Positions 1 through 64,000 of a stretch of DNA of 64,000 bases are shown here, piece by piece. The DNA is taken from NCBI RefSeq assembly GCF_918698095.1, contig NZ_CAKKLY010000002.1, positions 186,001 to 250,000 on the forward strand, read 5' to 3'. Both the position numbers and the translations under genes were made by a program. Position 1 is the first letter of the stretch; every line of letters begins with the position of its first letter. Source of the DNA: Arthrobacter sp. Bi83. GTDB lineage: Bacteria; Actinomycetota; Actinomycetes; Actinomycetales; Micrococcaceae. The notes under the pieces were generated by a model. That model made no database searches. It was not told the DNA's origin and saw nothing but the letters and a program-made list of their open reading frames with translations.

Positions 1-170
1 GATTTCACGGCTGCCACATCAATGTGGTCCTTGTGTTCGTGCGTGATGAGGACGGCGTGCGCGCCGTCCAGCGCTTTGGCGGCCTCGGAGAAGGTCCCCG
101 GATCGAGCACCAGCACCTGCCCGTCTTTTTCGAGGCGCACGCACGCGTGGGTGTACTTTGTCAGCTTCAT
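1..170 (-). CDS. MBL-fold metallohydrolase, N-terminal part (gene cut by window edge)
   Basis: The first 56 codons of a gene that runs off the left edge. The protein begins MKLTKYTHACVRLEKDG and continues into DPGTFSEA and then THEHKDHID. The HxHxDH pattern is the first zinc-binding motif of metallo-beta-lactamase-fold hydrolases, and the opening resembles the UlaG-like/'Zn-dependent hydrolase' branch common in actinobacteria. The start is the ATG at 168-170. It is divergent from zur. The substrate cannot be read from this fragment. Confidence 0.75.
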   Translation of the reverse strand, partial: MKLTKYTHACVRLEKDGQVLVLDPGTFSEAAKALDGAHAVLITHEHKDHIDVAAVK

Positions 171-266
171 CTGGCCAGCCTAGGGAACCGGCCCCGTCAG
201 TGTCCACGGACGTCCGGCTGGTAATCTAGGACCTTGCCAGTATCCCTTAGCGAAGCGAGTCCATTC

Positions 267-731
267 ATGCCACACGGCGCCAGCGCTGACGGCAGTCCGC
301 TGACCCCTTTGGCGGCAGCCGGCGGAAAAGAGCAGCGCGTCACCAAGCAACGGCTGGCCGTAAGTGCCGCGCTGGACGAGCTTGATGACTTCGTGAGCAC
401 ACAGGAGCTGTACCGTATCCTCCAGAACCAGGGGGTCTCGGTCTCGCTGGCCACGGCCTACCGAATTTTGCAGTCCCTTGCGGACGACGGACTCGTGGAC
501 GTGCTGCGGAACGCCGACGGCGAGGCTGTCTACCGCCGGTGTGCAGTGACCGGGCACCATCACCACCTCCTGTGCCGGAGCTGCGGCAAGGCCGTGGAAG
601 TCGAAGCCCCCGCGGTGGAAACCTGGGCCGCCCGGACGGCCCAGGAGCACGGGTACTCAGAGGTGGCACATACGGTGGAGATCTTTGGGCTCTGCCCCGA
701 CTGCACCGCCCGAAAGGCCGGCGCTAAATAG
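267..731 (+). CDS. zur: Fur-family zinc uptake regulator Zur
   Basis: A 154-residue Fur-family repressor. The N-terminal winged helix contains TKQRLAVSAAL and the recognition-helix stretch SLATAYRILQSLADDGLV. The C-terminal half has the metal site HHHHLLCRSCGKAVEVE plus a second CPDC pair, so both structural zinc Cys pairs are present. I chose the ATG at 267 over an in-frame TTG at 234, which has no useful ribosome binding site. It lies convergent to znuACB, 58 bp away, and a near-perfect 31-bp palindrome sits before znuA. This context makes zinc (Zur) far more likely than iron (Fur). Expected role: with Zn2+ bound it represses zinc import. Confidence 0.88.
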   Translation: MPHGASADGSPLTPLAAAGGKEQRVTKQRLAVSAALDELDDFVSTQELYRILQNQGVSVSLATAYRILQSLADDGLVDVLRNADGEAVYRRCAVTGHHHHLLCRSCGKAVEVEAPAVETWAARTAQEHGYSEVAHTVEIFGLCPDCTARKAGAK

Positions 732-753
732 CCTGCACTGGCGGCGCCGCCCA

Positions 754-770
754 GACGGCATTATGCCGTC
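754..770. terminator. Short palindrome between convergent zur and znuB
   Basis: Arms GACGGCAT and ATGCCGTC around a single T lie between the two converging stop codons. It could help terminate both transcripts, but there is no clear T-run, so the call is weak. Confidence 0.3.
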
Positions 771-788
771 CGAACCTTGCCACCGGCG

Positions 789-1679
789 CTACGCAGGCCG
801 GCGCTGCACCGTCCGCATGACGCGTCCGTTGAGGCCGCGCTTGGCCCGGACGCTTCCGATCACCCTGCAGACCACGTAGATCAGGAACGACAGTGTGGTC
901 ACGTAGGGGCTGATCGGGATGCGGCCGCCGAGGGCCAGGAGGATGCCGCCCACCGTCGCGGCGACGGCAAACAGCACGCTCAGGAGCACCACCAGGCGCG
1001 GAGACGACGTGATCCTCAGCGCGGCCGCGGCCGGGGTGATCAGCAGGGCGAGCACCAGCAGCGCACCCACGATCTGGATGGACAGGGCCACGCTCACGCC
1101 CAGCAGCACCATGAAGGCCAGTGCCAGCGTACGCACGGGAACACCGCGGGCTTCGGCGAGTTCGGGATCGACGCTCGCGAAGCTCAACGGACGCCAAATG
1201 GCGCACAGTGCAGCCATGACCACCACCGCGGTTCCGGCCAGTACCTGCAGCTGCACGGTGTCCACAGAGACGATCTGTCCGGTCAGGAGCCCGAACTTGT
1301 TGGCCGCCCGCCCTTCATAGAGCGACAGGAACAGGATGCCCAGCCCGAGGCCGAACGGCATGATGACGCCGATAATGGAGTTCTTGTCCCGTGCCCGCAC
1401 TCCCATGAGTCCCAGCAGGAGGGCGGCCGTCACCGAGCCGATCAGTGACCCTAACACAACGTCCGCGCCTATGAGCAGCGCAAAGGCTGCGCCGGCGAAC
1501 GAGAGTTCGGAGATGCCGTGCACGGCGAAGGCCAGATCGCGCTTCATGACGAAGGTGCCCACGAGGCCGCCCAGGAGGCCGAGGACGGCTCCGGCCCAGA
1601 GGGAGTTCTGCACCAGGACCAGCAGCTCACCGTAATTTTCGAAGTTGAAAATCGACTGCAGGATGCCTTCCGGATCCAT
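789..1679 (-). CDS. znuB: Zinc ABC transporter permease ZnuB
   Basis: A 296-residue ABC-3 family metal permease with about eight hydrophobic segments. The loop near VHGISELSFAGAAFALLIGADVV (written here as motif positions around residues 50-70) carries the family's HGISE pattern, and later SVDPELAEARGVPV is the cytoplasmic coupling region. It forms the membrane channel of the zinc importer with ZnuC and receives Zn2+ from ZnuA. Its ATG overlaps the znuC stop as ATGA, indicating translational coupling and a single operon transcribed znuA-znuC-znuB. Confidence 0.88.
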   Translation of the reverse strand: MDPEGILQSIFNFENYGELLVLVQNSLWAGAVLGLLGGLVGTFVMKRDLAFAVHGISELSFAGAAFALLIGADVVLGSLIGSVTAALLLGLMGVRARDKNSIIGVIMPFGLGLGILFLSLYEGRAANKFGLLTGQIVSVDTVQLQVLAGTAVVVMAALCAIWRPLSFASVDPELAEARGVPVRTLALAFMVLLGVSVALSIQIVGALLVLALLITPAAAALRITSSPRLVVLLSVLFAVAATVGGILLALGGRIPISPYVTTLSFLIYVVCRVIGSVRAKRGLNGRVMRTVQRRPA

Positions 1680-2494
1680 CAGGCACCCTCCCCCGCCGTT
1701 GCGTGCGCATCGTCGTGATGGTGGGTGGTGGCGTCCGGGAGTCCGACGACGACGATTCTTCCGTTCGCGTGGATCACTTCCACGTGGCTGTCGTACAGCT
1801 CCGAGAGGACGTCCGTGGTCATGACCTCGTGCGGCGTCCCCACACTGAAGCGCCCGCCGGCTAGGTACAGGATCCGGTCGACATAGTCGATGATCGGATT
1901 GATTTCGTGGGTCACAAAGACCACTGCGCTTTCCTGCTCATGGCATTGCTTGTTGATGAGTGCGCTGACTGCCTGCTGGTGGTGCAGGTCGAGTGACAGC
2001 AGCGGCTCGTCGCAGAGCAGCACCTTGGGGTCGGAGGCGAGCGCCTGAGCCACGCGCAGCCTTTGCTGTTCGCCGCCCGAGAGCTGCCCCACCGGTACCT
2101 TGGCGTAGTCGCTGGCCCCCACCAGATCCAGCAGTTCGTCAATCCTGCGGTTGGCCTTGGCGTTTCCCAGCCGGATGCCCCAGCGGTGGCCGTCAACGCC
2201 GAGCCCCACGAGATCACGGGCCCGCATGGGCGTGTCCGGAGGGAACGGCTTTTGCTGCGGGATGTATCCGATCAGCCGGCTCCCGCGTTCAACAGGATGG
2301 CCGCCAAGACTGGCCTTGCCCGAATGCAGTTCCTGCAACCCCAGCAGCACCTTAAGGAAGCTGGTCTTTCCGCTGCCGTTGGGGCCGAGGACCGCAAAGA
2401 ACTCCCCTGGTTTGATATCGAGGTCGAGGTCTTCCCAGAGCGCCCGCTTGCCAAACTTCAGGGATGCCTTGCGCAGGCTAATGACGGGGTTCAA
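1679..2494 (-). CDS. znuC: Zinc ABC transporter ATP-binding protein ZnuC
   Basis: A 271-residue ABC ATPase. Walker A is GPNGSGKTS near residue 37, the signature is [15 protein letters not shown], Walker B is VLLCDEP and the H-loop is VTHEINP. The C-terminus has a histidine patch (THHHDDAHA) typical of zinc systems. I place the start at a TTG (2492-2494) that overlaps the znuA stop as TTGA, with GGAG about 9 nt upstream. A longer reading from an ATG at 2545 would lie almost wholly inside znuA in another frame. It energises zinc uptake. Confidence 0.88.
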   Translation of the reverse strand: MNPVISLRKASLKFGKRALWEDLDLDIKPGEFFAVLGPNGSGKTSFLKVLLGLQELHSGKASLGGHPVERGSRLIGYIPQQKPFPPDTPMRARDLVGLGVDGHRWGIRLGNAKANRRIDELLDLVGASDYAKVPVGQLSGGEQQRLRVAQALASDPKVLLCDEPLLSLDLHHQQAVSALINKQCHEQESAVVFVTHEINPIIDYVDRILYLAGGRFSVGTPHEVMTTDVLSELYDSHVEVIHANGRIVVVGLPDATTHHHDDAHATAGEGA

Positions 2495-3459
2495 CTTTTT
2501 CGCTCCAGGGAGTTGCTGATGTTCCCCACATTGTCCGCCATCCACTGCAGGTAGGTCTTGCCCTCGGGCAGTGTCTCGCTGAAGTTCAGCACCGGCTTAC
2601 CGGCCGCGTTGGCCGCGTTCTTCAGCGCCTCGGTCTGGGGACCCTCCGTCTGCTCGTTGTAGGCGAGGAAACGGATGTCGGACGAGGCAGCGAGTGCGGT
2701 GGCGGCCCTCAGGACGGCGGGAGGCACGTCCGTGCCTTCTTCAATCGCGGCCGTGTACTCAGCAGGGGTGCGGTTGACGAGCCCTGCCGATTCCAGGAGG
2801 TAGAGGGGTACGGGTTCGGTCACGGCCACCTGCGACCCGCCGTGGGCGGCCTTGACCGTGGCAAGCCTGGTTTCGATTTTGGTGAGCCCTGCCTTGAAGG
2901 AAGCGGCGTTTGCACTGAACTCTGCTGCGGACCCGGAGTCGATCGATTCCAGTTTGGCTGCCACTGAGTCCGCGAGGCGGGACATGGCCCGGAGGCTGTA
3001 CCAGACGTGTTCGTTGAATTCACCGTGGCTATGGGCGTGGCCGCTCTCGGCGTGCGCCGATGCCGTGCTCTCCGCTGCAGGGGCCAGCCCCGATACTTCC
3101 ACGGCGTTGATGATGTTCTCGTGAGGGATGCCGCTGTCGTCGGCCATGGTGTGGATGAAGTCGTCGTAGCCGCCGCCGTTTTCCAGCACCAGCTTCGCCT
3201 TGGAAATCGCCAGCCGGTCCTGGGCGCTGGCCTCGTAGGAGTGCGGGTCCTGGCTGGGACGGGAAATGATGGCCGTGACTTTGACTTTGTCCCCGCCGAT
3301 CGCCCGGACGATATCCCCGTACACATTGGTCGAGGCGACCACGGCGATGCCGTTGCCGTCCGCCTTGGCGGGGACACCCGCCGTCGGACCGCACGCCGTG
3401 AGCAGCAGCCCGAGGCCCGCCACGGCGGCGGTCAGGGACGATCGGACGATTCTGCGCAC
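2491..3459 (-). CDS. znuA: Zinc-binding lipoprotein ZnuA (ABC substrate-binding protein)
   Basis: A 322-residue cluster A-I metal-binding protein. The GTG start gives a signal peptide ending in the lipobox LLTAC, with the lipidated Cys at about residue 23. The mature protein has the DPHSYE metal-ligand motif, a histidine-rich flexible loop (HAESGHAHSHGEFNEHVW) and TEPVPLYLLESAG in the second lobe. The His loop and DPHSYE are hallmarks of zinc, rather than manganese, binding proteins. It is the first gene of the znuACB operon, 59 bp downstream of the proposed Zur operator. Confidence 0.9.
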   Translation of the reverse strand: MRRIVRSSLTAAVAGLGLLLTACGPTAGVPAKADGNGIAVVASTNVYGDIVRAIGGDKVKVTAIISRPSQDPHSYEASAQDRLAISKAKLVLENGGGYDDFIHTMADDSGIPHENIINAVEVSGLAPAAESTASAHAESGHAHSHGEFNEHVWYSLRAMSRLADSVAAKLESIDSGSAAEFSANAASFKAGLTKIETRLATVKAAHGGSQVAVTEPVPLYLLESAGLVNRTPAEYTAAIEEGTDVPPAVLRAATALAASSDIRFLAYNEQTEGPQTEALKNAANAAGKPVLNFSETLPEGKTYLQWMADNVGNISNSLERKS

Positions 3460-3517
3460 GGAAAGACCTCGGTTCTGGAAGCGGCATTTTGCGGGATCTG
3501 CAACCCTACAAAGTGTA

Positions 3518-3548
3518 GTCCTAAATGGGAATGATTCCTATTTAGGAC
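3518..3548. promoter_or_regulatory. Proposed Zur operator upstream of znuACB
   Basis: A 31-bp palindrome centred on G3533: left arm GTCCTAAATGGGAAT, right arm ATTCCTATTTAGGAC, with 14 of 15 arm positions complementary. The core GGAATgATTCC resembles the AATnATT core of actinobacterial Zur boxes. Its position between the preceding gene's terminator and znuA, and the nearby zur gene, support the assignment. Binding is inferred. Confidence 0.72.
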
Positions 3549-3566
3549 TGATCGGGCCGGGATTGG

Positions 3567-3600
3567 CAAGGGCCGCGGGGTTCGTTTCCCGCGGCCCTTG
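3567..3600 (-). terminator. Intrinsic terminator-like hairpin after the CNNM gene pair
   Basis: A perfect 13-bp GC-rich stem (CAAGGGCCGCGGG with CCCGCGGCCCTTG) closes an 8-nt loop, 18 bp beyond the stop of the upstream gene. It separates the CNNM operon from znuACB. Confidence 0.7.
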
Positions 3601-3617
3601 CTCCACATGCAGTTCTG

Positions 3618-4688
3618 TTATTCCCCGTCCGGCTGGCCCAGCCGGCGGATCCCCTTCGCCTGGGTCGCATCGCGGATTTCGCCCACGAGCTGCTCGATCA
3701 CGTCCTCCAGGAACAGCACCCCCTCCGTTCGGCCGTCCGGCCCGATCACGCGTGCCAGGTGCGAGCCAGTGCGCTGCATGACGGACATCGCGTTTTCAAT
3801 CTCGTCGTCCCGTGAGAGGTTCGCCAGCGATCTGATGCGGCTTTCGGCAATAGGGTGCTGGTACCCGGATTCGGGGATGGAGAGCACATCCTTGATGTGG
3901 AGATAACCGGACAGCATGCCGTCGTCGTCGAGCATCGGGAAGCGTGAGAACCCGGTGCGGCTGACGGCTTTTTCGAATTCCAAGGGCGTGGTGGCGGCCT
4001 TCATCATGACCAGCTTGTCCAGCGGAACCATGACGTGGGCTGCCGCATGTTCGGAGAATTCGAGGGCGCCCGTGATGAGCCCGGCGTCGTCGTCCACGAG
4101 GCCGTGCCGGGTGGATTCCTGCACGATGGACTGGACTTCCTCCAGCGTAAACGACGAGTTGACCTCGTCCTTGGGCTCGATCCGCATCAGCCTCAAAATG
4201 TGGTTCGCGGACCAGTTCAGCGCGACGATGGCAGGGTTAACGATCCGTGCGATGAACATGAGCGGCGGAGCCAGCAGCAGGGCCGCCTTGTCCGCAACGG
4301 AGACGGAGATGTTCTTCGGCACCATCTCGCCGAACGTCACGTGCAGGAATGTCACCACCATCAGTGCCACGCCGAAGGCCGCGACGTCGGCAATTTCCAC
4401 CGGCACGCCGAATGCTTCCAGCGGCACAGCCAGCAGGTGGTGGATTGCCGGTTCCGCGACCTGCAAGATGAGCAAGGAGCAGACGGTGATGCCCAGCTGC
4501 GCGCAGGCGAGCATCAGGGAGACGTTCTCCATGGCGCGCAGTGTGGTCTGGGCGCGCATGGAACCTGCGTCCGCCAGCGGCTCGATCTGGCTGCGGCGCG
4601 CCGACATGACCGCGAACTCGGCCGCCACAAAGAACGCGTTGCCGATGAGGAGCACTACCAGCCAGAGAATTCCGGCCCAGTCACTCAT
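3618..4688 (-). CDS. CNNM/CBS-domain membrane protein (HlyC/CorC-like), second of a pair
   Basis: A 356-residue protein with an N-terminal CNNM (DUF21) membrane domain of three to four helices, with AAEFAVMSARRSQIEPLADAG in the first helix region and FGEMVPKN as the conserved loop. A CBS pair follows, with TGFSRFPML and VLFLEDVIEQLVGEI. It has no C-terminal CorC_HlyC domain, unlike its upstream neighbour. Family members are linked to Mg2+/Co2+ export or membrane metal homeostasis; the ion here is not evident. Its ATG overlaps the stop of the upstream paralogue (ATGA), so the two are probably co-translated and may form a hetero-oligomer. Confidence 0.82.
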   Translation of the reverse strand: MSDWAGILWLVVLLIGNAFFVAAEFAVMSARRSQIEPLADAGSMRAQTTLRAMENVSLMLACAQLGITVCSLLILQVAEPAIHHLLAVPLEAFGVPVEIADVAAFGVALMVVTFLHVTFGEMVPKNISVSVADKAALLLAPPLMFIARIVNPAIVALNWSANHILRLMRIEPKDEVNSSFTLEEVQSIVQESTRHGLVDDDAGLITGALEFSEHAAAHVMVPLDKLVMMKAATTPLEFEKAVSRTGFSRFPMLDDDGMLSGYLHIKDVLSIPESGYQHPIAESRIRSLANLSRDDEIENAMSVMQRTGSHLARVIGPDGRTEGVLFLEDVIEQLVGEIRDATQAKGIRRLGQPDGE

Positions 4689-6094
4689 GCCGCACCGCCG
4701 TTTCCGGACGTGGCGTTCTGTGAATTCACGTTCTCTGACTTCGCGTTCTCTGACTTCGCATTCTGCGACGTTGTGTTCCCCGAGTTCTCGTCGTGATGCT
4801 CGTGGTCGGGCTTGAAACAGATCCGGTCTATGCGGCGACCGTCCATCCGGGTGACGCTCAGTGTTCCGCCGCCGACCTTTACGGTGTCCCCCACCAGGGC
4901 TATGCGCCCAAGTTCGCTCATGACGTAGCCGCCTACCGTTTCATAGGCAGCTTCGTCTGGAACGCTGAGCCCGGGAATCTGTTCGGACAGTTCATCCGGC
5001 CGCAGCAGGCCGGGGAAATACCAGTCACCCGAGGCGCTTTGCAGCAGGCCCGGCCGCACCTTGTCGTGTTCATCGGCTACTTCGCCCACGATTTCCTCAA
5101 CGAGGTCCTCCAGCGTGGCGATGCCTGCGGTTCCGCCGTACTCGTCCAGCACCACAGCTAGCTGCAGGTTGCCTTCCCGGAGTTCCGCCAGCAGGGCATC
5201 GAGGTGGATGGTCTCCGGTACCCGGAGAACCTCCGTCATGATTGCTCCTGCTTCCAGGTTGGGCCTCCTGTCCGCCGGAACCGCAATCGCCTTCTTGACG
5301 TGGACCAGCCCGCGGATATCGTCAGCGGAATCGCCGATCACGGGAAAGCGCGAATATCCGGTGCGGCGGGCGGCGTCAAGAATGTCGGAGACCGGCTGGT
5401 CGGCGTCGATGGTTTCCACGCGGATGCGTGGCGTCATGACGTCTGCGGCGGTACGGCCCGAGAAATTCAGGGTCCGAGCGATGAAGTTCGCGGTGCCCGC
5501 GTCAAGGGTCCCCATGGCGGCAGACCTGCGCACCAGGGACGCCAGTTCCGCAGGCGTACGCGCCCCGGAGATCTCCTCTTTCGCTTCCAGCCCGAAAGCA
5601 TTGAGGACCTTGTTCGAGAAGCCGTTAAGCAGAACGATGGCGGGCTTGAAGATTGCCGTGAACATCAGCTGGGGCCGCGCCACCGCCCGTCCGATGCGGA
5701 AGGACAGCGCAATCGCCATGTTCTTTGGGACCAGTTCGCCCAGCAGCATCGAGAGGAGGGTAGCCACCGCCATGGCGATCACAAGGGAGACGGATCCGGC
5801 AACTGCTTCGGGGGTTCCGAAGGCGGTAAGCGGCCCCTCGACCAGCGCCCCGACCGATGGTTCCATGACGTAGCCGGTGAGCAGGGTCGTCATGGTGATG
5901 CCCAGCTGGCAACTGGACAGCTGTGTGGACAGCGACTTAAGGCATCTAAGCAGCGGAATTGCCGCCGTGTCGCCGTTGTCCACCGCGCGCTGCACGGTGG
6001 GCTGGTCAAGCGCTATGAGGGAAAATTCGACGGCGACGAAGAAGCCGGTGCCGAGAATAAGCAGAAACCCGGCTGCGAGGAGAAGCCACTCCAT
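4685..6094 (-). CDS. CNNM/CBS/CorC_HlyC membrane protein with pentapeptide-repeat tail
   Basis: A 469-residue paralogue of the next gene: N-terminal CNNM domain (VAVEFSLIALDQPTVQRAVDNG, LGELVPKNMAI), two CBS motifs (TGYSRFPVIG and VVLDEYGGTAGIATLEDLVEEIVGEV) and a C-terminal CorC_HlyC transporter-associated domain (YETVGGYVMSELGRI). The last about 30 residues are Asn/Ser-rich and encoded by five 15-bp repeats. It is the first gene of a two-gene operon. The likely role is divalent-cation homeostasis; the 'hemolysin' label for this family is historical. Confidence 0.84.
   Translation of the reverse strand: MEWLLLAAGFLLILGTGFFVAVEFSLIALDQPTVQRAVDNGDTAAIPLLRCLKSLSTQLSSCQLGITMTTLLTGYVMEPSVGALVEGPLTAFGTPEAVAGSVSLVIAMAVATLLSMLLGELVPKNMAIALSFRIGRAVARPQLMFTAIFKPAIVLLNGFSNKVLNAFGLEAKEEISGARTPAELASLVRRSAAMGTLDAGTANFIARTLNFSGRTAADVMTPRIRVETIDADQPVSDILDAARRTGYSRFPVIGDSADDIRGLVHVKKAIAVPADRRPNLEAGAIMTEVLRVPETIHLDALLAELREGNLQLAVVLDEYGGTAGIATLEDLVEEIVGEVADEHDKVRPGLLQSASGDWYFPGLLRPDELSEQIPGLSVPDEAAYETVGGYVMSELGRIALVGDTVKVGGGTLSVTRMDGRRIDRICFKPDHEHHDENSGNTTSQNAKSENAKSENVNSQNATSGNGGAA
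4713..4787 (-). repeat. Five tandem 15-bp repeats inside the CNNM gene 3' end
   Basis: Units on the + strand are GCGTTCTGTGAATTC, ACGTTCTCTGACTTC, GCGTTCTCTGACTTC, GCATTCTGCGACGTT and GTGTTCCCCGAGTTC. On the coding strand they give pentapeptides of the form S-(Q/E)-N-(A/V)-(K/N/T). The middle copies are nearly identical, which indicates expansion by slippage or unequal exchange. Confidence 0.85.
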
Positions 6095-6643
6095 CTAGCA
6101 GCCTGCCTGGATACGCAGAGCGAAGCTGTCCCTGCAAGCGGGGCAGCTACCAAGCAATGGAGAAGGGCCAGGCGGAGGATGGTCGGCCGAGGCCTGCGCT
6201 GCTTCCTGGGAGATTCCAGCAAAGTGGAGCGACGGACGTTGACGGGATCGTGAACGGGGTTTGCCGGCTCTGCGGGTGGGCTGCGCGGCGGTGCTGATTC
6301 TGCTCCGCTGACAGCCCCCAGGCCGGCACCTAGATTTACTGTCCATAAGAGTTGCAGTCTACAGGAGCGGGGACGGGACAGACGGTGCGTGCGCCGCAGC
6401 TCGAACTCTCCCGGAGGGGGCTCAGGCGTGCGGCCGAAGCACGCTTCCACCCGGTTTTCAGCCAGGCCCGCGCCACAATTCGGCGGCGACATGATTTGAG
6501 TCACCCTTATTGGCAGTTAAGCCGGGATCGTAACTAGACTGGCAGAGGTCTGGGTTCATAGGACACAGAAACTGGTTCGATTGTTGTGCCGTGGCACCGT
6601 GGCGACCAGAGGAATTCAAACTCATGGAAGAGGCGTATTTCAA
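6095..6643. other. 549-bp intergenic region before kgd
   Basis: I see no convincing gene here. The CNNM operon starts from the left edge going left, and kgd starts going right, so this holds two divergent promoters. A weak candidate for kgd is TTGGCA at 6510-6515 with TAGACT at 6535-6540, although the 19-bp spacer is long. A small palindrome GTGCCGTGGCAC lies at about 6587-6598 in the presumed kgd leader. Confidence 0.4.
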
Positions 6644-9600
6644 GTGCCAGAGCAGCCTAGCCACCGTCTACCAGAGGAATTTGGCGGAAACGAGTGGCTC
6701 GTTGACGAACTGTACGAGCGTTACCAGCAGGACAAGAATACGGTCGACGCTAAATGGTGGCCCTTGTTCGAATCTTTTGATAGCGGCAACGGCCCATCTT
6801 CCAACGGCGCCCCGGGCGCGGCGTCCGCGCCGGCCCATCCGGCTACCCGCGAAATGCCCGTGGTAGCGCCTCCGGCTCCGGCCAAGGCCCCCGCCGCCGC
6901 GGCTCCCGCGCCACAGCCCCCCGCAGCCCCGCCGGCATCGTCGCCGGCACAGGCCGCACCCGTAAAGAAGGCTCCGGCAACAGTCGCCCGCGACGGCGCA
7001 AAGAAGACTGAGGCGGGCACCGGCGCCCAGCCCATTCCGGCCCAGCTCCCCAAAAACGTGAAGGCACCCACCGCGCCCGAGGAAGACGTCGTCTCCGTTC
7101 TTCGCGGTCCTGCCAAGGCCATCGCCTCCAACATGGTCACAAGCCTCGAAGTGCCCACGGCCACCTCCGTCCGGGCAATTCCGGCCAAGCTTCTGATCGA
7201 CAACCGCGTTGTCATCAACTCCAACCTTGCCCGAGCACGCGGCGGCAAAGTCTCCTTCACCCACCTGATCGGCTACGCGGTCATCCGGGCGCTCTCGCAG
7301 TTCCCCTCCATGAACGTGTACTACGACGAAGTCGACGGCAAGCCCGTCGCCGTCCAGCCGGCCCACGTGAACTTCGGCATCGCCATCGACATGCCGAAGC
7401 CTGACGGCACACGCCTGCTCATGGTTCCGAACATCAAGAAGGCTGAGACCCTCAACTTCTCGGAGTTCTGGCACACGTACGAGGACCTCATCAAGAGGGC
7501 CCGTTCCGGCAAGCTGACGGCCGACGACCACGCCGGCACCACGGTGTCGCTGACCAACCCCGGCGGCATCGGCACCGTCCACTCCGTGCCTCGCCTCTCC
7601 AAGGGCCAGGCTGCCATCATCGGCGTCGGCGCCCTGGATTACCCTGCTGAATTCCAGGGTGCCAGCGAGAAGATCATTGCGCACAACGCCATCAGCAAGG
7701 TCCTCACGCTGACGTCCACCTATGACCACCGCGTCATCCAGGGTGCAGGCAGCGGCGAGTTCCTCAAGCTCGTTCACCAGCTCCTGCTCGGCGCCCAGGA
7801 CTTCTACGACGAAATCTTCGAATCCCTGCGCATCCCCTACGAGCCGGTGCGCTGGAGCCCGGACCTTCAGGTGGATCCCTCCGACCAGATCAACAAGGTC
7901 GCCAGGATCCAGCAGCTGATCCACTCCTACCGTGTCCGCGGACACCTCATGGCGGACACCGATCCGCTGGAGTACGTCCAGCGCAAGCACCCCGACCTCG
8001 ACGTCCTTACCTACGGCCTGACGCTGTGGGACCTGGACCGTGAATGGCCGACTGGCGGCTTCGGCGGCAAACCCATGCTGGCCTTCCGCGACATCCTCGG
8101 CGTGCTTCGTGACGCGTACTGCCGCACCACCGGCATCGAGTACATGCACATCCAGGAGCCCGCCGAGCGCAAGTGGTTCCAGGACCAGCTGGAACACCCG
8201 TATTCCAAGCCGAGCCGCGAAGAGCAGCTGCGTATCGTCTCCAAGCTCAACGCCGCAGAGGCCTTCGAGACCTTCCTGCAGACCAAGTTCGTCGGCCAGA
8301 AGCGCTTCTCCCTTGAGGGTGGCGAGTCCCTGATTCCGCTGCTTGACGCCATCATCTCCGATGCCGCCGACGACGGACTGGACGAAGTGGCCATTGGCAT
8401 GGCCCACCGCGGACGGCTCAATGTGCTCACCAACATCGCCGGCAAGACCTACGCCCAGGTTTTCCGCGAGTTCGAGGGCACCCAGGATCCCCGCTCCGTG
8501 CAGGGCTCCGGCGACGTCAAGTACCACCTGGGCACCGAGGGCACGTTCACATCGGACAGCGGCAACGAGACCAAGGTCTACCTGGCCGCCAACCCCTCGC
8601 ACCTCGAGGCTGTTGACTCCGTGCTTGAGGGCATCGTCCGCGCCAAGCAGGACCGCCTGGACCAGGGCGAGGCCTTCCCCGTGCTGCCCATCATGGTCCA
8701 CGGTGACGCAGCCTTCGCCGGCCAGGGTGTGGTTGCTGAGACCCTCAACCTCTCCCAGCTGCGCGGCTACCGCACCGGAGGCACCATCCACGTCGTGGTC
8801 AACAACCAGGTCGGCTTCACCACCGCACCGTCCTCTTCGCGTTCCTCCACCTACTCCACGGATGTCGCCAAGATGATCCAGGCACCGGTGTTCCACGTGA
8901 ACGGCGACGATCCGGAGGCAGTGGTCCGCATCGGCCAGCTCGCCTACGAATTCCGCCAGAAGTTCCACAAGGACGTTGTCATCGACATGGTCTGCTACCG
9001 GCGCCGCGGCCACAACGAGGGCGACGACCCCTCGATGACCCAGCCGCTCATGTACAACCTCATCGAGGCCAAGCGCTCGGTCCGCAAGCTCTACACCGAA
9101 TCACTGATCGGCCGCGGCGACATCACCGAGGACGAAGCCGAGCAGCTGCTGCGCGACTACCAGGAACGCCTTGAGCGCGTGTTCGCCGAAACCCACGCGG
9201 CGCAGACCTCGCCGATCCCGATCATCACGGCGGACTCCGCTGCGGTCTCGGACATCGAGCGGCCCCAGGCTCAGCAGTCGGACTTCGGTACCAACGCCCC
9301 GGCATCCACCGCAGTCTCGGCAGATACGCTGGCCCGGATCGGCAAGGCCCACGTGGAGATTCCCGAGGGCTTCACCGTCCATGCGAAGCTCAAGCAGCTG
9401 CTTGAGAAGCGTGAGCAGATGTCCCGCGAAGGCGGCATCGACTGGGGCTTCGGCGAGATCGCGGCCTTCGGTTCGCTCATCATGGAGGGCGTACCCGTGC
9501 GCCTCGCCGGCCAGGACTCCCGCCGCGGCACGTTCGTGCAGCGCCACGCAGTTTTCCACGACCGCGCCAACGGCAACGAGTGGCTGCCCCTGGGCAATCT

Positions 9601-10459
9601 CTCGGACAACCAGGCCAAGCTGTGGATCTACGACTCCCTGCTGTCCGAATACGCGGCCATGGGCTTCGAATACGGCTACTCGGTGGAGCGTCCGGATGCC
9701 CTGGTGCTCTGGGAAGCGCAGTTCGGCGACTTCGTCAACGGTGCGCAGACCATCATCGATGAATTCATCTCCTCCGCCGAACAGAAGTGGGGCCAGCGCT
9801 CGTCGCTCGTGCTGATGCTTCCGCACGGCTACGAGGGCCAGGGCCCGGACCACTCCTCCGCCCGCATCGAGCGGTTCCTGCTGATGTGTGCCGAGGAAAA
9901 CATGATCGTGGCCAATCCCACGACGGCGGCCTCGCACTTCCACCTGCTGCGCCGCCAGGCGTACAGCCGCCCGCGCAAGCCGCTCATCATCTTCACGCCG
10001 AAGCAGCTGCTGCGCCTCAAGGCTGCGGCTTCTGCCGTGGAAGACTTCACCACAGGCGGCTTCCGGCCGGTCATTGGTGAGCATGAGCAGCTGCAGGCGG
10101 ACGCCGTCGAACGCGTTCTCCTCGTCTCCGGCCGCCTCTACTACGATCTGCTGTCCACCCGGCAGAAGACGGGCGACACCTCGACGGCGATCGTCCGTGT
10201 GGAGCAGCTCTACCCGCTGCCGCAGGCGGAAATCGAAGCTGAACTGGCCAAGTACCCCAACGCCGAAGTGGTCTGGGCGCAGGACGAACCCGCGAACCAG
10301 GGCCCTTGGCCGTTCATGGGCCTGAACCTGCCGCAGGCACTGGACCGCCAGGTTCGCCTGATCTCGCGGCCGGCCTCGGCGTCCACGGCGGCGGGTTCCA
10401 TGAAGCGCCACGCCGCAGAGCAGGATTCCCTCCTCAAGCAGGCATTCGCCCGTAAGTAG
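6644..10459 (+). CDS. kgd: Multifunctional 2-oxoglutarate decarboxylase/dehydrogenase Kgd (E2-E1 fusion)
   Basis: A 1271-residue fused enzyme of the TCA cycle. The N-terminus (EEFGGNEWLVDELYERYQ) is the E1-docking segment. Next come an Ala/Pro-rich linker (about 50-165), an E2-type acyltransferase domain without a lipoyl domain ending near the catalytic motif TYDHRVIQGAGSGEF (about 358), and a full thiamine-diphosphate E1 with GMAHRGRLNVL (about 585), GDAAFAGQG (about 684) and HVNGDDPEAV. This architecture is typical of mycobacterial and corynebacterial Kgd/OdhA (about 1230 residues). I chose the GTG at 6644 with GGAAGAGG upstream. The long Ala/Pro linker accounts for its slightly greater length. 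It is normally inhibited by unphosphorylated GarA/OdhI through its FHA domain. Confidence 0.93.
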   Translation: MPEQPSHRLPEEFGGNEWLVDELYERYQQDKNTVDAKWWPLFESFDSGNGPSSNGAPGAASAPAHPATREMPVVAPPAPAKAPAAAAPAPQPPAAPPASSPAQAAPVKKAPATVARDGAKKTEAGTGAQPIPAQLPKNVKAPTAPEEDVVSVLRGPAKAIASNMVTSLEVPTATSVRAIPAKLLIDNRVVINSNLARARGGKVSFTHLIGYAVIRALSQFPSMNVYYDEVDGKPVAVQPAHVNFGIAIDMPKPDGTRLLMVPNIKKAETLNFSEFWHTYEDLIKRARSGKLTADDHAGTTVSLTNPGGIGTVHSVPRLSKGQAAIIGVGALDYPAEFQGASEKIIAHNAISKVLTLTSTYDHRVIQGAGSGEFLKLVHQLLLGAQDFYDEIFESLRIPYEPVRWSPDLQVDPSDQINKVARIQQLIHSYRVRGHLMADTDPLEYVQRKHPDLDVLTYGLTLWDLDREWPTGGFGGKPMLAFRDILGVLRDAYCRTTGIEYMHIQEPAERKWFQDQLEHPYSKPSREEQLRIVSKLNAAEAFETFLQTKFVGQKRFSLEGGESLIPLLDAIISDAADDGLDEVAIGMAHRGRLNVLTNIAGKTYAQVFREFEGTQDPRSVQGSGDVKYHLGTEGTFTSDSGNETKVYLAANPSHLEAVDSVLEGIVRAKQDRLDQGEAFPVLPIMVHGDAAFAGQGVVAETLNLSQLRGYRTGGTIHVVVNNQVGFTTAPSSSRSSTYSTDVAKMIQAPVFHVNGDDPEAVVRIGQLAYEFRQKFHKDVVIDMVCYRRRGHNEGDDPSMTQPLMYNLIEAKRSVRKLYTESLIGRGDITEDEAEQLLRDYQERLERVFAETHAAQTSPIPIITADSAAVSDIERPQAQQSDFGTNAPASTAVSADTLARIGKAHVEIPEGFTVHAKLKQLLEKREQMSREGGIDWGFGEIAAFGSLIMEGVPVRLAGQDSRRGTFVQRHAVFHDRANGNEWLPLGNLSDNQAKLWIYDSLLSEYAAMGFEYGYSVERPDALVLWEAQFGDFVNGAQTIIDEFISSAEQKWGQRSSLVLMLPHGYEGQGPDHSSARIERFLLMCAEENMIVANPTTAASHFHLLRRQAYSRPRKPLIIFTPKQLLRLKAAASAVEDFTTGGFRPVIGEHEQLQADAVERVLLVSGRLYYDLLSTRQKTGDTSTAIVRVEQLYPLPQAEIEAELAKYPNAEVVWAQDEPANQGPWPFMGLNLPQALDRQVRLISRPASASTAAGSMKRHAAEQDSLLKQAFARK

Positions 10460-10467
10460 CAGAGCAG

Positions 10468-10508
10468 CTGCCCGGCCGGACGGTGACATACCGATTCCAG
10501 CCGGGCAG
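10468..10508 (+). terminator. kgd terminator
   Basis: Arms CTGCCCGGC and GCCGGGCAG pair across a 23-nt loop that itself holds a CGGT/ACCG mini-stem. The hairpin is followed by TTCTGTTT and starts 9 bp after the kgd stop. Confidence 0.65.
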
Positions 10509-10632
10509 TTCTGTTTAATCGGCGTGAGTTAATGGACACAGCCAGTAACGCCGGCACAGTCTCCGGATTGGGCCGCCGTGCAGTACAGTCCAGCACTCAG
10601 GGCACGCCCTCAAAATAAGTGAAGAGGTAGTA

Positions 10633-11232
10633 GTGGAAGACAGGAAGCTGCGTATTGCGGCGGTTGGAGATGAACTGCTGGCCGGGCTCGGAGACCCTCG
10701 GGCGCTGGGCTGGCTGGGCCGTGTCCTGGCCCGCACTCCGCAGGACGGCATGACGCTTGAAAGCTACGCCCTTCCCTGCCCCCAGGAGGGCACCGAAGGC
10801 CTTGCCGCCCGCTGGCTCGAGGAAGCCGGCCGTCGGTTCAGTGACGGGCACGATAACCGGCTCGTGATCGGCCTCTCGGGTCGTGACGTTGAATTCGGGC
10901 TGTCGACCGCCCGGAGCAGGCTCAACCTCGCCAACATTCTTGACTCAGCCACTCAGAAGAGGCTTGAGGTATTTGTCGTGGGACCGCCCCCCACGCTCGA
11001 CCCGGCGCAGAACGGCCGTCTCGGTGAGCTGAACACCGCGTTTGCCGATGTCACCACGCGTCGCAAGCACCTCTATGTGGACACGTTTTCACCCTTGCTC
11101 AACCACGAGCAGTGGCGCCAGGACCTCGCAGCCAATGGGGGCACTCCGGGCCAGGCCGGCTACGGACTGATGGCCTGGCTAGTTCTCCACCGCGGCTGGT
11201 TCCAGTGGCTGGGAATGGACGCTCCCGAGTAA
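10633..11232 (+). CDS. SGNH/GDSL-fold protein with degenerate catalytic motifs
   Basis: A 199-residue protein with the layout of an SGNH hydrolase: block I VGDELLAGLGDPRALGW, a central LVIGLSGRDVEFG block and a C-terminal GYGLMAWLVL. It is normally annotated as a GDSL esterase/lipase. However, the nucleophile position of the GDSL motif reads GDE, the Gly-Asn-Asp block reads GRD, and the DxxH motif before the last helix reads as GTPGQAG without His. The key residues therefore appear absent and it may be non-catalytic. It starts at a GTG with GAAGAGG 5 nt upstream. No signal peptide is seen, so it is probably cytoplasmic. Confidence 0.65.
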   Translation: MEDRKLRIAAVGDELLAGLGDPRALGWLGRVLARTPQDGMTLESYALPCPQEGTEGLAARWLEEAGRRFSDGHDNRLVIGLSGRDVEFGLSTARSRLNLANILDSATQKRLEVFVVGPPPTLDPAQNGRLGELNTAFADVTTRRKHLYVDTFSPLLNHEQWRQDLAANGGTPGQAGYGLMAWLVLHRGWFQWLGMDAPE

Positions 11233-11243
11233 CCGAAACCACT

Positions 11244-11309
11244 CGCGATATATCTTGATCTTCCGGCAGTTGCGATATATCGTGATTTTACAGTCACGAT
11301 ATATCGCAA
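11244..11309. promoter_or_regulatory. Three-box GATATATC operator upstream of the DUF4097-padR pair
   Basis: Three copies of GATATATC (11247-11254, 11274-11281, 11298-11305) lie just before the DUF4097 gene. Boxes two and three form an exact inverted repeat: TTGCGATATATCGTGA at 11270-11285 and TCACGATATATCGCAA at 11294-11309, with an 8-nt spacer. The core CGATATATCG is itself palindromic. PadR-type repressors typically bind short AT-rich dyads, so the downstream padR gene is the obvious candidate and would autoregulate the operon. Confidence 0.7.
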
Positions 11310-11320
11310 CCGGAGGAATC

Positions 11321-12148
11321 ATGACAGAGAAATCGTGGACCGTCACCGGTCCGCAGACCATCGACGTCGACGGCGTCTCATCGCTAAGGCTCGGCATTGT
11401 CCGCGGTCGGTTCGACATCGTGACCCACGACGAGGACGTGGCCAGGATCGAGGTCTCGGAGGTCCACGGCGACCCGCTGGCTGTCACGGTGGTAGGCGGA
11501 CGGCTGGAGGTCAGGCACCAGCTGCACGGCCCCCAGGGCTGGTTCAAGAACCTCATGGGTTCGGTCAACAACAGCAGCAACAACTCGGCGGTGATCAGCA
11601 TTGCCGTACCGGCCGGCGTCGACGTTGAAGCGGGAACCGTCAGCGGCGACGGACTCGTCTCAGGAATCACCGGGCACACCAGGCTCAACACCGTATCCGG
11701 CTCCGTCATGTCGGACAGGACGTCGGGTGATCTCCATGTAAATACCGTCAGCGGCGAGGTCATCGCCAGGAACCACAGTGGCGTACTGACGGCAAAAAGT
11801 GTCTCTGGCGAGGTCACGGCGTCGGGCAAATTCAGCAACATCCGCGCCAACACCGTCAGCGGCGACCTGAGCTTTGACCTTCAGGGCTTCACCCACGACT
11901 TCGGAGCCAACTCGGTTTCCGGCGACGTGACCATCAGGCTCCCCCACGACGTGGGCGTGGACATAGTAGCCAATACTGCCAGCGGCGCTGTGGTGATCGA
12001 TGACCAGAGATACGCCCAGCCCGGCGGCAGGGTGCAAACCATTGCAGGCCCGGACGCCAAGCTGACGCTGGTCCGGACCAATTCACTGTCGGGCAAGACG
12101 TCCATCTTCCACAGCCAGGCCCCCGCGGACGTCGGAACGGGCCTCTGA
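11321..12148 (+). CDS. DUF4097-family beta-repeat protein
   Basis: A 275-residue protein made largely of repeats built around (N/T/S)-(T/S)-(V/A)-SG-(D/E/S), for example AGTVSGDGLVSG, LNTVSGSV, VNTVSGEV, AKSVSGEV, ANTVSGDL, ANSVSGDV and ANTASGAV, spaced about 19-22 residues apart. This is the DUF4097 (putative adhesin-like, beta-helical) pattern. There is no signal peptide or membrane segment, so a cytoplasmic location is likely. The ATG at 11321 has CGGAGGA 4 nt upstream. The next gene, a PadR regulator, overlaps it by one base. DUF4097 proteins are often encoded beside PadR regulators or envelope-stress regulators; the molecular function is unknown. Confidence 0.75.
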   Translation: MTEKSWTVTGPQTIDVDGVSSLRLGIVRGRFDIVTHDEDVARIEVSEVHGDPLAVTVVGGRLEVRHQLHGPQGWFKNLMGSVNNSSNNSAVISIAVPAGVDVEAGTVSGDGLVSGITGHTRLNTVSGSVMSDRTSGDLHVNTVSGEVIARNHSGVLTAKSVSGEVTASGKFSNIRANTVSGDLSFDLQGFTHDFGANSVSGDVTIRLPHDVGVDIVANTASGAVVIDDQRYAQPGGRVQTIAGPDAKLTLVRTNSLSGKTSIFHSQAPADVGTGL

Positions 12149-12762
12149 TGCCTCCGGTCTTCGCCCACGGCGCGCTCCGCCTCTACCTGCTGGCGCTCCT
12201 CGAGTCTGGCCCCAAACACGGCTACGAACTGATCAAGGCGTTGAGCGAACGGTTCGGCGGCACGTACTCCCCCAGCGCCGGCACCATCTATCCGCGGCTT
12301 GGCAAACTGGAAGAAGAGGGTCTGGTGGCCACCGAATCGGAGGGCCGGCGCACCAATTACCGCATCACCGACGCCGGCCTGGCCGAGCTGAACGGCCGCA
12401 GGGATGAGCTCGCCGGCGTGGAGAACGACATTTCGGCTTCCGTGCGCCGGCTGGCTGACGACCTCCGCGCGGACATCCGGAGCAACATGCGGGGACTCCG
12501 GGCCGACCTCGCGGCCACGGCGGAAGCCGCACGGTTTGCTGCCACGTCAGGCGACTATCGCGGCTCCTCGTCCCGGTCCTCCCCTGACGCGCAACGCATG
12601 CTCAAGGAAGCCGAGATGCTGCTCCAGGCTTTCCGGGACGATCTGCGGGTGGAGCTCCGCACCCGGGCGGGCGCACATCCCATCACCCCCGTCACAGTGG
12701 AGACTGTAAGGACAGTCCTTGAGCAGGCGCGCATTTCGATCAGGAATTCACTAAAGGCCTAA
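12148..12762 (+). CDS. PadR-family transcriptional regulator
   Basis: A 204-residue repressor of the PadR family. The N-terminal winged helix is clear: LRLYLLALLESGPKHGYELIKAL, then YSPSAGTIYPRLGKLEEEGLV and the wing residues ESEGRRTNYRITDAG. The C-terminal half is a long, charged, probably coiled-coil dimerisation region. The start ATG overlaps the stop of the DUF4097 gene (TGATG), so the two are co-expressed. The GATATATC boxes upstream of the pair are the likely autoregulatory operator. The inducer is unknown. Confidence 0.85.
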   Translation: MPPVFAHGALRLYLLALLESGPKHGYELIKALSERFGGTYSPSAGTIYPRLGKLEEEGLVATESEGRRTNYRITDAGLAELNGRRDELAGVENDISASVRRLADDLRADIRSNMRGLRADLAATAEAARFAATSGDYRGSSSRSSPDAQRMLKEAEMLLQAFRDDLRVELRTRAGAHPITPVTVETVRTVLEQARISIRNSLKA

Positions 12763-12872
12763 GCCGTGAAGACTCCCCAATGTGCCGCCAATGGCGCCGG
12801 TTCGCGGCCTGTCCCGTGATGTGGGAGACTTGAGGGCAGCTCTTTTGAGTACCGATATTAAGGAGGCCAGCT

Positions 12873-12947
12873 ATGAGCAAACGTGCACGTAAACGTCGTG
12901 ACCGTAAGCGTGGCGGCGCTAACCACGGGAAGCGCCCCAACACCTAA
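12873..12947 (+). CDS. 50S ribosomal protein bL37 (24 residues)
   Basis: A 24-codon gene that starts MSKRARKRRDRKRGG and ends ANHGKRPNT. It matches in length and pattern (KR-RKKRDRK...ANHGKRPN-) the actinobacterial bL37 protein seen in mycobacterial ribosome structures. An excellent AAGGAGG site lies 6-12 nt before the ATG, and a strong terminator follows 25 bp after the stop. Nearly half its residues are Arg/Lys, as expected for an rRNA-binding extension-type protein. Such small genes are easily missed by automatic annotation. Confidence 0.85.
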   Translation: MSKRARKRRDRKRGGANHGKRPNT

Positions 12948-12972
12948 GCCACGGCTTGAACCGAAGCTTAAA

Positions 12973-13010
12973 CGAAGTGCCCCGGAACCTGTCGGTTCCG
13001 GGGCACTTCG
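12973..13010. terminator. Strong bidirectional terminator between bL37 and rsrA
   Basis: A perfect 16-bp stem (CGAAGTGCCCCGGAAC with GTTCCGGGGCACTTCG) with a 6-nt loop sits between two convergent genes. It is followed by CTTTG on the + strand and by TTTAAG on the - strand. Confidence 0.85.
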
Positions 13011-13025
13011 CTTTGGTGGCCGGCG

Positions 13026-13286
13026 TCAGGCGTCCACTGGCCGGATGCTGTGGATTCTGTCCAGGATTGCGTTCTTGAGGTTTTCCGGAGCGGCTTCCGT
13101 GCAGGACCGCTTGACCATGTTGCGGATGACGCACTCGAGGTCATACTGCTGCGTGCATTCCGGGCACTCGTCCAGGTGATGTTTGATCTCCGCAATATCA
13201 CTGCGGGTCAGGGCACCATCCAGATACTCGTAGATACGTTGCATCCGGGCGTCGTCGCAATCGCCCAATCCCTGGCAGTCGCTCAT
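13026..13286 (-). CDS. rsrA: Zinc-binding anti-sigma factor (RsrA/RshA type, mycothiol system)
   Basis: An 86-residue ZAS-domain anti-sigma factor. The zinc/redox motif is [12 protein letters not shown] (HxxxCxxC) around residues 36-47, preceded by IYEYLDGAL. In this family oxidation of the cysteines releases zinc and the partner sigma factor, giving a thiol-stress switch. The gene overlaps the sigma gene by 4 bp (ATGA), so the two proteins are translationally coupled in about equal amounts. The extra Cys pair near the N-terminus ([10 protein letters not shown]) is noted; its role is unknown. Confidence 0.9.
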
Positions 13287-14023
13287 TTCCTGTTCTCCTG
13301 TTTGTTGCTTTCCGCTGCTGCGTTGGGTTCAGCAGCCTTGAATCCCCGTTCAGCGGCGTAATCCGCGAGCATGTCCCGCAGCATCTTTCGGCCGCGGTGA
13401 AGCCGGGACATGACGGTGCCGATGGGGGTGTTCATGATGTCTGAAATTTCTTTGTATGCGAAGCCTTCGACGTCGGCGAAGTAGACAGCCAGCCGGAATT
13501 CCTCCGGAATCGCCTGCAGCGCGCGCTTGACGTCCGAATCCGGCAGGTGGTCGAGGGCCTCTGCCTCCGCCGAACGGAGCCCGCTGGACGTATGCGACTC
13601 AGCCCTGGCGAGCTGCCAGTCCTCGATGGTGTCCGAGTTGGACTGCAGCGGCTCACGCTGCCGCTTCCGATAGAGATTGATGTAGGTGTTCGTCAGGATC
13701 CGGTACAGCCAGGCCTTCAGGTTGGTCCCTGGCTTGTACTGATGGAATGCCGAAAACGCCTTGGTGTAGGCCTCCTGGACGAGATCCTCCGCGTCCGACG
13801 GGTTCCGGGCCATGCGCATTGCGGCCGAGTACAACTGGTCCACGTACTGCATGGCGTCGCGCTCAAACCGGGCCCGCCGCGCCTCCGGACTTTCAGTGGC
13901 GACGTCGATTTCCTCCGCCAGCTCCCCGGCCTGCGGCGCGCTGATCTCCGGCGCGCTGATGTCGTCGGCGGCGTTCCCTGCGTCCTCTTGCGTGGCCTCT
14001 AGGGCCGGATCCACGGTGCTCAT
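13283..14023 (-). CDS. sigH: ECF sigma factor of the SigH/SigR family
   Basis: A group 4 sigma factor, 246 residues from the ATG at 14023. Region 2 is [29 protein letters not shown] and following; region 4 contains [25 protein letters not shown] and [16 protein letters not shown] (positions given as motifs). It directs the thiol-oxidative and heat stress regulon in actinobacteria. The open frame continues upstream without stop. An in-frame GTG at 14161 would add 46 residues, reminiscent of the unstable longer SigR' isoform of Streptomyces. A SigH-type promoter is found far upstream (14395-14420). The ATG start is the conservative choice. Confidence 0.88.
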
Positions 14024-14394
14024 TGCCTTCAAGTCTACTGTCACCCGCGGAACTGCCCTTGGGCCAGGGTTGGCGCCATAGGGAAGTTCGGCGGACTCCT
14101 CCAGCGGCACGTCAAATGCCGACACGTCAATAGGTCCCCGCAGCTCTACAGCGTCTTTCACCAAAGTCAAAGCTCCATCTCCACTCCACTTTCCCGCATG
14201 TCGGGCACTCGACACCCCGGGTGCTCCGTGCGCCCCAGGCCGCCAAAGCCCTGTCCGGCGGCACGTCTCCCGCGGACCGGTCCCTTGCGCAGGCTTCTGC
14301 GGCAAAAGGCCGTCCGGGACGCCGCCCAACCATGTTTCGATGCCGGCAACGGTCCAGGACTGCTGTCCCGGGGTGTTCCGGATCTGCAGTGCAC

Positions 14395-14420
14395 AACGAC
14401 GCCAAGCGGGCAAATATTCC
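14395..14420 (-). promoter_or_regulatory. SigH/SigR-type promoter driving sigH (autoregulation)
   Basis: On the - strand GGAATA (14415-14420) is followed after 16 bp by CGTT (14395-14398). This matches the known SigH/SigR promoter pattern GGAAT(A)-N16-18-(c)GTT. Transcription would begin near 14388, about 365 nt before the ATG chosen for sigH, leaving a long leader or room for an N-terminally extended protein. Confidence 0.65.
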
Positions 14421-14487
14421 GCAAAAGTGCAAGACTAGAACCGACTCCGCCGCAGTCACCGCGGCTCGTCCATCCAGGAGGAAATTC

Positions 14488-15036
14488 ATGTCCTTTGTCC
14501 GTTTTCTCGCCCGGCCGATGCTGGCTTCAAGTTTCGTCCTCGCCGGCGTGGACAAGCTCAGGAATGCGGACGACACTGTGGAACAGTTGTCCCCCCTCCT
14601 GCGCCGCGCCGCGGAAACACTTCCGTTCCAGACCAACGAGAAGGTCCTGGCCCGGGTGATCGGCGGAACCCAGGTGGGCGCCGGCGTCCTGTTCGCCGTC
14701 GGCAAGTTCGCGCGGTTGTCCGCTACCCTCCTGGCCATCATCTCAGCGCTGAACGCGTTCGTTGAATGGCGCAGTGCGGACATCAGCAGCAAGGAAGGCC
14801 GGGACGCCCGCCGCAACCAGCTGCTCAAGAACGTCACCCTTACCGGTGGCGTGCTGCTGGCCTCCGTTGATACCGCGGGCAAGCCTAGCCTTGCCTGGCG
14901 CGCGGAGCACCTCGCAGCTGACGCCCGGAAAACGGCAAGCCACCTCGCCGCGGACGCCCGCAAGACCACCGGAAAGAAGCTGCACAAGGCCGACAAGGCA
15001 GTCCGCAAGGCCGTAGACCACGCGGTAGGGGCATAG
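14488..15036 (+). CDS. DoxX-family membrane protein
   Basis: A 182-residue DoxX-like protein with about four hydrophobic helices. The start MSFVRFLARPMLASSFVLAGVDKLRN is characteristic, as is the GGTQVGAGVLFAVGKFARLSA stretch. The C-terminal 50 residues are soluble and basic, with the duplicated motif HLAADARKT. A very good AGGAGGAAATTC site precedes the ATG. It is divergent from sigH and 6 bp ahead of aroA, so it may be co-transcribed with aroA. DoxX proteins have been linked to thiol and oxidative stress responses in mycobacteria, which fits the sigH neighbourhood; that link is inference here. Confidence 0.78.
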   Translation: MSFVRFLARPMLASSFVLAGVDKLRNADDTVEQLSPLLRRAAETLPFQTNEKVLARVIGGTQVGAGVLFAVGKFARLSATLLAIISALNAFVEWRSADISSKEGRDARRNQLLKNVTLTGGVLLASVDTAGKPSLAWRAEHLAADARKTASHLAADARKTTGKKLHKADKAVRKAVDHAVGA

Positions 15037-15042
15037 GCTCGA

Positions 15043-16437
15043 ATGACAGGATCCATCACGGACGCGCCCGCTGACCACACCGGCGCCGCTCCGCACTGGC
15101 CCGCGCCGTTTGCGGAGCAGCCGGTGGACGCCACCGTGCGCGTCCCCGGTTCGAAGTCACTGACCAACAGGTATCTCGTGCTTGCGGCGCTGGCCGACGG
15201 GCCCTCCCGCCTGCGTGCCCCGCTGCACTCCCGGGATTCCGCGCTGATGATCGGTGCGCTCCGGCAACTCGGCGCCGACGTCCGCGAGGTGCCGGGCGAC
15301 AGTACCTTCGGCCCCGACCTCGAGGTGACGCCCATCCCGTCCGGTTCCGGCGCCCTGGACGTCGCCATCGACTGCGGCCTGGCCGGCACTGTCATGCGTT
15401 TCGTTCCGCCTCTGGCAGCCCTGCGCCACGGTGTCGCTGTGTTCGACGGCGACCCGCACGCCCGGGAGCGGCCGATGGGAACCATCATCGAGGCGCTGGC
15501 GGCCCTCGGCGTCACCGTTCGCGGCGACGCCGGCGGGACACCCTCTTCCCTGCCTTTCCGCGTTGACGGGACGGGAGAGGTCCGCGGCGGCCATCTCGTC
15601 ATCGACGCGAGCGCGTCATCCCAGTTTGTCTCCGCGCTGCTGCTCGTCGGCGCACGCTTCACCGAAGGCCTGCACCTCGAACACTCCGGAGACCCTGTCC
15701 CAAGCCTTGACCACATCAACATGACCGTGGCCGTGCTGCGCGGCGTGGGTGTGGAAGTGGACAACTCCACTCCGAACCACTGGATCGTCAGCCCCGGGCC
15801 GATCCGTGCCTTTGATGAGAAAATCGAACAGGACCTGTCCAACGCCGGGCCGTTCCTGGCCGCGGCCCTCGCCTCGGGCGGCACTGTGCGGATCCCGGAC
15901 TGGCCCGAACACACCACTCAGGTGGGCGATCTTTGGCGGAGCATCCTGACGGATATGGGCGCGGCCGTGACACTGCAGGACGGAACGCTGACCGTCACCG
16001 GAGGCAGCGAGATCACGGGCGCCGACTTCGCGGAAACGAGCGAACTGGCCCCCACTGTCGCGGCGCTCTGCGCCCTCGCCACCGGCCCGTCACGGCTTAG
16101 CGGCATCGCACACCTCCGCGGGCACGAGACAGACCGCCTCGCCGCACTCGTCACGGAAATCAACCGGCTGGGCGGAGACGCCGAAGAGACGGGCGACGGG
16201 CTGATCATCCGGCCCGCAAAGCTCCATGGCGGTGTGGTCCGCAGCTACGCTGACCACCGGATGGCCACTGCAGGCGCCATCCTCGGACTGGCCGTGAAGG
16301 GCGTCGAAGTCCAGGACATCAGCACAACGGCCAAGACCATGCCGGACTTCCCGCAGCTGTGGGCGGACATGCTCACACAGCGGACCGGCCGCACCCAGAG
16401 GAACAACGCAGGGACCAGCGGTGGCACGCAGCACTGA
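15043..16437 (+). CDS. aroA: 3-phosphoshikimate 1-carboxyvinyltransferase (EPSP synthase)
   Basis: A 464-residue EPSP synthase that condenses shikimate-3-phosphate with PEP in the aromatic amino acid pathway. Motifs in order: [20 protein letters not shown] (about 34-53), [39 protein letters not shown]-rich [11 protein letters not shown], and [15 protein letters not shown]. The N-terminal extension of about 30 residues before the PGSKS motif is slightly longer than usual, and the 12 residues after the last domain are variable. The rsgA gene starts inside its last 17 bp. Confidence 0.93.
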
Positions 16438-17536
16438 GTCCTGGGACGAATCCGACGTCCGGATCCGCCCGAACAAGAAGGGCTCCCGTCCGCGCACCAA
16501 AGACCGTCCCAGCCATGACGATGCCGTCACCGGACGCATCATCACCGTTGACCGTGGCCGGTATACGGCAGTGGTGGGTGAGGACTCCGGCGACGAGCGG
16601 ACGATCATCGCTGCCCGGGCCCGCGAGCTCCGCCGCTCCCCCGTGGTGGCCGGCGACTTCGTATCCCTCGTGGGTGACGTGTCAGGTGCTCCGGACACGC
16701 TCGCCCGGCTCGTAAAGATCCAGGCCCGGAAAACGCTCCTGCGCCGGAGCGCGGACGACACTGACCCGATTGAACGCGCCGTGGTGGCCAATGCGGACCA
16801 GCTGGTCGTCGTGGTGGCTGCCGCCAATCCGGAGCCCCGCACCGGTTTCATCGACCGCGCGCTGGTGGCCGCCTACGACGCCGGCATCGAGCCGCTGCTG
16901 CTCGTGACGAAGGCAGACGTCAAGGACCCCACCGAGCTGCTGGACAACTACCGCCATCTCGACTTCCCCGTCATCATTAGCCGCACAGCGGACTCTGCGG
17001 CGTCGGGCATCGACGCCCGCTCCGATGATGGCTTGTCCGCACGCCTCGACCTTGACGCCGTCTCCCAGCTGCGCGCCCACCTGGACGGCAAGGTGACTGT
17101 CATGCTGGGCCACTCCGGCGTCGGCAAGTCCACCATGGTGAATGCATTGACCGGCGCGGAGCGGGCAACCGGCGGCGTTAACGCCGTCACGGGACGCGGC
17201 CGGCACACGTCGTCGTCGGCCCTCGCGCTCAAGCTCGCGGACGCGCCCACCGGGAGCTGGATCATCGACACCCCGGGGATCCGCTCGTTTGGCCTCGCGC
17301 ATGTGGACCCGGACCGAATCCTGCATTCCTTCCCTGACCTGGAGCCCGGCACCGAAGCCTGCGAACGCGGCTGCAAGCACGATGCAACCGCCGTCAACTG
17401 CGGCGTGGATGCCTGGGTGGAAGCCGGCCACGCAGGCCCTTCCGGGCCTGCGAGGCTAGCGTCCCTGCGCCGCCTGCTGGGCACCGATCCGCGCATGGAG
17501 GCCCAGGAAGCCAAGGAACTGGGAAGCGTCAGCTAG
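16421..17536 (+). CDS. rsgA: Ribosome small-subunit-dependent GTPase A
   Basis: A 371-residue circularly permuted GTPase that helps 30S subunit maturation. An OB fold comes first (about 38-100), then G4 as TKAD, then G1 as GHSGVGKST (about 229-237) and G3 as DTPG, followed by a C-terminal zinc motif [16 protein letters not shown]. The GTG start lies inside aroA in another frame, so the genes overlap by 17 bp; this is the usual arrangement in Micrococcaceae-type genomes and fits translational coupling. The N-terminal 40 residues are basic and disordered-looking. Confidence 0.9.
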
Positions 17537-17590
17537 TCTCCCCGGCGGCTCCGGCATGCGGACATCCCCGCCCCGCCGGTCCTTTGACGG

Positions 17591-17596
17591 TAGTTT
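17591..17596 (+). promoter_or_regulatory. -10 element of a probably leaderless hisN transcript
   Basis: TAGTTT lies 6 nt before the hisN ATG, and no Shine-Dalgarno sequence is present. In actinobacteria this spacing indicates transcription starting at the A of the start codon. Confidence 0.5.
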
Positions 17597-17602
17597 GGAA
17601 CC

Positions 17603-18415
17603 ATGACCCAACCCGCTTCGAGCTACAACGATGACCTGCGACTGGCCCATGTACTGGCGGATTCCGTGGATGACCAGACCATGAGCCGGTTCAAGGCGCT
17701 GGACCTTAAGATCGAAACCAAGCCCGACCTGACGCCGGTCACGGATGCCGACAAAGCCGCCGAGGAGTCCATCCGGGGCCAGCTCTCCCGCTCCCGCCCC
17801 CGCGATGCCGTCCTCGGCGAGGAGTTCGGCAGTTCGGGCCACGGTTCCCGGCGCTGGATCATTGACCCCATCGACGGCACCAAGAACTTCGTCCGCGGGG
17901 TGCCGGTGTGGGCCACGCTGATTGCGCTCGTCGATGAAGGCGAGCCCGTGGTGGGTGTCGTCAGCGCCCCGGCACTCGGCAAACGCTGGTGGGCAGCCAA
18001 GGGCGCGGGCGCCTACATGGGGCGCTCCCTTGCCGCAGCCACCCGGCTGAAAGTCTCGAATGTCTCGAATCTTTCGGACGCTTCGCTGTCCTACTCGAGC
18101 CTCGGCGGCTGGAAAGAACGCGGGAACCTCGACGAGTTCCTCGCCCTCACCGAAGACGTCTGGCGCACCCGCGCCTTCGGGGATTTCTGGTCCTACTGCA
18201 TGGTGGCGGAAGGGTCCGTGGACATCGCCTGCGAGCCGGAACTGAACCTGTATGACATGGCTGCGCTGGTGCCCATCGTCACGGAAGCCGGCGGCCGCTT
18301 CACCTCACTCGAAGGAACCGACGGTCCCTTCGGCGGCAACGCATTGGCCACCAACTCCATCCTTCATTCGGAGGTCCTCAAGCGGCTCAACCCACAGCTG
18401 GACGACCTGCTGTAG
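17603..18415 (+). CDS. hisN: Histidinol-phosphatase, inositol monophosphatase family (HisN)
   Basis: A 270-residue Mg2+-dependent phosphatase. Metal site motifs are EEFG (about 72-75), [13 protein letters not shown] (about 87-99) and a C-terminal [11 protein letters not shown], the family's (W/L)YDxA motif. The close match of the [12 protein letters not shown] and [13 protein letters not shown] regions to the HisN type of actinobacteria supports histidinol-phosphatase over inositol-1-phosphatase. It would catalyse the L-histidinol phosphate to histidinol step of histidine synthesis. It stands 66 bp after rsgA but probably has its own promoter. Confidence 0.83.
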
Positions 18416-18448
18416 TTCGGTCCAACAAACTTTCCGAAGAATTATCGA

Positions 18449-18480
18449 CGGCGGGCGCCCCCTCAGGAGGGCGTCCGCCG
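18449..18480 (+). terminator. hisN terminator-like hairpin
   Basis: A 12-bp stem (CGGCGGGCGCCC with GGGCGTCCGCCG, one G-U pair) lies 33 bp after the hisN stop. There is no long T-run. Confidence 0.5.
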
Positions 18481-18551
18481 GCGTATGTTCGGCATTCCGG
18501 CCAGATGAAGCGGGGCTGTAACAAACCGCTTAACATTCACGTTGGCCTTTT

Positions 18552-18580
18552 CCATCGCCCGCCGGGATGTCCTACGCTCT
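18552..18580 (+). promoter_or_regulatory. Candidate promoter for the SAM-IV riboswitch transcript
   Basis: TTCCAT and TACGCT stand 17 bp apart, and the latter ends about 8 nt before the first conserved nucleotide of the riboswitch. The spacing is right, but the -35 sequence is weak. Confidence 0.4.
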
Positions 18581-18585
18581 TTACA

Positions 18586-18700
18586 GGTCACGAGTGCCAG
18601 CGCGAAACCCCGGTTTGCTGGCCGGCAACCCTCCATTCGCGGTGGGGTGCCCCGGGTGACGACCAGGCCGGTCCGGAACGGACCCGGCAAGCGCGGATCC
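18586..18700 (+). ncRNA. SAM-IV riboswitch
   Basis: The leader reproduces the conserved blocks of the actinobacterial SAM-IV aptamer in order: GGTCACGAGTGCCAGCG, then CCGGTTTGCTGGCCGGCAAC, CCTCC, CGCGGTGGGGTGCCCCGG, GTGACGACC and a terminal GGCAAGCGCGG block. The first and last parts of GGTCAC...GTGACGACC pair to close the P1 helix. It should bind S-adenosylmethionine and reduce expression of the downstream class V aminotransferase gene when SAM is abundant. Confidence 0.88.
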
Positions 18701-18717
18701 CCGTCACAAAGGGGTCC
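18695..18717 (+). terminator. Hairpin at the riboswitch 3' edge (possible expression platform)
   Basis: GGATCCCC pairs with GGGGTCC across an 8-nt loop and is followed by TTTC. It overlaps the last riboswitch nucleotides, so aptamer folding and this hairpin may compete. It ends 17 nt before the ATG, just ahead of the weak ribosome binding site. Confidence 0.45.
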
Positions 18718-18734
18718 TTTCACAGCGAGGTCCC

Positions 18735-20144
18735 ATGACTACTGCAACGTTCTCCTCCAACACCGGCGCCGGCCTGCTCGACGATCGCATTGCCGCTGCC
18801 GGACGGCCGCTGGCCGCAGTTACCGGCGCCGAGATCCAGGCTCCGCTGATCCAGGGCGGCCACGTGCGTTACGCCAACCTCGATTACGGCGCGTCGGCAC
18901 CTGCGCTGTCCGTGGTGTCGGCTTACCTCAACGAGATCCTGCCGTTCTACGCCAGCGTGCACCGCGGCGCGGGTTACGCATCGCAGATCAGCACGTCGGT
19001 CTATGAGAACGCCCGGAACATCGTCCGCGACTTTGTCGGCGGCCGCCCGGATGACTCCGTAATCTTCACGCGCAACACCACGGACTCCCTCAACCTGCTG
19101 GCAGGCTGCCTCCCGGTGGAGGACCACCACCACACGGGGGAAGTCCTGTACCTCGACATCGAGCACCACGCCAACCTGTTGCCCTGGCAGGGCGTGCCGC
19201 ACCGCAGCGTGGTGGCATCCGCCACCCTCGAGGCCACCATCGCCAGCCTCCGGGCTGAACTGGAGCATGGCGACGTCAGCCTCCTCGCCGTGACCGGCGC
19301 CTCCAACGTCACCGGCGAAATACTGCCAATCCGCCGCCTTGCCGCGCTGGCACACGAGTTCGGCGCCCGGATCGTGGTGGACGCGGCACAGCTCGCTCCG
19401 CACCGCCGCATCAACATCGCCGCGGACGACGTCGATTATCTCGCCTTTTCCGGCCACAAGCTCTACGCGCCGTTCGGTTCCGGCGTCCTGGTGGGACGCC
19501 CTGACTGGCTCGACGCCGGCACCCCGCACCTTGCGGGCGGCGGCGCTGTCAGTGAAGCCCGGCTCGACGGCGTCAGCTGGACCACCGGCCCCGCCCGCCA
19601 TGAAGGCGGTTCGCCCAACGTCCTGGGCGCTGCCACCCTGGCCCGCGCAACGCAGGTGGTCGCTGCCCTGGACCAGGAGCGCTGGCACGCCCACGAGGCG
19701 GCCATCCGGTCCTTCCTCGTCGAGGGGCTGCGGAGGATCGAAGGCGTCACCGTGCACCAGATCTTCTCGGACACCGACGCGGACAACGACACGATCGGCG
19801 TAGTGAACTTCTCAGTGGAAGGCTACGACGCCGGCCTGGTGGCGGCCTACCTTTCCGCCGAACACGGCGTCGGACTCCGCGACGGCCGCTTCTGCGCCCA
19901 CCCGCTGCTCAAGCGCCTGGGACTTCCGTCCGGCTCCCTGCGCGCCAGCTTTGGCGTAGGTTCGCGGCTCGAGGACGCCCAGCGGCTCCTCGCCGGCATC
20001 GAAGAACTGCGCCGCACCGGCCTCGGCTGGGACTATGTGGTGGACTCGGGACGCTGGGTTCCGGCCAACGACACCCGCAGCTACCCGGACTGGGCACCCA
20101 ACACCCCCGGCACCGCCGGCGCGGCCCCCTGCGCGCTGGACTGA
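18735..20144 (+). CDS. Class V aminotransferase (cysteine desulfurase-like), SAM-riboswitch controlled
   Basis: A 469-residue PLP enzyme of fold type I. The cofactor motifs are NTTDSLNLLAGCL, TGASNVTGEILPI, VVDAAQLAPHRRI and the Schiff-base lysine in FSGHKLYAPFGSGVL (about residue 241). The layout is that of SufS/NifS-related class V enzymes, but I do not see the catalytic-loop Cys expected of a true cysteine desulfurase in a recognisable context. The upstream SAM-IV riboswitch ties it to sulfur or methionine metabolism. It is monocistronic or followed by the methyltransferase 76 bp downstream. The exact substrate is unknown. Confidence 0.85.
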   Translation: MTTATFSSNTGAGLLDDRIAAAGRPLAAVTGAEIQAPLIQGGHVRYANLDYGASAPALSVVSAYLNEILPFYASVHRGAGYASQISTSVYENARNIVRDFVGGRPDDSVIFTRNTTDSLNLLAGCLPVEDHHHTGEVLYLDIEHHANLLPWQGVPHRSVVASATLEATIASLRAELEHGDVSLLAVTGASNVTGEILPIRRLAALAHEFGARIVVDAAQLAPHRRINIAADDVDYLAFSGHKLYAPFGSGVLVGRPDWLDAGTPHLAGGGAVSEARLDGVSWTTGPARHEGGSPNVLGAATLARATQVVAALDQERWHAHEAAIRSFLVEGLRRIEGVTVHQIFSDTDADNDTIGVVNFSVEGYDAGLVAAYLSAEHGVGLRDGRFCAHPLLKRLGLPSGSLRASFGVGSRLEDAQRLLAGIEELRRTGLGWDYVVDSGRWVPANDTRSYPDWAPNTPGTAGAAPCALD

Positions 20145-20220
20145 TCCCGGCACTCCGCCAGGGTGCTCCATGCGGTAAATTCGAAGGGTAAATTTTCAGC
20201 CTGCCCTAAGGAGACGGCGC

Positions 20221-20979
20221 GTGGCACGCGGTGGCCCCAAACTCGACCAGTGGCGGCGTCAGGAACTCGGGCAGAGTTTCCAGGACGGCGGCGAACACTA
20301 CCACCGCGTCCGTCCCGGCTACCCTGCCGAGTCCGCGGACTGGATCATTCCTGCCGGCGCCCGGACAGCTGCTGACATAGGCGCCGGTACCGGCAAGTTC
20401 ACCGCCTTGCTCGTGGAACGCGGCCTGGCGGTCAGCGCCGTGGATCCCTCGCCGGACATGCTTGATCAGCTCCGCGTCGCCTATCCGGCAGTGGCGGCGC
20501 GTGAGGGCACCGCTGAGGACACGGGGCTGCCCGGCTCGGCCTTCGACGTCGTGACGGTGGCACAGGCATGGCACTGGTGCGAGCCGCTGCGGGCCAGCAC
20601 CGAAATCGCCCGGGTACTGAGACCCGACGGAGTGCTCGGCCTGATCTGGAACCAGCTGGATACGTCAGTGCCATGGGTCCACAGACTCTCGCGCATCATG
20701 CACGCCGGCGATGTCCACAAGCCGGACTTCCGTCCGCCCATAGGCCCCGAATTCACGGGCCTGGAAAGCCACCTGACCCTGTGGGACGACCCGGTCACCA
20801 CGGCCGACATCCTCGAGCTGACCAAGACGCGCAGCTACTATCTCGCCGCCAACGGGGCCACCCGCGCCAAGGTCACCGGAAACCTCGACTGGTACCTCCA
20901 CGACCATCTGGGTCACGCCCGCGGCGAACTGTTGAGCCTCCCCTACCTCACCCAGACATGGCGGGCCGTCAGGGCGTGA
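20221..20979 (+). CDS. Class I SAM-dependent methyltransferase
   Basis: A 252-residue methyltransferase with motif I DIGAGTGKFTALL (about 52-64), the acidic AVDPSPDML of motif II, and EGTAEDTGLPGSAFDVVTVAQAWHW as the post-motif region. It resembles the Methyltransf_11 group near UbiE/BioC-like enzymes, whose substrates vary. The GTG start has AAGGAG upstream. Sitting behind a SAM-controlled gene, it may be part of the same transcript, but the 76-bp gap makes this uncertain. Confidence 0.8.
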   Translation: MARGGPKLDQWRRQELGQSFQDGGEHYHRVRPGYPAESADWIIPAGARTAADIGAGTGKFTALLVERGLAVSAVDPSPDMLDQLRVAYPAVAAREGTAEDTGLPGSAFDVVTVAQAWHWCEPLRASTEIARVLRPDGVLGLIWNQLDTSVPWVHRLSRIMHAGDVHKPDFRPPIGPEFTGLESHLTLWDDPVTTADILELTKTRSYYLAANGATRAKVTGNLDWYLHDHLGHARGELLSLPYLTQTWRAVRA

Positions 20980-20997
20980 TGCCGCACCCGCAACGGG

Positions 20998-21003
20998 TAG
21001 GCT
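20998..21003 (+). promoter_or_regulatory. -10 element of a probably leaderless dtxR-family transcript
   Basis: TAGGCT stands 7 nt before the GTG start at 21011, with no ribosome binding site between them. This is the spacing expected for leaderless initiation. Confidence 0.5.
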
Positions 21004-21010
21004 TGGATCT

Positions 21011-21727
21011 GTGAAGACCAGCACGCCATCCTCCTCGATCGAGGACTACGTCAAGGTCATCTACTCTTTCACGGAGTGGCAGGACAAACCCATTACGTCG
21101 ACGCAGCTGGCCCAGCGCCTTGGCGTAGCCAATTCCTCGGTGTCCGAGATGGTCCGCAAACTCAAGGACCAGGGCCTGGTCCTTCACAAGCCCTACAGCG
21201 CCATCACCCTGACCCAGGAGGGCATGCGCCTGGCCCTTTCCATGGTCCGGCGGCACCGGCTCATCGAGACGTACCTGGTGCAGGACCTGGGGTACAGCTG
21301 GGATGAGGTGCACGACGAAGCCGAGCTGCTCGAGCATGCCGTCTCCGACACATTCATCGAACGGATGGCGGCCAGGCTCGGCAACCCGACCCGGGATCCC
21401 CACGGTGACCCCATCCCCTCCGCTGACGGCACGGTACAGATGCCGCTGGCCCACCGGATGAGCGAACTCGACGAGGGCCATACTGGCAGGATCACCCGGA
21501 TCAGCGACGAAAATCCGGAGCTGCTGCGCTACTTGGCCGCCGAAGAGATCGACCTGGACTCCGACGTCGAGGTCATGGGGCGCAAACCGTTCGGCGGCGC
21601 CCTCGTGGTGCGTATCGCTTCGGCGGGCAGAAGCCGCGACTTTGATCTCGCCGACGAGGTCACCTCGGCACTGTGGGTGCAGAGCGAAGAAGTGCACCCG
21701 GGCTGCCGGATGGCCGGCTCCGGATGA
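21011..21727 (+). CDS. DtxR-family metal-dependent regulator (MntR/IdeR-like)
   Basis: A 238-residue regulator. The N-terminal HTH has SIEDYVKVIYSFTEWQDKPITSTQLAQRLGV (motif positions about 8-38) and SSVSEMVRKLKDQGLV. The dimerisation and metal-binding domain contains MVRRHRLIETYLVQDLGYSWDEVHDEAELLEHAVSD, with the ligands H, E and H in the expected places. The C-terminal SH3-like domain is present. Whether it senses Mn2+ or Fe2+ is not clear; the IdeR Cys ligand region carries a Met-rich rather than Cys-bearing site, which slightly favours MntR. The crcB pair follows. Confidence 0.82.
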   Translation: MKTSTPSSSIEDYVKVIYSFTEWQDKPITSTQLAQRLGVANSSVSEMVRKLKDQGLVLHKPYSAITLTQEGMRLALSMVRRHRLIETYLVQDLGYSWDEVHDEAELLEHAVSDTFIERMAARLGNPTRDPHGDPIPSADGTVQMPLAHRMSELDEGHTGRITRISDENPELLRYLAAEEIDLDSDVEVMGRKPFGGALVVRIASAGRSRDFDLADEVTSALWVQSEEVHPGCRMAGSG

Positions 21728-21800
21728 ACGGCCACGCCATCGCCGGGCGCCCCATGACTGCGGCAGCATGAAGGCTGCGTCGGCTGATAAAGGAACCGCA

Positions 21801-22220
21801 GTGACAGCGGCCGGCAGCCACGGCTGGCGGACCTGGGCCGCCGTCGCCGCGGGAGGGCTGGCGGGCACAGAGCTGCGGTACGGTCTCGGCGTGCTGTTTC
21901 CGGAGTCCGCCGGCGCCGTGCCGTGGACCACACTGGCCATCAACGTCGCCGGAAGCTTCGTCCTTGGCATGCTGACCACCATCTGGATCGCGCGGCCGCA
22001 CACTGCCTTCTGGCTCCGTGCCGCCATCGGGCCAGGTCTGCTCGGATCCTTCACCACCTTCTCAGCGGTGGTTGCTTCAGTGGACCAGCTGGCTCGCGGT
22101 GGGCTCCACGCAGTATGGGTTCTCTACCTGTCCCTGTCCGTCCTGCTGGGCCTTGGCGCCGCGGCAGTAGGCTGGAAAGCCGGGAAAGCGTTCGGTGCAG
22201 GAAACTGGGGCAGTCCATGA
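21801..22220 (+). CDS. crcB: Fluoride ion channel CrcB/Fluc, first subunit
   Basis: A 139-residue four-helix membrane protein. Family motifs are NVAGSFVLGMLTT and GPGLLGSFTTFSAVV; R and Y after the first helix (AGTELRYGLG) also fit. The start I chose is a GTG with AAAGGAA 6 nt upstream. An ATG at 21768 in the same frame lacks a good site. It exports fluoride as a dual-topology or heterodimeric channel with the overlapping next gene. Confidence 0.87.
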   Translation: MTAAGSHGWRTWAAVAAGGLAGTELRYGLGVLFPESAGAVPWTTLAINVAGSFVLGMLTTIWIARPHTAFWLRAAIGPGLLGSFTTFSAVVASVDQLARGGLHAVWVLYLSLSVLLGLGAAAVGWKAGKAFGAGNWGSP

Positions 22221-22600
22221 CGGCCGGGGTCCTGGCTACGCCGCTGCTGGTGGGACTGTTCGGCATTGCCGGCGCCCTCATCAGGTTTGCCGCGGACACC
22301 TGGCTGGCCGGCAAGCCAACGCCCCGCCGCCACTGGCCCTGGGCCACGTTGCTGGTCAATGTCGCGGGGTCCCTTGTCATCGGACTGTCGATCGGTCTCA
22401 GCAGCCGCGTCGGACCGGAATGGCATGCAGCGCTGGCCACCGGACTGGCCGGCGGCCTGACCACCTTCAGCTCCTGGACCACGGCCACTGTCCGGCTGGT
22501 CAGCGAGGATCGGTACCCTGCCGCAGCGCTCAATGTCGGGATCAACCTCGTGGCCGGGCTGGCGGCCGCGGCGGCAGGCATCGCATTCAGCGGCGGGTAG
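22217..22600 (+). CDS. crcB: Fluoride ion channel CrcB/Fluc, second subunit
   Basis: A 127-residue paralogue of the preceding protein, overlapping it by 4 bp (ATGA). It has AGALIRFAAD, NVAGSLVIGLSIG and GLAGGLTTFSSWTTATV, the conserved pore elements. Pairs like this encode two fixed-topology subunits of opposite orientation that assemble as an antiparallel heterodimer. Confidence 0.87.
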   Translation: MTAGVLATPLLVGLFGIAGALIRFAADTWLAGKPTPRRHWPWATLLVNVAGSLVIGLSIGLSSRVGPEWHAALATGLAGGLTTFSSWTTATVRLVSEDRYPAAALNVGINLVAGLAAAAAGIAFSGG

Positions 22601-22658
22601 TCCCCCGGAGGCGGGCCGGCCGCCCAGGCGGCGCCAGCACCGCCGTCGTGCTCCGCTT

Positions 22659-24047
22659 TCAGGCTTGCTGCTGCCGGACAGGGTTGCGGATTCCGACGGC
22701 CGAGGCGGCCGCCCCGAGCAACAGCAGCGCCGCCGTGGCAATCAGGGCCCGGTGCAGGCCCTCTGTCGTCAGGACCGGGCCGATGATGAACCCGGCAAAG
22801 GCGATGCACACGAGACCGGCAATCCTCGAGACGGCGTTGTTGACGGCCGAACCGACGCCGGCTTGGTCCTGCGGAACGGCACCGAGGATCGCCGTGGTGA
22901 GAGGCGCAACGGTCATTGCCAGGCCCAGACCGAAAACCAGCTGCCCGGGCAGCACCTGGGTCCAGTAGCTCAGTGGCGTGCCCACCGTCAGGGTGAGCAG
23001 GAAGCCCACTGCACACAGTGCCGGCCCGCATGCCATGAACCAGCGGGGACCGTGTTTGCCTGCCAAGCGGCCAAAAAATGACGCCGATACCATGAGGATC
23101 ACGGTGGACGGCAAGAGCGCAAAGCCCGCCGTGGTCGCCTTCATGCCGCCGATCTGCTGGATGTAGATGCCCAACGCAAAGAAGCCGAGGGAGAATCCGC
23201 CGTAGATGGCTGCAGTGGCAACGTTGCCCCAGCCGAAGTTCCGGACGGTGAACATTCCCAGCGGCAGGATTGGTGAGGCCGTCCGGGATTCGTGAACAAG
23301 AAACAGAATCAGGCACACGATGCCCGCGGCGAGGGGAAGCCAGACCTGCGGGCTGGCCCAGCCCGCCGTCCCCTGCTCGATCAGGGCATAGACCGGCCCG
23401 CCCAGTGCCCCGACTGCCAGCAGCGCTCCCGTAACGTCGATGCTGCTCGCCGGATCGGGCGCAGCGTCCGAGCTCCGCAGCTTCGCCAGCACCGGCCAGA
23501 TGGCGGCAGCAGGGAGGACGTTGATGAAAAAGATGACGCGCCACGAGAGGAGATCCACGGACACTCCCCCGATCAGCGGGGCGACAATGGCGGCGGCGCT
23601 GGTCCAGGCAGACCACTTGCCGATCGCCGCACCCTGCGCGCTGTCGGAAAAGTGGTTGACGATCAGGGCCAGGGAGCTGGGAACCAGCAGCGCACCGGCG
23701 ACTCCCTGCAGGCCGCGGCTTATCACCAGGACCTCCGCGGTCCACGCCGCACCGCAGAGAACTGACGTTGCGGCGAACCCGGCCAGACCCCATTGCAGCA
23801 CCCTGGCGCGGCCGAAGTGATCCGAGAGTGAGCCGGCGGCGAGGATCAGGGCACCCAGCGTCAGGAGGTACGCGTCCACTACCCACTGCTGGATGGGCAG
23901 CCCGCCGCCGAGTTCCCGGCCTATTGCGGGGAGTGCAATGCTGACCACAAAGCTGTCCAGGATGGCCATGAACGACGCCACGATGGCCACCATGAGGACC
24001 TGGCGCTGCAGTCGGGTAGGAACAGCGCGGGAGGCTGCATCGGTCAT
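22659..24047 (-). CDS. MFS drug/multi-compound exporter, EmrB/QacA (DHA2) type
   Basis: A 462-residue transporter with 14 hydrophobic segments by eye. Motifs include FMAILDSFVVSIALPAIGREL in helix 1 (the DHA2 motif D1), GSLSDHFGRARVL in loop 2-3 (motif A) and RGLQGVAGALLVPSSLALI in helix 4 (motif B). It probably extrudes small hydrophobic molecules by proton antiport. The start ATG lies 23 bp from the divergent small gene, so their promoters overlap. No local regulator gene is adjacent. Confidence 0.84.
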   Translation of the reverse strand: MTDAASRAVPTRLQRQVLMVAIVASFMAILDSFVVSIALPAIGRELGGGLPIQQWVVDAYLLTLGALILAAGSLSDHFGRARVLQWGLAGFAATSVLCGAAWTAEVLVISRGLQGVAGALLVPSSLALIVNHFSDSAQGAAIGKWSAWTSAAAIVAPLIGGVSVDLLSWRVIFFINVLPAAAIWPVLAKLRSSDAAPDPASSIDVTGALLAVGALGGPVYALIEQGTAGWASPQVWLPLAAGIVCLILFLVHESRTASPILPLGMFTVRNFGWGNVATAAIYGGFSLGFFALGIYIQQIGGMKATTAGFALLPSTVILMVSASFFGRLAGKHGPRWFMACGPALCAVGFLLTLTVGTPLSYWTQVLPGQLVFGLGLAMTVAPLTTAILGAVPQDQAGVGSAVNNAVSRIAGLVCIAFAGFIIGPVLTTEGLHRALIATAALLLLGAAASAVGIRNPVRQQQA

Positions 24048-24070
24048 GCTTTACCGTATCGTGGACTGTG

Positions 24071-24433
24071 ATGATTAGCAGACGCGATGCGGCAATTGCC
24101 CTTGATGTACCTATGGAAATGGCCCAGCGCCACGGCATTCCCAGCCGGCTGACGGAAGCCGAGCTGGGTGAAATCCTGGACAATCCCCCACAGTGGCTAC
24201 TCCAGTCGCGGGCCAACCGCACGGGAAAGCGCCCGGTGTGGGTTCATCTGCGCTGCGACGTCTGTGGCTACGAGGAGGCCGCGAGGCCCAAAAAATGGTG
24301 GCCGGAGTTTACCTACGTCAGCTGCAGCCACCACAGCCCGGCTGACATTCCGGCACCGGCTGCGGGGTTCGTCAGAAGCGAATTCGACGGCGTGGGCAGC
24401 CGCTTCGTGGGCATCTCGGACGTTTCCGTCTGA
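24071..24433 (+). CDS. Conserved hypothetical protein with Cys pairs
   Basis: A 120-residue protein beginning MISRRDAAIALDVP. It has a helix-rich N-terminal half (LTEAELGEILDNPPQWLLQSRANRTGKRPVWVHLRC) and a CDVCGYEE...YVSCSHH stretch that could bind zinc. I do not recognise a named family. The first half reads like a short DNA- or protein-binding module. It is divergent from the MFS exporter with a 23-bp gap and appears leaderless. Confidence 0.65.
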   Translation: MISRRDAAIALDVPMEMAQRHGIPSRLTEAELGEILDNPPQWLLQSRANRTGKRPVWVHLRCDVCGYEEAARPKKWWPEFTYVSCSHHSPADIPAPAAGFVRSEFDGVGSRFVGISDVSV

Positions 24434-24532
24434 GCCGCAGGTGCCTTCGCCGGGCAGTTACATTCGGCGCGAAACAGGCGTAATTTACGTAGGGAGGGGC
24501 ACTCTCCTGCTCCTCGGACGAGGGAGCACGCC

Positions 24533-24670
24533 ATGCCGGACAAGTCGCCGCACACGCATCAGCTGAAAAAAGCGGGCAAGACCATCAAACAAAAACGCGC
24601 GGACAAGAAAGCGAAGGGGCCCCTTGAGGGAGCCCCGGATCCCGTCGCGCATCTGAAGAAACGTTCATAG
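24533..24670 (+). CDS. Small basic protein, 45 residues
   Basis: A short gene, MPDKSPHTHQLKKAGKTIKQ at the start and ending HLKKRS. About a third of the residues are Lys/Arg, with no hydrophobic segment. A GAGGGAG site lies 5-11 nt before the ATG, and a perfect terminator follows 17 bp after the stop. Codon use is normal for the genome. Lysine-rich proteins of this kind occur in actinobacteria without assigned function. Confidence 0.65.
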   Translation: MPDKSPHTHQLKKAGKTIKQKRADKKAKGPLEGAPDPVAHLKKRS

Positions 24671-24686
24671 CCGCACGTAAATGCAA

Positions 24687-24720
24687 TGAAGAGCGGGGCC
24701 GGTTCCGGCCCCGCTCTTCA
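24687..24720. terminator. Bidirectional terminator between the small basic gene and the protease
   Basis: A 16-bp arm TGAAGAGCGGGGCCGG pairs exactly with CCGGCCCCGCTCTTCA across a 2-nt loop, between convergent genes. Confidence 0.85.
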
Positions 24721-24761
24721 TGTTTGGCGGTCCCGCTCCCTTGAGCGGTCCTGGTGCCGTC

Positions 24762-25745
24762 CTAGCCGGGTTCCGCCATTTCCGCCGGGACGGCCACAAT
24801 CTCCAGCTCGTGCCCGTCCCGCAGGACCACGATGACCATGGGTTCGCCGATGGCGTCGGCGAAGAGCAGCTTTTGCAGGCTCTCGGCGTTGCTCACCGGT
24901 CGCGATGCCGCCCTCAGCAGCACGTCGCCCACCTTCAGGCCGGCGTGCTCGGCAGGGGAACCCGAGAGCACTTCAACCACGCGCAGGCCGTCGCGCTGGC
25001 CGGTGCGGATCACCGCGCTGGGGCCGAGCCTGATGGGTGTGCTGATCACGCCCAGGTAAGCGCGGCGTACCCGCCCGTCAGCCAAAAGCGCGGCGATGAT
25101 CCGTCGGGTGGTTTTATTGATCGGCACCGCCAGGCCCAGCCCCGCGCCGGCCACGGCGGTGTTGATCCCCACGATCCTGCTGCGGGCATCCGCCAGGGCA
25201 CCGCCTGAACTGCCGGCGTTCAGGGCGGCGTCCGTCTGGATGACATCCTCGATGACCCTGCGGTTGCGCCCGGCCCAGACGGGGATGGCCCTACCCAAGC
25301 CGCTGACCACGCCCGCCGTCACAGAACCTGCGAGGCCGAGCGGGTTGCCGACCGCGATGACCAGCTGACCCACACGGAGGGATTCGGCATCGCCGAATTC
25401 CGCGGGCGCCACGTGCGGCGCCCGGCCGCGGACCACGGCGAGGTCTGAAAGGGGATCCGCCCCCACCATTTCAAGGTCAGTCGCGGAGCCGTCCGCGAAC
25501 ACGGCACGGCCCTTCTGCGTTCCGGCGACCACATGGGCGTTGGTCAACAGGTAACCGTCTTCCGTAAACAGCACGGCGGAGCCGGCTCCCACCCGGAACC
25601 GTCCGTTGCGCCCGTTGCCTGTCATTTCGATCGCGGCGACGTGCGGCGTGACCGTACTGGCCACCCGGATCACCGTCTCGGAGTAGGAATCGAGGGGCCC
25701 GTCGTCTCTGTCAGGACCCGGTGAAGTTGCAGGCGCCGTGGACAT
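24762..25745 (-). CDS. Trypsin-like serine protease with PDZ domain (HtrA/DegP-like)
   Basis: A 327-residue S1C-family protease. The catalytic triad is His in LLTNAHVVAG, Asp in DPLSDLAVV and Ser in NAGSSGGALAD. A PDZ domain follows (RVVEVLSGSPAEHAGLKVGDVLL and onwards). The ATG at 25745 has GGGAGG upstream; a longer reading lacks this. Most HtrA proteins of actinobacteria have a membrane anchor or signal sequence, but the N-terminus here (MSTAPATSPGPDRDDG) has none, so it may be cytoplasmic. It may act in protein quality control. Confidence 0.85.
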   Translation of the reverse strand: MSTAPATSPGPDRDDGPLDSYSETVIRVASTVTPHVAAIEMTGNGRNGRFRVGAGSAVLFTEDGYLLTNAHVVAGTQKGRAVFADGSATDLEMVGADPLSDLAVVRGRAPHVAPAEFGDAESLRVGQLVIAVGNPLGLAGSVTAGVVSGLGRAIPVWAGRNRRVIEDVIQTDAALNAGSSGGALADARSRIVGINTAVAGAGLGLAVPINKTTRRIIAALLADGRVRRAYLGVISTPIRLGPSAVIRTGQRDGLRVVEVLSGSPAEHAGLKVGDVLLRAASRPVSNAESLQKLLFADAIGEPMVIVVLRDGHELEIVAVPAEMAEPG

Positions 25746-25894
25746 GGCGCGCCTCCCTTGGCCGTTTCGTGCTTGGCGAAAATTGATTGGTATCTGGAAC
25801 AACCCCTGCTGCGGCCCGGCTAGTCCCCGGCGGCCTACGCCGTCGGTGAACACCGGCGTAGGTCACATCGCCGCCCGAAGACAGCGCTTAAACG

Positions 25895-25926
25895 CGTACA
25901 GCCCGGACGCGGGTCCGGGCTGTACG
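25895..25926 (-). terminator. ssrA terminator
   Basis: A perfect 14-bp stem (CGTACAGCCCGGAC with GTCCGGGCTGTACG) and a 4-nt loop, 19 bp beyond the tmRNA 3' end. Confidence 0.8.
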
Positions 25927-25944
25927 TGTTCGGCTTTTATACCG

Positions 25945-26310
25945 TGGAGATGGGGGGAATTGAACCCCCGTCCGATGTCGTGTTGTCAGGGCTTCTCCGG
26001 GCGCAGTTTGCGTCGGATTTTCTCGGCCCCAGCCGTCCTGCAAACAGGCGGCTGATCCGGGCCCAGTCATCTAAGAGTCCCGTTTACCCCGATGACGGGG
26101 GCAAACAGCAGTGGCTATCTAAATGACGCCAGGATCCGGGGCGATAGCAGCCTCGGGCTGACGGACTGTCTTACTGCTTAGGCAGCAAGAGCGAAGTCAG
26201 TGCGCTTAGATTCGGCACTTATTGGTTTGCAGACAGCGTTTACGAGATAATTCTGCATCCTCGGCCCGCTTCACCTGTCGCGACTAACATCGTCGAAACC
26301 GATCATCCCC
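25945..26310 (-). ncRNA. ssrA: Transfer-messenger RNA (tmRNA)
   Basis: The 366-nt RNA begins GGGGATGATCGGTTTCGACG and ends with a T arm GGACGGGGGTTCAATTCCCC and acceptor CATCTCC plus a discriminator A. The 5' GGGGATG and 3' CATCTCC form a 7-bp acceptor stem with one G-U. The tag reading frame (26178-26216 on this strand) encodes AESKRTDFALAA followed by TAA. The genomic sequence after the discriminator is CGG, so CCA is added after transcription. It rescues stalled ribosomes together with SmpB, encoded just upstream. Confidence 0.95.
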
Positions 26311-26326
26311 GTATTTTGTTACCAAA

Positions 26327-26353
26327 CCGGCGGGAACCACAAGTTCCTGCCGG
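26327..26353 (-). terminator. Hairpin between smpB and ssrA
   Basis: Arms CCGGCGGGAA and TTCCTGCCGG pair with one mismatch over a 7-nt loop. On the transcribed strand the hairpin is followed by TTTGG. It probably ends smpB transcription, with ssrA starting just after. Confidence 0.5.
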
Positions 26354-26390
26354 ACTATTCATCATAACGCATCCGTCGGGCGAAAAATTC

Positions 26391-26861
26391 CTAGCCGCGG
26401 TTGCGTTCCCGCATCACGCGGAGCGCCTCGCGCTTGTCCTGCTGTTCCCTCAGGGTCTGGCGCTTGTCATATTCCTTCTTGCCTCGGGCGATCCCGATCT
26501 CCACTTTGGCACGGCCGTCCAGGAAGTACAGCTGGAGCGGCACGATCGTAAAACCGGACTCCCTGACCTTGTGCGAGATCTTGATCAGCTCCTCGCGGTG
26601 CAGCAGCAGTTTGCGGCGCCGGCGGGCGGCGTGGTTGGTCCAGCTCCCCTGGTTGTACTCGGGGATATGGATACCCTCCATCCACAGCTCGTCGTTGTAG
26701 AACGTGCAGAAGCCGTCAACCATGGAGGCGTGGCCCTCCCGGAGGGACTTTACCTCGGTGCCCATCAGGGCGATGCCGGCCTCGTAGGTGTCCAGGACAT
26801 GGTAGTCATGCCGGGCCTTCCGGTTGGTGGCCACTACCTTACGGCCACTTTCTTTCGGCAC
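26391..26861 (-). CDS. smpB: SsrA-binding protein SmpB
   Basis: A 156-residue RNA-binding protein of trans-translation. It has the conserved RKARHDYHVLDTYEAGIALMGTEVKSLREGHASM block (positions about 10-45), the AYIREGE-type core FYNDELWMEGIHI, and a basic C-terminal tail (KRQTLREQQDKREALRVM). Its gene sits directly before ssrA, as in many bacteria. Length agrees with the family (about 155-160). Confidence 0.93.
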   Translation of the reverse strand: MPKESGRKVVATNRKARHDYHVLDTYEAGIALMGTEVKSLREGHASMVDGFCTFYNDELWMEGIHIPEYNQGSWTNHAARRRRKLLLHREELIKISHKVRESGFTIVPLQLYFLDGRAKVEIGIARGKKEYDKRQTLREQQDKREALRVMRERNRG

Positions 26862-26966
26862 GGTAGAACTCCTCAGATCTTTGAAAGTTGGGTGCTTCGG
26901 CTGTCGCGGAGCAAAGTCATTCCAGTGTACGGCAGTCGTTCGGCCGGTTGCGGCGGGGTCAGGGCA

Positions 26967-28403
26967 TCACAGCAGGCGCATGGGGTCGACTGCTTCGCCG
27001 TTCAGCCACGTCTCAAAGTGCGAGTGGCAGCCGGTGGAGTTACCGGTGGTACCCGAGTACGCGATCAGCTGCCCCTGGCTGACCTGTTGCCCCACGGAAA
27101 CCACGACGCTCGTGTTGTGGTAGAAAATCGTTGTCAGCGAATTGCCCTGGACCACGCCGTGGGAGATCTTGACGTTGTTGCCGCCGCCGTCGTCGGCCCA
27201 GCCGGCCGAGATCACGGTGCCGGCGGCGGGCGCATAGACGGGCGTGCCGCAGGCGGCACCGAAGTCGATGCCGGTGTGCATGTAGCCGCCGGCGCCGTAG
27301 AAGTCGATCGTGCCCGGCGGCGTTGCCCGCCAGCCAAAACCGGAGGTGATCGGGACGCCGGCGTCGAACGGGTGGCGGAGACCGAAGGCCGACGGCGGAC
27401 CCGCCGCCGGCGGCACGTACGGCTGCACGATCCGGGCCCGGGCAGCGGCTTCCTCGTCACCGCGGGCGCGGGCAGCAGCCTCGGCCTGGGCGCGCGCCGC
27501 CGCTGCGGCGGCCTCGGCGATGCGCCGCTGTTCCGCCAGCCAGGCTTCGCGCAGCTTCCGGTCCCGTTCAACGATCTCGGCAGCAACTTTGTCCTGGCGC
27601 GCTTTGACTGCGGCAAGTTTGCTCTGGATGCCGGGTTTGGCAGCTTCGAGCTGCTTGTTCAGGCGTGCGGTGTCCGCGATGAGCTTGTCCACCCTGGCCT
27701 TCTTGGCAGCTGCCTCGTCGCGGGCGGCTTTTTCCTTCTCCAGGGCGGCGTCGGCCTTGGCCTTCAGGTCCTGGATCTCCGCCTCAACAGCTTCCAGCCG
27801 GGCCTGCGAATTCACGTTGGTCGCATTTTGCTGGCTCAGCTTGTCCATGGCGGAGTTCTGGCTGCGCATGGCCTGGTCTGCAAGGTCGATGGTGTCGGTG
27901 AGGCTGCCGGTGTTGTTCGAGCCGAAGAAAAGCGTCAGGTTCGAAGGCACACCGCCGGACTTGTACGCCTGGGTGGCGATCTGGCCGATCAGCTTCTTGG
28001 TGCTGGCAATTTTCTGTTTGTCGGAATCAAGCTGCTGGGTGATCTTCGCCTTGTTTTGCTGGGCCAGATCCACGCGGGCAGCAAGGGCTTCCACCTCTTT
28101 CACCGCACTCGCCACCCGGCCCTGGGCCTCGAGCAGCGCCTGCTGGGCGCCGGGGAGCTGGCCACGGAAAATGACCAGGTCTCCCGCTGCTTTGGAGATC
28201 TTCGCATCAACGAACTCCAGGGACTGCTGGACGCGGGCCGCTTCGTCCTTGAGCGCGGCCTGCTGGTCTTCCAGGTCGCCGGCAAATGCGGGGGCCGACG
28301 ATCCGAGCCCGGCGGCCAGCACCACCGCGAGTGCGGCGCTGATGATCCTGCGTTGGCGTCCCGAAGGGACGCTCGGCAGCTGCCGGCCGGGCTTTGCAAT
28401 CAT
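26967..28403 (-). CDS. Secreted coiled-coil M23 peptidase (EnvC-like), FtsEX neighbour
   Basis: A 478-residue exported protein. A signal peptide ends near APAFAGDLED. A long coiled coil follows (about 35-300, rich in A/E/K/Q), then an M23 (LytM) domain with the zinc ligands HTGIDFG and HSHFETW. I chose the ATG at 28403, which has GAAGGAA upstream. The gene lies 24 bp after ftsX and completes an ftsE-ftsX-M23 cluster. By analogy with EnvC and CwlO/RipC, FtsEX would gate this protein for peptidoglycan cleavage at division. Both metal-ligand motifs are intact, so it is likely a real endopeptidase and not just an activator. Confidence 0.86.
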   Translation of the reverse strand: MIAKPGRQLPSVPSGRQRRIISAALAVVLAAGLGSSAPAFAGDLEDQQAALKDEAARVQQSLEFVDAKISKAAGDLVIFRGQLPGAQQALLEAQGRVASAVKEVEALAARVDLAQQNKAKITQQLDSDKQKIASTKKLIGQIATQAYKSGGVPSNLTLFFGSNNTGSLTDTIDLADQAMRSQNSAMDKLSQQNATNVNSQARLEAVEAEIQDLKAKADAALEKEKAARDEAAAKKARVDKLIADTARLNKQLEAAKPGIQSKLAAVKARQDKVAAEIVERDRKLREAWLAEQRRIAEAAAAAARAQAEAAARARGDEEAAARARIVQPYVPPAAGPPSAFGLRHPFDAGVPITSGFGWRATPPGTIDFYGAGGYMHTGIDFGAACGTPVYAPAAGTVISAGWADDGGGNNVKISHGVVQGNSLTTIFYHNTSVVVSVGQQVSQGQLIAYSGTTGNSTGCHSHFETWLNGEAVDPMRLL

Positions 28404-28427
28404 GGGCGTTCCTTCGATATGCATGGC

Positions 28428-29342
28428 CTATACCCTCAAGTATCGGCGGAGGGTCAACAGAGATGAAGTACCGGCCAGAACTACGCCCAGGCCGATGAGC
28501 GCCGGCGCCAGCAGCAGGGTCTGCGCTGGGGAGATAAATGCAGTGTCCGGGTACTGCTTGGACATGTATTCGCCGAGGAAGAAGTGCGCCACCGCCCAGA
28601 GGGTGCCTGACGCCAGCGCTGCACCGATCACGGCGGCGATGACGCCCTCCAGGATGAACGGCAGCTGGATCACCGTCTTTGACGCGCCCACGAGTCTCAT
28701 GATCCCGGTCTCGCGGCGCCGGCTGAAGGCTGACAGCCTGATGGTGGTGGCAATGAGCAAAATCGCGCACACCGTCATGACGCCGGCGATGCTCACAGCC
28801 ACCAGGGATGCTGCGTTCATGACAGAAAACAACCGCTCCAGGACCTGCCGCTGGTCAATGACCGTTTCCACCCCGGGCTGCGAGGAGAAGGTTTCACTGA
28901 TGATCTGGTACTTTTCCGGATCCTTCATGTTGATCCGGAAGGACGCAGGAAGCTGGTCCGGGGTGACGGAGTCCACGATGGGAGAGTTCGAGAACTGCTC
29001 CTTGAAATGCTTGTAGGCGTCGTCCTTGGACTCGAACTGGAAGTCGTTGATGTACTGGGAAACGGCCGGTGACTCAAGGAGCGTCCGCAAGTTGTCCTGC
29101 TGCTCAGGCGTCGCTGAACCCGAAGCGCAACCGGCCGCCGTCGAACCTTCACCGCAGAGGAAGACCGCTACCTGGACTTTGTCGTACCAGTAGCCCTTCA
29201 TCTGGTTGATCTGCAGCTGGAGCATGCCGGCGGCGCCGACGAACGTGAGTGACACGAAGGTAACCAGGATGACCGAAACCACCATGGACATGTTCCGGCG
29301 CAGGCCGCTGCCGATTTCCCCGAGGATGAACTGGAGCCTCAC
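28428..29342 (-). CDS. ftsX: Cell division protein FtsX
   Basis: A 304-residue permease-like protein: one helix near residue 20 to 40 ([18 protein letters not shown]), a large extracellular loop (about 45-170), then three helices ending [15 protein letters not shown]. The extracellular loop would contact the M23 protein encoded next. The ATG overlaps the ftsE stop by 4 bp. Confidence 0.92.
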
Positions 29343-30166
29343 AGCCGGCCCTCCCCTGAACGGTTGGATGTATGCCTTTCCGGCGACACGTTGCGTGGGT
29401 CGTCCGGCGCGGGGAATCCCCCGCCGGCCTCCTCCCGGCCACTGGCATCGCGGAGCCTGCGGGACTGGCCGACGATCGGAATCATCGACGTGTACAGCGC
29501 GCGGGCTTCGTCGCGGATGACCACGCCGTTCTTCAGCTCTACGACGCGCTTGCGCATTTCATTCACGATGTCGTCGTCGTGCGTGGCCATGACCACGGTG
29601 GTGCCGTTCTGGTTGATCTTGTCCAGAACGCCCATGATCCCCATGGACGTGGTGGGATCGAGGTTGCCGGTGGGCTCGTCGGCCAGCAGGATGCCGGGAC
29701 GGTTCACCACGGCGCGGGCGATTGCCACGCGCTGCTGCTCTCCGCCGGAGAGCTCGTGCGGCATGCGCTTCTCTTTCCCCTCCAGCCCCACGGTCTTGAG
29801 TACTTCGGGGACGGTGTCCCGGATGACGCTGCGGCTTTTGCCGATGACCTGCATGGCGAAGGCGACGTTCGCGAACACGTTCTTTTGCGGGAGCAGGCGG
29901 AAGTCCTGGAACACGACGCCGATTCCGCGGCGCAGCCTCGGAACGCGCCAGCTTGAGATGTTGGCGACGTTTTGCCCTGCGACATAGACGGTGCCGGACG
30001 TGGCGCGGTCTTCCTTGAGCACCAGGCGCAGGAACGTCGACTTGCCGGATCCGGATGCGCCGACAAGGAAGGCAAATTCACCACGGTCGATTTCAAGGGT
30101 GACAGAGTCCAGCGCGGGCCGGGTTGTCTGGTCGTAGACCTTGGTGACATTTTCGAATCGGATCAT
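29339..30166 (-). CDS. ftsE: Cell division ATP-binding protein FtsE
   Basis: A 275-residue ABC ATPase. Walker A is [13 protein letters not shown], signature is [17 protein letters not shown], Walker B is [13 protein letters not shown]-loop ATHDDDI. The ATG at 30166 is supported by homology to [12 protein letters not shown] at the FtsE N-terminus. A C-terminal tail of about 45 residues (after [11 protein letters not shown]) is longer than in E. coli FtsE (222 residues) and is Arg/Gly/Pro-rich. It powers FtsX-dependent activation of wall hydrolases. Confidence 0.92.
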
Positions 30167-30306
30167 GACCCTATGTACCCTGCAGGACACGGCCCTGTGG
30201 GCCTGGTCTGCAACCGGTGCGGGGGCTTTCTCTTGGGGGAAGGAGAGCTCCGGCTTCTCGACTATACCTACGGGGGCAGGAACTCCCGGGTGAGTCAGAG
30301 GGGCGT

Positions 30307-30363
30307 GTCGCAGTATAGGTCGCAGTATAGAAGGTCGCTGTATTGAAAGTCGCTGTATTGAAA
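30307..30363. repeat. Tandem 15-bp repeats between prfB and ftsE
   Basis: Four copies in a row: GTCGCAGTATAG (12 bp), GTCGCAGTATAGAAG, GTCGCTGTATTGAAA and GTCGCTGTATTGAAA. Unit length is 15 bp; the last two are identical. They lie in the 273-bp gap between ftsE and prfB, upstream of the ftsE start. They do not encode protein in an obvious frame. Confidence 0.85.
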
Positions 30364-30439
30364 CCGGAGGCCGGGCGGCTGGTGGGCGGCCTCCCGTCCG
30401 TCGCGCAGCCACGCCCGCGTTGCCGGCCGGCCGGCTCGC

Positions 30440-31555
30440 CTACTTGTCAGCGTTGCGGTTGTCGGTGCGCCAACGGATGCCGGCCTCGATGAAGTCGTCG
30501 ATTGCGCCGTCGAACACTGCTGACGTGTTGCCCACTTCGTGTTCGGTCCGGAGGTCCTTGACCATCTGGTACGGGTTCAGGACATAGGAGCGCATCTGGT
30601 CGCCCCAGGATGCTTTGACGTCACCGGCGAACGCCTTCTTCTCGGCGTCCTCCTGTTCTTTCTTCAGCAAAAGGAGGCGGGACTGGAGCACGCGCAATGC
30701 AGCGGCGCGGTTCTGCAGCTGTGACTTTTCATTCTGCATCGACACCACAGTGCCGGTGGGGATATGTGTCAGCCGGACGGCAGAGTCGGTCGTGTTGACC
30801 GACTGGCCGCCGGGGCCGGAGGACCTGAAGACGTCCACCCGGATCTCATTGTCCGGGATGTCGATGGAGTCGGTCTGCTCGATGAGCGGAATGACTTCCA
30901 CCGCCGCGAAGGACGTCTGGCGGCGGCCCTGGTTGTCAAAGGGGCTGATCCGGACCAGCCGGTGTGTGCCGGCCTCGACGCTCAGCGTGCCGAAAGCGTA
31001 CGGTGCATTGACCTCGAAGGTGGCGGACTTAAGCCCGGCTTCCTCTGCATAGGAAGTGTCCATGACTGTGGTGGGGTATCCATGCCGCTCGGCCCAGCGC
31101 AGGTACATCCGGAGGAGCATTTCCGCGAAGTCGGCAGCATCGACGCCGCCGGCACCCGAGCGAATGGTTACCACGGCCTCGCGCTCGTCGTATTCGCCTG
31201 CGAGGAGCGTGACGACCTCAAGCTCCTTGAGGGACTTCCTGATCGACTCGAGCTCCGCGGCGGCCTCGCCCATCGAATCGGCGTCGTCCTCGTCCTGGCC
31301 CAGCTCCACGAGGACCTCAAGGTCGTCGATGCGGGAGACCAGCGTGTTCAGCCGCTCAAGTTCTGACTGGCGGTGCGACAGCCGTGAGGTGATCACCTGA
31401 GCGGCTGCGGGGTCATCCCACAGATTCGGTTCGCCGGCGCGCTCGCTCAGTTCTGCGATGTCTTCCTTCAGCGCCTCCACGTTGGTGACGTTCTCAATGG
31501 AGGTGTAGGTGGCGCGCAAGGCGCGGATCTCTGCAGAAAAATCTATTTGAGCCAT
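30440..31555 (-). CDS. prfB: Peptide chain release factor 2
   Basis: A 371-residue class I release factor for UGA and UAA. It has the coiled helical domain 1, [18 protein letters not shown] with the SPF stop-recognition tripeptide, and the catalytic [18 protein letters not shown] (GGQ). The open frame is continuous at the position (codon 24-26) where many bacteria use a programmed +1 frameshift, so this species lacks that autoregulation. It is 69 bp downstream of the tad operon end. Confidence 0.94.
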
Positions 31556-31623
31556 GGTGGTTTAAGCCTACGCTATCCGCCTCCTTCGGCCGGACGGTGG
31601 GATGGGCGGTAGGTGCGCGCACG

Positions 31624-32112
31624 TCAGCGAGTGAGCCTGGACCGCGCGGTGGAGGCCGCTTCAATCCGTATGCCGTCCGGCACGAGGAAGTTGACCACCG
31701 GAGGATGCACCGCCGCGCTGAGAACCACGACGGCGGTGGCACCGTCAGGCGTGCCGGTCGCCGGAGCGACGGCCAGCCCGTCAAGGCGCCCGAACGCACC
31801 GTTCCGGCTGAGGTAGTCAGAGGCGACGTTCCTGACGCGGTCCCCACTCAGCACGGCCGAAGGAGTGCCCCCGGCCGATTCCACCTGGCCCAGGGTGTAG
31901 CTGCCCGCGGCGGCAACGGACGCACCGTCCGCCAGGGACAGGAGCTTCTTGTGCTCGATGTAGAGGCTGGACGCGGCCATCACCACGGTGCTGACCAGGA
32001 GTGCCAACATGACGAATCCAATGATGAGCACGGTCATCTGCCCGTCTTCGGGCCCGGCGGCTACGCTGCCCTCAGCGGCGGCGCACGGTCGGCGCAGTAC
32101 GGGGACACTCAA
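31624..32112 (-). CDS. TadG-like pilus assembly protein
   Basis: A 162-residue protein with one N-terminal membrane helix (GQMTVLIIGFVMLALLVSTVVMAASSLYIEHKKLLSLAD) and the Tad-like DGASVAAAGSY stretch, which is typical of TadG/Tad_N proteins. The rest is small and extracytoplasmic. It is the last gene of the tad operon and overlaps the preceding tadE-like gene by 4 bp. It may anchor or stabilise the pilus base. Confidence 0.7.
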   Translation of the reverse strand: MSVPVLRRPCAAAEGSVAAGPEDGQMTVLIIGFVMLALLVSTVVMAASSLYIEHKKLLSLADGASVAAAGSYTLGQVESAGGTPSAVLSGDRVRNVASDYLSRNGAFGRLDGLAVAPATGTPDGATAVVVLSAAVHPPVVNFLVPDGIRIEAASTARSRLTR

Positions 32113-32786
32113 CGGAACCTGCCCACAACTTGGGTCGCCGAGGCGTTCAGCTGGCTGGCGTTGAGGTGGAATGCTTCGCTGAAGGGGACAAAAGGCAGAG
32201 GCACGCTGAGATGGACCGTCACGGTGACCGCAGATCCCGCGGCCATGCAGTCCCCACGATCACAGCTCACTTCCACGCGGGCGTTTTCGGCGGGATGGCC
32301 GTAGTCCGCGATGGCCAGGACGGCTGCCTGCTCTGCTGCTGCCCGACCGGCCGGTTCGTCGGGTTGGGCCACGAAAACCTTAGCCGCCTGGTCTGCCGCG
32401 CCGACCACCGCGAATGAGCCGCCCTGGATCTGTGCCACGGTGATGATGAAGTACACCACCGGCACCATGAGGAGCAGGCCCAGGAACGTGAACTCGACGA
32501 CAGCACTCCCCCGGTCCTCCAAGTCGGGCCCGCAGGACGGCTGCCGCGTTGCAGTGCCAGGCCCTGCATCCAGGACGGATTGCGCCCGCAGATGCGGGTC
32601 GGCGCCGTTCCCGCTTTGTTCCGGGACCCGGCGGTCAAGGCACAGCGCTTCGCGGAGGCGGCGCACGATTGGCCTTGTTAGGGGGCCAGTTAGAGTACCA
32701 GGCCGTGACCGGCGCCCGGACGGCGGCGACAATTCCCGCCTGGACCGTTCGGCTGCGGATGGCCGCTCAGTTGTTGATGGCCGCAT
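32109..32786 (-). CDS. TadE-like minor pilin
   Basis: A 225-residue protein. After a long polar Arg-rich N-terminus (about 90 residues), DRGSAVVEFTFLGLLLMVPVVYFI marks the TadE pattern with the conserved Glu five residues after the prepilin cleavage-like Gly. Its ATG lies in the last codons of the preceding gene, with GGAGG 9 nt upstream. The extended N-terminus before the helix is unusual for TadE (usually about 10-30), so a shorter start is possible. Confidence 0.68.
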   Translation of the reverse strand: MRPSTTERPSAAERSRRELSPPSGRRSRPGTLTGPLTRPIVRRLREALCLDRRVPEQSGNGADPHLRAQSVLDAGPGTATRQPSCGPDLEDRGSAVVEFTFLGLLLMVPVVYFIITVAQIQGGSFAVVGAADQAAKVFVAQPDEPAGRAAAEQAAVLAIADYGHPAENARVEVSCDRGDCMAAGSAVTVTVHLSVPLPFVPFSEAFHLNASQLNASATQVVGRFR

Positions 32787-33162
32787 GGCCCCTGACCTCC
32801 AGCAGGTCCCGCGGGCCGATCAGACCGATCACCGGCATCGGCGCCCGTACCGTTACTTCCAGTGTGCGCACGCCCTGAAACGTGACTTCACTTGTCTGTA
32901 TGTCCTGGGCGAAGTCGGCGTTAAGCGCAGTCCCGATGAGTTCGCCCGTGCGTTGCCGTGCATCAATGGCGCTGCGGTCCGCCAAGGTCCCGTACCGCGC
33001 GCCCGAAGCCGCGGCGTCGATCAACGTATTACGGACATGCAGCACCAGTGCGAGCTGAATGATGGCCAGAAAGAACATCGTGAGCAGCCCGCCCACCAGG
33101 ACGAAGTCGACGACAGCAGAACCACGCTCGCGCTCGGAGCCGTCCGCGGCACCCAGGATCAC
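32767..33162 (-). CDS. TadE-like minor pilin
   Basis: A 131-residue protein with ERGSAVVDFVLVGGLLTMFFLAIIQLALVLHVRNTLIDAAASGARYGTLADRS, a textbook TadE N-terminus. The second helix position carries Asp instead of the usual Glu. It starts at a GTG 3 bp after the previous gene. It probably forms a pseudopilin heterodimer with the next gene product. Confidence 0.8.
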   Translation of the reverse strand: MILGAADGSERERGSAVVDFVLVGGLLTMFFLAIIQLALVLHVRNTLIDAAASGARYGTLADRSAIDARQRTGELIGTALNADFAQDIQTSEVTFQGVRTLEVTVRAPMPVIGLIGPRDLLEVRGHAAINN

Positions 33163-33165
33163 GAG

Positions 33166-33417
33166 CTATTTTCCGACCGTGTCCATGGCCTGGTTGAACA
33201 TTGCTTCAAGTGCCGGTCCGGCGAGCGCAAGCAGCGCAGCCACGAGCACCGCCGACATGAGGGTAATCATGACCCAGCCTGGAACGTCGCCCCGCTCCGC
33301 GTGATCGCTGTGGACCGTTTGGTCGCCGGGAGTCGGGAGCCTCGAGGCCGTCGGTCTCCTGACGCGAGCCATCAGCGCGCCGAAAAGTGCGATTCCGTGC
33401 TTGGCTATGAATGTCAT
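33166..33417 (-). CDS. Small membrane protein of the tad operon, possible Flp-type pilin
   Basis: An 83-residue protein with one C-terminal hydrophobic helix (VPGWVMITLMSAVLVAALLALAGPALEAMF), preceded by ERGD. Its size and place between tadC and tadE suggest a Flp-like pilin, but the canonical GATAIEY motif around the cleavage site is absent (GDVPGWV instead), so this is tentative. It has an N-terminal 45-residue Arg-rich region. Confidence 0.55.
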   Translation of the reverse strand: MTFIAKHGIALFGALMARVRRPTASRLPTPGDQTVHSDHAERGDVPGWVMITLMSAVLVAALLALAGPALEAMFNQAMDTVGK

Positions 33418-33496
33418 TTACTTCCCGTTTCTTTGCGATAGCGGTTGCTGGTTAGAGGAATTCGGTCTTCTGCAGGGAGGTCGGGTAGGGGCGGCA

Positions 33497-34438
33497 TCAA
33501 AGGCTCAGGCTCAGCGCAGCGAGGCCGGGGAACACGGCGAAGACAACCGTGAGCGGCAACACTCCAAAGACCAGGGGAACCATCATGGCGATTTCTTTCT
33601 TTCCGGCGGACTCCATCAATTCGCGTTTGGCGGTGTCCCTGACGTCCTGGGCCTGGGCCCGCAGGACGTCGGCCAGGGGTGTGCCCCTCTCCACCGCGAC
33701 GATGATGCCGTCGACAAAGCGGATCAGCGGTCCGAGGTCCGTCCGGGCGGAGAACTCTTGAAGCGCTTCCACCAAAGGCTTGCCGGCACGGGTTTCTGCA
33801 AGCACTTTTTCGAACTCCTTGGACAGCTCCCCGCGGGCGCTTCTGCAGACACGGTCCAGAGCACCGGTGGCACTTTCCCCCGCGCCCACAGCGAGCGCCA
33901 TCAGCTCGGCAAGGCTCGGAAATTCAGCCATCATCCTGGTTTCCCGTTTTTTGATCTGGACTCCCAGCCAATAGTCACGGAAGAGGATTCCGCCCAGCGC
34001 GCTTCCGGCCGAAGCCACGACGGCCAGCACCGGACTAAATCTGCCGGCCGCGGCGCCCAAGGCGATGATGCCGACAGCCGCCACGAACCCGGACACGGCC
34101 CAGAGCAGTTGTTCGGCACGGAAATGAACAGGCGATTTGCTGATCCCGGCCTGCGCCAGTTTCCGGGCAAGCGCGGAAGTTCCAAGGTTGAACCTGGCCA
34201 GCTTCGCCATCCCGTCCCTGATAAGCGGACGCACAATACGTTCGAGCGGTCCGAAGGGCGTGAGGTTGTGGTCGGCAGCCCTCAGCAGGCGGGACTCCAT
34301 GTTCTGGGATTTGAGCTGCGGTTCGATGCGTTCGACAAAGGTGGTGGGCCGCATGAACGGGAGCCGGACTAGCAGGAGCCACAGTCCGGCGCCAAGAACT
34401 ATGCCGCACACGACAGCGGCGGCCGGGACGGTCGTCAT
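33497..34438 (-). CDS. tadC: Type II/IV secretion F-domain protein TadC
   Basis: A 313-residue inner-membrane platform protein with the T2SSF domain (MMAEFPSLAELMALAVGAGESATGALDRVC) and hydrophobic segments near both ends. The ATG at 34438 overlaps the tadB stop. Together with TadB it couples the TadA ATPase to pilus assembly. Confidence 0.82.
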   Translation of the reverse strand: MTTVPAAAVVCGIVLGAGLWLLLVRLPFMRPTTFVERIEPQLKSQNMESRLLRAADHNLTPFGPLERIVRPLIRDGMAKLARFNLGTSALARKLAQAGISKSPVHFRAEQLLWAVSGFVAAVGIIALGAAAGRFSPVLAVVASAGSALGGILFRDYWLGVQIKKRETRMMAEFPSLAELMALAVGAGESATGALDRVCRSARGELSKEFEKVLAETRAGKPLVEALQEFSARTDLGPLIRFVDGIIVAVERGTPLADVLRAQAQDVRDTAKRELMESAGKKEIAMMVPLVFGVLPLTVVFAVFPGLAALSLSL

Positions 34439-35292
34439 CGCAGAACCCTCTCTTCCTCGGGCAGAGCACCGATCCGCAGCATGATGGAGTAGCAGACCAA
34501 GGAGACCACCAGCCCGACGAGCAGGACCCCGGCCCCCATGGGGGTGTTGTAGGCGGCAACCGCTTCCGGGCGGCTCGCCAGCAACACCATCACGATCCAC
34601 GGGGCGGCTACTGCGAGGCGGGCCGCGTTGACGGTCCAGGACTGCCTGGCTTCCAGTTCACTCCGGGTCCTGGCACTTTCGCGGAGGAATTCGGCCAGGG
34701 TCCCGAGCAGCTTGCCGAGATCCGAGCCTCCGACTTCCCTCGTGAGCCTGAGCGCCTCGATGATGCGATCGGCGACCGGATCAGCCAGGCGTTCCTTGAG
34801 TTTGTTCAGCGAGGCATCGAACTGGCCGCCCGCCCGATAGTCGGAGCCGAAGTCGCGGAACACGTGGCGGAGTTCCTCCGGCCCTTTCTCCCCCAGCTGA
34901 ATAAGAGCTTCGGGCAGTGACAGCCCTGCCCTGATGGCGGATCTGAGGTGATCCACCACGTCTGGCCACAACCGCCGCAAAACTGCCGTCCGGCGTCGGG
35001 CCCTCCATCTGACCACCACCACCGGAAGCCAGGCCCCGAACAGACCGAAGCAGAAGGAAATCGGCCACGATTTACTCAGGACGAAGAACACCAGGGTTAC
35101 GAATAATCCGAGCCCCAGGCAACTGCCGACGAGACCTGCCCCCGTGACACTTTCAATGCCGGCGGCAAGCAGCAAATCCTGCAGGCGGCTGGTCCGGGGG
35201 TCGCGCTTGGCGGCCGCAGGCTGCTCCCAAGCCGACCACCAGATCAGGAACAGTCCCGCCCCGGTCAGCACGCCAAGCAGCGGCGCCGTCAA
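34435..35292 (-). CDS. tadB: Type II/IV secretion F-domain protein TadB
   Basis: A 285-residue paralogue of TadC, with LWPDVVDHLRSAIRAGLSLPEALIQLGEKGPEELRHVFRDF in the F domain and hydrophobic segments at the N-terminus and C-terminus. It overlaps tadA by 4 bp. Confidence 0.82.
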   Translation of the reverse strand: MTAPLLGVLTGAGLFLIWWSAWEQPAAAKRDPRTSRLQDLLLAAGIESVTGAGLVGSCLGLGLFVTLVFFVLSKSWPISFCFGLFGAWLPVVVVRWRARRRTAVLRRLWPDVVDHLRSAIRAGLSLPEALIQLGEKGPEELRHVFRDFGSDYRAGGQFDASLNKLKERLADPVADRIIEALRLTREVGGSDLGKLLGTLAEFLRESARTRSELEARQSWTVNAARLAVAAPWIVMVLLASRPEAVAAYNTPMGAGVLLVGLVVSLVCYSIMLRIGALPEEERVLR

Positions 35293-36512
35293 CGGGACTC
35301 CAAGAGGGCCGCGACGTCGTAACCTGCCCTCGCGAACTTTTCGGCTGCGGGCATCGAGCTGGCTTTTGGCTGAAGCTGGCCGTCGGTCACGGAGAAAACC
35401 ATGGACGACTCAATGATGCCGTTCTCGACGCGCCTGCCGAGGGAGAGGATCTCCGTCACCTGCCTGCGACCGTTCGCCTGCCGGCTGCAATGGACCACGA
35501 GGTCAATGCACGAAGCCACAGTCGGGACAACGAATGCGCTAGCTATGTTGTCGCCCGCCAGCAACGGAAGCGTGCAGATCTTGGTCACCGCGTCGTGCGC
35601 AGAGTTCGCGTGGACCGTGCACATGCCAGGAAGCCCCGAATTCAGGGCAATGAGCATATCGAGGCTTTCTGCTTCCCGGACCTCTCCGACCACCAGTCGG
35701 TCCGGCCGCATTCGGAGGGCCTCTTTGACCAGCCGCCGCAGCGGTATTTCGCCCTCGCCCTCGAGGTTGGGCTGGCGGCACTGAAGTCCCACGACGTCGC
35801 GCAGCGGAAATTGGAGTTCAAAGATTTCCTCCACCGTGATGACCCGCTCACGGCTGCCGATGCTGGCGGCCAGGCAGTTCAGCATGGTCGTTTTACCCGC
35901 CTGGGTGGATCCTGACACGAGAATGTTGAGGCCGCTGGCCACCGCTGCACCCAGAAACCGAGCAGACTGGGGTGTCAGGGTCCCCAGCTCAACCAGGTGC
36001 TCAAGGCGGCTCGCTTTGACCACGAACTTACGGATATTGATGGCCCAATGGCGTCTCGTCACGTCCGGGATGACCACGTGGAGCCGAGACCCGTCCGGCA
36101 GCGCTGCATCCACAAACGGTGAGGACATGTCCAGGCGCCGCCCAGAACTCTTCAGCATTCGCTCCACGAGGTCCCGAACCTGCTGGTCCGTGAGGCTGAG
36201 CGACGTCAGCTCGGACTCGCCGTTCCGGGCCACGTAAATTTCGGTGGGGGCGTTCAGCCAGATTTCCTCGATGTTCGGATCATCCAGAAGAGGCTGCAGG
36301 GCACCGAAGCCGGCAACCGCGTCGAAAACGAACCTGCGGGCCAGCTCCAAAGGGCCGAGGGGCGGAAGCGGTCCCATCAGGGCACGCTCGTCGTAATCGC
36401 TCACTGCCGCGTCCACCAGCCGCCTGACCTCGCCGGTCTGCCGCAGCGGATCAAGACCACGTCTGCGAATCAGCTCCCGGACTTCGTCCTCGACTATCCG
36501 TACAGCATCCAT
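35289..36512 (-). CDS. tadA: Tad pilus ATPase TadA (CpaF)
   Basis: A 407-residue secretion ATPase of the GspE/VirB11 superfamily. Walker A is VSGSTQAGKTTML, the Asp box is VEEIFELQFP, Walker B is RPDRLVVGEVREAESLD and the His box is MCTVHANSAHDA. It is the first gene of the operon tadA-tadB-tadC-small protein-tadE-tadE-tadG, all closely packed or overlapping. No CpaE/TadZ or prepilin peptidase is encoded in the window, so those must be elsewhere. Confidence 0.87.
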   Translation of the reverse strand: MDAVRIVEDEVRELIRRRGLDPLRQTGEVRRLVDAAVSDYDERALMGPLPPLGPLELARRFVFDAVAGFGALQPLLDDPNIEEIWLNAPTEIYVARNGESELTSLSLTDQQVRDLVERMLKSSGRRLDMSSPFVDAALPDGSRLHVVIPDVTRRHWAINIRKFVVKASRLEHLVELGTLTPQSARFLGAAVASGLNILVSGSTQAGKTTMLNCLAASIGSRERVITVEEIFELQFPLRDVVGLQCRQPNLEGEGEIPLRRLVKEALRMRPDRLVVGEVREAESLDMLIALNSGLPGMCTVHANSAHDAVTKICTLPLLAGDNIASAFVVPTVASCIDLVVHCSRQANGRRQVTEILSLGRRVENGIIESSMVFSVTDGQLQPKASSMPAAEKFARAGYDVAALLESR

Positions 36513-36738
36513 GCGTTCCCCCGAACGACTGCCGCCCCCAGCGGAGACAGTCCAATTGGGTTAAAGCTAAAGGATGGCGACCCCCGAATGAAGTCATATG
36601 GGGGAAGTTGTGGATAAACAGGAAGCGCACGCATCTCACGTGTCGAGGCCATTGCCCAGCTGGTTCCGCAGCAGGAGGGCAGCGATGTTCACACGTTCAG
36701 GCTGAACAAGTGAACGTCGTTAGACGGTTCAGCAACCG
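36513..36738. other. Intergenic region between acyltransferase and tad operon
   Basis: No gene. It contains the tadA promoter region and the long palindrome at 36687-36715, plus a small hairpin ACGGTTcagcAACCGT at 36724-36739 that overlaps the upstream gene's stop and may terminate it. Confidence 0.6.
36687..36715. promoter_or_regulatory. 29-bp imperfect palindrome upstream of tadA
   Basis: GTTCACacGTTCAG on the left and CTGAACaaGTGAAC on the right of G36701 match at 12 of 14 arm positions and carry four GTTCA/TGAAC pentamers. It lies 175 bp before the tadA start and looks like an operator for a dimeric or tetrameric regulator. It lacks a T-run on either side, so it is less likely to be a terminator. 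Confidence 0.5.
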
Positions 36739-37764
36739 TTACTTTGTGGCGATGAGGGACCCGGCCGTCGTCTTCGGTCCTGTCTTGTCGATCCGAGGCG
36801 TGCCCAACATCAGCGGAGCCAAAGGAGTTCTCAGAACGAGAAGAGCCATCAACCATGGTGCAAGAAGCGAGCCAGCAAAGACGAGCCCCGGATCTGCATC
36901 GAATCTGTTGAAGACCGCCTGTGCAACTGCATGCGTAAGCACAACCATCAGTCCACAACTAGCCAAAGTGCTGACCCCGGCGTTAAGTCGCTGGCCAGCG
37001 AGCGGGACCAGGCCCTCAGCTACTAAAACCATTCCAGCACAAATGGCTACCGCAACAATCACAGTAACAATCGGCACGCCAAACTTCGCATATTTCAGGT
37101 CGAGGAAGGTCGACCACCCAGCTCCGATTACGGTTGCCGAAATCAGGAGTAAGAGGATTCCAGTCAGGACAGGTCGTTTGAACCGATACCGCACCTTCCT
37201 GAACTCCCGGCCCGCTATAACGAAAACGAGGCACGCACAGCCAATGCCGACCGCGAGCGGGATTTTGGCTACCCAGTCGCTTGCGAAATAAGTTACAACA
37301 AGGGCACCCACAGCAGCGGCCCATTGCCAGACCACCGGAATGCCTTGAATTAGTCGAAGTAGAACAACGGCGGCAAAAAGGGCGGTAACGAACCAGAAAG
37401 CAGCGAACGGGCCACGGAGATAGTATCCTCCCAGCAGGAGAGTCTTGAACGCCCCCGGGTTGATAATTTTCGTCTGCCAAAACCAAAATGCAGCGACTGG
37501 AATCAGCCAGAAGAAGTAAGGAATCAGCAGGGACTTCGCGCGATTCTTAAATTCCGCTCCCAGGTTCCGCCTTCCTGACCACAAGTAGCCCGAAAGAAAA
37601 AAGAATAACGGAACGTGCCAAGGATAAATGGTGTCACGAGTGGCTGGGCCCGCCCAGGCAGCGACATGTCCTGCCACAACTGCCGTTATTCCCACGACGC
37701 GAAGAAAGTCCAGGGCTCCCGATCTTTGCTGCGGATGCCGTTTGGCCTGCTGTTCATCCAACAT
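36739..37764 (-). CDS. Acyltransferase family 3 membrane protein
   Basis: A 341-residue integral membrane acyltransferase with about ten helices. The family opening LDFLRVVGITAVVAGHVAAW carries the conserved Arg and His, and PLFFFLSGYLWS follows. It probably O-acetylates a surface sugar. The ATG at 37764 has AGGAA 10 nt upstream; an upstream TTG reading would add 26 residues. The gene is visibly more AT-rich than its neighbours and uses codons such as TTA/ATA/AAT more often, hinting at horizontal acquisition. Confidence 0.78.
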   Translation of the reverse strand: MLDEQQAKRHPQQRSGALDFLRVVGITAVVAGHVAAWAGPATRDTIYPWHVPLFFFLSGYLWSGRRNLGAEFKNRAKSLLIPYFFWLIPVAAFWFWQTKIINPGAFKTLLLGGYYLRGPFAAFWFVTALFAAVVLLRLIQGIPVVWQWAAAVGALVVTYFASDWVAKIPLAVGIGCACLVFVIAGREFRKVRYRFKRPVLTGILLLLISATVIGAGWSTFLDLKYAKFGVPIVTVIVAVAICAGMVLVAEGLVPLAGQRLNAGVSTLASCGLMVVLTHAVAQAVFNRFDADPGLVFAGSLLAPWLMALLVLRTPLAPLMLGTPRIDKTGPKTTAGSLIATK

Positions 37765-37985
37765 CGGGAAATTGTTCCTTGTCGTTTCAGAGCATTCTTC
37801 TGTCTTCGATGGGACCACGTTGCGGGAGACGTCAGGCGGCAACTAGGCGGCTGATTTCTGTACAGGCGCAAACTCCCAGAGCCGAACGTGGCACGATACC
37901 GATACATAGGCGCACAGATGGTCCGTCCGTGTGATTTGTCCGCATCCGACCGCTTCTGAGCGGCAGTCCACGTCAGCGATGTGCT

Positions 37986-39002
37986 TTAAGAACCGTCGTA
38001 ACCTTCACGGTTCATCCTCTGCCAGCGCCAGTGATCCTGGCACATCTGCGCGAGATCCCGGTGCGCAGACCAGCCCAGGTCGGCCAAAGCCGCCGAGGCG
38101 TCGGCGTAACTCACTGCCGCATCGCCGGGCCGCCGGGGTGCGAACTCGTACGGAATAGGATGCCCGGCCGCGGCGCCGAAGGCCTCGATGACTTCCAGCA
38201 CGGAGGAGCCCCTTCCGGTCCCGAGGTTCCACCGGAAAGCGCCGGTCTTGGTCTCCAGGTAGTGCAGGGCGGCCAGGTGGCCGGCCGCGAGGTCCATGAC
38301 GTGGATGTAGTCCCGCACTCCTGTGCCGTCGGGCGTGGGATAGTCGTTGCCGAACACCATGACCTTCTCCCGGCGGCCCACCGCCACCTGGGCCACGAAC
38401 GGCAGCAGGTTGTTGGGAATGCCGTGCGGGTCTTCACCAATCCGCCCGGATTCGTGCGCACCCACCGGATTAAAGTACCGCAGCAGCGCGATGCTCCAGC
38501 GCGGATCGGCGGCGCTCAGGTCAGAGAGGATGTCCTCGATCTGCTCCTTGGTCCGCCCGTAGGGATTAGTCGCGTCGAGGGGAGACTTCTCGATCAGGGG
38601 AACATGCTCCGATGCCCCATAAACCGTGGCGGACGAGCTGAAGACCAGCCGCCGTACGCCCGCCTTCTCCATGCTCTCCAGCAGGTTCAGCGTGCCCACA
38701 ACATTGTTCTTGTAGTACCAGAGGGGCTTCTCGACCGACTCCCCCACGGCCTTGAGGCCGGCGAAGTGGATAACGGCGTCGAAGCCGCCTTCCACGAACA
38801 CCTCGTCGACGGCGTCCGCGTCCAGAAGGTCGCCCTCACGGAAATCCACTTTCTTGCCGGTGAGCTCCTCGACGCGGCGCACCGCCTCGACACTGGAATT
38901 CATGAGGTTGTCCAGCACGACCACCTCATGCCCATCCTCAAGCAGGCAAAGTGCGGTGTGTGATCCGATATAGCCGGCGCCCCCGGTGACCAAAACTTTC
39001 AT
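37986..39002 (-). CDS. galE: UDP-glucose 4-epimerase
   Basis: A 338-residue SDR-family epimerase. NAD site MKVLVTGGAGYIGSHTALCL, active-site Ser/Thr in FSSSATVYG, and the YxxxK pair as NPYGRTKEQ; then LRYFNPVGAHESGRIGEDP and the C-terminal GTGRGSSVLEVIEAF. It interconverts UDP-glucose and UDP-galactose and would feed galactose (and, with a mutase, galactofuranose) into the surface polysaccharide encoded to the right. A GTG two codons upstream is an alternative start. Confidence 0.92.
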   Translation of the reverse strand: MKVLVTGGAGYIGSHTALCLLEDGHEVVVLDNLMNSSVEAVRRVEELTGKKVDFREGDLLDADAVDEVFVEGGFDAVIHFAGLKAVGESVEKPLWYYKNNVVGTLNLLESMEKAGVRRLVFSSSATVYGASEHVPLIEKSPLDATNPYGRTKEQIEDILSDLSAADPRWSIALLRYFNPVGAHESGRIGEDPHGIPNNLLPFVAQVAVGRREKVMVFGNDYPTPDGTGVRDYIHVMDLAAGHLAALHYLETKTGAFRWNLGTGRGSSVLEVIEAFGAAAGHPIPYEFAPRRPGDAAVSYADASAALADLGWSAHRDLAQMCQDHWRWQRMNREGYDGS

Positions 39003-39115
39003 GGCCACAAGTCTAAGGGCCCGCCCGGCATTGAATGGCAGTTAGGCGGAGCATTGTGGTCCGAACTAGACAAACGTCACAACAGTCACATTCGTCACTT
39101 CCCTACCGCCGATGC

Positions 39116-39121
39116 TAGGAT
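39116..39121 (+). promoter_or_regulatory. Candidate -10 element for the GH25 gene
   Basis: TAGGAT, with transcription expected near 39128, just before the structured leader. No convincing -35 was seen. Confidence 0.4.
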
Positions 39122-39138
39122 TGCCGCGACCATCGCTG

Positions 39139-39194
39139 CAGGTGTGAAGAGGGGCTCAGCTCGGGGGAACAGTCCAGCACCTGACGCCTCTTCA
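39139..39194 (+). promoter_or_regulatory. Leader RNA with possible pseudoknot before the GH25 gene
   Basis: Two complementary pairs interlock: CAGGTG (39139-39144) with CACCTG (39178-39183), and TGAAGAGG (39145-39152) with CCTCTTCA (39187-39194). The order 1-2-1'-2' is that of an H-type pseudoknot of about 56 nt. It ends 30 nt before the ATG and could control translation or termination. Not assigned to a known riboswitch. Confidence 0.4.
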
Positions 39195-39223
39195 GCCGGC
39201 AGTTTAAGGCTACGGAGTACTAG

Positions 39224-42200
39224 ATGAATCGTTCCTCGAACAGCAGTCTGTCCCCAGCCCTCGTTCTGAGGGCCAGGCGCCTAAGTCTTCTAGGGGGCTC
39301 GGCTCTTCTATCTGCGATGCTGTGCATCGGCGGCGTACTCCCTGTTCAGGCTGCTCCGGCACCGCCGGAAGGCCCGAGCCCTGGCAGCACTGCCGGACCC
39401 CTAACTGGTGCCGCTGGAGCAACAGCAGCGTCCACGCAGGAGCCCGCACCCCCGGCAGTTGATATGGAAGCTCTCCGGGCGGAAATCGGAAAGAACGGCT
39501 CTTACATGGGCCAAGGCGCCAAGAGCCGTTCCGCCCAACTTGTCAGGCAGTCCGGAACAGCGTCGACGTATGCATTGTCCCCGGAAGCCGCCAACACGTG
39601 GATGGCCCCCGGCATTCAGGGCCTTGATGTCAGCAGCCACCAATCCGCTGTCAATTGGGCGGCCCAGTTCAACCTCGGCGCCAGGTTTGCCTACGTTAAG
39701 GCGACGGAGGGGACCACATACAAGAGCGAAACCTTCGGGTCCCAGTACGACGGAGCAGCGGGCGCCGGCCTGATCCGCGGCGCCTACCACTTCGCTCTCC
39801 CAAACGTATCGACGGCGTCCGCCCAGGCCGACTACTTTGTGAACAATGGCGGCGGATGGAGCGGGGACGGCAAGACAATGCCGCCCCTTCTGGACATTGA
39901 GTACAACCCGTACCCTTCGCTTGGCAACACTTGCTACAACATGAGTCAAGCGGCGATGGTCAACTGGATCGCTGCCTTTTCTAACAGGGTTCTGGCCAGG
40001 ACAGGCCGGCTGCCCATGATCTACACCACCACTGACTGGTGGACCACTTGCACCGGAAACTCCGGCGCCTTCAGCAGGCAACCGCTGCATCTTGCCGCTT
40101 ACTCGCGCTACGTGGGCAACATGCCCAACGGCTGGGGAACATACAGCGTCTGGCAGTACAGCAGCACCGGCCCGTTCGCGGGCGACTCGAATGCCTGGAA
40201 CGGCACGCTCGCCGGGCTGCAGAAGTTTGCATCCCAGGCAGACGGCGCCGTGCCTACACCGTCCATCATGTCCTTGGGAGACGTGGTTGCAGCGGACGCG
40301 TCGGGCATCCTGTGGGACTATCCTGCGACCGGGAGCGGAACATTTCGCACGCGGAAGCAAATTGGCCAGGGTTGGAGGGGCCTGCGTTCGATCAATGCCA
40401 TCGACTGGAACGCAGATGGTGTCCTGGACCTCGTCGCCCAATGGAATTCGGGCCGCGTCAACGTCTATCTGGGGATCGCAGCAGGCGGGTTCGCCACGGG
40501 CCCCGTGCTAGCGGCGTCGGGGTGGAACAACTACCAGCTGACGATCGGCTACTGGCTGAACAGCAGCTACTTTCCGCAGGTCATGACACGGGATGATGCA
40601 GGCGGCTTGCGCCTGTGGCGCAATGCCTCGGGTTCAGCACTCAGCGCCGGAACCTCCATCGGCCAGGGCTGGGGCGGACAGAACCTGACCATGATCGACT
40701 TCGACGGCGACGGCAATCAGGACATCCTCGCCCAGAACTCCACCGGCGCACTCCGTCTGTTCCGTTCAGGCGGCAGTGGCGCCTTCCTGTCCGAGGCCCG
40801 CACGACTATTGGCAGTGGCTGGAACAAAATGACGAGCGTTACGGTCACCACGAATTTCAAGGGGGCCGGAACGAACGGCCTCATGGCGCGTAACACCGAG
40901 GGCCAGCTTTCTTACTATCCGGTGCCCGGCAACTCAAGGTGGGGCACCGTCACGAGCATCGGCGTCGGCTGGAACGGCTACCTCATCGCGGGCGGCGAGA
41001 CCATCAACACCACCCCGCCGCCTCCGGCGCCGGTGCCCACGCCATCTATAACCGCGGCCACTGACGTCGTGACCGTAGATGCAGCGGGCAGCCTCTACCG
41101 CCGCGCCACAGGCACAGGATCCATGGGAGCCGCCACAAAGATCGGCACAGGATTTACAGGGATCGCTTCCGTTCACGTTGCCGATTGGAACGCCGACGGA
41201 ATCCAGGACCTAGTCACGTTCAGCACAACGGGAGTGCTCGGCGTCCAGGCCGGGCTGTCAGCCGGAGGCTTTGCCGGGAGGACCGTTTTGGCGTCAGGCC
41301 TTTCCGGCGCGGACATCACGGTGGGCCCCTGGGTCCGGACTTCCAAGTATCCGGGCGTGGTTATCCGCACGGCTACCGGCAACCTCCAGTTCTACCCGAA
41401 TGCATCGGGGGCAGGCCTTGGCCCGGCCACCAGCCTCGGTTCCGGGTTCGCCCGGATGCATGTGTCCATGACCGATGCAGACGGTGACGGCAACCAGGAC
41501 GTGGTCGCCGTTGACTATCTGGGACGGATGACGCTCTTCCGCTCCAGCGGCTCAGGAGCGCTTGTCGCCGAGTCCCGGAAGCTCCTTGCCACCGGGTGGA
41601 ACACGATGAACAGCATCAGTCCTGCCAAGGGCTTCACAGCCCCGGGTTCACATGGAATTCTGGCGCGGGACCGTGCAGGAACACTGAACTACTACCCCCT
41701 GAACCAGGGCGTCCTGGGTGCCAAGTCCGTGCTCACGGCAGGCTGGTCCGGCGTCCTCATTTCCGGAAGCGCCCTCCTGGCCTCAGAGCGGGCGATCACA
41801 AGCACAGCGGATGTGCTCACAGTTGATTCGGCAGGCGGACTATGGAGCCGCCCGGCAGGCGGCTCTGCGGGCGTCGGCGGCGCCTACCAGATTGGGATCG
41901 GCTGGTCAGGAATGAAATCGCTCAACGTTGTGGACTGGAACAGCGATGGCGTTCCAGACGTCCTCGCCCAAAGGTCCACCGGCGCGCTGTCTGCGTACCT
42001 GGGTTCAAGAACGGGCGGCTTCAGCGGACAGATTGCTGTCGCCACAGCAGGCTTTGACCGAAGCACGATCGTTCCCGGCAAATGGGTTTCCGGGTCCACA
42101 TATCCGGGCCTAGTCGGTTATGGCGCCAACGGTGAGTTGAGTTATTGGGCAAATGCATCCGGAGGGGCGGTCGGCGCCCCTGTTCGTATTGGCGTCGGCT

Positions 42201-42541
42201 GGGGAGGCTTGAAGTTGGCCATGATTGACTACGATTTCGATGGAAAGCAGGACCTTCTGGCTGTCAATACAGCGGGTTCCATGAAGCTCTACCGCTCCAC
42301 CGGACTCAACAAATTCATCCCGGAAACCAGAAAAGTAGTCGGCTCCGGATGGCAGAACTTCCGCCAGTTCTCCGCCACCGCAGGTTTTTCCGGCGCTGCC
42401 AGCAAGGGTGTCTTGGCTGTGCGTACCTCGGGAGAGCTACGCTACTACCCGGTGCTGGCCGGCAGCAGGTGGGGCACAGCGTGGACGGCAGGATCGGTGG
42501 GCACGGCGGCACTCGTTTCGGCGTCGTCCGCCGCGGGCTAG
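39224..42541 (+). CDS. Secreted GH25 muramidase with three FG-GAP/VCBS-type modules
   Basis: A 1105-residue exported enzyme. A signal peptide ends near LPVQAAPAPP. A Pro/Thr/Ala-rich linker leads to a GH25 lysozyme domain (about 125-335) with IQGLDVSSHQSAVNW and LLDIEYNPYP, the acidic catalytic pair. Then come three modules of about 250 residues (from about 344, 605 and 850), each with Asp-rich metal loops such as DWNADGVLDLV and DFDGDGNQDIL, joined by short linkers, one of them PPPPAPVPTPS. The modules resemble FG-GAP beta-propeller blades and probably bind the cell wall or another surface. It should cleave the glycan backbone of peptidoglycan. Convergent with the next gene. Confidence 0.86.
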   Translation: MNRSSNSSLSPALVLRARRLSLLGGSALLSAMLCIGGVLPVQAAPAPPEGPSPGSTAGPLTGAAGATAASTQEPAPPAVDMEALRAEIGKNGSYMGQGAKSRSAQLVRQSGTASTYALSPEAANTWMAPGIQGLDVSSHQSAVNWAAQFNLGARFAYVKATEGTTYKSETFGSQYDGAAGAGLIRGAYHFALPNVSTASAQADYFVNNGGGWSGDGKTMPPLLDIEYNPYPSLGNTCYNMSQAAMVNWIAAFSNRVLARTGRLPMIYTTTDWWTTCTGNSGAFSRQPLHLAAYSRYVGNMPNGWGTYSVWQYSSTGPFAGDSNAWNGTLAGLQKFASQADGAVPTPSIMSLGDVVAADASGILWDYPATGSGTFRTRKQIGQGWRGLRSINAIDWNADGVLDLVAQWNSGRVNVYLGIAAGGFATGPVLAASGWNNYQLTIGYWLNSSYFPQVMTRDDAGGLRLWRNASGSALSAGTSIGQGWGGQNLTMIDFDGDGNQDILAQNSTGALRLFRSGGSGAFLSEARTTIGSGWNKMTSVTVTTNFKGAGTNGLMARNTEGQLSYYPVPGNSRWGTVTSIGVGWNGYLIAGGETINTTPPPPAPVPTPSITAATDVVTVDAAGSLYRRATGTGSMGAATKIGTGFTGIASVHVADWNADGIQDLVTFSTTGVLGVQAGLSAGGFAGRTVLASGLSGADITVGPWVRTSKYPGVVIRTATGNLQFYPNASGAGLGPATSLGSGFARMHVSMTDADGDGNQDVVAVDYLGRMTLFRSSGSGALVAESRKLLATGWNTMNSISPAKGFTAPGSHGILARDRAGTLNYYPLNQGVLGAKSVLTAGWSGVLISGSALLASERAITSTADVLTVDSAGGLWSRPAGGSAGVGGAYQIGIGWSGMKSLNVVDWNSDGVPDVLAQRSTGALSAYLGSRTGGFSGQIAVATAGFDRSTIVPGKWVSGSTYPGLVGYGANGELSYWANASGGAVGAPVRIGVGWGGLKLAMIDYDFDGKQDLLAVNTAGSMKLYRSTGLNKFIPETRKVVGSGWQNFRQFSATAGFSGAASKGVLAVRTSGELRYYPVLAGSRWGTAWTAGSVGTAALVSASSAAG

Positions 42542-42556
42542 ACGCCGGCCCCAGGC

Positions 42557-42592
42557 AAGAAGGGCGGCTCCCATTGGGGAGCCGCCGTTCTT
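42557..42592. terminator. Terminator between GH25 gene and glycosyltransferase
   Basis: AAGAAGGGCGGCTCCC pairs with GGGAGCCGCCGTTCTT with one mismatch over a 4-nt loop, between convergent genes. Confidence 0.7.
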
Positions 42593-42619
42593 CAATGGCG
42601 TCGGCGGGCTTGTAACAGC

Positions 42620-43771
42620 CTAGGCGCGGGCGTGGCGGGAACCCACGATGTCCTCGACCGCTTTCTGCCACGCCATCACCTGGGATTGGGCCGAGAGCGG
42701 CCGGGCTGCAGCATCCGCAGCCCTCTTCCACATGGATATCTTTTCGGCGGTTAGGCTATGGAGTGTTTCGCGCAAAGAGCCGGCAGAAAAATCGGGTGTC
42801 ACGGCGCCCAATCCGTACTGCTCCACGAGTGACACCATGGCCGGTGATGGGCCTACGATCAGGCCGATGCGCGCCTGGACGGCTTCGAAGAACTTATTCG
42901 GCAACGCGTTCTTGAGATTGAAGTTGGTGGGCGGCAGGAACACGAGTGAGACGTCATATTCGCTCAGGGTGGACACCAGCCGGCTGTACGGCACTGGGTC
43001 GCGGAAGCGGATCGCCGGCACTGCTGCGGCCTTCTCCTTGAGCTCAGCGACGTAATCCGGCTCGTTGGGCATGACGATCATGTCAAGGGTGAGCCAATCC
43101 GGTGCGTCCCGCATTGCCTCGATGAAGTTTTCAAGCTTCCGGTAGCGCTGCCCGGCAGCGCTGTGGATCAGGCGCACCGGCGAGCCGACAGGGCGCACGT
43201 CCCGCTCGGAGTATGGTGCCGCGTTAGTCACGACTCCGGCCGCCACCCCGTAGTCCTTGGTGTACTCGTCAGCTATGCCTTGCGAGACGGTGGTGACGGA
43301 GGCGGCGAGGGACAAGTAGCGGCGGCAAAGCCATCGCATGAACGGTGCAACGAACAGGCGCCATTTCAGGTCGTCCTCTTTTTCGCGCGGTGCGAATTCG
43401 TGGAGGTCCGCATGGACCCCGAGCCGCGGCTCGAGCTCCAGCGCCAGCGGCAACGTGTTCAGGTCATTCGCCAGGATGATGTCGAATTCGCCGTGCGGCA
43501 AGACCTTCCGTGCAGCCGACACGGCAGTCAATCCGTCATAAACGCGGGAATAGCGGCGCGACACAAGGCCCAGCTTGTCCGACGGCCAGCCGCGCGAGTC
43601 ATCGGGCAAAGCGAAGTGACCTTCGGTTCCCTCCGGGGCCCCACCGTAGGCACACGTGAACACCCGGTACGTGTCTTTGAACAGCTCGACCTGCTTGAGG
43701 ACCCTCGGATCCGAGCGTAGGGGTGAGAAGGTCAGGATCAGCAGCGAGGGGAGCTCAGTCATATGACTCAT
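42620..43771 (-). CDS. Glycosyltransferase, GT4-like
   Basis: A 383-residue GT-B glycosyltransferase with the N-terminal LLILTFSPLRSDPRVLKQV and a C-terminal part containing NKFFEAVQARIGLIVGPSPAMVSLVEQYGLGAVT that resembles the sugar-nucleotide site. It is the last gene of the surface-polysaccharide operon that is interrupted by the IS element just upstream, so its expression may depend on the insertion. The start ATG has another ATG four codons in; no clear ribosome binding site was seen for the first. Confidence 0.7.
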   Translation of the reverse strand: MSHMTELPSLLILTFSPLRSDPRVLKQVELFKDTYRVFTCAYGGAPEGTEGHFALPDDSRGWPSDKLGLVSRRYSRVYDGLTAVSAARKVLPHGEFDIILANDLNTLPLALELEPRLGVHADLHEFAPREKEDDLKWRLFVAPFMRWLCRRYLSLAASVTTVSQGIADEYTKDYGVAAGVVTNAAPYSERDVRPVGSPVRLIHSAAGQRYRKLENFIEAMRDAPDWLTLDMIVMPNEPDYVAELKEKAAAVPAIRFRDPVPYSRLVSTLSEYDVSLVFLPPTNFNLKNALPNKFFEAVQARIGLIVGPSPAMVSLVEQYGLGAVTPDFSAGSLRETLHSLTAEKISMWKRAADAAARPLSAQSQVMAWQKAVEDIVGSRHARA

Positions 43772-43857
43772 TATCCCAGACGCCCGTGCGCCGTTCAGCC
43801 GGGCACTGACGATGTACCGGGCGCCCCTCGGGCGAATGCGTGGGACGGCCGGAAGGA

Positions 43858-43916
43858 CTAGAAGATGCTTCTGAGCAGCGGAACGCGGCGAGCAGCCTGC
43901 GAAACGGCAAATCTGC
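43858..43916 (-). pseudogene. 3' remnant of the IS-interrupted acyltransferase
   Basis: On the - strand, continuing across the insertion point in frame, this stretch reads FAVSQAARRVPLLRSIF followed by TAG. Joined to the last residues before the insertion (AVTLVGR), it rebuilds a normal acyltransferase-3 C-terminus. It includes one copy of the 5-bp target duplication (43912-43916). Confidence 0.75.
43912..43916. repeat. Target-site duplication, left copy
   Basis: TCTGC directly flanking the left IS end; identical to 46047-46051. Confidence 0.85.
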
Positions 43917-43923
43917 TGTTAAC

Positions 43924-43968
43924 GCCAACCGAAAATAGGGCCATTAGTGCCAATTGAAAACGGGGCCA
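43924..43968. repeat. Left-end IstA-type repeats
   Basis: Two 20-bp copies at 43924-43943 (GCCAACCGAAAATAGGGCCA) and 43949-43968 (GCCAATTGAAAACGGGGCCA), start to start 25 bp, matched in inverted orientation at the right end. Confidence 0.85.
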
Positions 43969-43981
43969 CGGGGTTGTGGTT

Positions 43982-44740
43982 CTATTGTGCCGTTCTGGCG
44001 GCGGGCTGGTGTTTCTTGAGCCGATAGCTGTTGCCTTTGAGGCTGATGACCTCGGCGTGGTGGACGATCCGGTCGATCATGGCCGAGGCGATGGTCAGGT
44101 CACCGAAGACGTCGCCCCAGCGGGCGAACGGAAGGTTCGAGGTCAGGATCATGGATGCGTGTTCGTAGCGGCTCGATACGAGCTGGAAGAACAGGTTCGC
44201 GGCGTCCTGATCGAACGGGATATAGCCCACTTCATCGACTATGAGCAATCCATAGCGGCGGAGTTTGACCAGTTCCTGGGCGAGTTTCCCACGGGAGTGG
44301 GCTTCCTGCAGTCGGGCGACCCAGCCGGTCGCTGAGTCGAAGAGGACCCGATGCCCGGCCTTGGCTGCCTTGATGCCGATGCCGACCGCGAGGTGGGTTT
44401 TGCCGGTGCCGGGTGGCCCGAGCAGGACCACGTTTTTGGCTTCGGAGAGGAACACCCCGGTGCCCAGGTGCGCGATGAGGTTCCGGTCCGCGGAGGGCTG
44501 GTGGTCGAAGTTGAACTCCTCGAGGTCCTTGTGGTCCGGGAACCTCGCGGCCTTGATCCTGGTGGCAGCCCCGGAGGCTTCGCGTTCGGAGACTTCACGG
44601 GAGAGGACCGCGGCCAGGTACTCCTCATGGGACCAGCCGGCGTCCCGGGCCTGGTCCCCAAGCCGGCGGAACCCGTCGCTGATCCGCGGGGCGCGCAGGG
44701 CGCGGGCGTAGTACTCGATCTGTGACGGTGTCCCGCTCAT
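43982..44740 (-). CDS. istB: IS21 helper ATPase IstB
   Basis: A 252-residue AAA+ ATPase of the DnaC-like IstB family. Walker A is LGPPGTGKTHLAVGIG, Walker B LLIVDEVGYIPFD, then LTSNLPFARWGDVFGDLTIASAMIDRI. It directs target selection and activates IstA. It starts at an ATG overlapping the istA stop (ATGA). Full length for the family. Confidence 0.92.
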   Translation of the reverse strand: MSGTPSQIEYYARALRAPRISDGFRRLGDQARDAGWSHEEYLAAVLSREVSEREASGAATRIKAARFPDHKDLEEFNFDHQPSADRNLIAHLGTGVFLSEAKNVVLLGPPGTGKTHLAVGIGIKAAKAGHRVLFDSATGWVARLQEAHSRGKLAQELVKLRRYGLLIVDEVGYIPFDQDAANLFFQLVSSRYEHASMILTSNLPFARWGDVFGDLTIASAMIDRIVHHAEVISLKGNSYRLKKHQPAARTAQ

Positions 44741-45978
44741 GAGGCCACCTCCAGGACCAGGTTCGGCTGGCCGAGATCGATGCCGAAAATCTCGTCGTAG
44801 GCGGCCAAGTCCCGCACCTGCACTGCTTCCTCTGGTTCGGGGCGGCGCACCCTTTGGGTCCGGAAGTCCCGGCGCATCACCGCCGCGCGGGCCACACGGA
44901 CAGGATCGGTCACCACCAGATGCCGGGCCCATGCCCGGACATGGGTGGCGATGATGACACCCTCGTGGGTCACCCAGATGGTGTCCAGGTCAGCGACGAC
45001 GTCAACGATCCGCCCGATGAACGAAGGGTCCACGGAATAGTCGTTGGAGAACACGCGAACGTAGTAGTCCCGCGGGAGCCGCACGGCGTTCCGGAACACC
45101 GCCTCCGGGCTCACCGGCGGCAGTTCCCGCATCCTTTCCCGGTCCAGGACGATCAGCTCATCAGGGCGTCCGTGGCGGGACCGCGAGTAGCGGTGATTAG
45201 CTTTGGGCAGCCAGTCCTCCAGCTGGCCGTTGAAGTCCGCTGGTGACCGGAACTCCCGGCCGGGCATGAAGCGTTGCCGGAAGAACCTGTTCATCCGCTC
45301 GACCATGCCCTTGGACTCCGGATCCCGCGGCGGAAGCAGCTTGATCTCCAAACCCAGCGACCCGGCGAACGCGGCCACCGGCTCTGTCGGTTTGCGCCTG
45401 CCGATGCCGGACTCGTTGTCCCACAAGAGCCGGAACGGGACCGCCTGTGCGTCCTGCAGCAGAGTCCACATTCCGCCCAGAAGATCCGGCGTTGTCCGCG
45501 ACGGCAGCATCCGGGCCTGGATAAATCCCGAGAACGCAGAGGTCATCACCAGTACCGGGGGCGTGTCGTTCTGGCCCGCACCGACGGGCAGCGGCTCGTG
45601 CGGGAACCAGAGATCGCACTGGACCTGGAACCCCGGCTCGTGGACCAGACGGTCGGCCGGGTCCGGCGGTGCGTATTCAGGCCGGATCACGGCGACCTTC
45701 GCACGGAACAAAGACGCGGAACCAGACCAGCCCACCCGCTCCGCCAACGTCGCCGCCGGCATCGTCGGCGTCTTCGCCAACAACTCCCGAACCCGAGGAG
45801 CAAACGCATCAAAACTCGACACACCCGACGCCCGCTGATACTTCGGCGCCCGATCCGACTCCAGCGCCCGATCCACGGTTCCGCGGGAAACCCCCACGAT
45901 CCTGCCGATCTCCCGCTTCGAGTGCTTGCCCGTCGAAAACAGGTGGCGTATCTCCGCCCAATCATCCAAATTGATCAC
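44737..45978 (-). CDS. istA: IS21 transposase IstA
   Basis: A 413-residue DDE transposase. It has an N-terminal HTH (HSKREIGRIVGVSRGTVDRAL), a CDLWFPHEPLP region with the first catalytic Asp, LLWDNESGIG with the second, and VERMNRFFRQRF carrying the Glu. No frameshift is visible, so the element is probably active. Confidence 0.92.
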   Translation of the reverse strand: MINLDDWAEIRHLFSTGKHSKREIGRIVGVSRGTVDRALESDRAPKYQRASGVSSFDAFAPRVRELLAKTPTMPAATLAERVGWSGSASLFRAKVAVIRPEYAPPDPADRLVHEPGFQVQCDLWFPHEPLPVGAGQNDTPPVLVMTSAFSGFIQARMLPSRTTPDLLGGMWTLLQDAQAVPFRLLWDNESGIGRRKPTEPVAAFAGSLGLEIKLLPPRDPESKGMVERMNRFFRQRFMPGREFRSPADFNGQLEDWLPKANHRYSRSRHGRPDELIVLDRERMRELPPVSPEAVFRNAVRLPRDYYVRVFSNDYSVDPSFIGRIVDVVADLDTIWVTHEGVIIATHVRAWARHLVVTDPVRVARAAVMRRDFRTQRVRRPEPEEAVQVRDLAAYDEIFGIDLGQPNLVLEVAS

Positions 45979-45994
45979 CTTCCATAATGGTCGG

Positions 45995-46039
45995 TGGCCC
46001 TATTTTCAGTTGGCGTTCCTGGCCCTATTTTCGGTTGGC
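45995..46039. repeat. Right-end IstA-type repeats
   Basis: Two 20-bp copies at 45995-46014 (TGGCCCTATTTTCAGTTGGC) and 46020-46039 (TGGCCCTATTTTCGGTTGGC), the inverted counterpart of the left-end pair. Confidence 0.85.
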
Positions 46040-46046
46040 GTTAACA

Positions 46047-46051
46047 TCTGC
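46047..46051. repeat. Target-site duplication, right copy
   Basis: TCTGC flanking the right IS end. Confidence 0.85.
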
Positions 46052-46952
46052 CGACCAGTGTAACGGCATAGGCAGCGAAGATGGCGGTGAGGGATTTACC
46101 GGCTGCAACTTCCGGAAATTGAAGCCGGATGACTTCAAAGATGACGAGGTGTACCAAGAAGACGCCGAAAGTTGCATTCGACAGTTCTGTCAGAGCCTTC
46201 CCGGCGCGGCTGACTTTCAGTTTGGCAGCAAGAGACAGCGTCACGACGAACACTCCCAGTCCCGTATGGCAACGCCGATCCCGAGGTAGGAGACGGAAAC
46301 TACGGCGTGGAGCAGGCGGAATTCTCCCCTGTTGCCGTAGTGCCAGATGGTTCCGGCAATAATTCCGCCCGTTGTCACGGTTGCCAATGCCAGCTTCACG
46401 CCGTGAGGCGCACATTGCGCAACGCGTACACGGCCAAGAAGTAGCCCACGTACGGAGTCCAGTGCGTCAGAAAGTTGAGGCGGACGGGACTAACGGCCCC
46501 ATAGGGGCCCAGTACCCCCGGAAGCATGTAAACAACCAGCGCCACTGCAAGGAAGGCGGAAGCAGTGGCAGGTCCTCGCCCGCGTCCAAAGCCTTACTCC
46601 GATGAGATAGATAAGGTTCCACGCAACGAGTAGGGGATGAGCCGAACTGCCCGGCGCCGGTAGAACAGACGCGGCTGGTTCGAGACCATGCGGGACCCGA
46701 GGATGAGCGCCCCGGAGATCATGGCAAAAACGGGCACAACCCAGATCCAACCTACGTCTAGCACCACGGCGATCCACCAGCGCAGGCTCTCGCGCGGCGC
46801 CCGGCCCACGATGTAGCCGAAGACGTGGATCGACACGACGCCGCAGATGCTCCCGACGCGCAGGATGTCCAGCCCACATTCCCGAAAGGGGCACGATCGG
46901 GGCTGCGGTCGGGAGCGTGCAGTTCGCTGGGCTCGCTGACCCGAACAGGCAC
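46047..46952 (-). pseudogene. Acyltransferase family 3 gene, frameshifted and interrupted by IS21
   Basis: Reading the - strand from a GTG at 46952, acyltransferase segments appear in shifting frames: PFGNVGW, then ILRVGSICGVVSIHVFGYIVG, LLVAWNLIYLIGVRLW, ASAFLAVALVVYMLPGVLG, NFLTHWTPYVGYFLAVYALR, GIIAGTIWHYGNRGEFRLL, and GVFVVTLSLAAKLKV with FGVFLVHLVIFEVIRLQFPE at the C-terminal side. At least five frame changes are needed, so no full protein can be made. The insertion then cuts the last 17 residues. Original length about 320-340 residues. The GTG overlaps the previous stop (TAGTG). Confidence 0.8.
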
Positions 46953-47362
46953 TACTGTCCCCCGCGCGCCGGCGGGGTCAGGTGGCGATCGGAGTCCGTG
47001 CTCTTGCTGCGCAGAGCCATATCTTTACCCGGAGGCGGCAACTCATCAAGTGCGATCCTGCGTGACAGCTTTGTGAGCGTCGCCTCCATGTGGCGGAACC
47101 GCTGGTACGTGGTGGCCATGAACACCAGAAAACTCACCACAAGGCCGTAAAGCACGAGGTCCGTTCCGCGACCTATGCCCATGAGGTGCGCCACCCGGGT
47201 TAGCAGTTCGGGGAAGAAGATCGAAAACGCTGCTACCAAGGCAAACAGAACCAGCATGATGCGCCGGATGGCGAGGTGCCGGGCATTCGAGCCGCCGCGC
47301 ATCAGTGCCAGCGACATGACTACAACGGCCAGGACAAGAACTATCTGGACAATGATCTGCAC
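46952..47362 (-). CDS. DUF2304 family membrane protein
   Basis: A 136-residue protein with two or three hydrophobic helices (VLVLAVVVMSLALM, IMLVLFALVAAFSIFFPELL, LVLYGLVVSFLVFMATTYQRF) and a soluble C-terminal tail. It fits DUF2304, proteins often encoded immediately next to a GT2 polyprenyl-phosphate glycosyltransferase, as here. It may help form or anchor a polyprenyl-sugar synthase. It is 4 bp after the GT2 gene. Confidence 0.75.
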   Translation of the reverse strand: MQIIVQIVLVLAVVVMSLALMRGGSNARHLAIRRIMLVLFALVAAFSIFFPELLTRVAHLMGIGRGTDLVLYGLVVSFLVFMATTYQRFRHMEATLTKLSRRIALDELPPPGKDMALRSKSTDSDRHLTPPARGGQ

Positions 47363-47366
47363 AATT

Positions 47367-48032
47367 TCACCTAAAAAAGAGGTCAGCGACGATATTGACC
47401 GAGTTCAGCAAGGACTGGCCCTTCGATTTGGAATAGTCCGTATAGACGATTTCAACCGGTTGTTCGACCCAGCGCGGGTTCATCTCCGCAAGCTGGTGGA
47501 CAAGTTCAGAAGCGTGCGCCATGCGGTTTTGCTGCAGGTTTATGCCACGGGCAACACCAGGGCTGAAAGCCCGCAGGCCGTTATGCGCGTCGGTGAGCGC
47601 CATGCCCGTTGCCATGCGCGACTGCACGGCGGCCGTCCGGAGGACGAGGCGCTTCAGCGGCGTCAGCTTCGTCCTGTTGTCCAGGAACCTGGACCCGAGT
47701 ACGACGTCGGCTTCCCCGGAACGTATGCGGTCTGCCATAGCCAATGCGTCTGCCACGCGATGCTGTCCGTCGGCATCGAAGGTCACGATGCAGTCCACCT
47801 CAGGATCCTGAAGCGAATACTCAATGCCAGTCTGCAGTGCCGCGCCCTGCCCCAGATTCACAGGATGCTGGACGACCACTGCCCCGGCTTGCCGTGCAAC
47901 ATCCTGGGACCCGTCCGTACTGCCGTCATCAACGCACACAACGTTGGGAAATTCTTTCCGCAGCCCCTCGATGACCGTGCCGACGACAGACGCCTCGTTG
48001 TACATGGGGATGACTATCCAGGTTCGACTCAC
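47367..48032 (-). CDS. GT2 glycosyltransferase, DPM1-like (polyprenyl-phosphate sugar synthase type)
   Basis: A 221-residue GT-A enzyme: TWIVIPMYNEASVVGTVIEGL, CVDDGSTDGS, the DXD-type TFDADGQH, and GSRFLDNR. This group includes dolichyl/polyprenyl-phosphate mannose and glucose synthases. There are no C-terminal membrane helices; the adjacent DUF2304 protein may supply them. The start overlaps the stop of the next upstream gene (ATGA). Confidence 0.8.
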   Translation of the reverse strand: MSRTWIVIPMYNEASVVGTVIEGLRKEFPNVVCVDDGSTDGSQDVARQAGAVVVQHPVNLGQGAALQTGIEYSLQDPEVDCIVTFDADGQHRVADALAMADRIRSGEADVVLGSRFLDNRTKLTPLKRLVLRTAAVQSRMATGMALTDAHNGLRAFSPGVARGINLQQNRMAHASELVHQLAEMNPRWVEQPVEIVYTDYSKSKGQSLLNSVNIVADLFFR

Positions 48033-48583
48033 CCGTCAAGTATTCCACAGGCGCCATGGCTCGGGCTCATCGACGAGAGGCTTAGGGATCGCTTTCCCAC
48101 ACTCTGCCTGAGCGCGTGCAGCATCGCGATGGGGCCATGTACGAGCTCGGCGTCGGTGCGTTTCCGCAACTGCCAGACGACGCGGTCCGCCGTGAGGTCG
48201 GCGGCAACGACGACGTCGGAACCGCGGAGCCTCTCCTGCAGGTCGGCTCGTCCCGCCAGCGACCGCGCCAGGCGCCGGGACTCCAAGTTGTCCCTGAAAA
48301 GCCGGCCGGCAACTCCAACCGGCCCCGGCTTCCCAGCTGCGGCCGACACCAGCGAGGAGACGCGCCCGCCACCCGCTATTGGCAGCGCCACCACGCTCAG
48401 TCGGTCGTCCAGAACCGTGACGGTCTTCTCACCGTCGACGGTGTAGACGGCGGTGCCCGTCACCGGCCCGGCGTCGTGGCCGACTGCGCCGACGGCGCGC
48501 TTCCACAAATCATCGATGACGGCCTGCGGGTGGCTGCTGCGGCCTACGACGATGCTCAGGTAAATCGGTCTTGCTGGCTTCAC
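48029..48583 (-). CDS. Unknown 184-residue protein embedded in the glycosyltransferase operon
   Basis: A soluble alpha/beta-looking protein starting at a GTG with AAGGA 8 nt upstream. It reads PIYLSIVVGRSSHPQAVIDDL at the N-terminus, then alternating beta-like (TVTVLDDRLSVVALPI) and helical, Arg-rich segments (RRLARSLAGRADLQERLRG, DVVVAADLTADRVVWQLRKR). I do not recognise a family. It overlaps both neighbouring glycosyltransferase genes by 4 bp, so it must be made together with them. Confidence 0.7.
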   Translation of the reverse strand: MKPARPIYLSIVVGRSSHPQAVIDDLWKRAVGAVGHDAGPVTGTAVYTVDGEKTVTVLDDRLSVVALPIAGGGRVSSLVSAAAGKPGPVGVAGRLFRDNLESRRLARSLAGRADLQERLRGSDVVVAADLTADRVVWQLRKRTDAELVHGPIAMLHALRQSVGKRSLSLSSMSPSHGACGILDG

Positions 48584-49923
48584 GCCTGAGTCCTTTCTTC
48601 CTTGGCTGGCAGCGCACGTGCCCCGCCGTACCCGGCAATCCCCCGGAGCTCGGCTATCACCGGTTCCAGGATCGTGCTCCGGAGGAACTGCTGGCCATAG
48701 GCCCAGGCAGCGTCCCACCGCTTTTCGTCCGGGTCCTTCAAAGCCGCGGCGCAATCGCGCAGGGCGACGGCAATGCCTTCCGGCGTGAGTTCCTTCGCCG
48801 GGAACCAAAGCGGATAGTCCCGGAGGAGGTCTGTTGCTGCGTTCTCCATGTCGTGGACGGAGACGATCGGCAGCCCAGTGGCAAGGTACTCCGTGGTCTT
48901 CCCACCGGTAACGTATTTTCCGCTGGAAAGCAGGAGAATCAGGGCATCCATGCTTCCGTAGAACCCTGCGACGTCGCGTTTGGAGATCGGCCCGTCGTAC
49001 CGAAGGCCGTTGTCGCTCGATGCTCCAAAGATCTCCAGAATCTCCGCGCCGGCGGCTCCGGAAGCACTCAGCTTTCCGCGGAAGACTGCCTCAGCCATCG
49101 GATCGTCCGGCCCGAAGGCGCCACTCCAGCCGAAGAGGAATTCCTGAAGCGGCATGTTCACGTATTGGAGCGTGCCGAGGTACCCAAAGCGCGGGCGCTC
49201 AGTCGGTCGGACAGCGGGCTTCGCGTGACCCGGCTGGGGGTCGAAGCCGTTGGCCACCACCCGCATCCGGTGCGCGGACTCCGGATAGCGCCACGCGTAT
49301 TCGTCACGGATCTGGCTGTTGACGAACCAGACCTGCGCCGCATCCTGCAGGTATTGGGCCTCGCGCTGTCCGAGCGCGCTACCCGGAGTAAAGTCCTCTG
49401 CACCACTGATGGTGTTGAAAGCCCAGGCGTCGCGGTAGTCCATGACATACGGGACGCCTTCAAGGGCCCGGGCCACACCAAAGGCTACATAGGGGCTGGC
49501 AGAGGCCATGACCAGGTCCACGGGCTTGTCTGCATTGACGGAGCGGACTGCCTCGCTGGCGGGCTCCAGCCAGGATCCGTGGAAATCTTCCGGGAACTTC
49601 CGGCGGCTACGGCGGCGCAGTGCCTCTTTCCACAGGTACGGCGCCTCGACCCTGAACCGCGAGTACCGGCGCAGGTCGCCCCTTGCGGGTTCCTCAGCAC
49701 CGCCGTCGGTGACGGCGACAATGCGAACGCCGGGGTGGACGGATTCCGCGAGCTTCTCATCCACCCCCGAGATCTGTGACCAGACCTGTGGGTCGACAGT
49801 AACCACTGTCACGTCCCAGCCGTCGTCGGCGAAGGCGTTGGCCACGGCTGTGCAGCGGTAGACCGAGGACGCGGTGCTGGGCGGAAAGGCAAAGGCAATG
49901 TAGAGCAAATGCGGTTTGGTCAT
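48580..49923 (-). CDS. Glycosyltransferase, GT4-like
   Basis: A 447-residue GT-B enzyme with N-terminal HLLYIAFAFPPSTASSVYRCTAVANAFADDGWDVTVV and a C-terminal half containing YGSMDALILLLSSGKYVTGGKTTEYLATGLPIVSVHD, the usual nucleotide-sugar region. It overlaps the genes on both sides by 4 bp. Sugar specificity cannot be inferred. Confidence 0.76.
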   Translation of the reverse strand: MTKPHLLYIAFAFPPSTASSVYRCTAVANAFADDGWDVTVVTVDPQVWSQISGVDEKLAESVHPGVRIVAVTDGGAEEPARGDLRRYSRFRVEAPYLWKEALRRRSRRKFPEDFHGSWLEPASEAVRSVNADKPVDLVMASASPYVAFGVARALEGVPYVMDYRDAWAFNTISGAEDFTPGSALGQREAQYLQDAAQVWFVNSQIRDEYAWRYPESAHRMRVVANGFDPQPGHAKPAVRPTERPRFGYLGTLQYVNMPLQEFLFGWSGAFGPDDPMAEAVFRGKLSASGAAGAEILEIFGASSDNGLRYDGPISKRDVAGFYGSMDALILLLSSGKYVTGGKTTEYLATGLPIVSVHDMENAATDLLRDYPLWFPAKELTPEGIAVALRDCAAALKDPDEKRWDAAWAYGQQFLRSTILEPVIAELRGIAGYGGARALPAKEERTQA

Positions 49924-50885
49924 CGCGCATTCTCCAGGGCTTTGGCGTAGCCTGCCTCAAGCCTCGGGAGCATGACCTCGGCGCTATGGCTCCTACGTAC
50001 GTAAGCGGGTCCGTCCAATTGCCGGGACAGCGCCTGCGGATCCTTAAGCGATTCGAGCACGGCCTGACCGACGTCGGCCCTCGCGACGGACACGGTGGCC
50101 AGGTCATCCGGGTATCCGGAGACGGGATCCGCGAAGACCACAGGAACGCCGATTCCTAAGGCCTCAAGCTCGCTGGTGGCTAGGATTCCGGCCACCTGCC
50201 CCACCGCGACATGGGCGGTTGCCAGTTCTTGGAGAAACTCGGTCTTGGGCATCCTGGGCAACAGCGTGACGCCCAGGCCGGCGGCTTCGGCAGCCCGGTC
50301 GCCCCAGTCCAGCCCGACAACGTCAACACCGCTGTGTCCAACCGCGGCAACCACGTCCGCCGCGACCTTAAGCAGGGAATCGCCGCCTTTCGACGCATCC
50401 CACCGCGAGGGAAAAAACACGCGTGGCCTGGCCGCGGGGCGCCACGCCGGCAGTTCATCCGGCTCGACCGGTATCGGGAAGTATTCAGCGTCTGCCCTGA
50501 CACTTTCAGCTTTATCCCGAAGGTCGGGAGTCATATACCACACGTGCCCGGCGCCGTCGATATCGCTTTTCATCACTGCGTGGTGCTGGACCTGCCAGTA
50601 ATTTTCCCGGATATCTGTTCCGTGAAGGGTGAGGGCGTACGGACGGGAGAATACTCCGCGCGCCCATTTGGCCCTGCCACCCATATTCACGTGCCAAAGC
50701 TGCGTGCGTGGGTAAGCCGCTGCCTGCTCCAGCCGAAAGCGGTAATACGCAGCCTTCGTTCCGCCCCTTGTCCAGGGACCTTGGATTATCTTCCACGGCT
50801 TTCCACGGCTGACGCCGGCCTTCACGATTGTCTTACCAACGTCGGCACAGTCGAATAGCTGGGTAACACGGATTTGGTCGCTCAT
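49920..50885 (-). CDS. Glycosyltransferase of GT4 type, paralogue of 52956-53960
   Basis: A 321-residue protein, VTQLFDCADVGKTIVKAGVSRG at the N-terminus and RPYALTLHGTDIRENYW, then RVFFPSRWDASKGGDSLLKVAADV and the C-terminal GILATSELEALGIGVPVVFADPVSG. It resembles the paralogue at 52956-53960 over most of its length. It is the first gene of the - strand operon, divergent from the ABC exporter; GAGAGG lies 10 nt before the ATG. Confidence 0.75.
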   Translation of the reverse strand: MSDQIRVTQLFDCADVGKTIVKAGVSRGKPWKIIQGPWTRGGTKAAYYRFRLEQAAAYPRTQLWHVNMGGRAKWARGVFSRPYALTLHGTDIRENYWQVQHHAVMKSDIDGAGHVWYMTPDLRDKAESVRADAEYFPIPVEPDELPAWRPAARPRVFFPSRWDASKGGDSLLKVAADVVAAVGHSGVDVVGLDWGDRAAEAAGLGVTLLPRMPKTEFLQELATAHVAVGQVAGILATSELEALGIGVPVVFADPVSGYPDDLATVSVARADVGQAVLESLKDPQALSRQLDGPAYVRRSHSAEVMLPRLEAGYAKALENAR

Positions 50886-51065
50886 GCCCTTTATCCTCTC
50901 ATTCAGACCGGGCATGGGCGATTTGCGGCAACGGCGGTCCGCCGCAGTGATCCGGCGAAGCGCCTGCCCGGATAACGGGCGGGAGTCGGCGGCGCTGGCA
51001 CAGCCGGCGCAGGGCGCGGCGCGTAGTATTGGGAAGGATTCTGTCCCTTCCGTTCGGAGTAATTC

Positions 51066-52925
51066 TTGAGACACCTGCGCCACACCATGCGCGAACTGCT
51101 GCCCCTTCTGCCCCCGAATGCGCGGAGGTTCCTCCTGCTCTTCGGTGTTCTGTCGGCTGTCCTAGCGCTTCTCGACGCGGGTGCCCTCGGCGTGTTCGCC
51201 TTGGTGCTGAACCAGATCCTCAAGGGCGGGGACATGAGCCTGCCGATTCTCGGATCCATGAGTCAGGAGTTCGGATTGCTCCTGCTCGTCGGCTCCGCCA
51301 TGGCGATGATCCTGAAGTCGGTGCTGAACATCTGGCTGCAGTGGGTCTCGACCAGGAAGTTCGCAGACTACGAACTCGATATCGGAACCATACTTTTCCA
51401 GAGCTACATCCGCGCGCCATGGACCGAACGGATGAAGCGTTCCACCGCTGAGCTTGTGCGGATGATCGACGTCGGCATCGCCAATACCGTGTCCGGCGTC
51501 CTGCTACCTGCGGTGACCCTGCCGGCAATGGCACTGACCTTTGTCTCCGTCCTGGTGGTCCTCATCGGAGCATCGTGGCAAACAGCAGTCGCCACCCTCA
51601 TATACCTTGGTGCCATCGCCGCATTCCTCTACCTCTGGCTCTCCAAAAAGTCCTACGAGGCCGGCAAGGTGAACCGCGACGCCGCCATGCGCATGACCAC
51701 CCTGGTGTCCGAGATGCTGGCGGCCCTGAAGGAAATCACGCTCCGGGACAAGGCGGACGAAGTCGGTGCCATCGTGATGGACAGCCGCGAAACGGCCGCA
51801 CGCTCCCGCTCGAACATCCGCTTCATGGGCGCGGTGCCCAAGTTCGTGATCGACATGGCACTCATCGGCGGCTTCCTGCTCATTGGCACCGTCGGCTACT
51901 TGATCGGCGGCATCGAGACGGCGATGTCGTCCGTGGCAATCTTCGGCTTAGCCGGCTTCAAGATGGTTCCCGCCCTCACCGCTATGCAGTCGCAACTGAC
52001 CGTGGTGCAGTCCACCCTTCCCTACACAGAAACCGTGATGCGGGATATCAGAGACGCCGCCGAATTCCGCAAGCACGCGGAGAAACTGGGCAGGACGCCC
52101 ATCCGGCACGAGCCCAAGATGCTGGAACTGAGGAATGTCGAGTTCACGTATCCCGGTGCCGGCCAGCCCGCCGTCCGGAACATCAATCTGCAGCTTCCCA
52201 TGGGCTCGTCGATAGGAGTGGTGGGCCAGTCCGGTGCGGGCAAGTCCACCCTGATCGACATCTTCCTGGGTTTGCTGACTCCGTCTGCCGGGACGATGAC
52301 CCTCGACGGCGTCCCGCTTGAGGACGTCCTCGCCGACTGGCGCAAGCGGGTCGGCTACGTGCCCCAGGAAGTCTCAATCTTCGACGGAAGCGTCGCCCAG
52401 AACGTCGCCCTCACCTGGGGCAGTGACATCGACGAAGAGCGCGTCCGCACAGCCCTGCAGCGGGCCCAACTCCTGGAAACCATCGAGTCGCGCAAGGACG
52501 GCATCCACGGCCGGGTCGGAGAACGCGGTCTCGCCCTGTCCGGCGGCCAGCGCCAGCGCCTCGGAATCGCGCGCGCCCTGTACATGGATCCGCTGGTACT
52601 GGTTTTGGATGAAGCGACAAGCGCACTGGACACTGCCACGGAGGCGGCCGTCGCCAAGGCCATCAATGAACTGCACGGCGAGATCACTGTTATTTCCGTC
52701 GCGCACCGCCTCTCGACAATCCGCAACAACGATCAAGTGTGCTTCATGAAGGAAGGCACCATCCTCTCGCAGGGAACCTTTGACGAGGTTGTGCGCACCA
52801 ACCCGGATTTTGCCCAGCAGGCGGCCCTTGCCGGACTGCACACCCAAGCCGGCGAGGAACCGTTCGCGGCAGTTTCTGCCGGACCGGCGCCGGCACGGCA
52901 GGACGAGGACGCGGCCGGCAGCTAA
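51066..52925 (+). CDS. ABC exporter, fused membrane and ATPase domains (PglK/MsbA-like)
   Basis: A 619-residue half-transporter. Six helices occupy about residues 20-300. The nucleotide-binding domain has GQSGAGKSTLIDIFLGLL, a Q-loop YVPQEVSIFDGS, signature ALSGGQRQRLGIARALY, Walker B VLVLDEATSALD and H-loop VAHRLSTI. I chose the TTG at 51066, supported by CGGAG 7 nt before it; an in-frame ATG at 51087 is the alternative. Location among glycosyltransferases points to flipping lipid-linked oligosaccharides. Confidence 0.85.
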   Translation: MRHLRHTMRELLPLLPPNARRFLLLFGVLSAVLALLDAGALGVFALVLNQILKGGDMSLPILGSMSQEFGLLLLVGSAMAMILKSVLNIWLQWVSTRKFADYELDIGTILFQSYIRAPWTERMKRSTAELVRMIDVGIANTVSGVLLPAVTLPAMALTFVSVLVVLIGASWQTAVATLIYLGAIAAFLYLWLSKKSYEAGKVNRDAAMRMTTLVSEMLAALKEITLRDKADEVGAIVMDSRETAARSRSNIRFMGAVPKFVIDMALIGGFLLIGTVGYLIGGIETAMSSVAIFGLAGFKMVPALTAMQSQLTVVQSTLPYTETVMRDIRDAAEFRKHAEKLGRTPIRHEPKMLELRNVEFTYPGAGQPAVRNINLQLPMGSSIGVVGQSGAGKSTLIDIFLGLLTPSAGTMTLDGVPLEDVLADWRKRVGYVPQEVSIFDGSVAQNVALTWGSDIDEERVRTALQRAQLLETIESRKDGIHGRVGERGLALSGGQRQRLGIARALYMDPLVLVLDEATSALDTATEAAVAKAINELHGEITVISVAHRLSTIRNNDQVCFMKEGTILSQGTFDEVVRTNPDFAQQAALAGLHTQAGEEPFAAVSAGPAPARQDEDAAGS

Positions 52926-52955
52926 CCACTCCCGGCCGCCGGGCCTCACCGGCCG

Positions 52956-53960
52956 CTAGGCCTTTCCGGCCGCGATCCCCGTGTATAGCGCATCCAGTCT
53001 TTGCACGAAGGCGGCCGCATCGTACCGCGGCAGCGCCCAGGCGGACCCGCCCAGGCGATCGGACACCGCCACGGGATCCTCCAAGGCCGCTACGACCTGC
53101 TCTACAACGTCGTCTTCGGTTCCCTCGATCACCGGCGGCGTCGTGCCATCGTCGGGCCGCGGGAGCCGCGCCCCAAGGGCCGCGAGCGGGGCACCCATGC
53201 ACAGTGCCTCAAACTCACTGGTGGCAAAGTTGTTGGTGGCCTGGCCCACAGTCATGTGGGCCTGCGACATGATCCGGTGGAACTCTTCCTGCGGCATCCG
53301 TTCCAGAAGAGTCACCCCACTCCGGCGGGCGGCTTCGGCCCCGGGTCCCCAGTTCAGGCCAAGGATTTCAGCCCGGCTGCCGACGGCGGCAGTCAGCTTG
53401 CGGGCCAGGCCCAACTGCCGCTCCACTCCCTTATCGTCATCCCAGCGGGAGACGAACAGAATGGATGGCCGCCCGGCCGGGTTCCACGAAGGAAGCGCCG
53501 CTGCGTCCACGAGCGCGGGGAGGAACTCAGCATCGGGGCGGGCGCGACGCGCGTTCTCAGCGGTGTCATTGTTCGCGAAGAAAACATGGGCTGCTTCGTC
53601 GATCGCCCTTTGGATCTCCCCGTGGAACTGCGGATCAGCCCATTGCTTCCGAATGTCGGTTCCATGCAGGGTGAGGACGTACGGGCGCCGCGGCATTCCG
53701 CGTTCCTTAATCAGCCTGACGCTCGTGCCGTAGTGCACGTGCACGACGTCGGCTGCCCGGAGCTTGACGGCCCGCCGTGCAACGTACGGGATGAACCGGG
53801 CCTTGGCAAGCAGCGGATTCTTCGGCGCCACTGTCATCGGACGGACCTGCTCCGGCGGCAGGTAGTCCCAGCTGATGCCCGCGCGCGCCGCAGCGCGGAC
53901 CATGTTCCGCGCCACAAAGGCGCAGTCATTGAACTGAAGAACCTTGGGTTCTGACTTCAC
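52956..53960 (-). CDS. Glycosyltransferase of GT4 type, paralogue of 49920-50885
   Basis: A 334-residue protein beginning with a GTG (GGAGGGG just upstream): VLQFNDCAFVARNMVRAAARAGISWDY, PYVLTLHGTDIRKQW, ILFVSRWDDDKGVERQLGLARKLTAAV and the C-terminal NFATSEFEALCMGAPLAALGARL. It matches 49920-50885 in block order and length, indicating an old duplication. It is transcribed against the ABC exporter and converges with it 30 bp away. Confidence 0.75.
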   Translation of the reverse strand: MKSEPKVLQFNDCAFVARNMVRAAARAGISWDYLPPEQVRPMTVAPKNPLLAKARFIPYVARRAVKLRAADVVHVHYGTSVRLIKERGMPRRPYVLTLHGTDIRKQWADPQFHGEIQRAIDEAAHVFFANNDTAENARRARPDAEFLPALVDAAALPSWNPAGRPSILFVSRWDDDKGVERQLGLARKLTAAVGSRAEILGLNWGPGAEAARRSGVTLLERMPQEEFHRIMSQAHMTVGQATNNFATSEFEALCMGAPLAALGARLPRPDDGTTPPVIEGTEDDVVEQVVAALEDPVAVSDRLGGSAWALPRYDAAAFVQRLDALYTGIAAGKA

Positions 53961-54008
53961 AGTTCCCCTCCGAGAGTGTGTGCAATGATGCCTGTAACGC
54001 CCGTGGCC

Positions 54009-55130
54009 TCAGGCACGGGCCAGAGCAGCCGTATATGCGCGGTCGAAGAGCTCCCCCACTGCCTCCGGCGAAAACCGTTCGCGGATGGGACCGGCAATGT
54101 CTCCGGCAGGCACATCCTTGAATGCGTCCCGGGCATCCAGGACCGCTCCTCCCAACGTCTCAGGGGACACGTCGTCGACCAGTCTGCTGTTGGAGCCGTC
54201 GGCATAGTCGCTGAAGCCGCCCACCCGGGTGGCCACGACAGCGCGGCCCGCCGCCAGTGCCTCTGCGGCCGAAGTGAAGAAGTTTTCCTGGGCAGTGGGA
54301 AGAAAGAAGAGGTCGGCGTCAGACAGTTGACCGGCAACTTCTGCAGGCCTCACCGAGCCTGTCAACGTCACCTGGTCCTCAAGCCCGAGCCTCGCAACCA
54401 GGGCCTCACATTCCCCGCGAAGCGGGCCTTCACCCACCCACGTCAGGTGCACGTCCGTGCCGTGGTCGCGCAGCCAGGCAATGGCCCGCACCGCTTCCAG
54501 CGGCCGCTTGCGGGCAATGAGCCCGCCCACGGCAGCGAGGCGGAGCGGCGTACCGAAGGAGGAAGGGACGACGGCGCCGCGGGCTTTGACCACGCACGGC
54601 ACCACGACGGCGGCGTGGGGGCGCGCAAACCGCTGCATTTCGCGCGTGAGCTGCCCGGTCACACCGGTGACGACGTGGGGCAAACGCAGGACGCCGCGCA
54701 CCCAGGACAGCTTGGCCCAGAGTGGCGAGACACTGGCCGGGTTCACGACGCCGTTCCAGTGCTCTGTATGGACCCATGCTGGCCGGCGGCCCGTCAGCGC
54801 GCGTGCGGCCCACGGCATCATCGTGACGAGGATCGAGGAGAACGCCATGGTGTGGACCACGTCAGCCCAAGCCATTTCCTTGGCCAGCGTCCGGCTGGCA
54901 GCCAGGACGGTAGACGGCCGTTTCGGGTCCGCGGCCACCCGCCGCACGGGCGTGCCCTCCCACAGGCCGGAAGACTGCCGCGGCATGGCGAGGGTGGTGC
55001 CGAGCCGGACGTGGATCACGCGGACCTCGTGTCCGCGTCCCCGGATGGCTTCCACGTGCTCGGAGTTAAACGGCGCCTCGGTGGGATTTTCGTCATGGGG
55101 ATACCACGTTGCGACTACAAGGATCTTCAT
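54009..55130 (-). CDS. GT4 glycosyltransferase
   Basis: A 373-residue GT-B retaining enzyme: MKILVVATWYPHDENPTEAPFNSEHVEAI at the N-terminus, LAAVGGLIARKRPLEAVRAIAWL, and TAQENFFTSAAEALAAGRAVVATRVGGFSDYADGSNSRLVDDVS, the EX7E-type donor site. The ribosome binding site before the ATG is weak. It lies 48 bp upstream of the paralogue pair member and probably belongs to the same transcript. Confidence 0.83.
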   Translation of the reverse strand: MKILVVATWYPHDENPTEAPFNSEHVEAIRGRGHEVRVIHVRLGTTLAMPRQSSGLWEGTPVRRVAADPKRPSTVLAASRTLAKEMAWADVVHTMAFSSILVTMMPWAARALTGRRPAWVHTEHWNGVVNPASVSPLWAKLSWVRGVLRLPHVVTGVTGQLTREMQRFARPHAAVVVPCVVKARGAVVPSSFGTPLRLAAVGGLIARKRPLEAVRAIAWLRDHGTDVHLTWVGEGPLRGECEALVARLGLEDQVTLTGSVRPAEVAGQLSDADLFFLPTAQENFFTSAAEALAAGRAVVATRVGGFSDYADGSNSRLVDDVSPETLGGAVLDARDAFKDVPAGDIAGPIRERFSPEAVGELFDRAYTAALARA

Positions 55131-55206
55131 GTGTTCTTTCGACGGAATCGGAGAGTTTTCAGGGGGCGCCGGAGCGTGGAAGCCGTGCTCATCCCGGCGT
55201 TACGCG

Positions 55207-56313
55207 CTAGACCAGCGCCGAGGCGCTCATGAACCTCAGTGGCGCCTCGGGATGCAGGGCGTGCGACAGGCTGCGCGGCAGCCAGGTCTGCGGGCTCGCA
55301 AACCGGCGCCGGGCCAATGCCAGCGCCTTCATCACGACCACGTCCGCCTCTTCGCGGGCCACGGCGTCGAGCAGTCTTCTGTCCGCGAGTGAAAGCGGTC
55401 GCGCAGCGTGCGGTGCCCGGAACAGCAGTTTCTGCAATTCGCGCGCCATCTCGGCGGCATCGGCCGAACTCCATGTTCCGGCCTCGGCACGCAGCAGGAC
55501 GTGCCCAAAGATGTGCACCCTGATGATCTTCGTGACAATTGCTTCCCTGGCCCGGTGAGGCAAATCCTCGAACCATCCGGACGTGACCAAGTCGGTTGCG
55601 AATGCCAAGTCCTCTGCCACGGGGCGCGGCGTGTGGGTGACACGGAGGGCAGCGTCGGCGTGCACCAGGTATCGCGGGAGGCCGCGGCCGTAGCTGATGT
55701 TCGCGCCCGAAAACCACAGCTTCGCCGAAAACGACTGGTCCTCGCCGGTGGCGTAGCGGGTCGGAAATGTGAGTCCCAGCCGGCGCACGAGCGTAAGCCG
55801 CAACAGTCCGAGCGGCGCTGTCCGGTACGTCAGGCGGTCGGCCACTGGATCGAGCCGGGCGTGGCGGGTGCGCCTGACCACCGGTGTGCGGATGGGACCA
55901 CCGCCGGCGTGGCCCATGGGGGCTATCAGCACGTCGGCATGATCGCGCTCAGCAGCTTCAACCCATCGTGCCAGCGCGCCCGGTTCGACGGAATCATCGC
56001 TGCCCATAATGGCCACCCACGTGCCGGAGGACTCGGCGATTCCGTGGTTGAAGGGGCCCGCGGGGCTCTTGATGCCGTCCACGTAGTGGTGAAAGCGCAC
56101 GAGGCCACGGTGCTCGGGAGCCACACGCTCCCGGATCGGATCCACATCCGTGTTGTGGCAAACCACGTTGATCCGCAGCCGCCGCTGCGCACCGGGAGCC
56201 GTAGGCAGACCGCCGTCGACCAGCGACGCAACGGCGCGCCCCACGGGCCGGTCGGGGGTGTGCACGGCGATCACCAGGTCGAGCAGCACTGAGTCCTGTA
56301 TTTCGTTGTCCAC
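55207..56313 (-). CDS. GT2 glycosyltransferase
   Basis: A 368-residue GT-A enzyme. It has LVIAVHTPDRPVGRAVASLVDGG, the acceptor-side HHYVDGIKSPAGPFNHGIAESSGTWVAIMGSDDSVEPGAL with a SDD metal motif, and a C-terminal GEDQSFSAKLWFSGANISYGRG. It is divergent from, and clearly related to, the next gene, which shares the SPAGP, DSDD/GSDD, VLDPL/DPVADRL and GED blocks. Transcription may be leaderless (see -10 element). Confidence 0.78.
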   Translation of the reverse strand: MDNEIQDSVLLDLVIAVHTPDRPVGRAVASLVDGGLPTAPGAQRRLRINVVCHNTDVDPIRERVAPEHRGLVRFHHYVDGIKSPAGPFNHGIAESSGTWVAIMGSDDSVEPGALARWVEAAERDHADVLIAPMGHAGGGPIRTPVVRRTRHARLDPVADRLTYRTAPLGLLRLTLVRRLGLTFPTRYATGEDQSFSAKLWFSGANISYGRGLPRYLVHADAALRVTHTPRPVAEDLAFATDLVTSGWFEDLPHRAREAIVTKIIRVHIFGHVLLRAEAGTWSSADAAEMARELQKLLFRAPHAARPLSLADRRLLDAVAREEADVVVMKALALARRRFASPQTWLPRSLSHALHPEAPLRFMSASALV

Positions 56314-56319
56314 CCAGTA

Positions 56320-56325
56320 AGGTTA
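56320..56325 (-). promoter_or_regulatory. -10 element of a probably leaderless GT2 transcript
   Basis: On the - strand TAACCT stands 6 nt before the GTG start at 56313, with no ribosome binding site between. Confidence 0.45.
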
Positions 56326-56365
56326 TCGCGGGACCCATGAAACCCTGCCGAGGAGCACGCACCCC

Positions 56366-57502
56366 ATGAGCCAGAGCATCGAAGTAGTCATCCCTGTCCA
56401 TGATCTGGAGCGGCCCTTCGTTCGCGCGGTCCGGTCCGTGCTCGACCAGGCTCCGGGGCTTGCGGAGCTCGGGGTGGCCCTGGGGACGACGGTTGTGCTG
56501 CACAACATTGGAGGGGCCGGCGCCCCCGACCTGACCCAGGAAGGCATTGCTTCCGACGGCGTCACCTGGCTGCGGTGCGACGACGGCATCCCCTCCCCTG
56601 CCGGTCCCCGCAACCTCGCCTTGGACGAAAGCACGGCAACGTACCTCTGCTTCCTCGATTCCGACGACTACCTTGAGCCCGGATCGCTGGCGGCCTGGTG
56701 GAAGGCAGCGCAGGCCGCTGGCGCTTCCGCCGTCATCGCGCCATTGCGCACCCCTGAGGGCACCATCCTTCCGTCTCCCCGGATCCGGCCCTCCAAGCCG
56801 GCGGTTTTGGATCCGCTTAAGGACGGCCTCGCGTACCGAAGTGTTCCCTACGGCCTGCTGCGGCGCTCTGCCCTGTCAGCAGTCGGGTTCCGGTATGCCG
56901 AAGGCCTGCGCACCGGCGAAGACATCGAAGCCACCCTCAAGCTGTGGTTCCGCTCCGGCGCCGTCTGCTACCCCTACGGAGCGGCCGCGTACCACCAGAC
57001 CGATGACTCCGGGGCCGGCCGCGTTACCAGCTCCATTAGCCCGTTGGCAGATGAATTCCGCTGGCTCGAGCGTCTCCTCACCTCGGGTTGGCTCCGCGCC
57101 GCGACCGTTTCCGAGCGCCGGGCCGTGGCGTTGAAAATCCTGCGTGTCCATGGCATCGGCGCCCTGGTCCGGCGGGGCTCAGCGGCGGCTGACGCTCAAG
57201 GCAGGGCTTTGTGGGACGACGCTGAACGCAGCTATTGGGCTGACGTCTCCGACCGGCTGCTGGCCTTCGCAGGCGGGTCACTGCCGGCGCTGAGCCGCCG
57301 CGACGCTGACCTGGCCCGCGCCGCCGCAAAGGCGGCGGATGTCCCGGCACTGCGTGCCGCCGTCGAACATCACAGGAATGCCGGCAGAAGCGGCGATTTT
57401 GTCACCGCCAAGCCGCTGGCTGTCCTGTCACGCGACTCTGTCCTGAGGCACTATCTGGCTGAACGCCTCCGCGCGAAAGCGGGCGTCTTCAGGGTTTCCT
57501 GA
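56366..57502 (+). CDS. GT2 glycosyltransferase
   Basis: A 378-residue paralogue of the preceding divergent gene. It has VVIPVHDLERPFVRAVRSVLDQ, GIPSPAGPRNLALDESTATYLCFLDSDDYLEPGSL with the DXD-like motif, and GEDIEATLKLWFRSGAVCYPYG. GAGGAG stands 10 nt before the ATG. It leads into wecB, 114 bp downstream. Confidence 0.8.
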   Translation: MSQSIEVVIPVHDLERPFVRAVRSVLDQAPGLAELGVALGTTVVLHNIGGAGAPDLTQEGIASDGVTWLRCDDGIPSPAGPRNLALDESTATYLCFLDSDDYLEPGSLAAWWKAAQAAGASAVIAPLRTPEGTILPSPRIRPSKPAVLDPLKDGLAYRSVPYGLLRRSALSAVGFRYAEGLRTGEDIEATLKLWFRSGAVCYPYGAAAYHQTDDSGAGRVTSSISPLADEFRWLERLLTSGWLRAATVSERRAVALKILRVHGIGALVRRGSAAADAQGRALWDDAERSYWADVSDRLLAFAGGSLPALSRRDADLARAAAKAADVPALRAAVEHHRNAGRSGDFVTAKPLAVLSRDSVLRHYLAERLRAKAGVFRVS

Positions 57503-57616
57503 TGGCCGCAGCCGCCGTCGGAACCGGTGGCCGGGCCGACGCCGATGCGGGTCCCGGTGCCCGCCCGGAGCCCACGCGGGCGGAAATATGGACGGCCTGC
57601 CTCTAAACTTGAATCC

Positions 57617-58681
57617 ATGCGAATTCTCAGCGTCGTTGGCGCACGTCCCCAGTTTGTGAAACTTGCACCGATAGCGGCGGCGATGGCCGGACAGGCCGAA
57701 CACCTGATCGCCCACACGGGCCAGCACTATGACGAGCTCATGAGCGATGTGTTCTTCCGCGATCTCGGCATCCCGGCACCGGATTTCAATCTTGGCGTCG
57801 GCTCCGGCAAGCACGGTGCCCAGACAGGTGCCATGCTGCACGGCCTGGAAGGCATCCTTGAGGAGTCAGCCCCGGACTGTGTCCTGGTTTATGGCGACAC
57901 CAACTCAACCCTCGCGGCGGCCATCGCGGCCATCAAGATGCACATCCCCGTTGCCCACCTGGAGGCCGGGCTCCGGTCCTTCAACCGCCGGATGCCGGAA
58001 GAGCACAACCGCGTCCTGACGGACCACAGCGCTGACCTCCTGCTTGCACCCACCGAGGTGGCGGTGAAGCACCTCGCCACGGAAGGCCTCGCGGAGCGGA
58101 CGGTACTTGTCGGCGACGTCATGACCGACGTGCTTTTCAAGGTCCGCGACATGCTCGACGCCACCGAGCAGCCCCTGCCCGTCGATGCAGCGCCGGGCGA
58201 ATACTACGTCTGCACCATCCACCGGCCCGACAACACCGATTCTCCTGAGCGACTGGGAGCCATCATCGAGTCCCTGGCCAGCTTGGAAAAGCCGGTCTTC
58301 GTGCTGGCCCACCCGCGGCTCGTCAGCCTGGCGGCCAAGCACGGCCTCGATCTGGAGCAGGGTTCCGTCCGGGTTGCTGCACCGCTGGCCTACCCGCAGC
58401 TGGTCCATGCCGTCCGGAACAGCGCCGGCGTGATCACCGATTCCGGCGGACTCCAGAAGGAAGCCTTCCTGCTCCGCACCCCCTGCACCACCATCCGTCC
58501 GGAAACTGAATGGGTGGAGACGGTCGAACTGGGCTGGAACGTCCTGGTCAGCGAGGACCTGAGCATCCTGGCAGACACTGTCCGCCGTCCCGCGCCGCCC
58601 GCAACCGACGCCACGCCCTACGGCGACGGCCACGCCGCCGAGCGTACGGTCGCGGCGCTGATCGAGGCGTTCGGCCGCTAG
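57617..58681 (+). CDS. wecB: UDP-N-acetylglucosamine 2-epimerase (non-hydrolysing)
   Basis: A 354-residue GT-B-fold epimerase that makes UDP-ManNAc from UDP-GlcNAc. Motifs: RILSVVGARPQFVKLAPIAAAM, HTGQHYDELMSDVFF, VYGDTNSTLAAAIAAIK, HLEAGLRSFNRRMPEEHNR, TIHRPDNTD and DSGGLQKEAFLL. The ATG at 57617 fits the family N-terminus; longer readings do not. It supplies activated ManNAc to the glycan locus. Confidence 0.91.
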   Translation: MRILSVVGARPQFVKLAPIAAAMAGQAEHLIAHTGQHYDELMSDVFFRDLGIPAPDFNLGVGSGKHGAQTGAMLHGLEGILEESAPDCVLVYGDTNSTLAAAIAAIKMHIPVAHLEAGLRSFNRRMPEEHNRVLTDHSADLLLAPTEVAVKHLATEGLAERTVLVGDVMTDVLFKVRDMLDATEQPLPVDAAPGEYYVCTIHRPDNTDSPERLGAIIESLASLEKPVFVLAHPRLVSLAAKHGLDLEQGSVRVAAPLAYPQLVHAVRNSAGVITDSGGLQKEAFLLRTPCTTIRPETEWVETVELGWNVLVSEDLSILADTVRRPAPPATDATPYGDGHAAERTVAALIEAFGR

Positions 58682-58704
58682 GTTCCCTGGGCCCCGCCCA
58701 TGGA

Positions 58705-58752
58705 AAAGGCCTTCGGAACGGCAGCTGACAGGCTGCCTCTCCGGAGGCCTTT
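58705..58752. terminator. Bidirectional terminator between wecB and the DUF6541 gene
   Basis: Outer arms AAAGGCC and GGCCTTT, middle arms CGGA and TCCG and inner arms GGCAGC and GCTGCC stack into one long interrupted stem between convergent genes. Confidence 0.6.
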
Positions 58753-58785
58753 CGCGTGGGTTCTGGTCCCGCTTGCGGTAGAAAG

Positions 58786-60798
58786 CTATTTGGCGGCGGT
58801 GGCCGGGTCGCAGGCCACCACTTTGAACAGCTTGGCCGCTCCCTCCTGGTCCACCAGTTCCACGGCCTTGGAGGCATCCAGGTTCTGCAGTCCCGGGAAC
58901 GTGCGGCTGGACGGATGGTTCAACAGGTACTGCTTGCCGAAGTCGAGCGCGTACGAAACCTTCGTCTCCCGCACGGCATCGCACACAGCCGGCGACGAGT
59001 CCGCCTTGGAGAGCGAGTCCGCGATGACACGTTCACTCTTTGATTCCCGCTGACCCATGTGGAACTCAAGGACCTTCCGGTCCGCAAATGCATAGGCCAG
59101 CGCCCCGCCGTTCCAGGGGTTGACTGCGATGACAGCATCCTCCGGAACCCGGGAATCGATACGGGCCAGCAGCTTGTACTCGTCCGAGGAAAGGATCGAA
59201 TCCTTGGTGTCGCGCTCATAGAAAATATGGTTGGACGCGACATAGTCGCGGACGGGGCCGGTCTGGGTGGCCCAGGCGAGAACCACGCAGGCGATGACCA
59301 TGCCGGCGAGGCCGGGAAGAAGGGCTCCGCGGCCCTTCATCAGGGCGCTCCCCCGCAGCCGCGGTGTCAGGCGCTCGAAAGCTCCCGTGGCCCAGTCCGC
59401 AAGGACCAGGACACCCAGGGCAGCGAGCACGACGCTGAAGATGGGCACGTACGCGGCCAGCCGGTACGTGTCCTGGTACCAGGTTCCCGTGAAGAATGCC
59501 CTGGCCCACCCCGCCTCGAAACCGGCGTCCACAACGTAGAGGAATCCAGCGACGAAAAAGCAGCCAAACAGCCAGAACTGGGGCCGCTGGCGGACGATTC
59601 GGGCCAGTCCGATCAAAGCCAGAATGGAGATCGCCACGGTAACGTCGGTTTTCATCGGCGCATTCGCGACGACTTCACCAATGGCTCCGGCCACCGTCTG
59701 ATGGGCGGTCCAGCCGTTGTAGGCTGCCGGCCTGAGTTTGTCCCAGATGACCAGTGCAAGTGCAATCCCGGCTGCCGTTGCCACTGCGGTGACGGCGAAC
59801 CTCCCAGGAGAAGCCTTGGCGCGGACCATCGTCCGGACGTGCAGTGCCAGCCTCCACAGCACGATGGGGACGCTGAAGGCAAGCAGTGCGTTGATGGCGC
59901 TCATGTGGGACAGCGCCAGTCCGGGAAGTGCAAGCACGAGTACGAGCCAGCTCCGGACCGGGACGTCCTGCAACGTGGGCGCCAGCCGGCAGACAAGGAC
60001 CACTGCGGCAACACCGGCCGGCAACACAGCGACCGAGAGCAGGTTGGGGAACAGCGGTCCCCACACGAGCAGGAGGTAGGGGAAGGCAAGGAACCCGGCC
60101 GATATGACGCCGGCCGCCAGCAGGCCGATCGGCCGCGGTCCAAGAACCACCCGCGTCAGGAACACCACCGATATTGGCCAGATCACCGCCGAGGCCACCA
60201 GATTCACCGCATTGACTGATACCGGCACGGATGCGCCCGTCAACTGGGTCACGAGTGCGGCCAGCGAGTGCCACACGGCGGGGTACACCGAGGACAGACC
60301 TCCTGTTCCCCCTGCCATGCTTCCCAGGTTCAACGTGGAGGCGTTGCCCGTGTCCAGCACGAAGCGGACAGCGTTCAAATGAAAGACATTGTCATAGCGC
60401 TGGGAAATGTTGTCCGGAACCCCGACCAGCTGGACGTACCGGCGCGCAATCAGAAAGGCGCCGGCAGCAAGCCCAATCGCTGCCGTTGCCAGCACGGTCC
60501 ACTTTTCCTGGGTATCATCCGTCGGCGTCCGGCGGGGTCGGGTCCAGCGCGTCCGCATGATGGCCCATGCAGCGGCGGAAGCCACCAGGGTGGTCGCAAT
60601 AACAACCCAGATGCTCCAGCCCACGTGGACAAACGGGGCGAGAATAGCGCCGATGCCCGCAATGGACAGCGACAGGGCCGGTGCAAAACCGAGAAGGCTG
60701 GTCCGCCGGAAGCCCAGCGCCCATCCCAGGGCTGCGCCCGGGAGGAGCACCACTGCTACCGCGATGAACAGGGCCGGCAGCGACGTCAGCCAGGACAC
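58786..60798 (-). CDS. Polytopic membrane protein, DUF6541 type
   Basis: A 670-residue protein with at least 14 hydrophobic segments and a C-terminal extracytoplasmic domain (about 570-670: IDSRVPEDAVIAVNPWNGGALAYAFADRKVLEFHMG). The layout resembles GT-C or polymerase-like membrane proteins of actinobacterial surface polysaccharide loci, and I read it as DUF6541. A loop at about residue 120-140 with NISQRYDNVFHLNAVRFVLDTG may be active-site-like. Not proven to be an enzyme. No signal peptide beyond the first helix. Confidence 0.65.
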   Translation of the reverse strand: MSWLTSLPALFIAVAVVLLPGAALGWALGFRRTSLLGFAPALSLSIAGIGAILAPFVHVGWSIWVVIATTLVASAAAWAIMRTRWTRPRRTPTDDTQEKWTVLATAAIGLAAGAFLIARRYVQLVGVPDNISQRYDNVFHLNAVRFVLDTGNASTLNLGSMAGGTGGLSSVYPAVWHSLAALVTQLTGASVPVSVNAVNLVASAVIWPISVVFLTRVVLGPRPIGLLAAGVISAGFLAFPYLLLVWGPLFPNLLSVAVLPAGVAAVVLVCRLAPTLQDVPVRSWLVLVLALPGLALSHMSAINALLAFSVPIVLWRLALHVRTMVRAKASPGRFAVTAVATAAGIALALVIWDKLRPAAYNGWTAHQTVAGAIGEVVANAPMKTDVTVAISILALIGLARIVRQRPQFWLFGCFFVAGFLYVVDAGFEAGWARAFFTGTWYQDTYRLAAYVPIFSVVLAALGVLVLADWATGAFERLTPRLRGSALMKGRGALLPGLAGMVIACVVLAWATQTGPVRDYVASNHIFYERDTKDSILSSDEYKLLARIDSRVPEDAVIAVNPWNGGALAYAFADRKVLEFHMGQRESKSERVIADSLSKADSSPAVCDAVRETKVSYALDFGKQYLLNHPSSRTFPGLQNLDASKAVELVDQEGAAKLFKVVACDPATAAK

Positions 60799-60922
60799 AT
60801 TTCCTCCAAGATTGGGTTATGTAGGTACACGGTCCGTCCGAATTCGTCCGGTCCGCAGAAAAACGGTGGGTCAGTTCCCGGCCGGCCAAGCATGGGCCTC
60901 GGCCGGCGGTCCTGACCCGGAT

Positions 60923-61651
60923 CTATCGGTTCCGGAGCCTGCTGATGACTTCGTCAACGGGGCCGTCCATGACCACCGAGCCATGTTCAAGCATCACTCC
61001 GCGTTCGCAGACATGGGACACCAGATCCAGGTCATGGCTGACGACAATCAGGGTCTTCCCCGCGGCGGCCAGCTCCTTGATCTTCGCAAGGCACTTCTTC
61101 TGGAACGGCTCGTCGCCTACGGCCAGGATCTCGTCAACGAGGAACACGTCCGGGTCCGTGTGGACTGCAACGGAAAACGCCAGCCGAAGGTACATGCCGG
61201 AGGAATAGAACTTCACTTCGGTGTCGATGAATTCGCCAATCTCGGCAAACTCAACAATCGAGTCGAACTTTTCCTTGATCTGCGCTTCCGTCATGCCGAG
61301 GATCGCGCCGTTCAGGTAGACGTTGTCCCGTCCTGACAGGTCAGGATGGAATCCCGCACCTACCTCAATCAGCCCTGCCACCCGGCCACCGGTGCGGACT
61401 GTGCCCGAATCGGGCAGCATGACCCCGGAAATGTGCTTGAGCAGCGTCGATTTGCCGGAACCGTTGAGGCCCAGGAGCGCCACTGTCTCACCGTGTTCGA
61501 CGTCGATCGAAAGGTCCCTGAGGGCATGGAACTTTTTGGAGAGGTCGCCCTTGCGTCCCCGGATCAGCCACACGAGTGCTTCCTTGAGTGATCTGGTGTG
61601 GCGCAGGACAAACTGCTTGTTGATGTTGCGTATTTCTATGGCGGTGGTCAT
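60923..61651 (-). CDS. wzt: Polysaccharide ABC exporter ATPase Wzt/TagH-type, no C-terminal glycan domain
   Basis: A 242-residue ABC ATPase: Walker A LLGLNGSGKSTLLKHISGV, signature KFYSSGMYLRLAFSVAVH, Walker B VFLVDEILAVGD, and SHDLDLVSHVCERG. The GVM-SG-V--GG and IEVGAGFHPDLSGRDNVYLNG stretches are characteristic of polysaccharide and teichoic acid exporters. It ends right after the ATPase, with no carbohydrate-binding extension. It starts 1 bp after wzm stop (TGACATG). Confidence 0.88.
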   Translation of the reverse strand: MTTAIEIRNINKQFVLRHTRSLKEALVWLIRGRKGDLSKKFHALRDLSIDVEHGETVALLGLNGSGKSTLLKHISGVMLPDSGTVRTGGRVAGLIEVGAGFHPDLSGRDNVYLNGAILGMTEAQIKEKFDSIVEFAEIGEFIDTEVKFYSSGMYLRLAFSVAVHTDPDVFLVDEILAVGDEPFQKKCLAKIKELAAAGKTLIVVSHDLDLVSHVCERGVMLEHGSVVMDGPVDEVISRLRNR

Positions 61652-61652
61652 G

Positions 61653-62558
61653 TCACAGCTCCTGCGCGAAACGGCCTTCGAGCCTGCGGAAGGTCCACTG
61701 GCCGAGGAACAGAATGAGCAGGGACACGAGCAGGCCCACCGGGATCCAGACGGTGACCAGGTTGGGCGGGCTGCCCTCCGCCCCCGCCGTGGTGGGAAGC
61801 CAGAACGCGTGGTGAAACGACTCGACGGCGATCGTGATGGGGTTGAGCTGGTACACGGAGAACCAGAAGTCCCCCGCCTTGGCCTGGACCATCCGCCAGG
61901 AATACAGCACAGGCGAAACCCAGGTGGCAACCATCAGCAGCAGGTCGACGAAATTCTCCGAGTCCCGGAAATAGACGTTCACGGCCCCGAAAAAGAGCCC
62001 CAGGCCCGTGGCGAGGAGGGCAATGATCAGGAACCCCGCAACGGCTGTGTACGCCTCGAGAAGGCCCGGCCGCCACCCACTGAACAGGCAAGCGACCACC
62101 AGCACGAACGCCTGCGGCAGGAAATGCACCGCCGACACCCAAACCGACGAGACCGGAAACAGCTCGCGGGGCAGGTAGATCTTGTTGATCAGGCCACTGT
62201 TGTTGACGATCGAGCGGGTGGCAGTGCTCAGGGACTCCGTGAAGAAGTTCACCATGATGATCCCGGAGAACAGGTAGACGGCGTAATTCGGCAAGCCGCC
62301 CCTGTTTGTCGGGCTCTGCTCGAGGCCAAGGAAAACGCCCAGCGCCAGGTAGAAGGCAACAAACTGCACGCCAGGCTTGACGTAGGTCCAGAGCAGTCCG
62401 AGGACGGATCCGCGGTAGCGGATCCTGAGCTCCTTGCGGACCAGGAGTTTCAGAAGGAACCTGGACCGGAAAACGTCGGCAAGACCGTTCCCGGTTCCCG
62501 GAACGACCAGGGCGCGGTCAGCGCCCTGGCGTGTCGGGGATGTACGTCCGTTCGTCAC
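61653..62558 (-). CDS. wzm: Polysaccharide ABC exporter permease Wzm/TagG-type
   Basis: A 301-residue ABC-2 permease with six hydrophobic segments. It carries LLVRKELRIRYRGSVLGLLWTYVKPGVQF (the conserved pre-helix 1 element) and later RDSENFVDLLLMVATWVSPVLYSW. The GTG start overlaps the stop of the preceding glycosyltransferase (GTGA). With Wzt it exports a completed polymer on its lipid carrier. Confidence 0.9.
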   Translation of the reverse strand: MTNGRTSPTRQGADRALVVPGTGNGLADVFRSRFLLKLLVRKELRIRYRGSVLGLLWTYVKPGVQFVAFYLALGVFLGLEQSPTNRGGLPNYAVYLFSGIIMVNFFTESLSTATRSIVNNSGLINKIYLPRELFPVSSVWVSAVHFLPQAFVLVVACLFSGWRPGLLEAYTAVAGFLIIALLATGLGLFFGAVNVYFRDSENFVDLLLMVATWVSPVLYSWRMVQAKAGDFWFSVYQLNPITIAVESFHHAFWLPTTAGAEGSPPNLVTVWIPVGLLVSLLILFLGQWTFRRLEGRFAQEL

Positions 62559-64000
62559 TTATTGGGCTTCTGCTGTTCAGGGCTGGAGTCGGACATGGAC
62601 TCAAAGGTCTTCGTCCAGGCTTCGGGTGACGTGAACTCACTGAGTCCACCCTTGTATGCCGCCGAGAGTTCGTCCCAGCGCGCCAGGACCCTTGCGTGCA
62701 GCGTCATGCTCCGCAGCAGCTGCTTGCGGAAACGGACGTTGTCCCGGCGGTACCAGGATGCGCCGGTTCCGTCGGAAGCAGAGACGATGGCCGAGTCCAG
62801 GTGCGACAGCCGCCACCAGCGCGCGTCTGCCGCAGGCACGACTGCTTCGGGGTGCTGGGAGGCCTCCGGGTTTACGCCTCGCAGCTGGCGAACAGCACCG
62901 GAAAGCGCACTGGACACTGTCTGAACGATGTTCTTGGGCCGCGTCGGGACCATGCCGAACTTGGGCAGGTGCACGCGCTTGACGGCGGGGAACTCGGTGA
63001 TGTCCTTGGTGACCTGGGCGTCCGGGAAGCCCGAACGGACCTGGCGGATTTCCGGAAGCTTGCCGCCGATGGTCCGGTGCAGGTGCGAAGGCCCGTCGAG
63101 CAGGTCCTGGAGGGCGCGGTTGCGGAGCTCCACGGCCGAGTACTGCAGCGAGAGCAGGTGGCGGACGTCCTGCAGGAAGCTTTCGACCGGCAGCCGTCCG
63201 CCCTTCTCGTACTGTGAGTACAGCAAGGCCGCCACCCACCGGTTCCGCTGGTGGAAGTACGCCTGCCAGTCAATGGTGTCGTCCTTCTCCGTCCACGGCA
63301 TATGCCACACGGCTGCTCCGGGCAGGCTCACGGTGGTGTATCCGTTGGCCTTGGCGCGGATGCCGTATTCGACGTCGTCCCACTTGATGAAGACGGGGAG
63401 GGCGAGCCCGATCTCCTTGATGATCGAGGTCGGGATCAGGCACATCCACCAGCCGTTGTAGTCGACGTCGATCCGCCGGTGCATCCAGGGCGTGGTCCGG
63501 AGGTTGCTGGCAGCGAAGTCGTGGGCTATCTGCCCCTCGCCGATCGGTTCGTACTGGAACCGGTACTCGTTGATGCCTTCACCAAAGTTGTGGATCACCG
63601 ATCGCTCAAACAGGTTGAACATGTGGCCGCCCACAATGGTGGCGCTCCGCGTGAAGTCTGCAAAGTTGACGGCACGCAGCACGCCCTCGGTCTCCACCAC
63701 GACGTCATCATCCAGGAGCATCACATACTTGCTCTGGCCGTCCTGTACTGACTCGTGCATTCCGCGGGCGAACCCGCCGGAGCCTCCGAGGTTTCCCTGT
63801 TCAATCAGCTTGAACTTGTCGCCGAGCACAGCGGCGGCTTCCTCGAAGCCCTGCTCGTCCCTGACCTTCTGGTTACCCTGGTCGGTGACGATGAGCCGGT
63901 CCATGACCGCGAGCAGGTCTTCTGATTCGGCGAACGTCCGCAGGTGCTTGACGCAGTAATCCGGACGGTTGAACGTGGTGACCGCGATGGAAAGCGTGCC
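62555..64000 (-). CDS. glfT2: GlfT2-like galactofuranosyltransferase (5' end beyond the window)
   Basis: At least 481 residues of a large GT2 enzyme. The fragment enters with TLSIAVTTFNRPDYCVKHLR, has QGNLGGSGGFARGMHE and the metal-binding YVMLLDDDVVVETEGVL, then WWMCLIPTSIIKEIGLALPVFIKWDDVEYGIRAKANGY and WHMPWTEKDDTIDWQAYFHQRNRWVAALLY. These blocks are those of mycobacterial GlfT2, the polymerising enzyme of the galactan. The start lies to the right of the window. It overlaps wzm by 4 bp. It implies a galactofuranose-containing glycan, consistent with galE nearby. Confidence 0.85.
   Translation of the reverse strand, partial: GTLSIAVTTFNRPDYCVKHLRTFAESEDLLAVMDRLIVTDQGNQKVRDEQGFEEAAAVLGDKFKLIEQGNLGGSGGFARGMHESVQDGQSKYVMLLDDDVVVETEGVLRAVNFADFTRSATIVGGHMFNLFERSVIHNFGEGINEYRFQYEPIGEGQIAHDFAASNLRTTPWMHRRIDVDYNGWWMCLIPTSIIKEIGLALPVFIKWDDVEYGIRAKANGYTTVSLPGAAVWHMPWTEKDDTIDWQAYFHQRNRWVAALLYSQYEKGGRLPVESFLQDVRHLLSLQYSAVELRNRALQDLLDGPSHLHRTIGGKLPEIRQVRSGFPDAQVTKDITEFPAVKRVHLPKFGMVPTRPKNIVQTVSSALSGAVRQLRGVNPEASQHPEAVVPAADARWWRLSHLDSAIVSASDGTGASWYRRDNVRFRKQLLRSMTLHARVLARWDELSAAYKGGLSEFTSPEAWTKTFESMSDSSPEQQKPNK

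Follow-up and report, generated by a model that had tools for sequence, protein, structure and literature searches.

Introduction

In IS21 elements, the IstA transposase joins both element ends to the target, which the IstB ATPase helps to position. A published account of the family (PMC10122671) describes ends that each consist of two repeated units (L1/L2 and R1/R2) with a terminal CA, and insertions bordered by 5-bp direct repeats. We analyzed a window of 64,000 nucleotides of Arthrobacter sp. Bi83 DNA, which lies inside one 312,636-bp contig of a draft assembly of 121 contigs, and which carries an IS21-family element of 2130 bp (43917-46046) at the 3′ end of an acyltransferase gene. Here we compare the element, the gene it entered, and the glycosyltransferase gene downstream of it with their counterparts in other genomes.

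The IS21-Family Element

The element has the ends and the flanks of an IS21 insertion. TCTGC stands on both sides of it (left copy, 43912-43916; right copy, 46047-46051) as a perfect 5-bp target-site duplication, and the outer terminal inverted repeats (43917-43943 on the left, 46020-46046 on the right) are exact reverse complements over 27 of 27 bp. Comparing one end with the other revealed an additional inner repeat on each side, L2-like at 43944-43969 and R2-like at 45995-46017, and the full ends (43917-43969 and 45994-46046) agree at 87% over 53 nt, each end being made of two repeat units. Repeated end units with a terminal CA are thus found together with a 5-bp target duplication, the combination expected of IS21.

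Two genes occupy the minus strand between these ends, and both frames are open. The first, istA (44737-45978), encodes a DDE transposase of 413 aa that scores 165.5 bits against the NF033546 family model, above the curated cut-off of 160, and that also matches PF22483 and the IS5376 transposase (8q4d, 8b4h). The acidic residues of its QCDLW, WDNE, and KGMVER motifs (D, D, and E) align with a D, a D, and an E of the IS5376 transposase, which we take to be the catalytic DDE residues of that enzyme. When istA was aligned to eight relatives, three to six gap columns were needed and the frame was still open. Directly after istA, as is typical of IS21 elements, lies istB (43982-44740), which encodes an AAA+ helper ATPase of 252 aa (PF01695, 259 bits; NF038214, 284.8 bits, cut-off 200). 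The istB frame stays open further upstream, to 44932, and we set its start to the ATG at 44740 because the frame begins there in several related elements; with that start the two genes overlap by 4 nt. Judged from these features, the element appears complete and is possibly still functional. A preliminary description of this DNA had reported an intact IS21 element at 43912-46051 with in-frame istA and istB, 27-bp identical ends, and a TCTGC duplication; the repeats are exact, the coordinates are correct with both duplication copies included, and the gene assignments pass curated cut-offs.

Copies and Relatives of the Element

A DNA search of the strain's own assembly found a single copy of the element, besides which only its two ends matched each other. 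Six IstB-family matches occur in the same genome, one of them full-length. A search of this genome for stray element ends returned nothing beyond the control, the three 13-base matches (one mismatch) being equal in number to those of a reversed pattern.

Related elements are widespread in the genus. With an E-value limit of 0.001, matches occur in 129 of 198 genus genomes (own included), many weak ones among them, and among the matches listed, near-full-length copies of 88-93% identity are present in at least 14 other genus genomes. Of 11 related loci that were fetched (L004-L014), 10 have full-length istA and istB, istA being split in L012. Two loci that lack one end were left out of the comparison of flanks, and eight of the remaining nine copies carry a 5-6 bp duplication, read by eye and different in sequence in each. 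L006 (1501-3630) has both ends of a related copy and no target duplication, a pattern such as is left after recombination between copies. In G170, a near-full-length copy occupies positions 1-2117 of contig 1, at the very start of a single-contig genome's record.

Among 72,556 plasmid records, four gave partial megablast matches to the element and none a full one, and IstA relatives on plasmids reach 71% identity among the best 15 of 3286 matching records. No close element bearing a name was found in these plasmid-record searches. In a separate comparison with related elements of 75-80% identity from five genomes (G013, G051, G099, G102, and G168), the stretch 44719-44984, which encodes the C-terminal part of IstA, was unmatched between matched sequence on both sides and was of about equal length; the IstA tail in those elements is possibly fast-changing or exchanged.

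The Target Gene and Its Empty Site

The insertion cuts off the final 17 codons of an acyltransferase-3 gene that belongs to a glycan gene cluster. The main part of this gene, now a pseudogene, is at 46052-46952 (minus strand), and the 3′ remnant severed by the element, delimited by joining the flanks and by the relatives' alignment, comprises the last 17 codons and the stop (43858-43911, minus strand). The gene yields only minus-strand fragments against Acyl_transf_3 (PF01757), at 23.8 and 19.3 bits where the cut-off is 31, and is a remnant of a member of that family.

The preliminary description had proposed that excision restores the end of the host gene, and the flanks joined in silico without the element indeed read ...AVTLVGR-FAVSQAARRVPLLRSIF-stop. 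From 44 loci of named relatives, we inspected the first 17 in the list (L033-L049) for frames preceding the glycosyltransferase. In 14 of these 17 (L033-L041, L044-L047, and L049), an open frame of 363-403 codons precedes that gene, and L042, L043, and L048 have no acyltransferase-sized frame directly before it. All 14 aligned relatives cross the insertion point without a gap and continue to a matching protein end; the site is empty in each, and the empty-site reading is therefore right. Nor were element ends (22 nt, up to three substitutions) found in any of the 44 loci, which span 6-13 kb each, so that the same insertion with decayed ends, the observation named beforehand as speaking against the proposal, did not appear among these relatives. 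That the insertion is recent, as was also proposed, is weakly supported: the open frames and the intact duplication fit this, but the identical ends say little about age, because transposition presumably needs them.

Further Lesions in the Acyltransferase

The target gene had been identified correctly in the preliminary description, but further breaks in it, independent of the insertion, had been missed. Relative to the 14 aligned relatives, the gene carries six private indels (near 46906, 46632, 46580, 46569, 46403, and 46265), namely an insertion of 4 bases and deletions of 1, 1, 142, 1, and 1 bases, none of them a multiple of three. Of the six, the 4-base insertion, in a variable and poorly alignable N-terminal region, is the least secure. 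The second to fourth indels are packed into about 64 bp. Their lengths total 144 bases, which puts the gene back in frame, but translation would run into a stop within this stretch. Because they are close together and add up in this way, these three may represent one (complex) event, and the number of independent events behind the six indels may be no more than three or four.

Mapped onto its A. globiformis orthologue, the acyltransferase is split into three segments, each in a different frame. Sequencing or assembly errors might produce such a picture, given that four of the six indels are single-base deletions in a draft of 121 contigs; however, base calling does not explain a 142-bp deletion, and each of seven neighboring genes maps to its A. 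globiformis orthologue in one unbroken frame. We therefore regard errors as a very improbable source of the frameshifts and treat the lesions as real.

The decay itself appears to be recent, since no in-register stop precedes the natural stop of the gene and relaxed selection is only weakly visible in the substitutions. Changes at second and third codon positions number 15:40 in the window lineage and 6:44 in the A. globiformis lineage (Fisher p 0.056), and first plus second against third positions give p 0.39 for the same two lineages. Among 206 genus genomes, 24 of which (own included) matched the locus, no other strain with these lesions came up. The five best other genomes match it at 75-76% over about 790 bases; for two of these (G151 and G157) a second piece is listed, split at the site of the 142-bp deletion. 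The other matching genomes align only over a stretch of 265-331 bases at the DUF2304 end.

Order of Events

Read from one genome, the pattern of lesions suggests that the acyltransferase most likely decayed mostly before the element arrived, because indels broke this gene and none broke istA, istB, or the seven neighbors. Alternatively, the insertion may have been the initial event that inactivated the gene, by taking off its last 17 residues, the remaining indels gathering later in a gene already dead. The weak relaxation in the substitutions would suit this, as decay is then recent and a single trigger conceivable. Such an order predicts equal decay of the gene and of the element within it, yet six frame-breaking changes are seen in the 955 bp of the acyltransferase and none in the 1997 bp of IS coding sequence. 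Under even placement, with equal neutral decay and independent lesions assumed, the probability that all lesions fall in the gene by chance is 0.001 for six lesions, 0.011 for four, and 0.034 for three, and with just three indel events the numerical argument is modest. We consider insertion first unlikely, while giving it some weight. A more speculative thought, to which we attach hardly any credence, is that the six indels reflect a local mutation burst tied to transposition or repair and not slow neutral decay; it is suggested by their clustering in the one gene that holds the insertion, by the lack of an early stop, and by the sparing of the seven neighbors.

With decay mostly preceding the insertion, the element would have entered a gene that was already, or was becoming, a pseudogene, and the insertion was thus probably neutral. 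Excision of the element would not revive the gene, owing to the further indels.

The Downstream Glycosyltransferase

The gene downstream of the element encodes a GT4-type glycosyltransferase, for which we propose the coordinates 42620-43762 (minus strand). The preliminary description had started it at 43771; comparison with the relatives makes 43762 the most likely start, as this is the conserved one and the ATG at 43771 overlaps a conserved −10-like block (43769-43780, minus strand) whose GATAAT lies 7 nt ahead of the start codon at 43762. On the other side of the same glycosyltransferase, an open frame of 1105 aa with a secreted-looking start (39224-42541, plus strand) adjoins it, as it does in A. 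globiformis too; by eye, its product may be a repeat-bearing wall hydrolase of the GH25 type.

The −10-like block is a run of 12 columns, TC[TG]GG[GA]AT[AG]ATG, that is kept in 15 aligned rows (the window and 14 relatives) with nine columns 93-100% identical; in the spacer ahead of it, the commonest base averages 53% over 39 scored columns. In 19 of the 44 loci, all 14 aligned relatives among them, a hexamer [AG]AT[AG]AT ends 6-7 nt ahead of the ATG; it is absent from the other 25, which are mostly those of lower identity to the query. Within the start regions of these 44 loci, 19 of the 70 ATGs follow such a hexamer, as against 41 of 12,704 ATGs on both strands of the same loci, a control that includes the 19 and, like the whole comparison, ignores the relatedness of the loci. 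Genome-wide, the 12-base form has a single occurrence; in the window, too, there is one, against a mean of 0.57 expected there by chance with one mismatch allowed. The support for the element is its conservation, not its rarity.

In published work, leaderless genes, which are frequent in actinobacteria, are recognized by a −10 box some 12 bp ahead of the start codon (PMC3160421; PMC3898074). The spacing found here agrees, the first base of GATAAT lying 13 nt before the ATG; relative to the TANNNT consensus the match is imperfect, as [AG]AT[AG]AT keeps the second-position A and the last T without the first T. We infer that the block is probably a private leaderless promoter of the glycosyltransferase.

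The preliminary description had also suggested that the element may block or drive this gene. Control by the element, through a polar block or outward transcription, would be helped by the shared orientation of element and glycosyltransferase, and a simple scan detected no minus-strand terminator-like site from istB to the glycosyltransferase, so read-through is possible. Between the insertion and the start, however, stands the gene's own conserved −10-like element, which is also kept in L042, L043, and L048, where no acyltransferase-sized frame (judged by frame length only) directly precedes the glycosyltransferase. As 136 bp separate the end of the IS element (43917) from the block, the latter is intact. 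A simple consensus scan that required a −35 box found no promoter-like site in 43600-46300; it weighs little, since with that requirement it missed the −10-like element too. Control of the glycosyltransferase by the element is accordingly improbable in our estimation. Its own promoter most likely adjoins the ATG of the glycosyltransferase, so this gene should not need the element, and a polar or activating effect of the insertion is possible and not needed.

Discussion and Comparison With Known Systems

Taken together, we consider it quite probable that an acyltransferase-3 gene already dead or dying through other indels received an IS21-family element in its 3′ end, with formation of the 5-bp duplication and probably neutral consequences, and that the glycosyltransferase would be served by a leaderless-type promoter of its own just before its ATG, independent of the element. 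The analysis places one more IS21 copy, shows that the insertion is not the only reason why the acyltransferase is a pseudogene, and offers a revised start for the glycosyltransferase together with a proposed private promoter; beyond annotation, it adds little. The locus is a small example of an element at a site where harm is probably small.

The closest intact counterparts of the target are the Acyl_transf_3 genes of A. globiformis NBRC 12137 and Arthrobacter sp. ISL-5, which have the neighborhood and the protein end of the gene in the window; unlike it, they are open, encode 365 aa, and are free of the insertion. The related IS21 elements (L004-L014) have the same ends and gene layout at 90.6-92.8% nucleotide identity. 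They differ from the element described here by about 7-9% nucleotide divergence, by the split istA of L012 and, in the nine copies with both ends, by other flanking bases. The IS5376 transposase is distant from this IstA in sequence (33 bits, phmmer). With the described members of the family, IS21 and IS5376, the element shares a DDE transposase and an AAA+ helper encoded by overlapping genes, two-unit ends, a terminal CA, and a 5-bp duplication, and it differs from them in nothing of kind.
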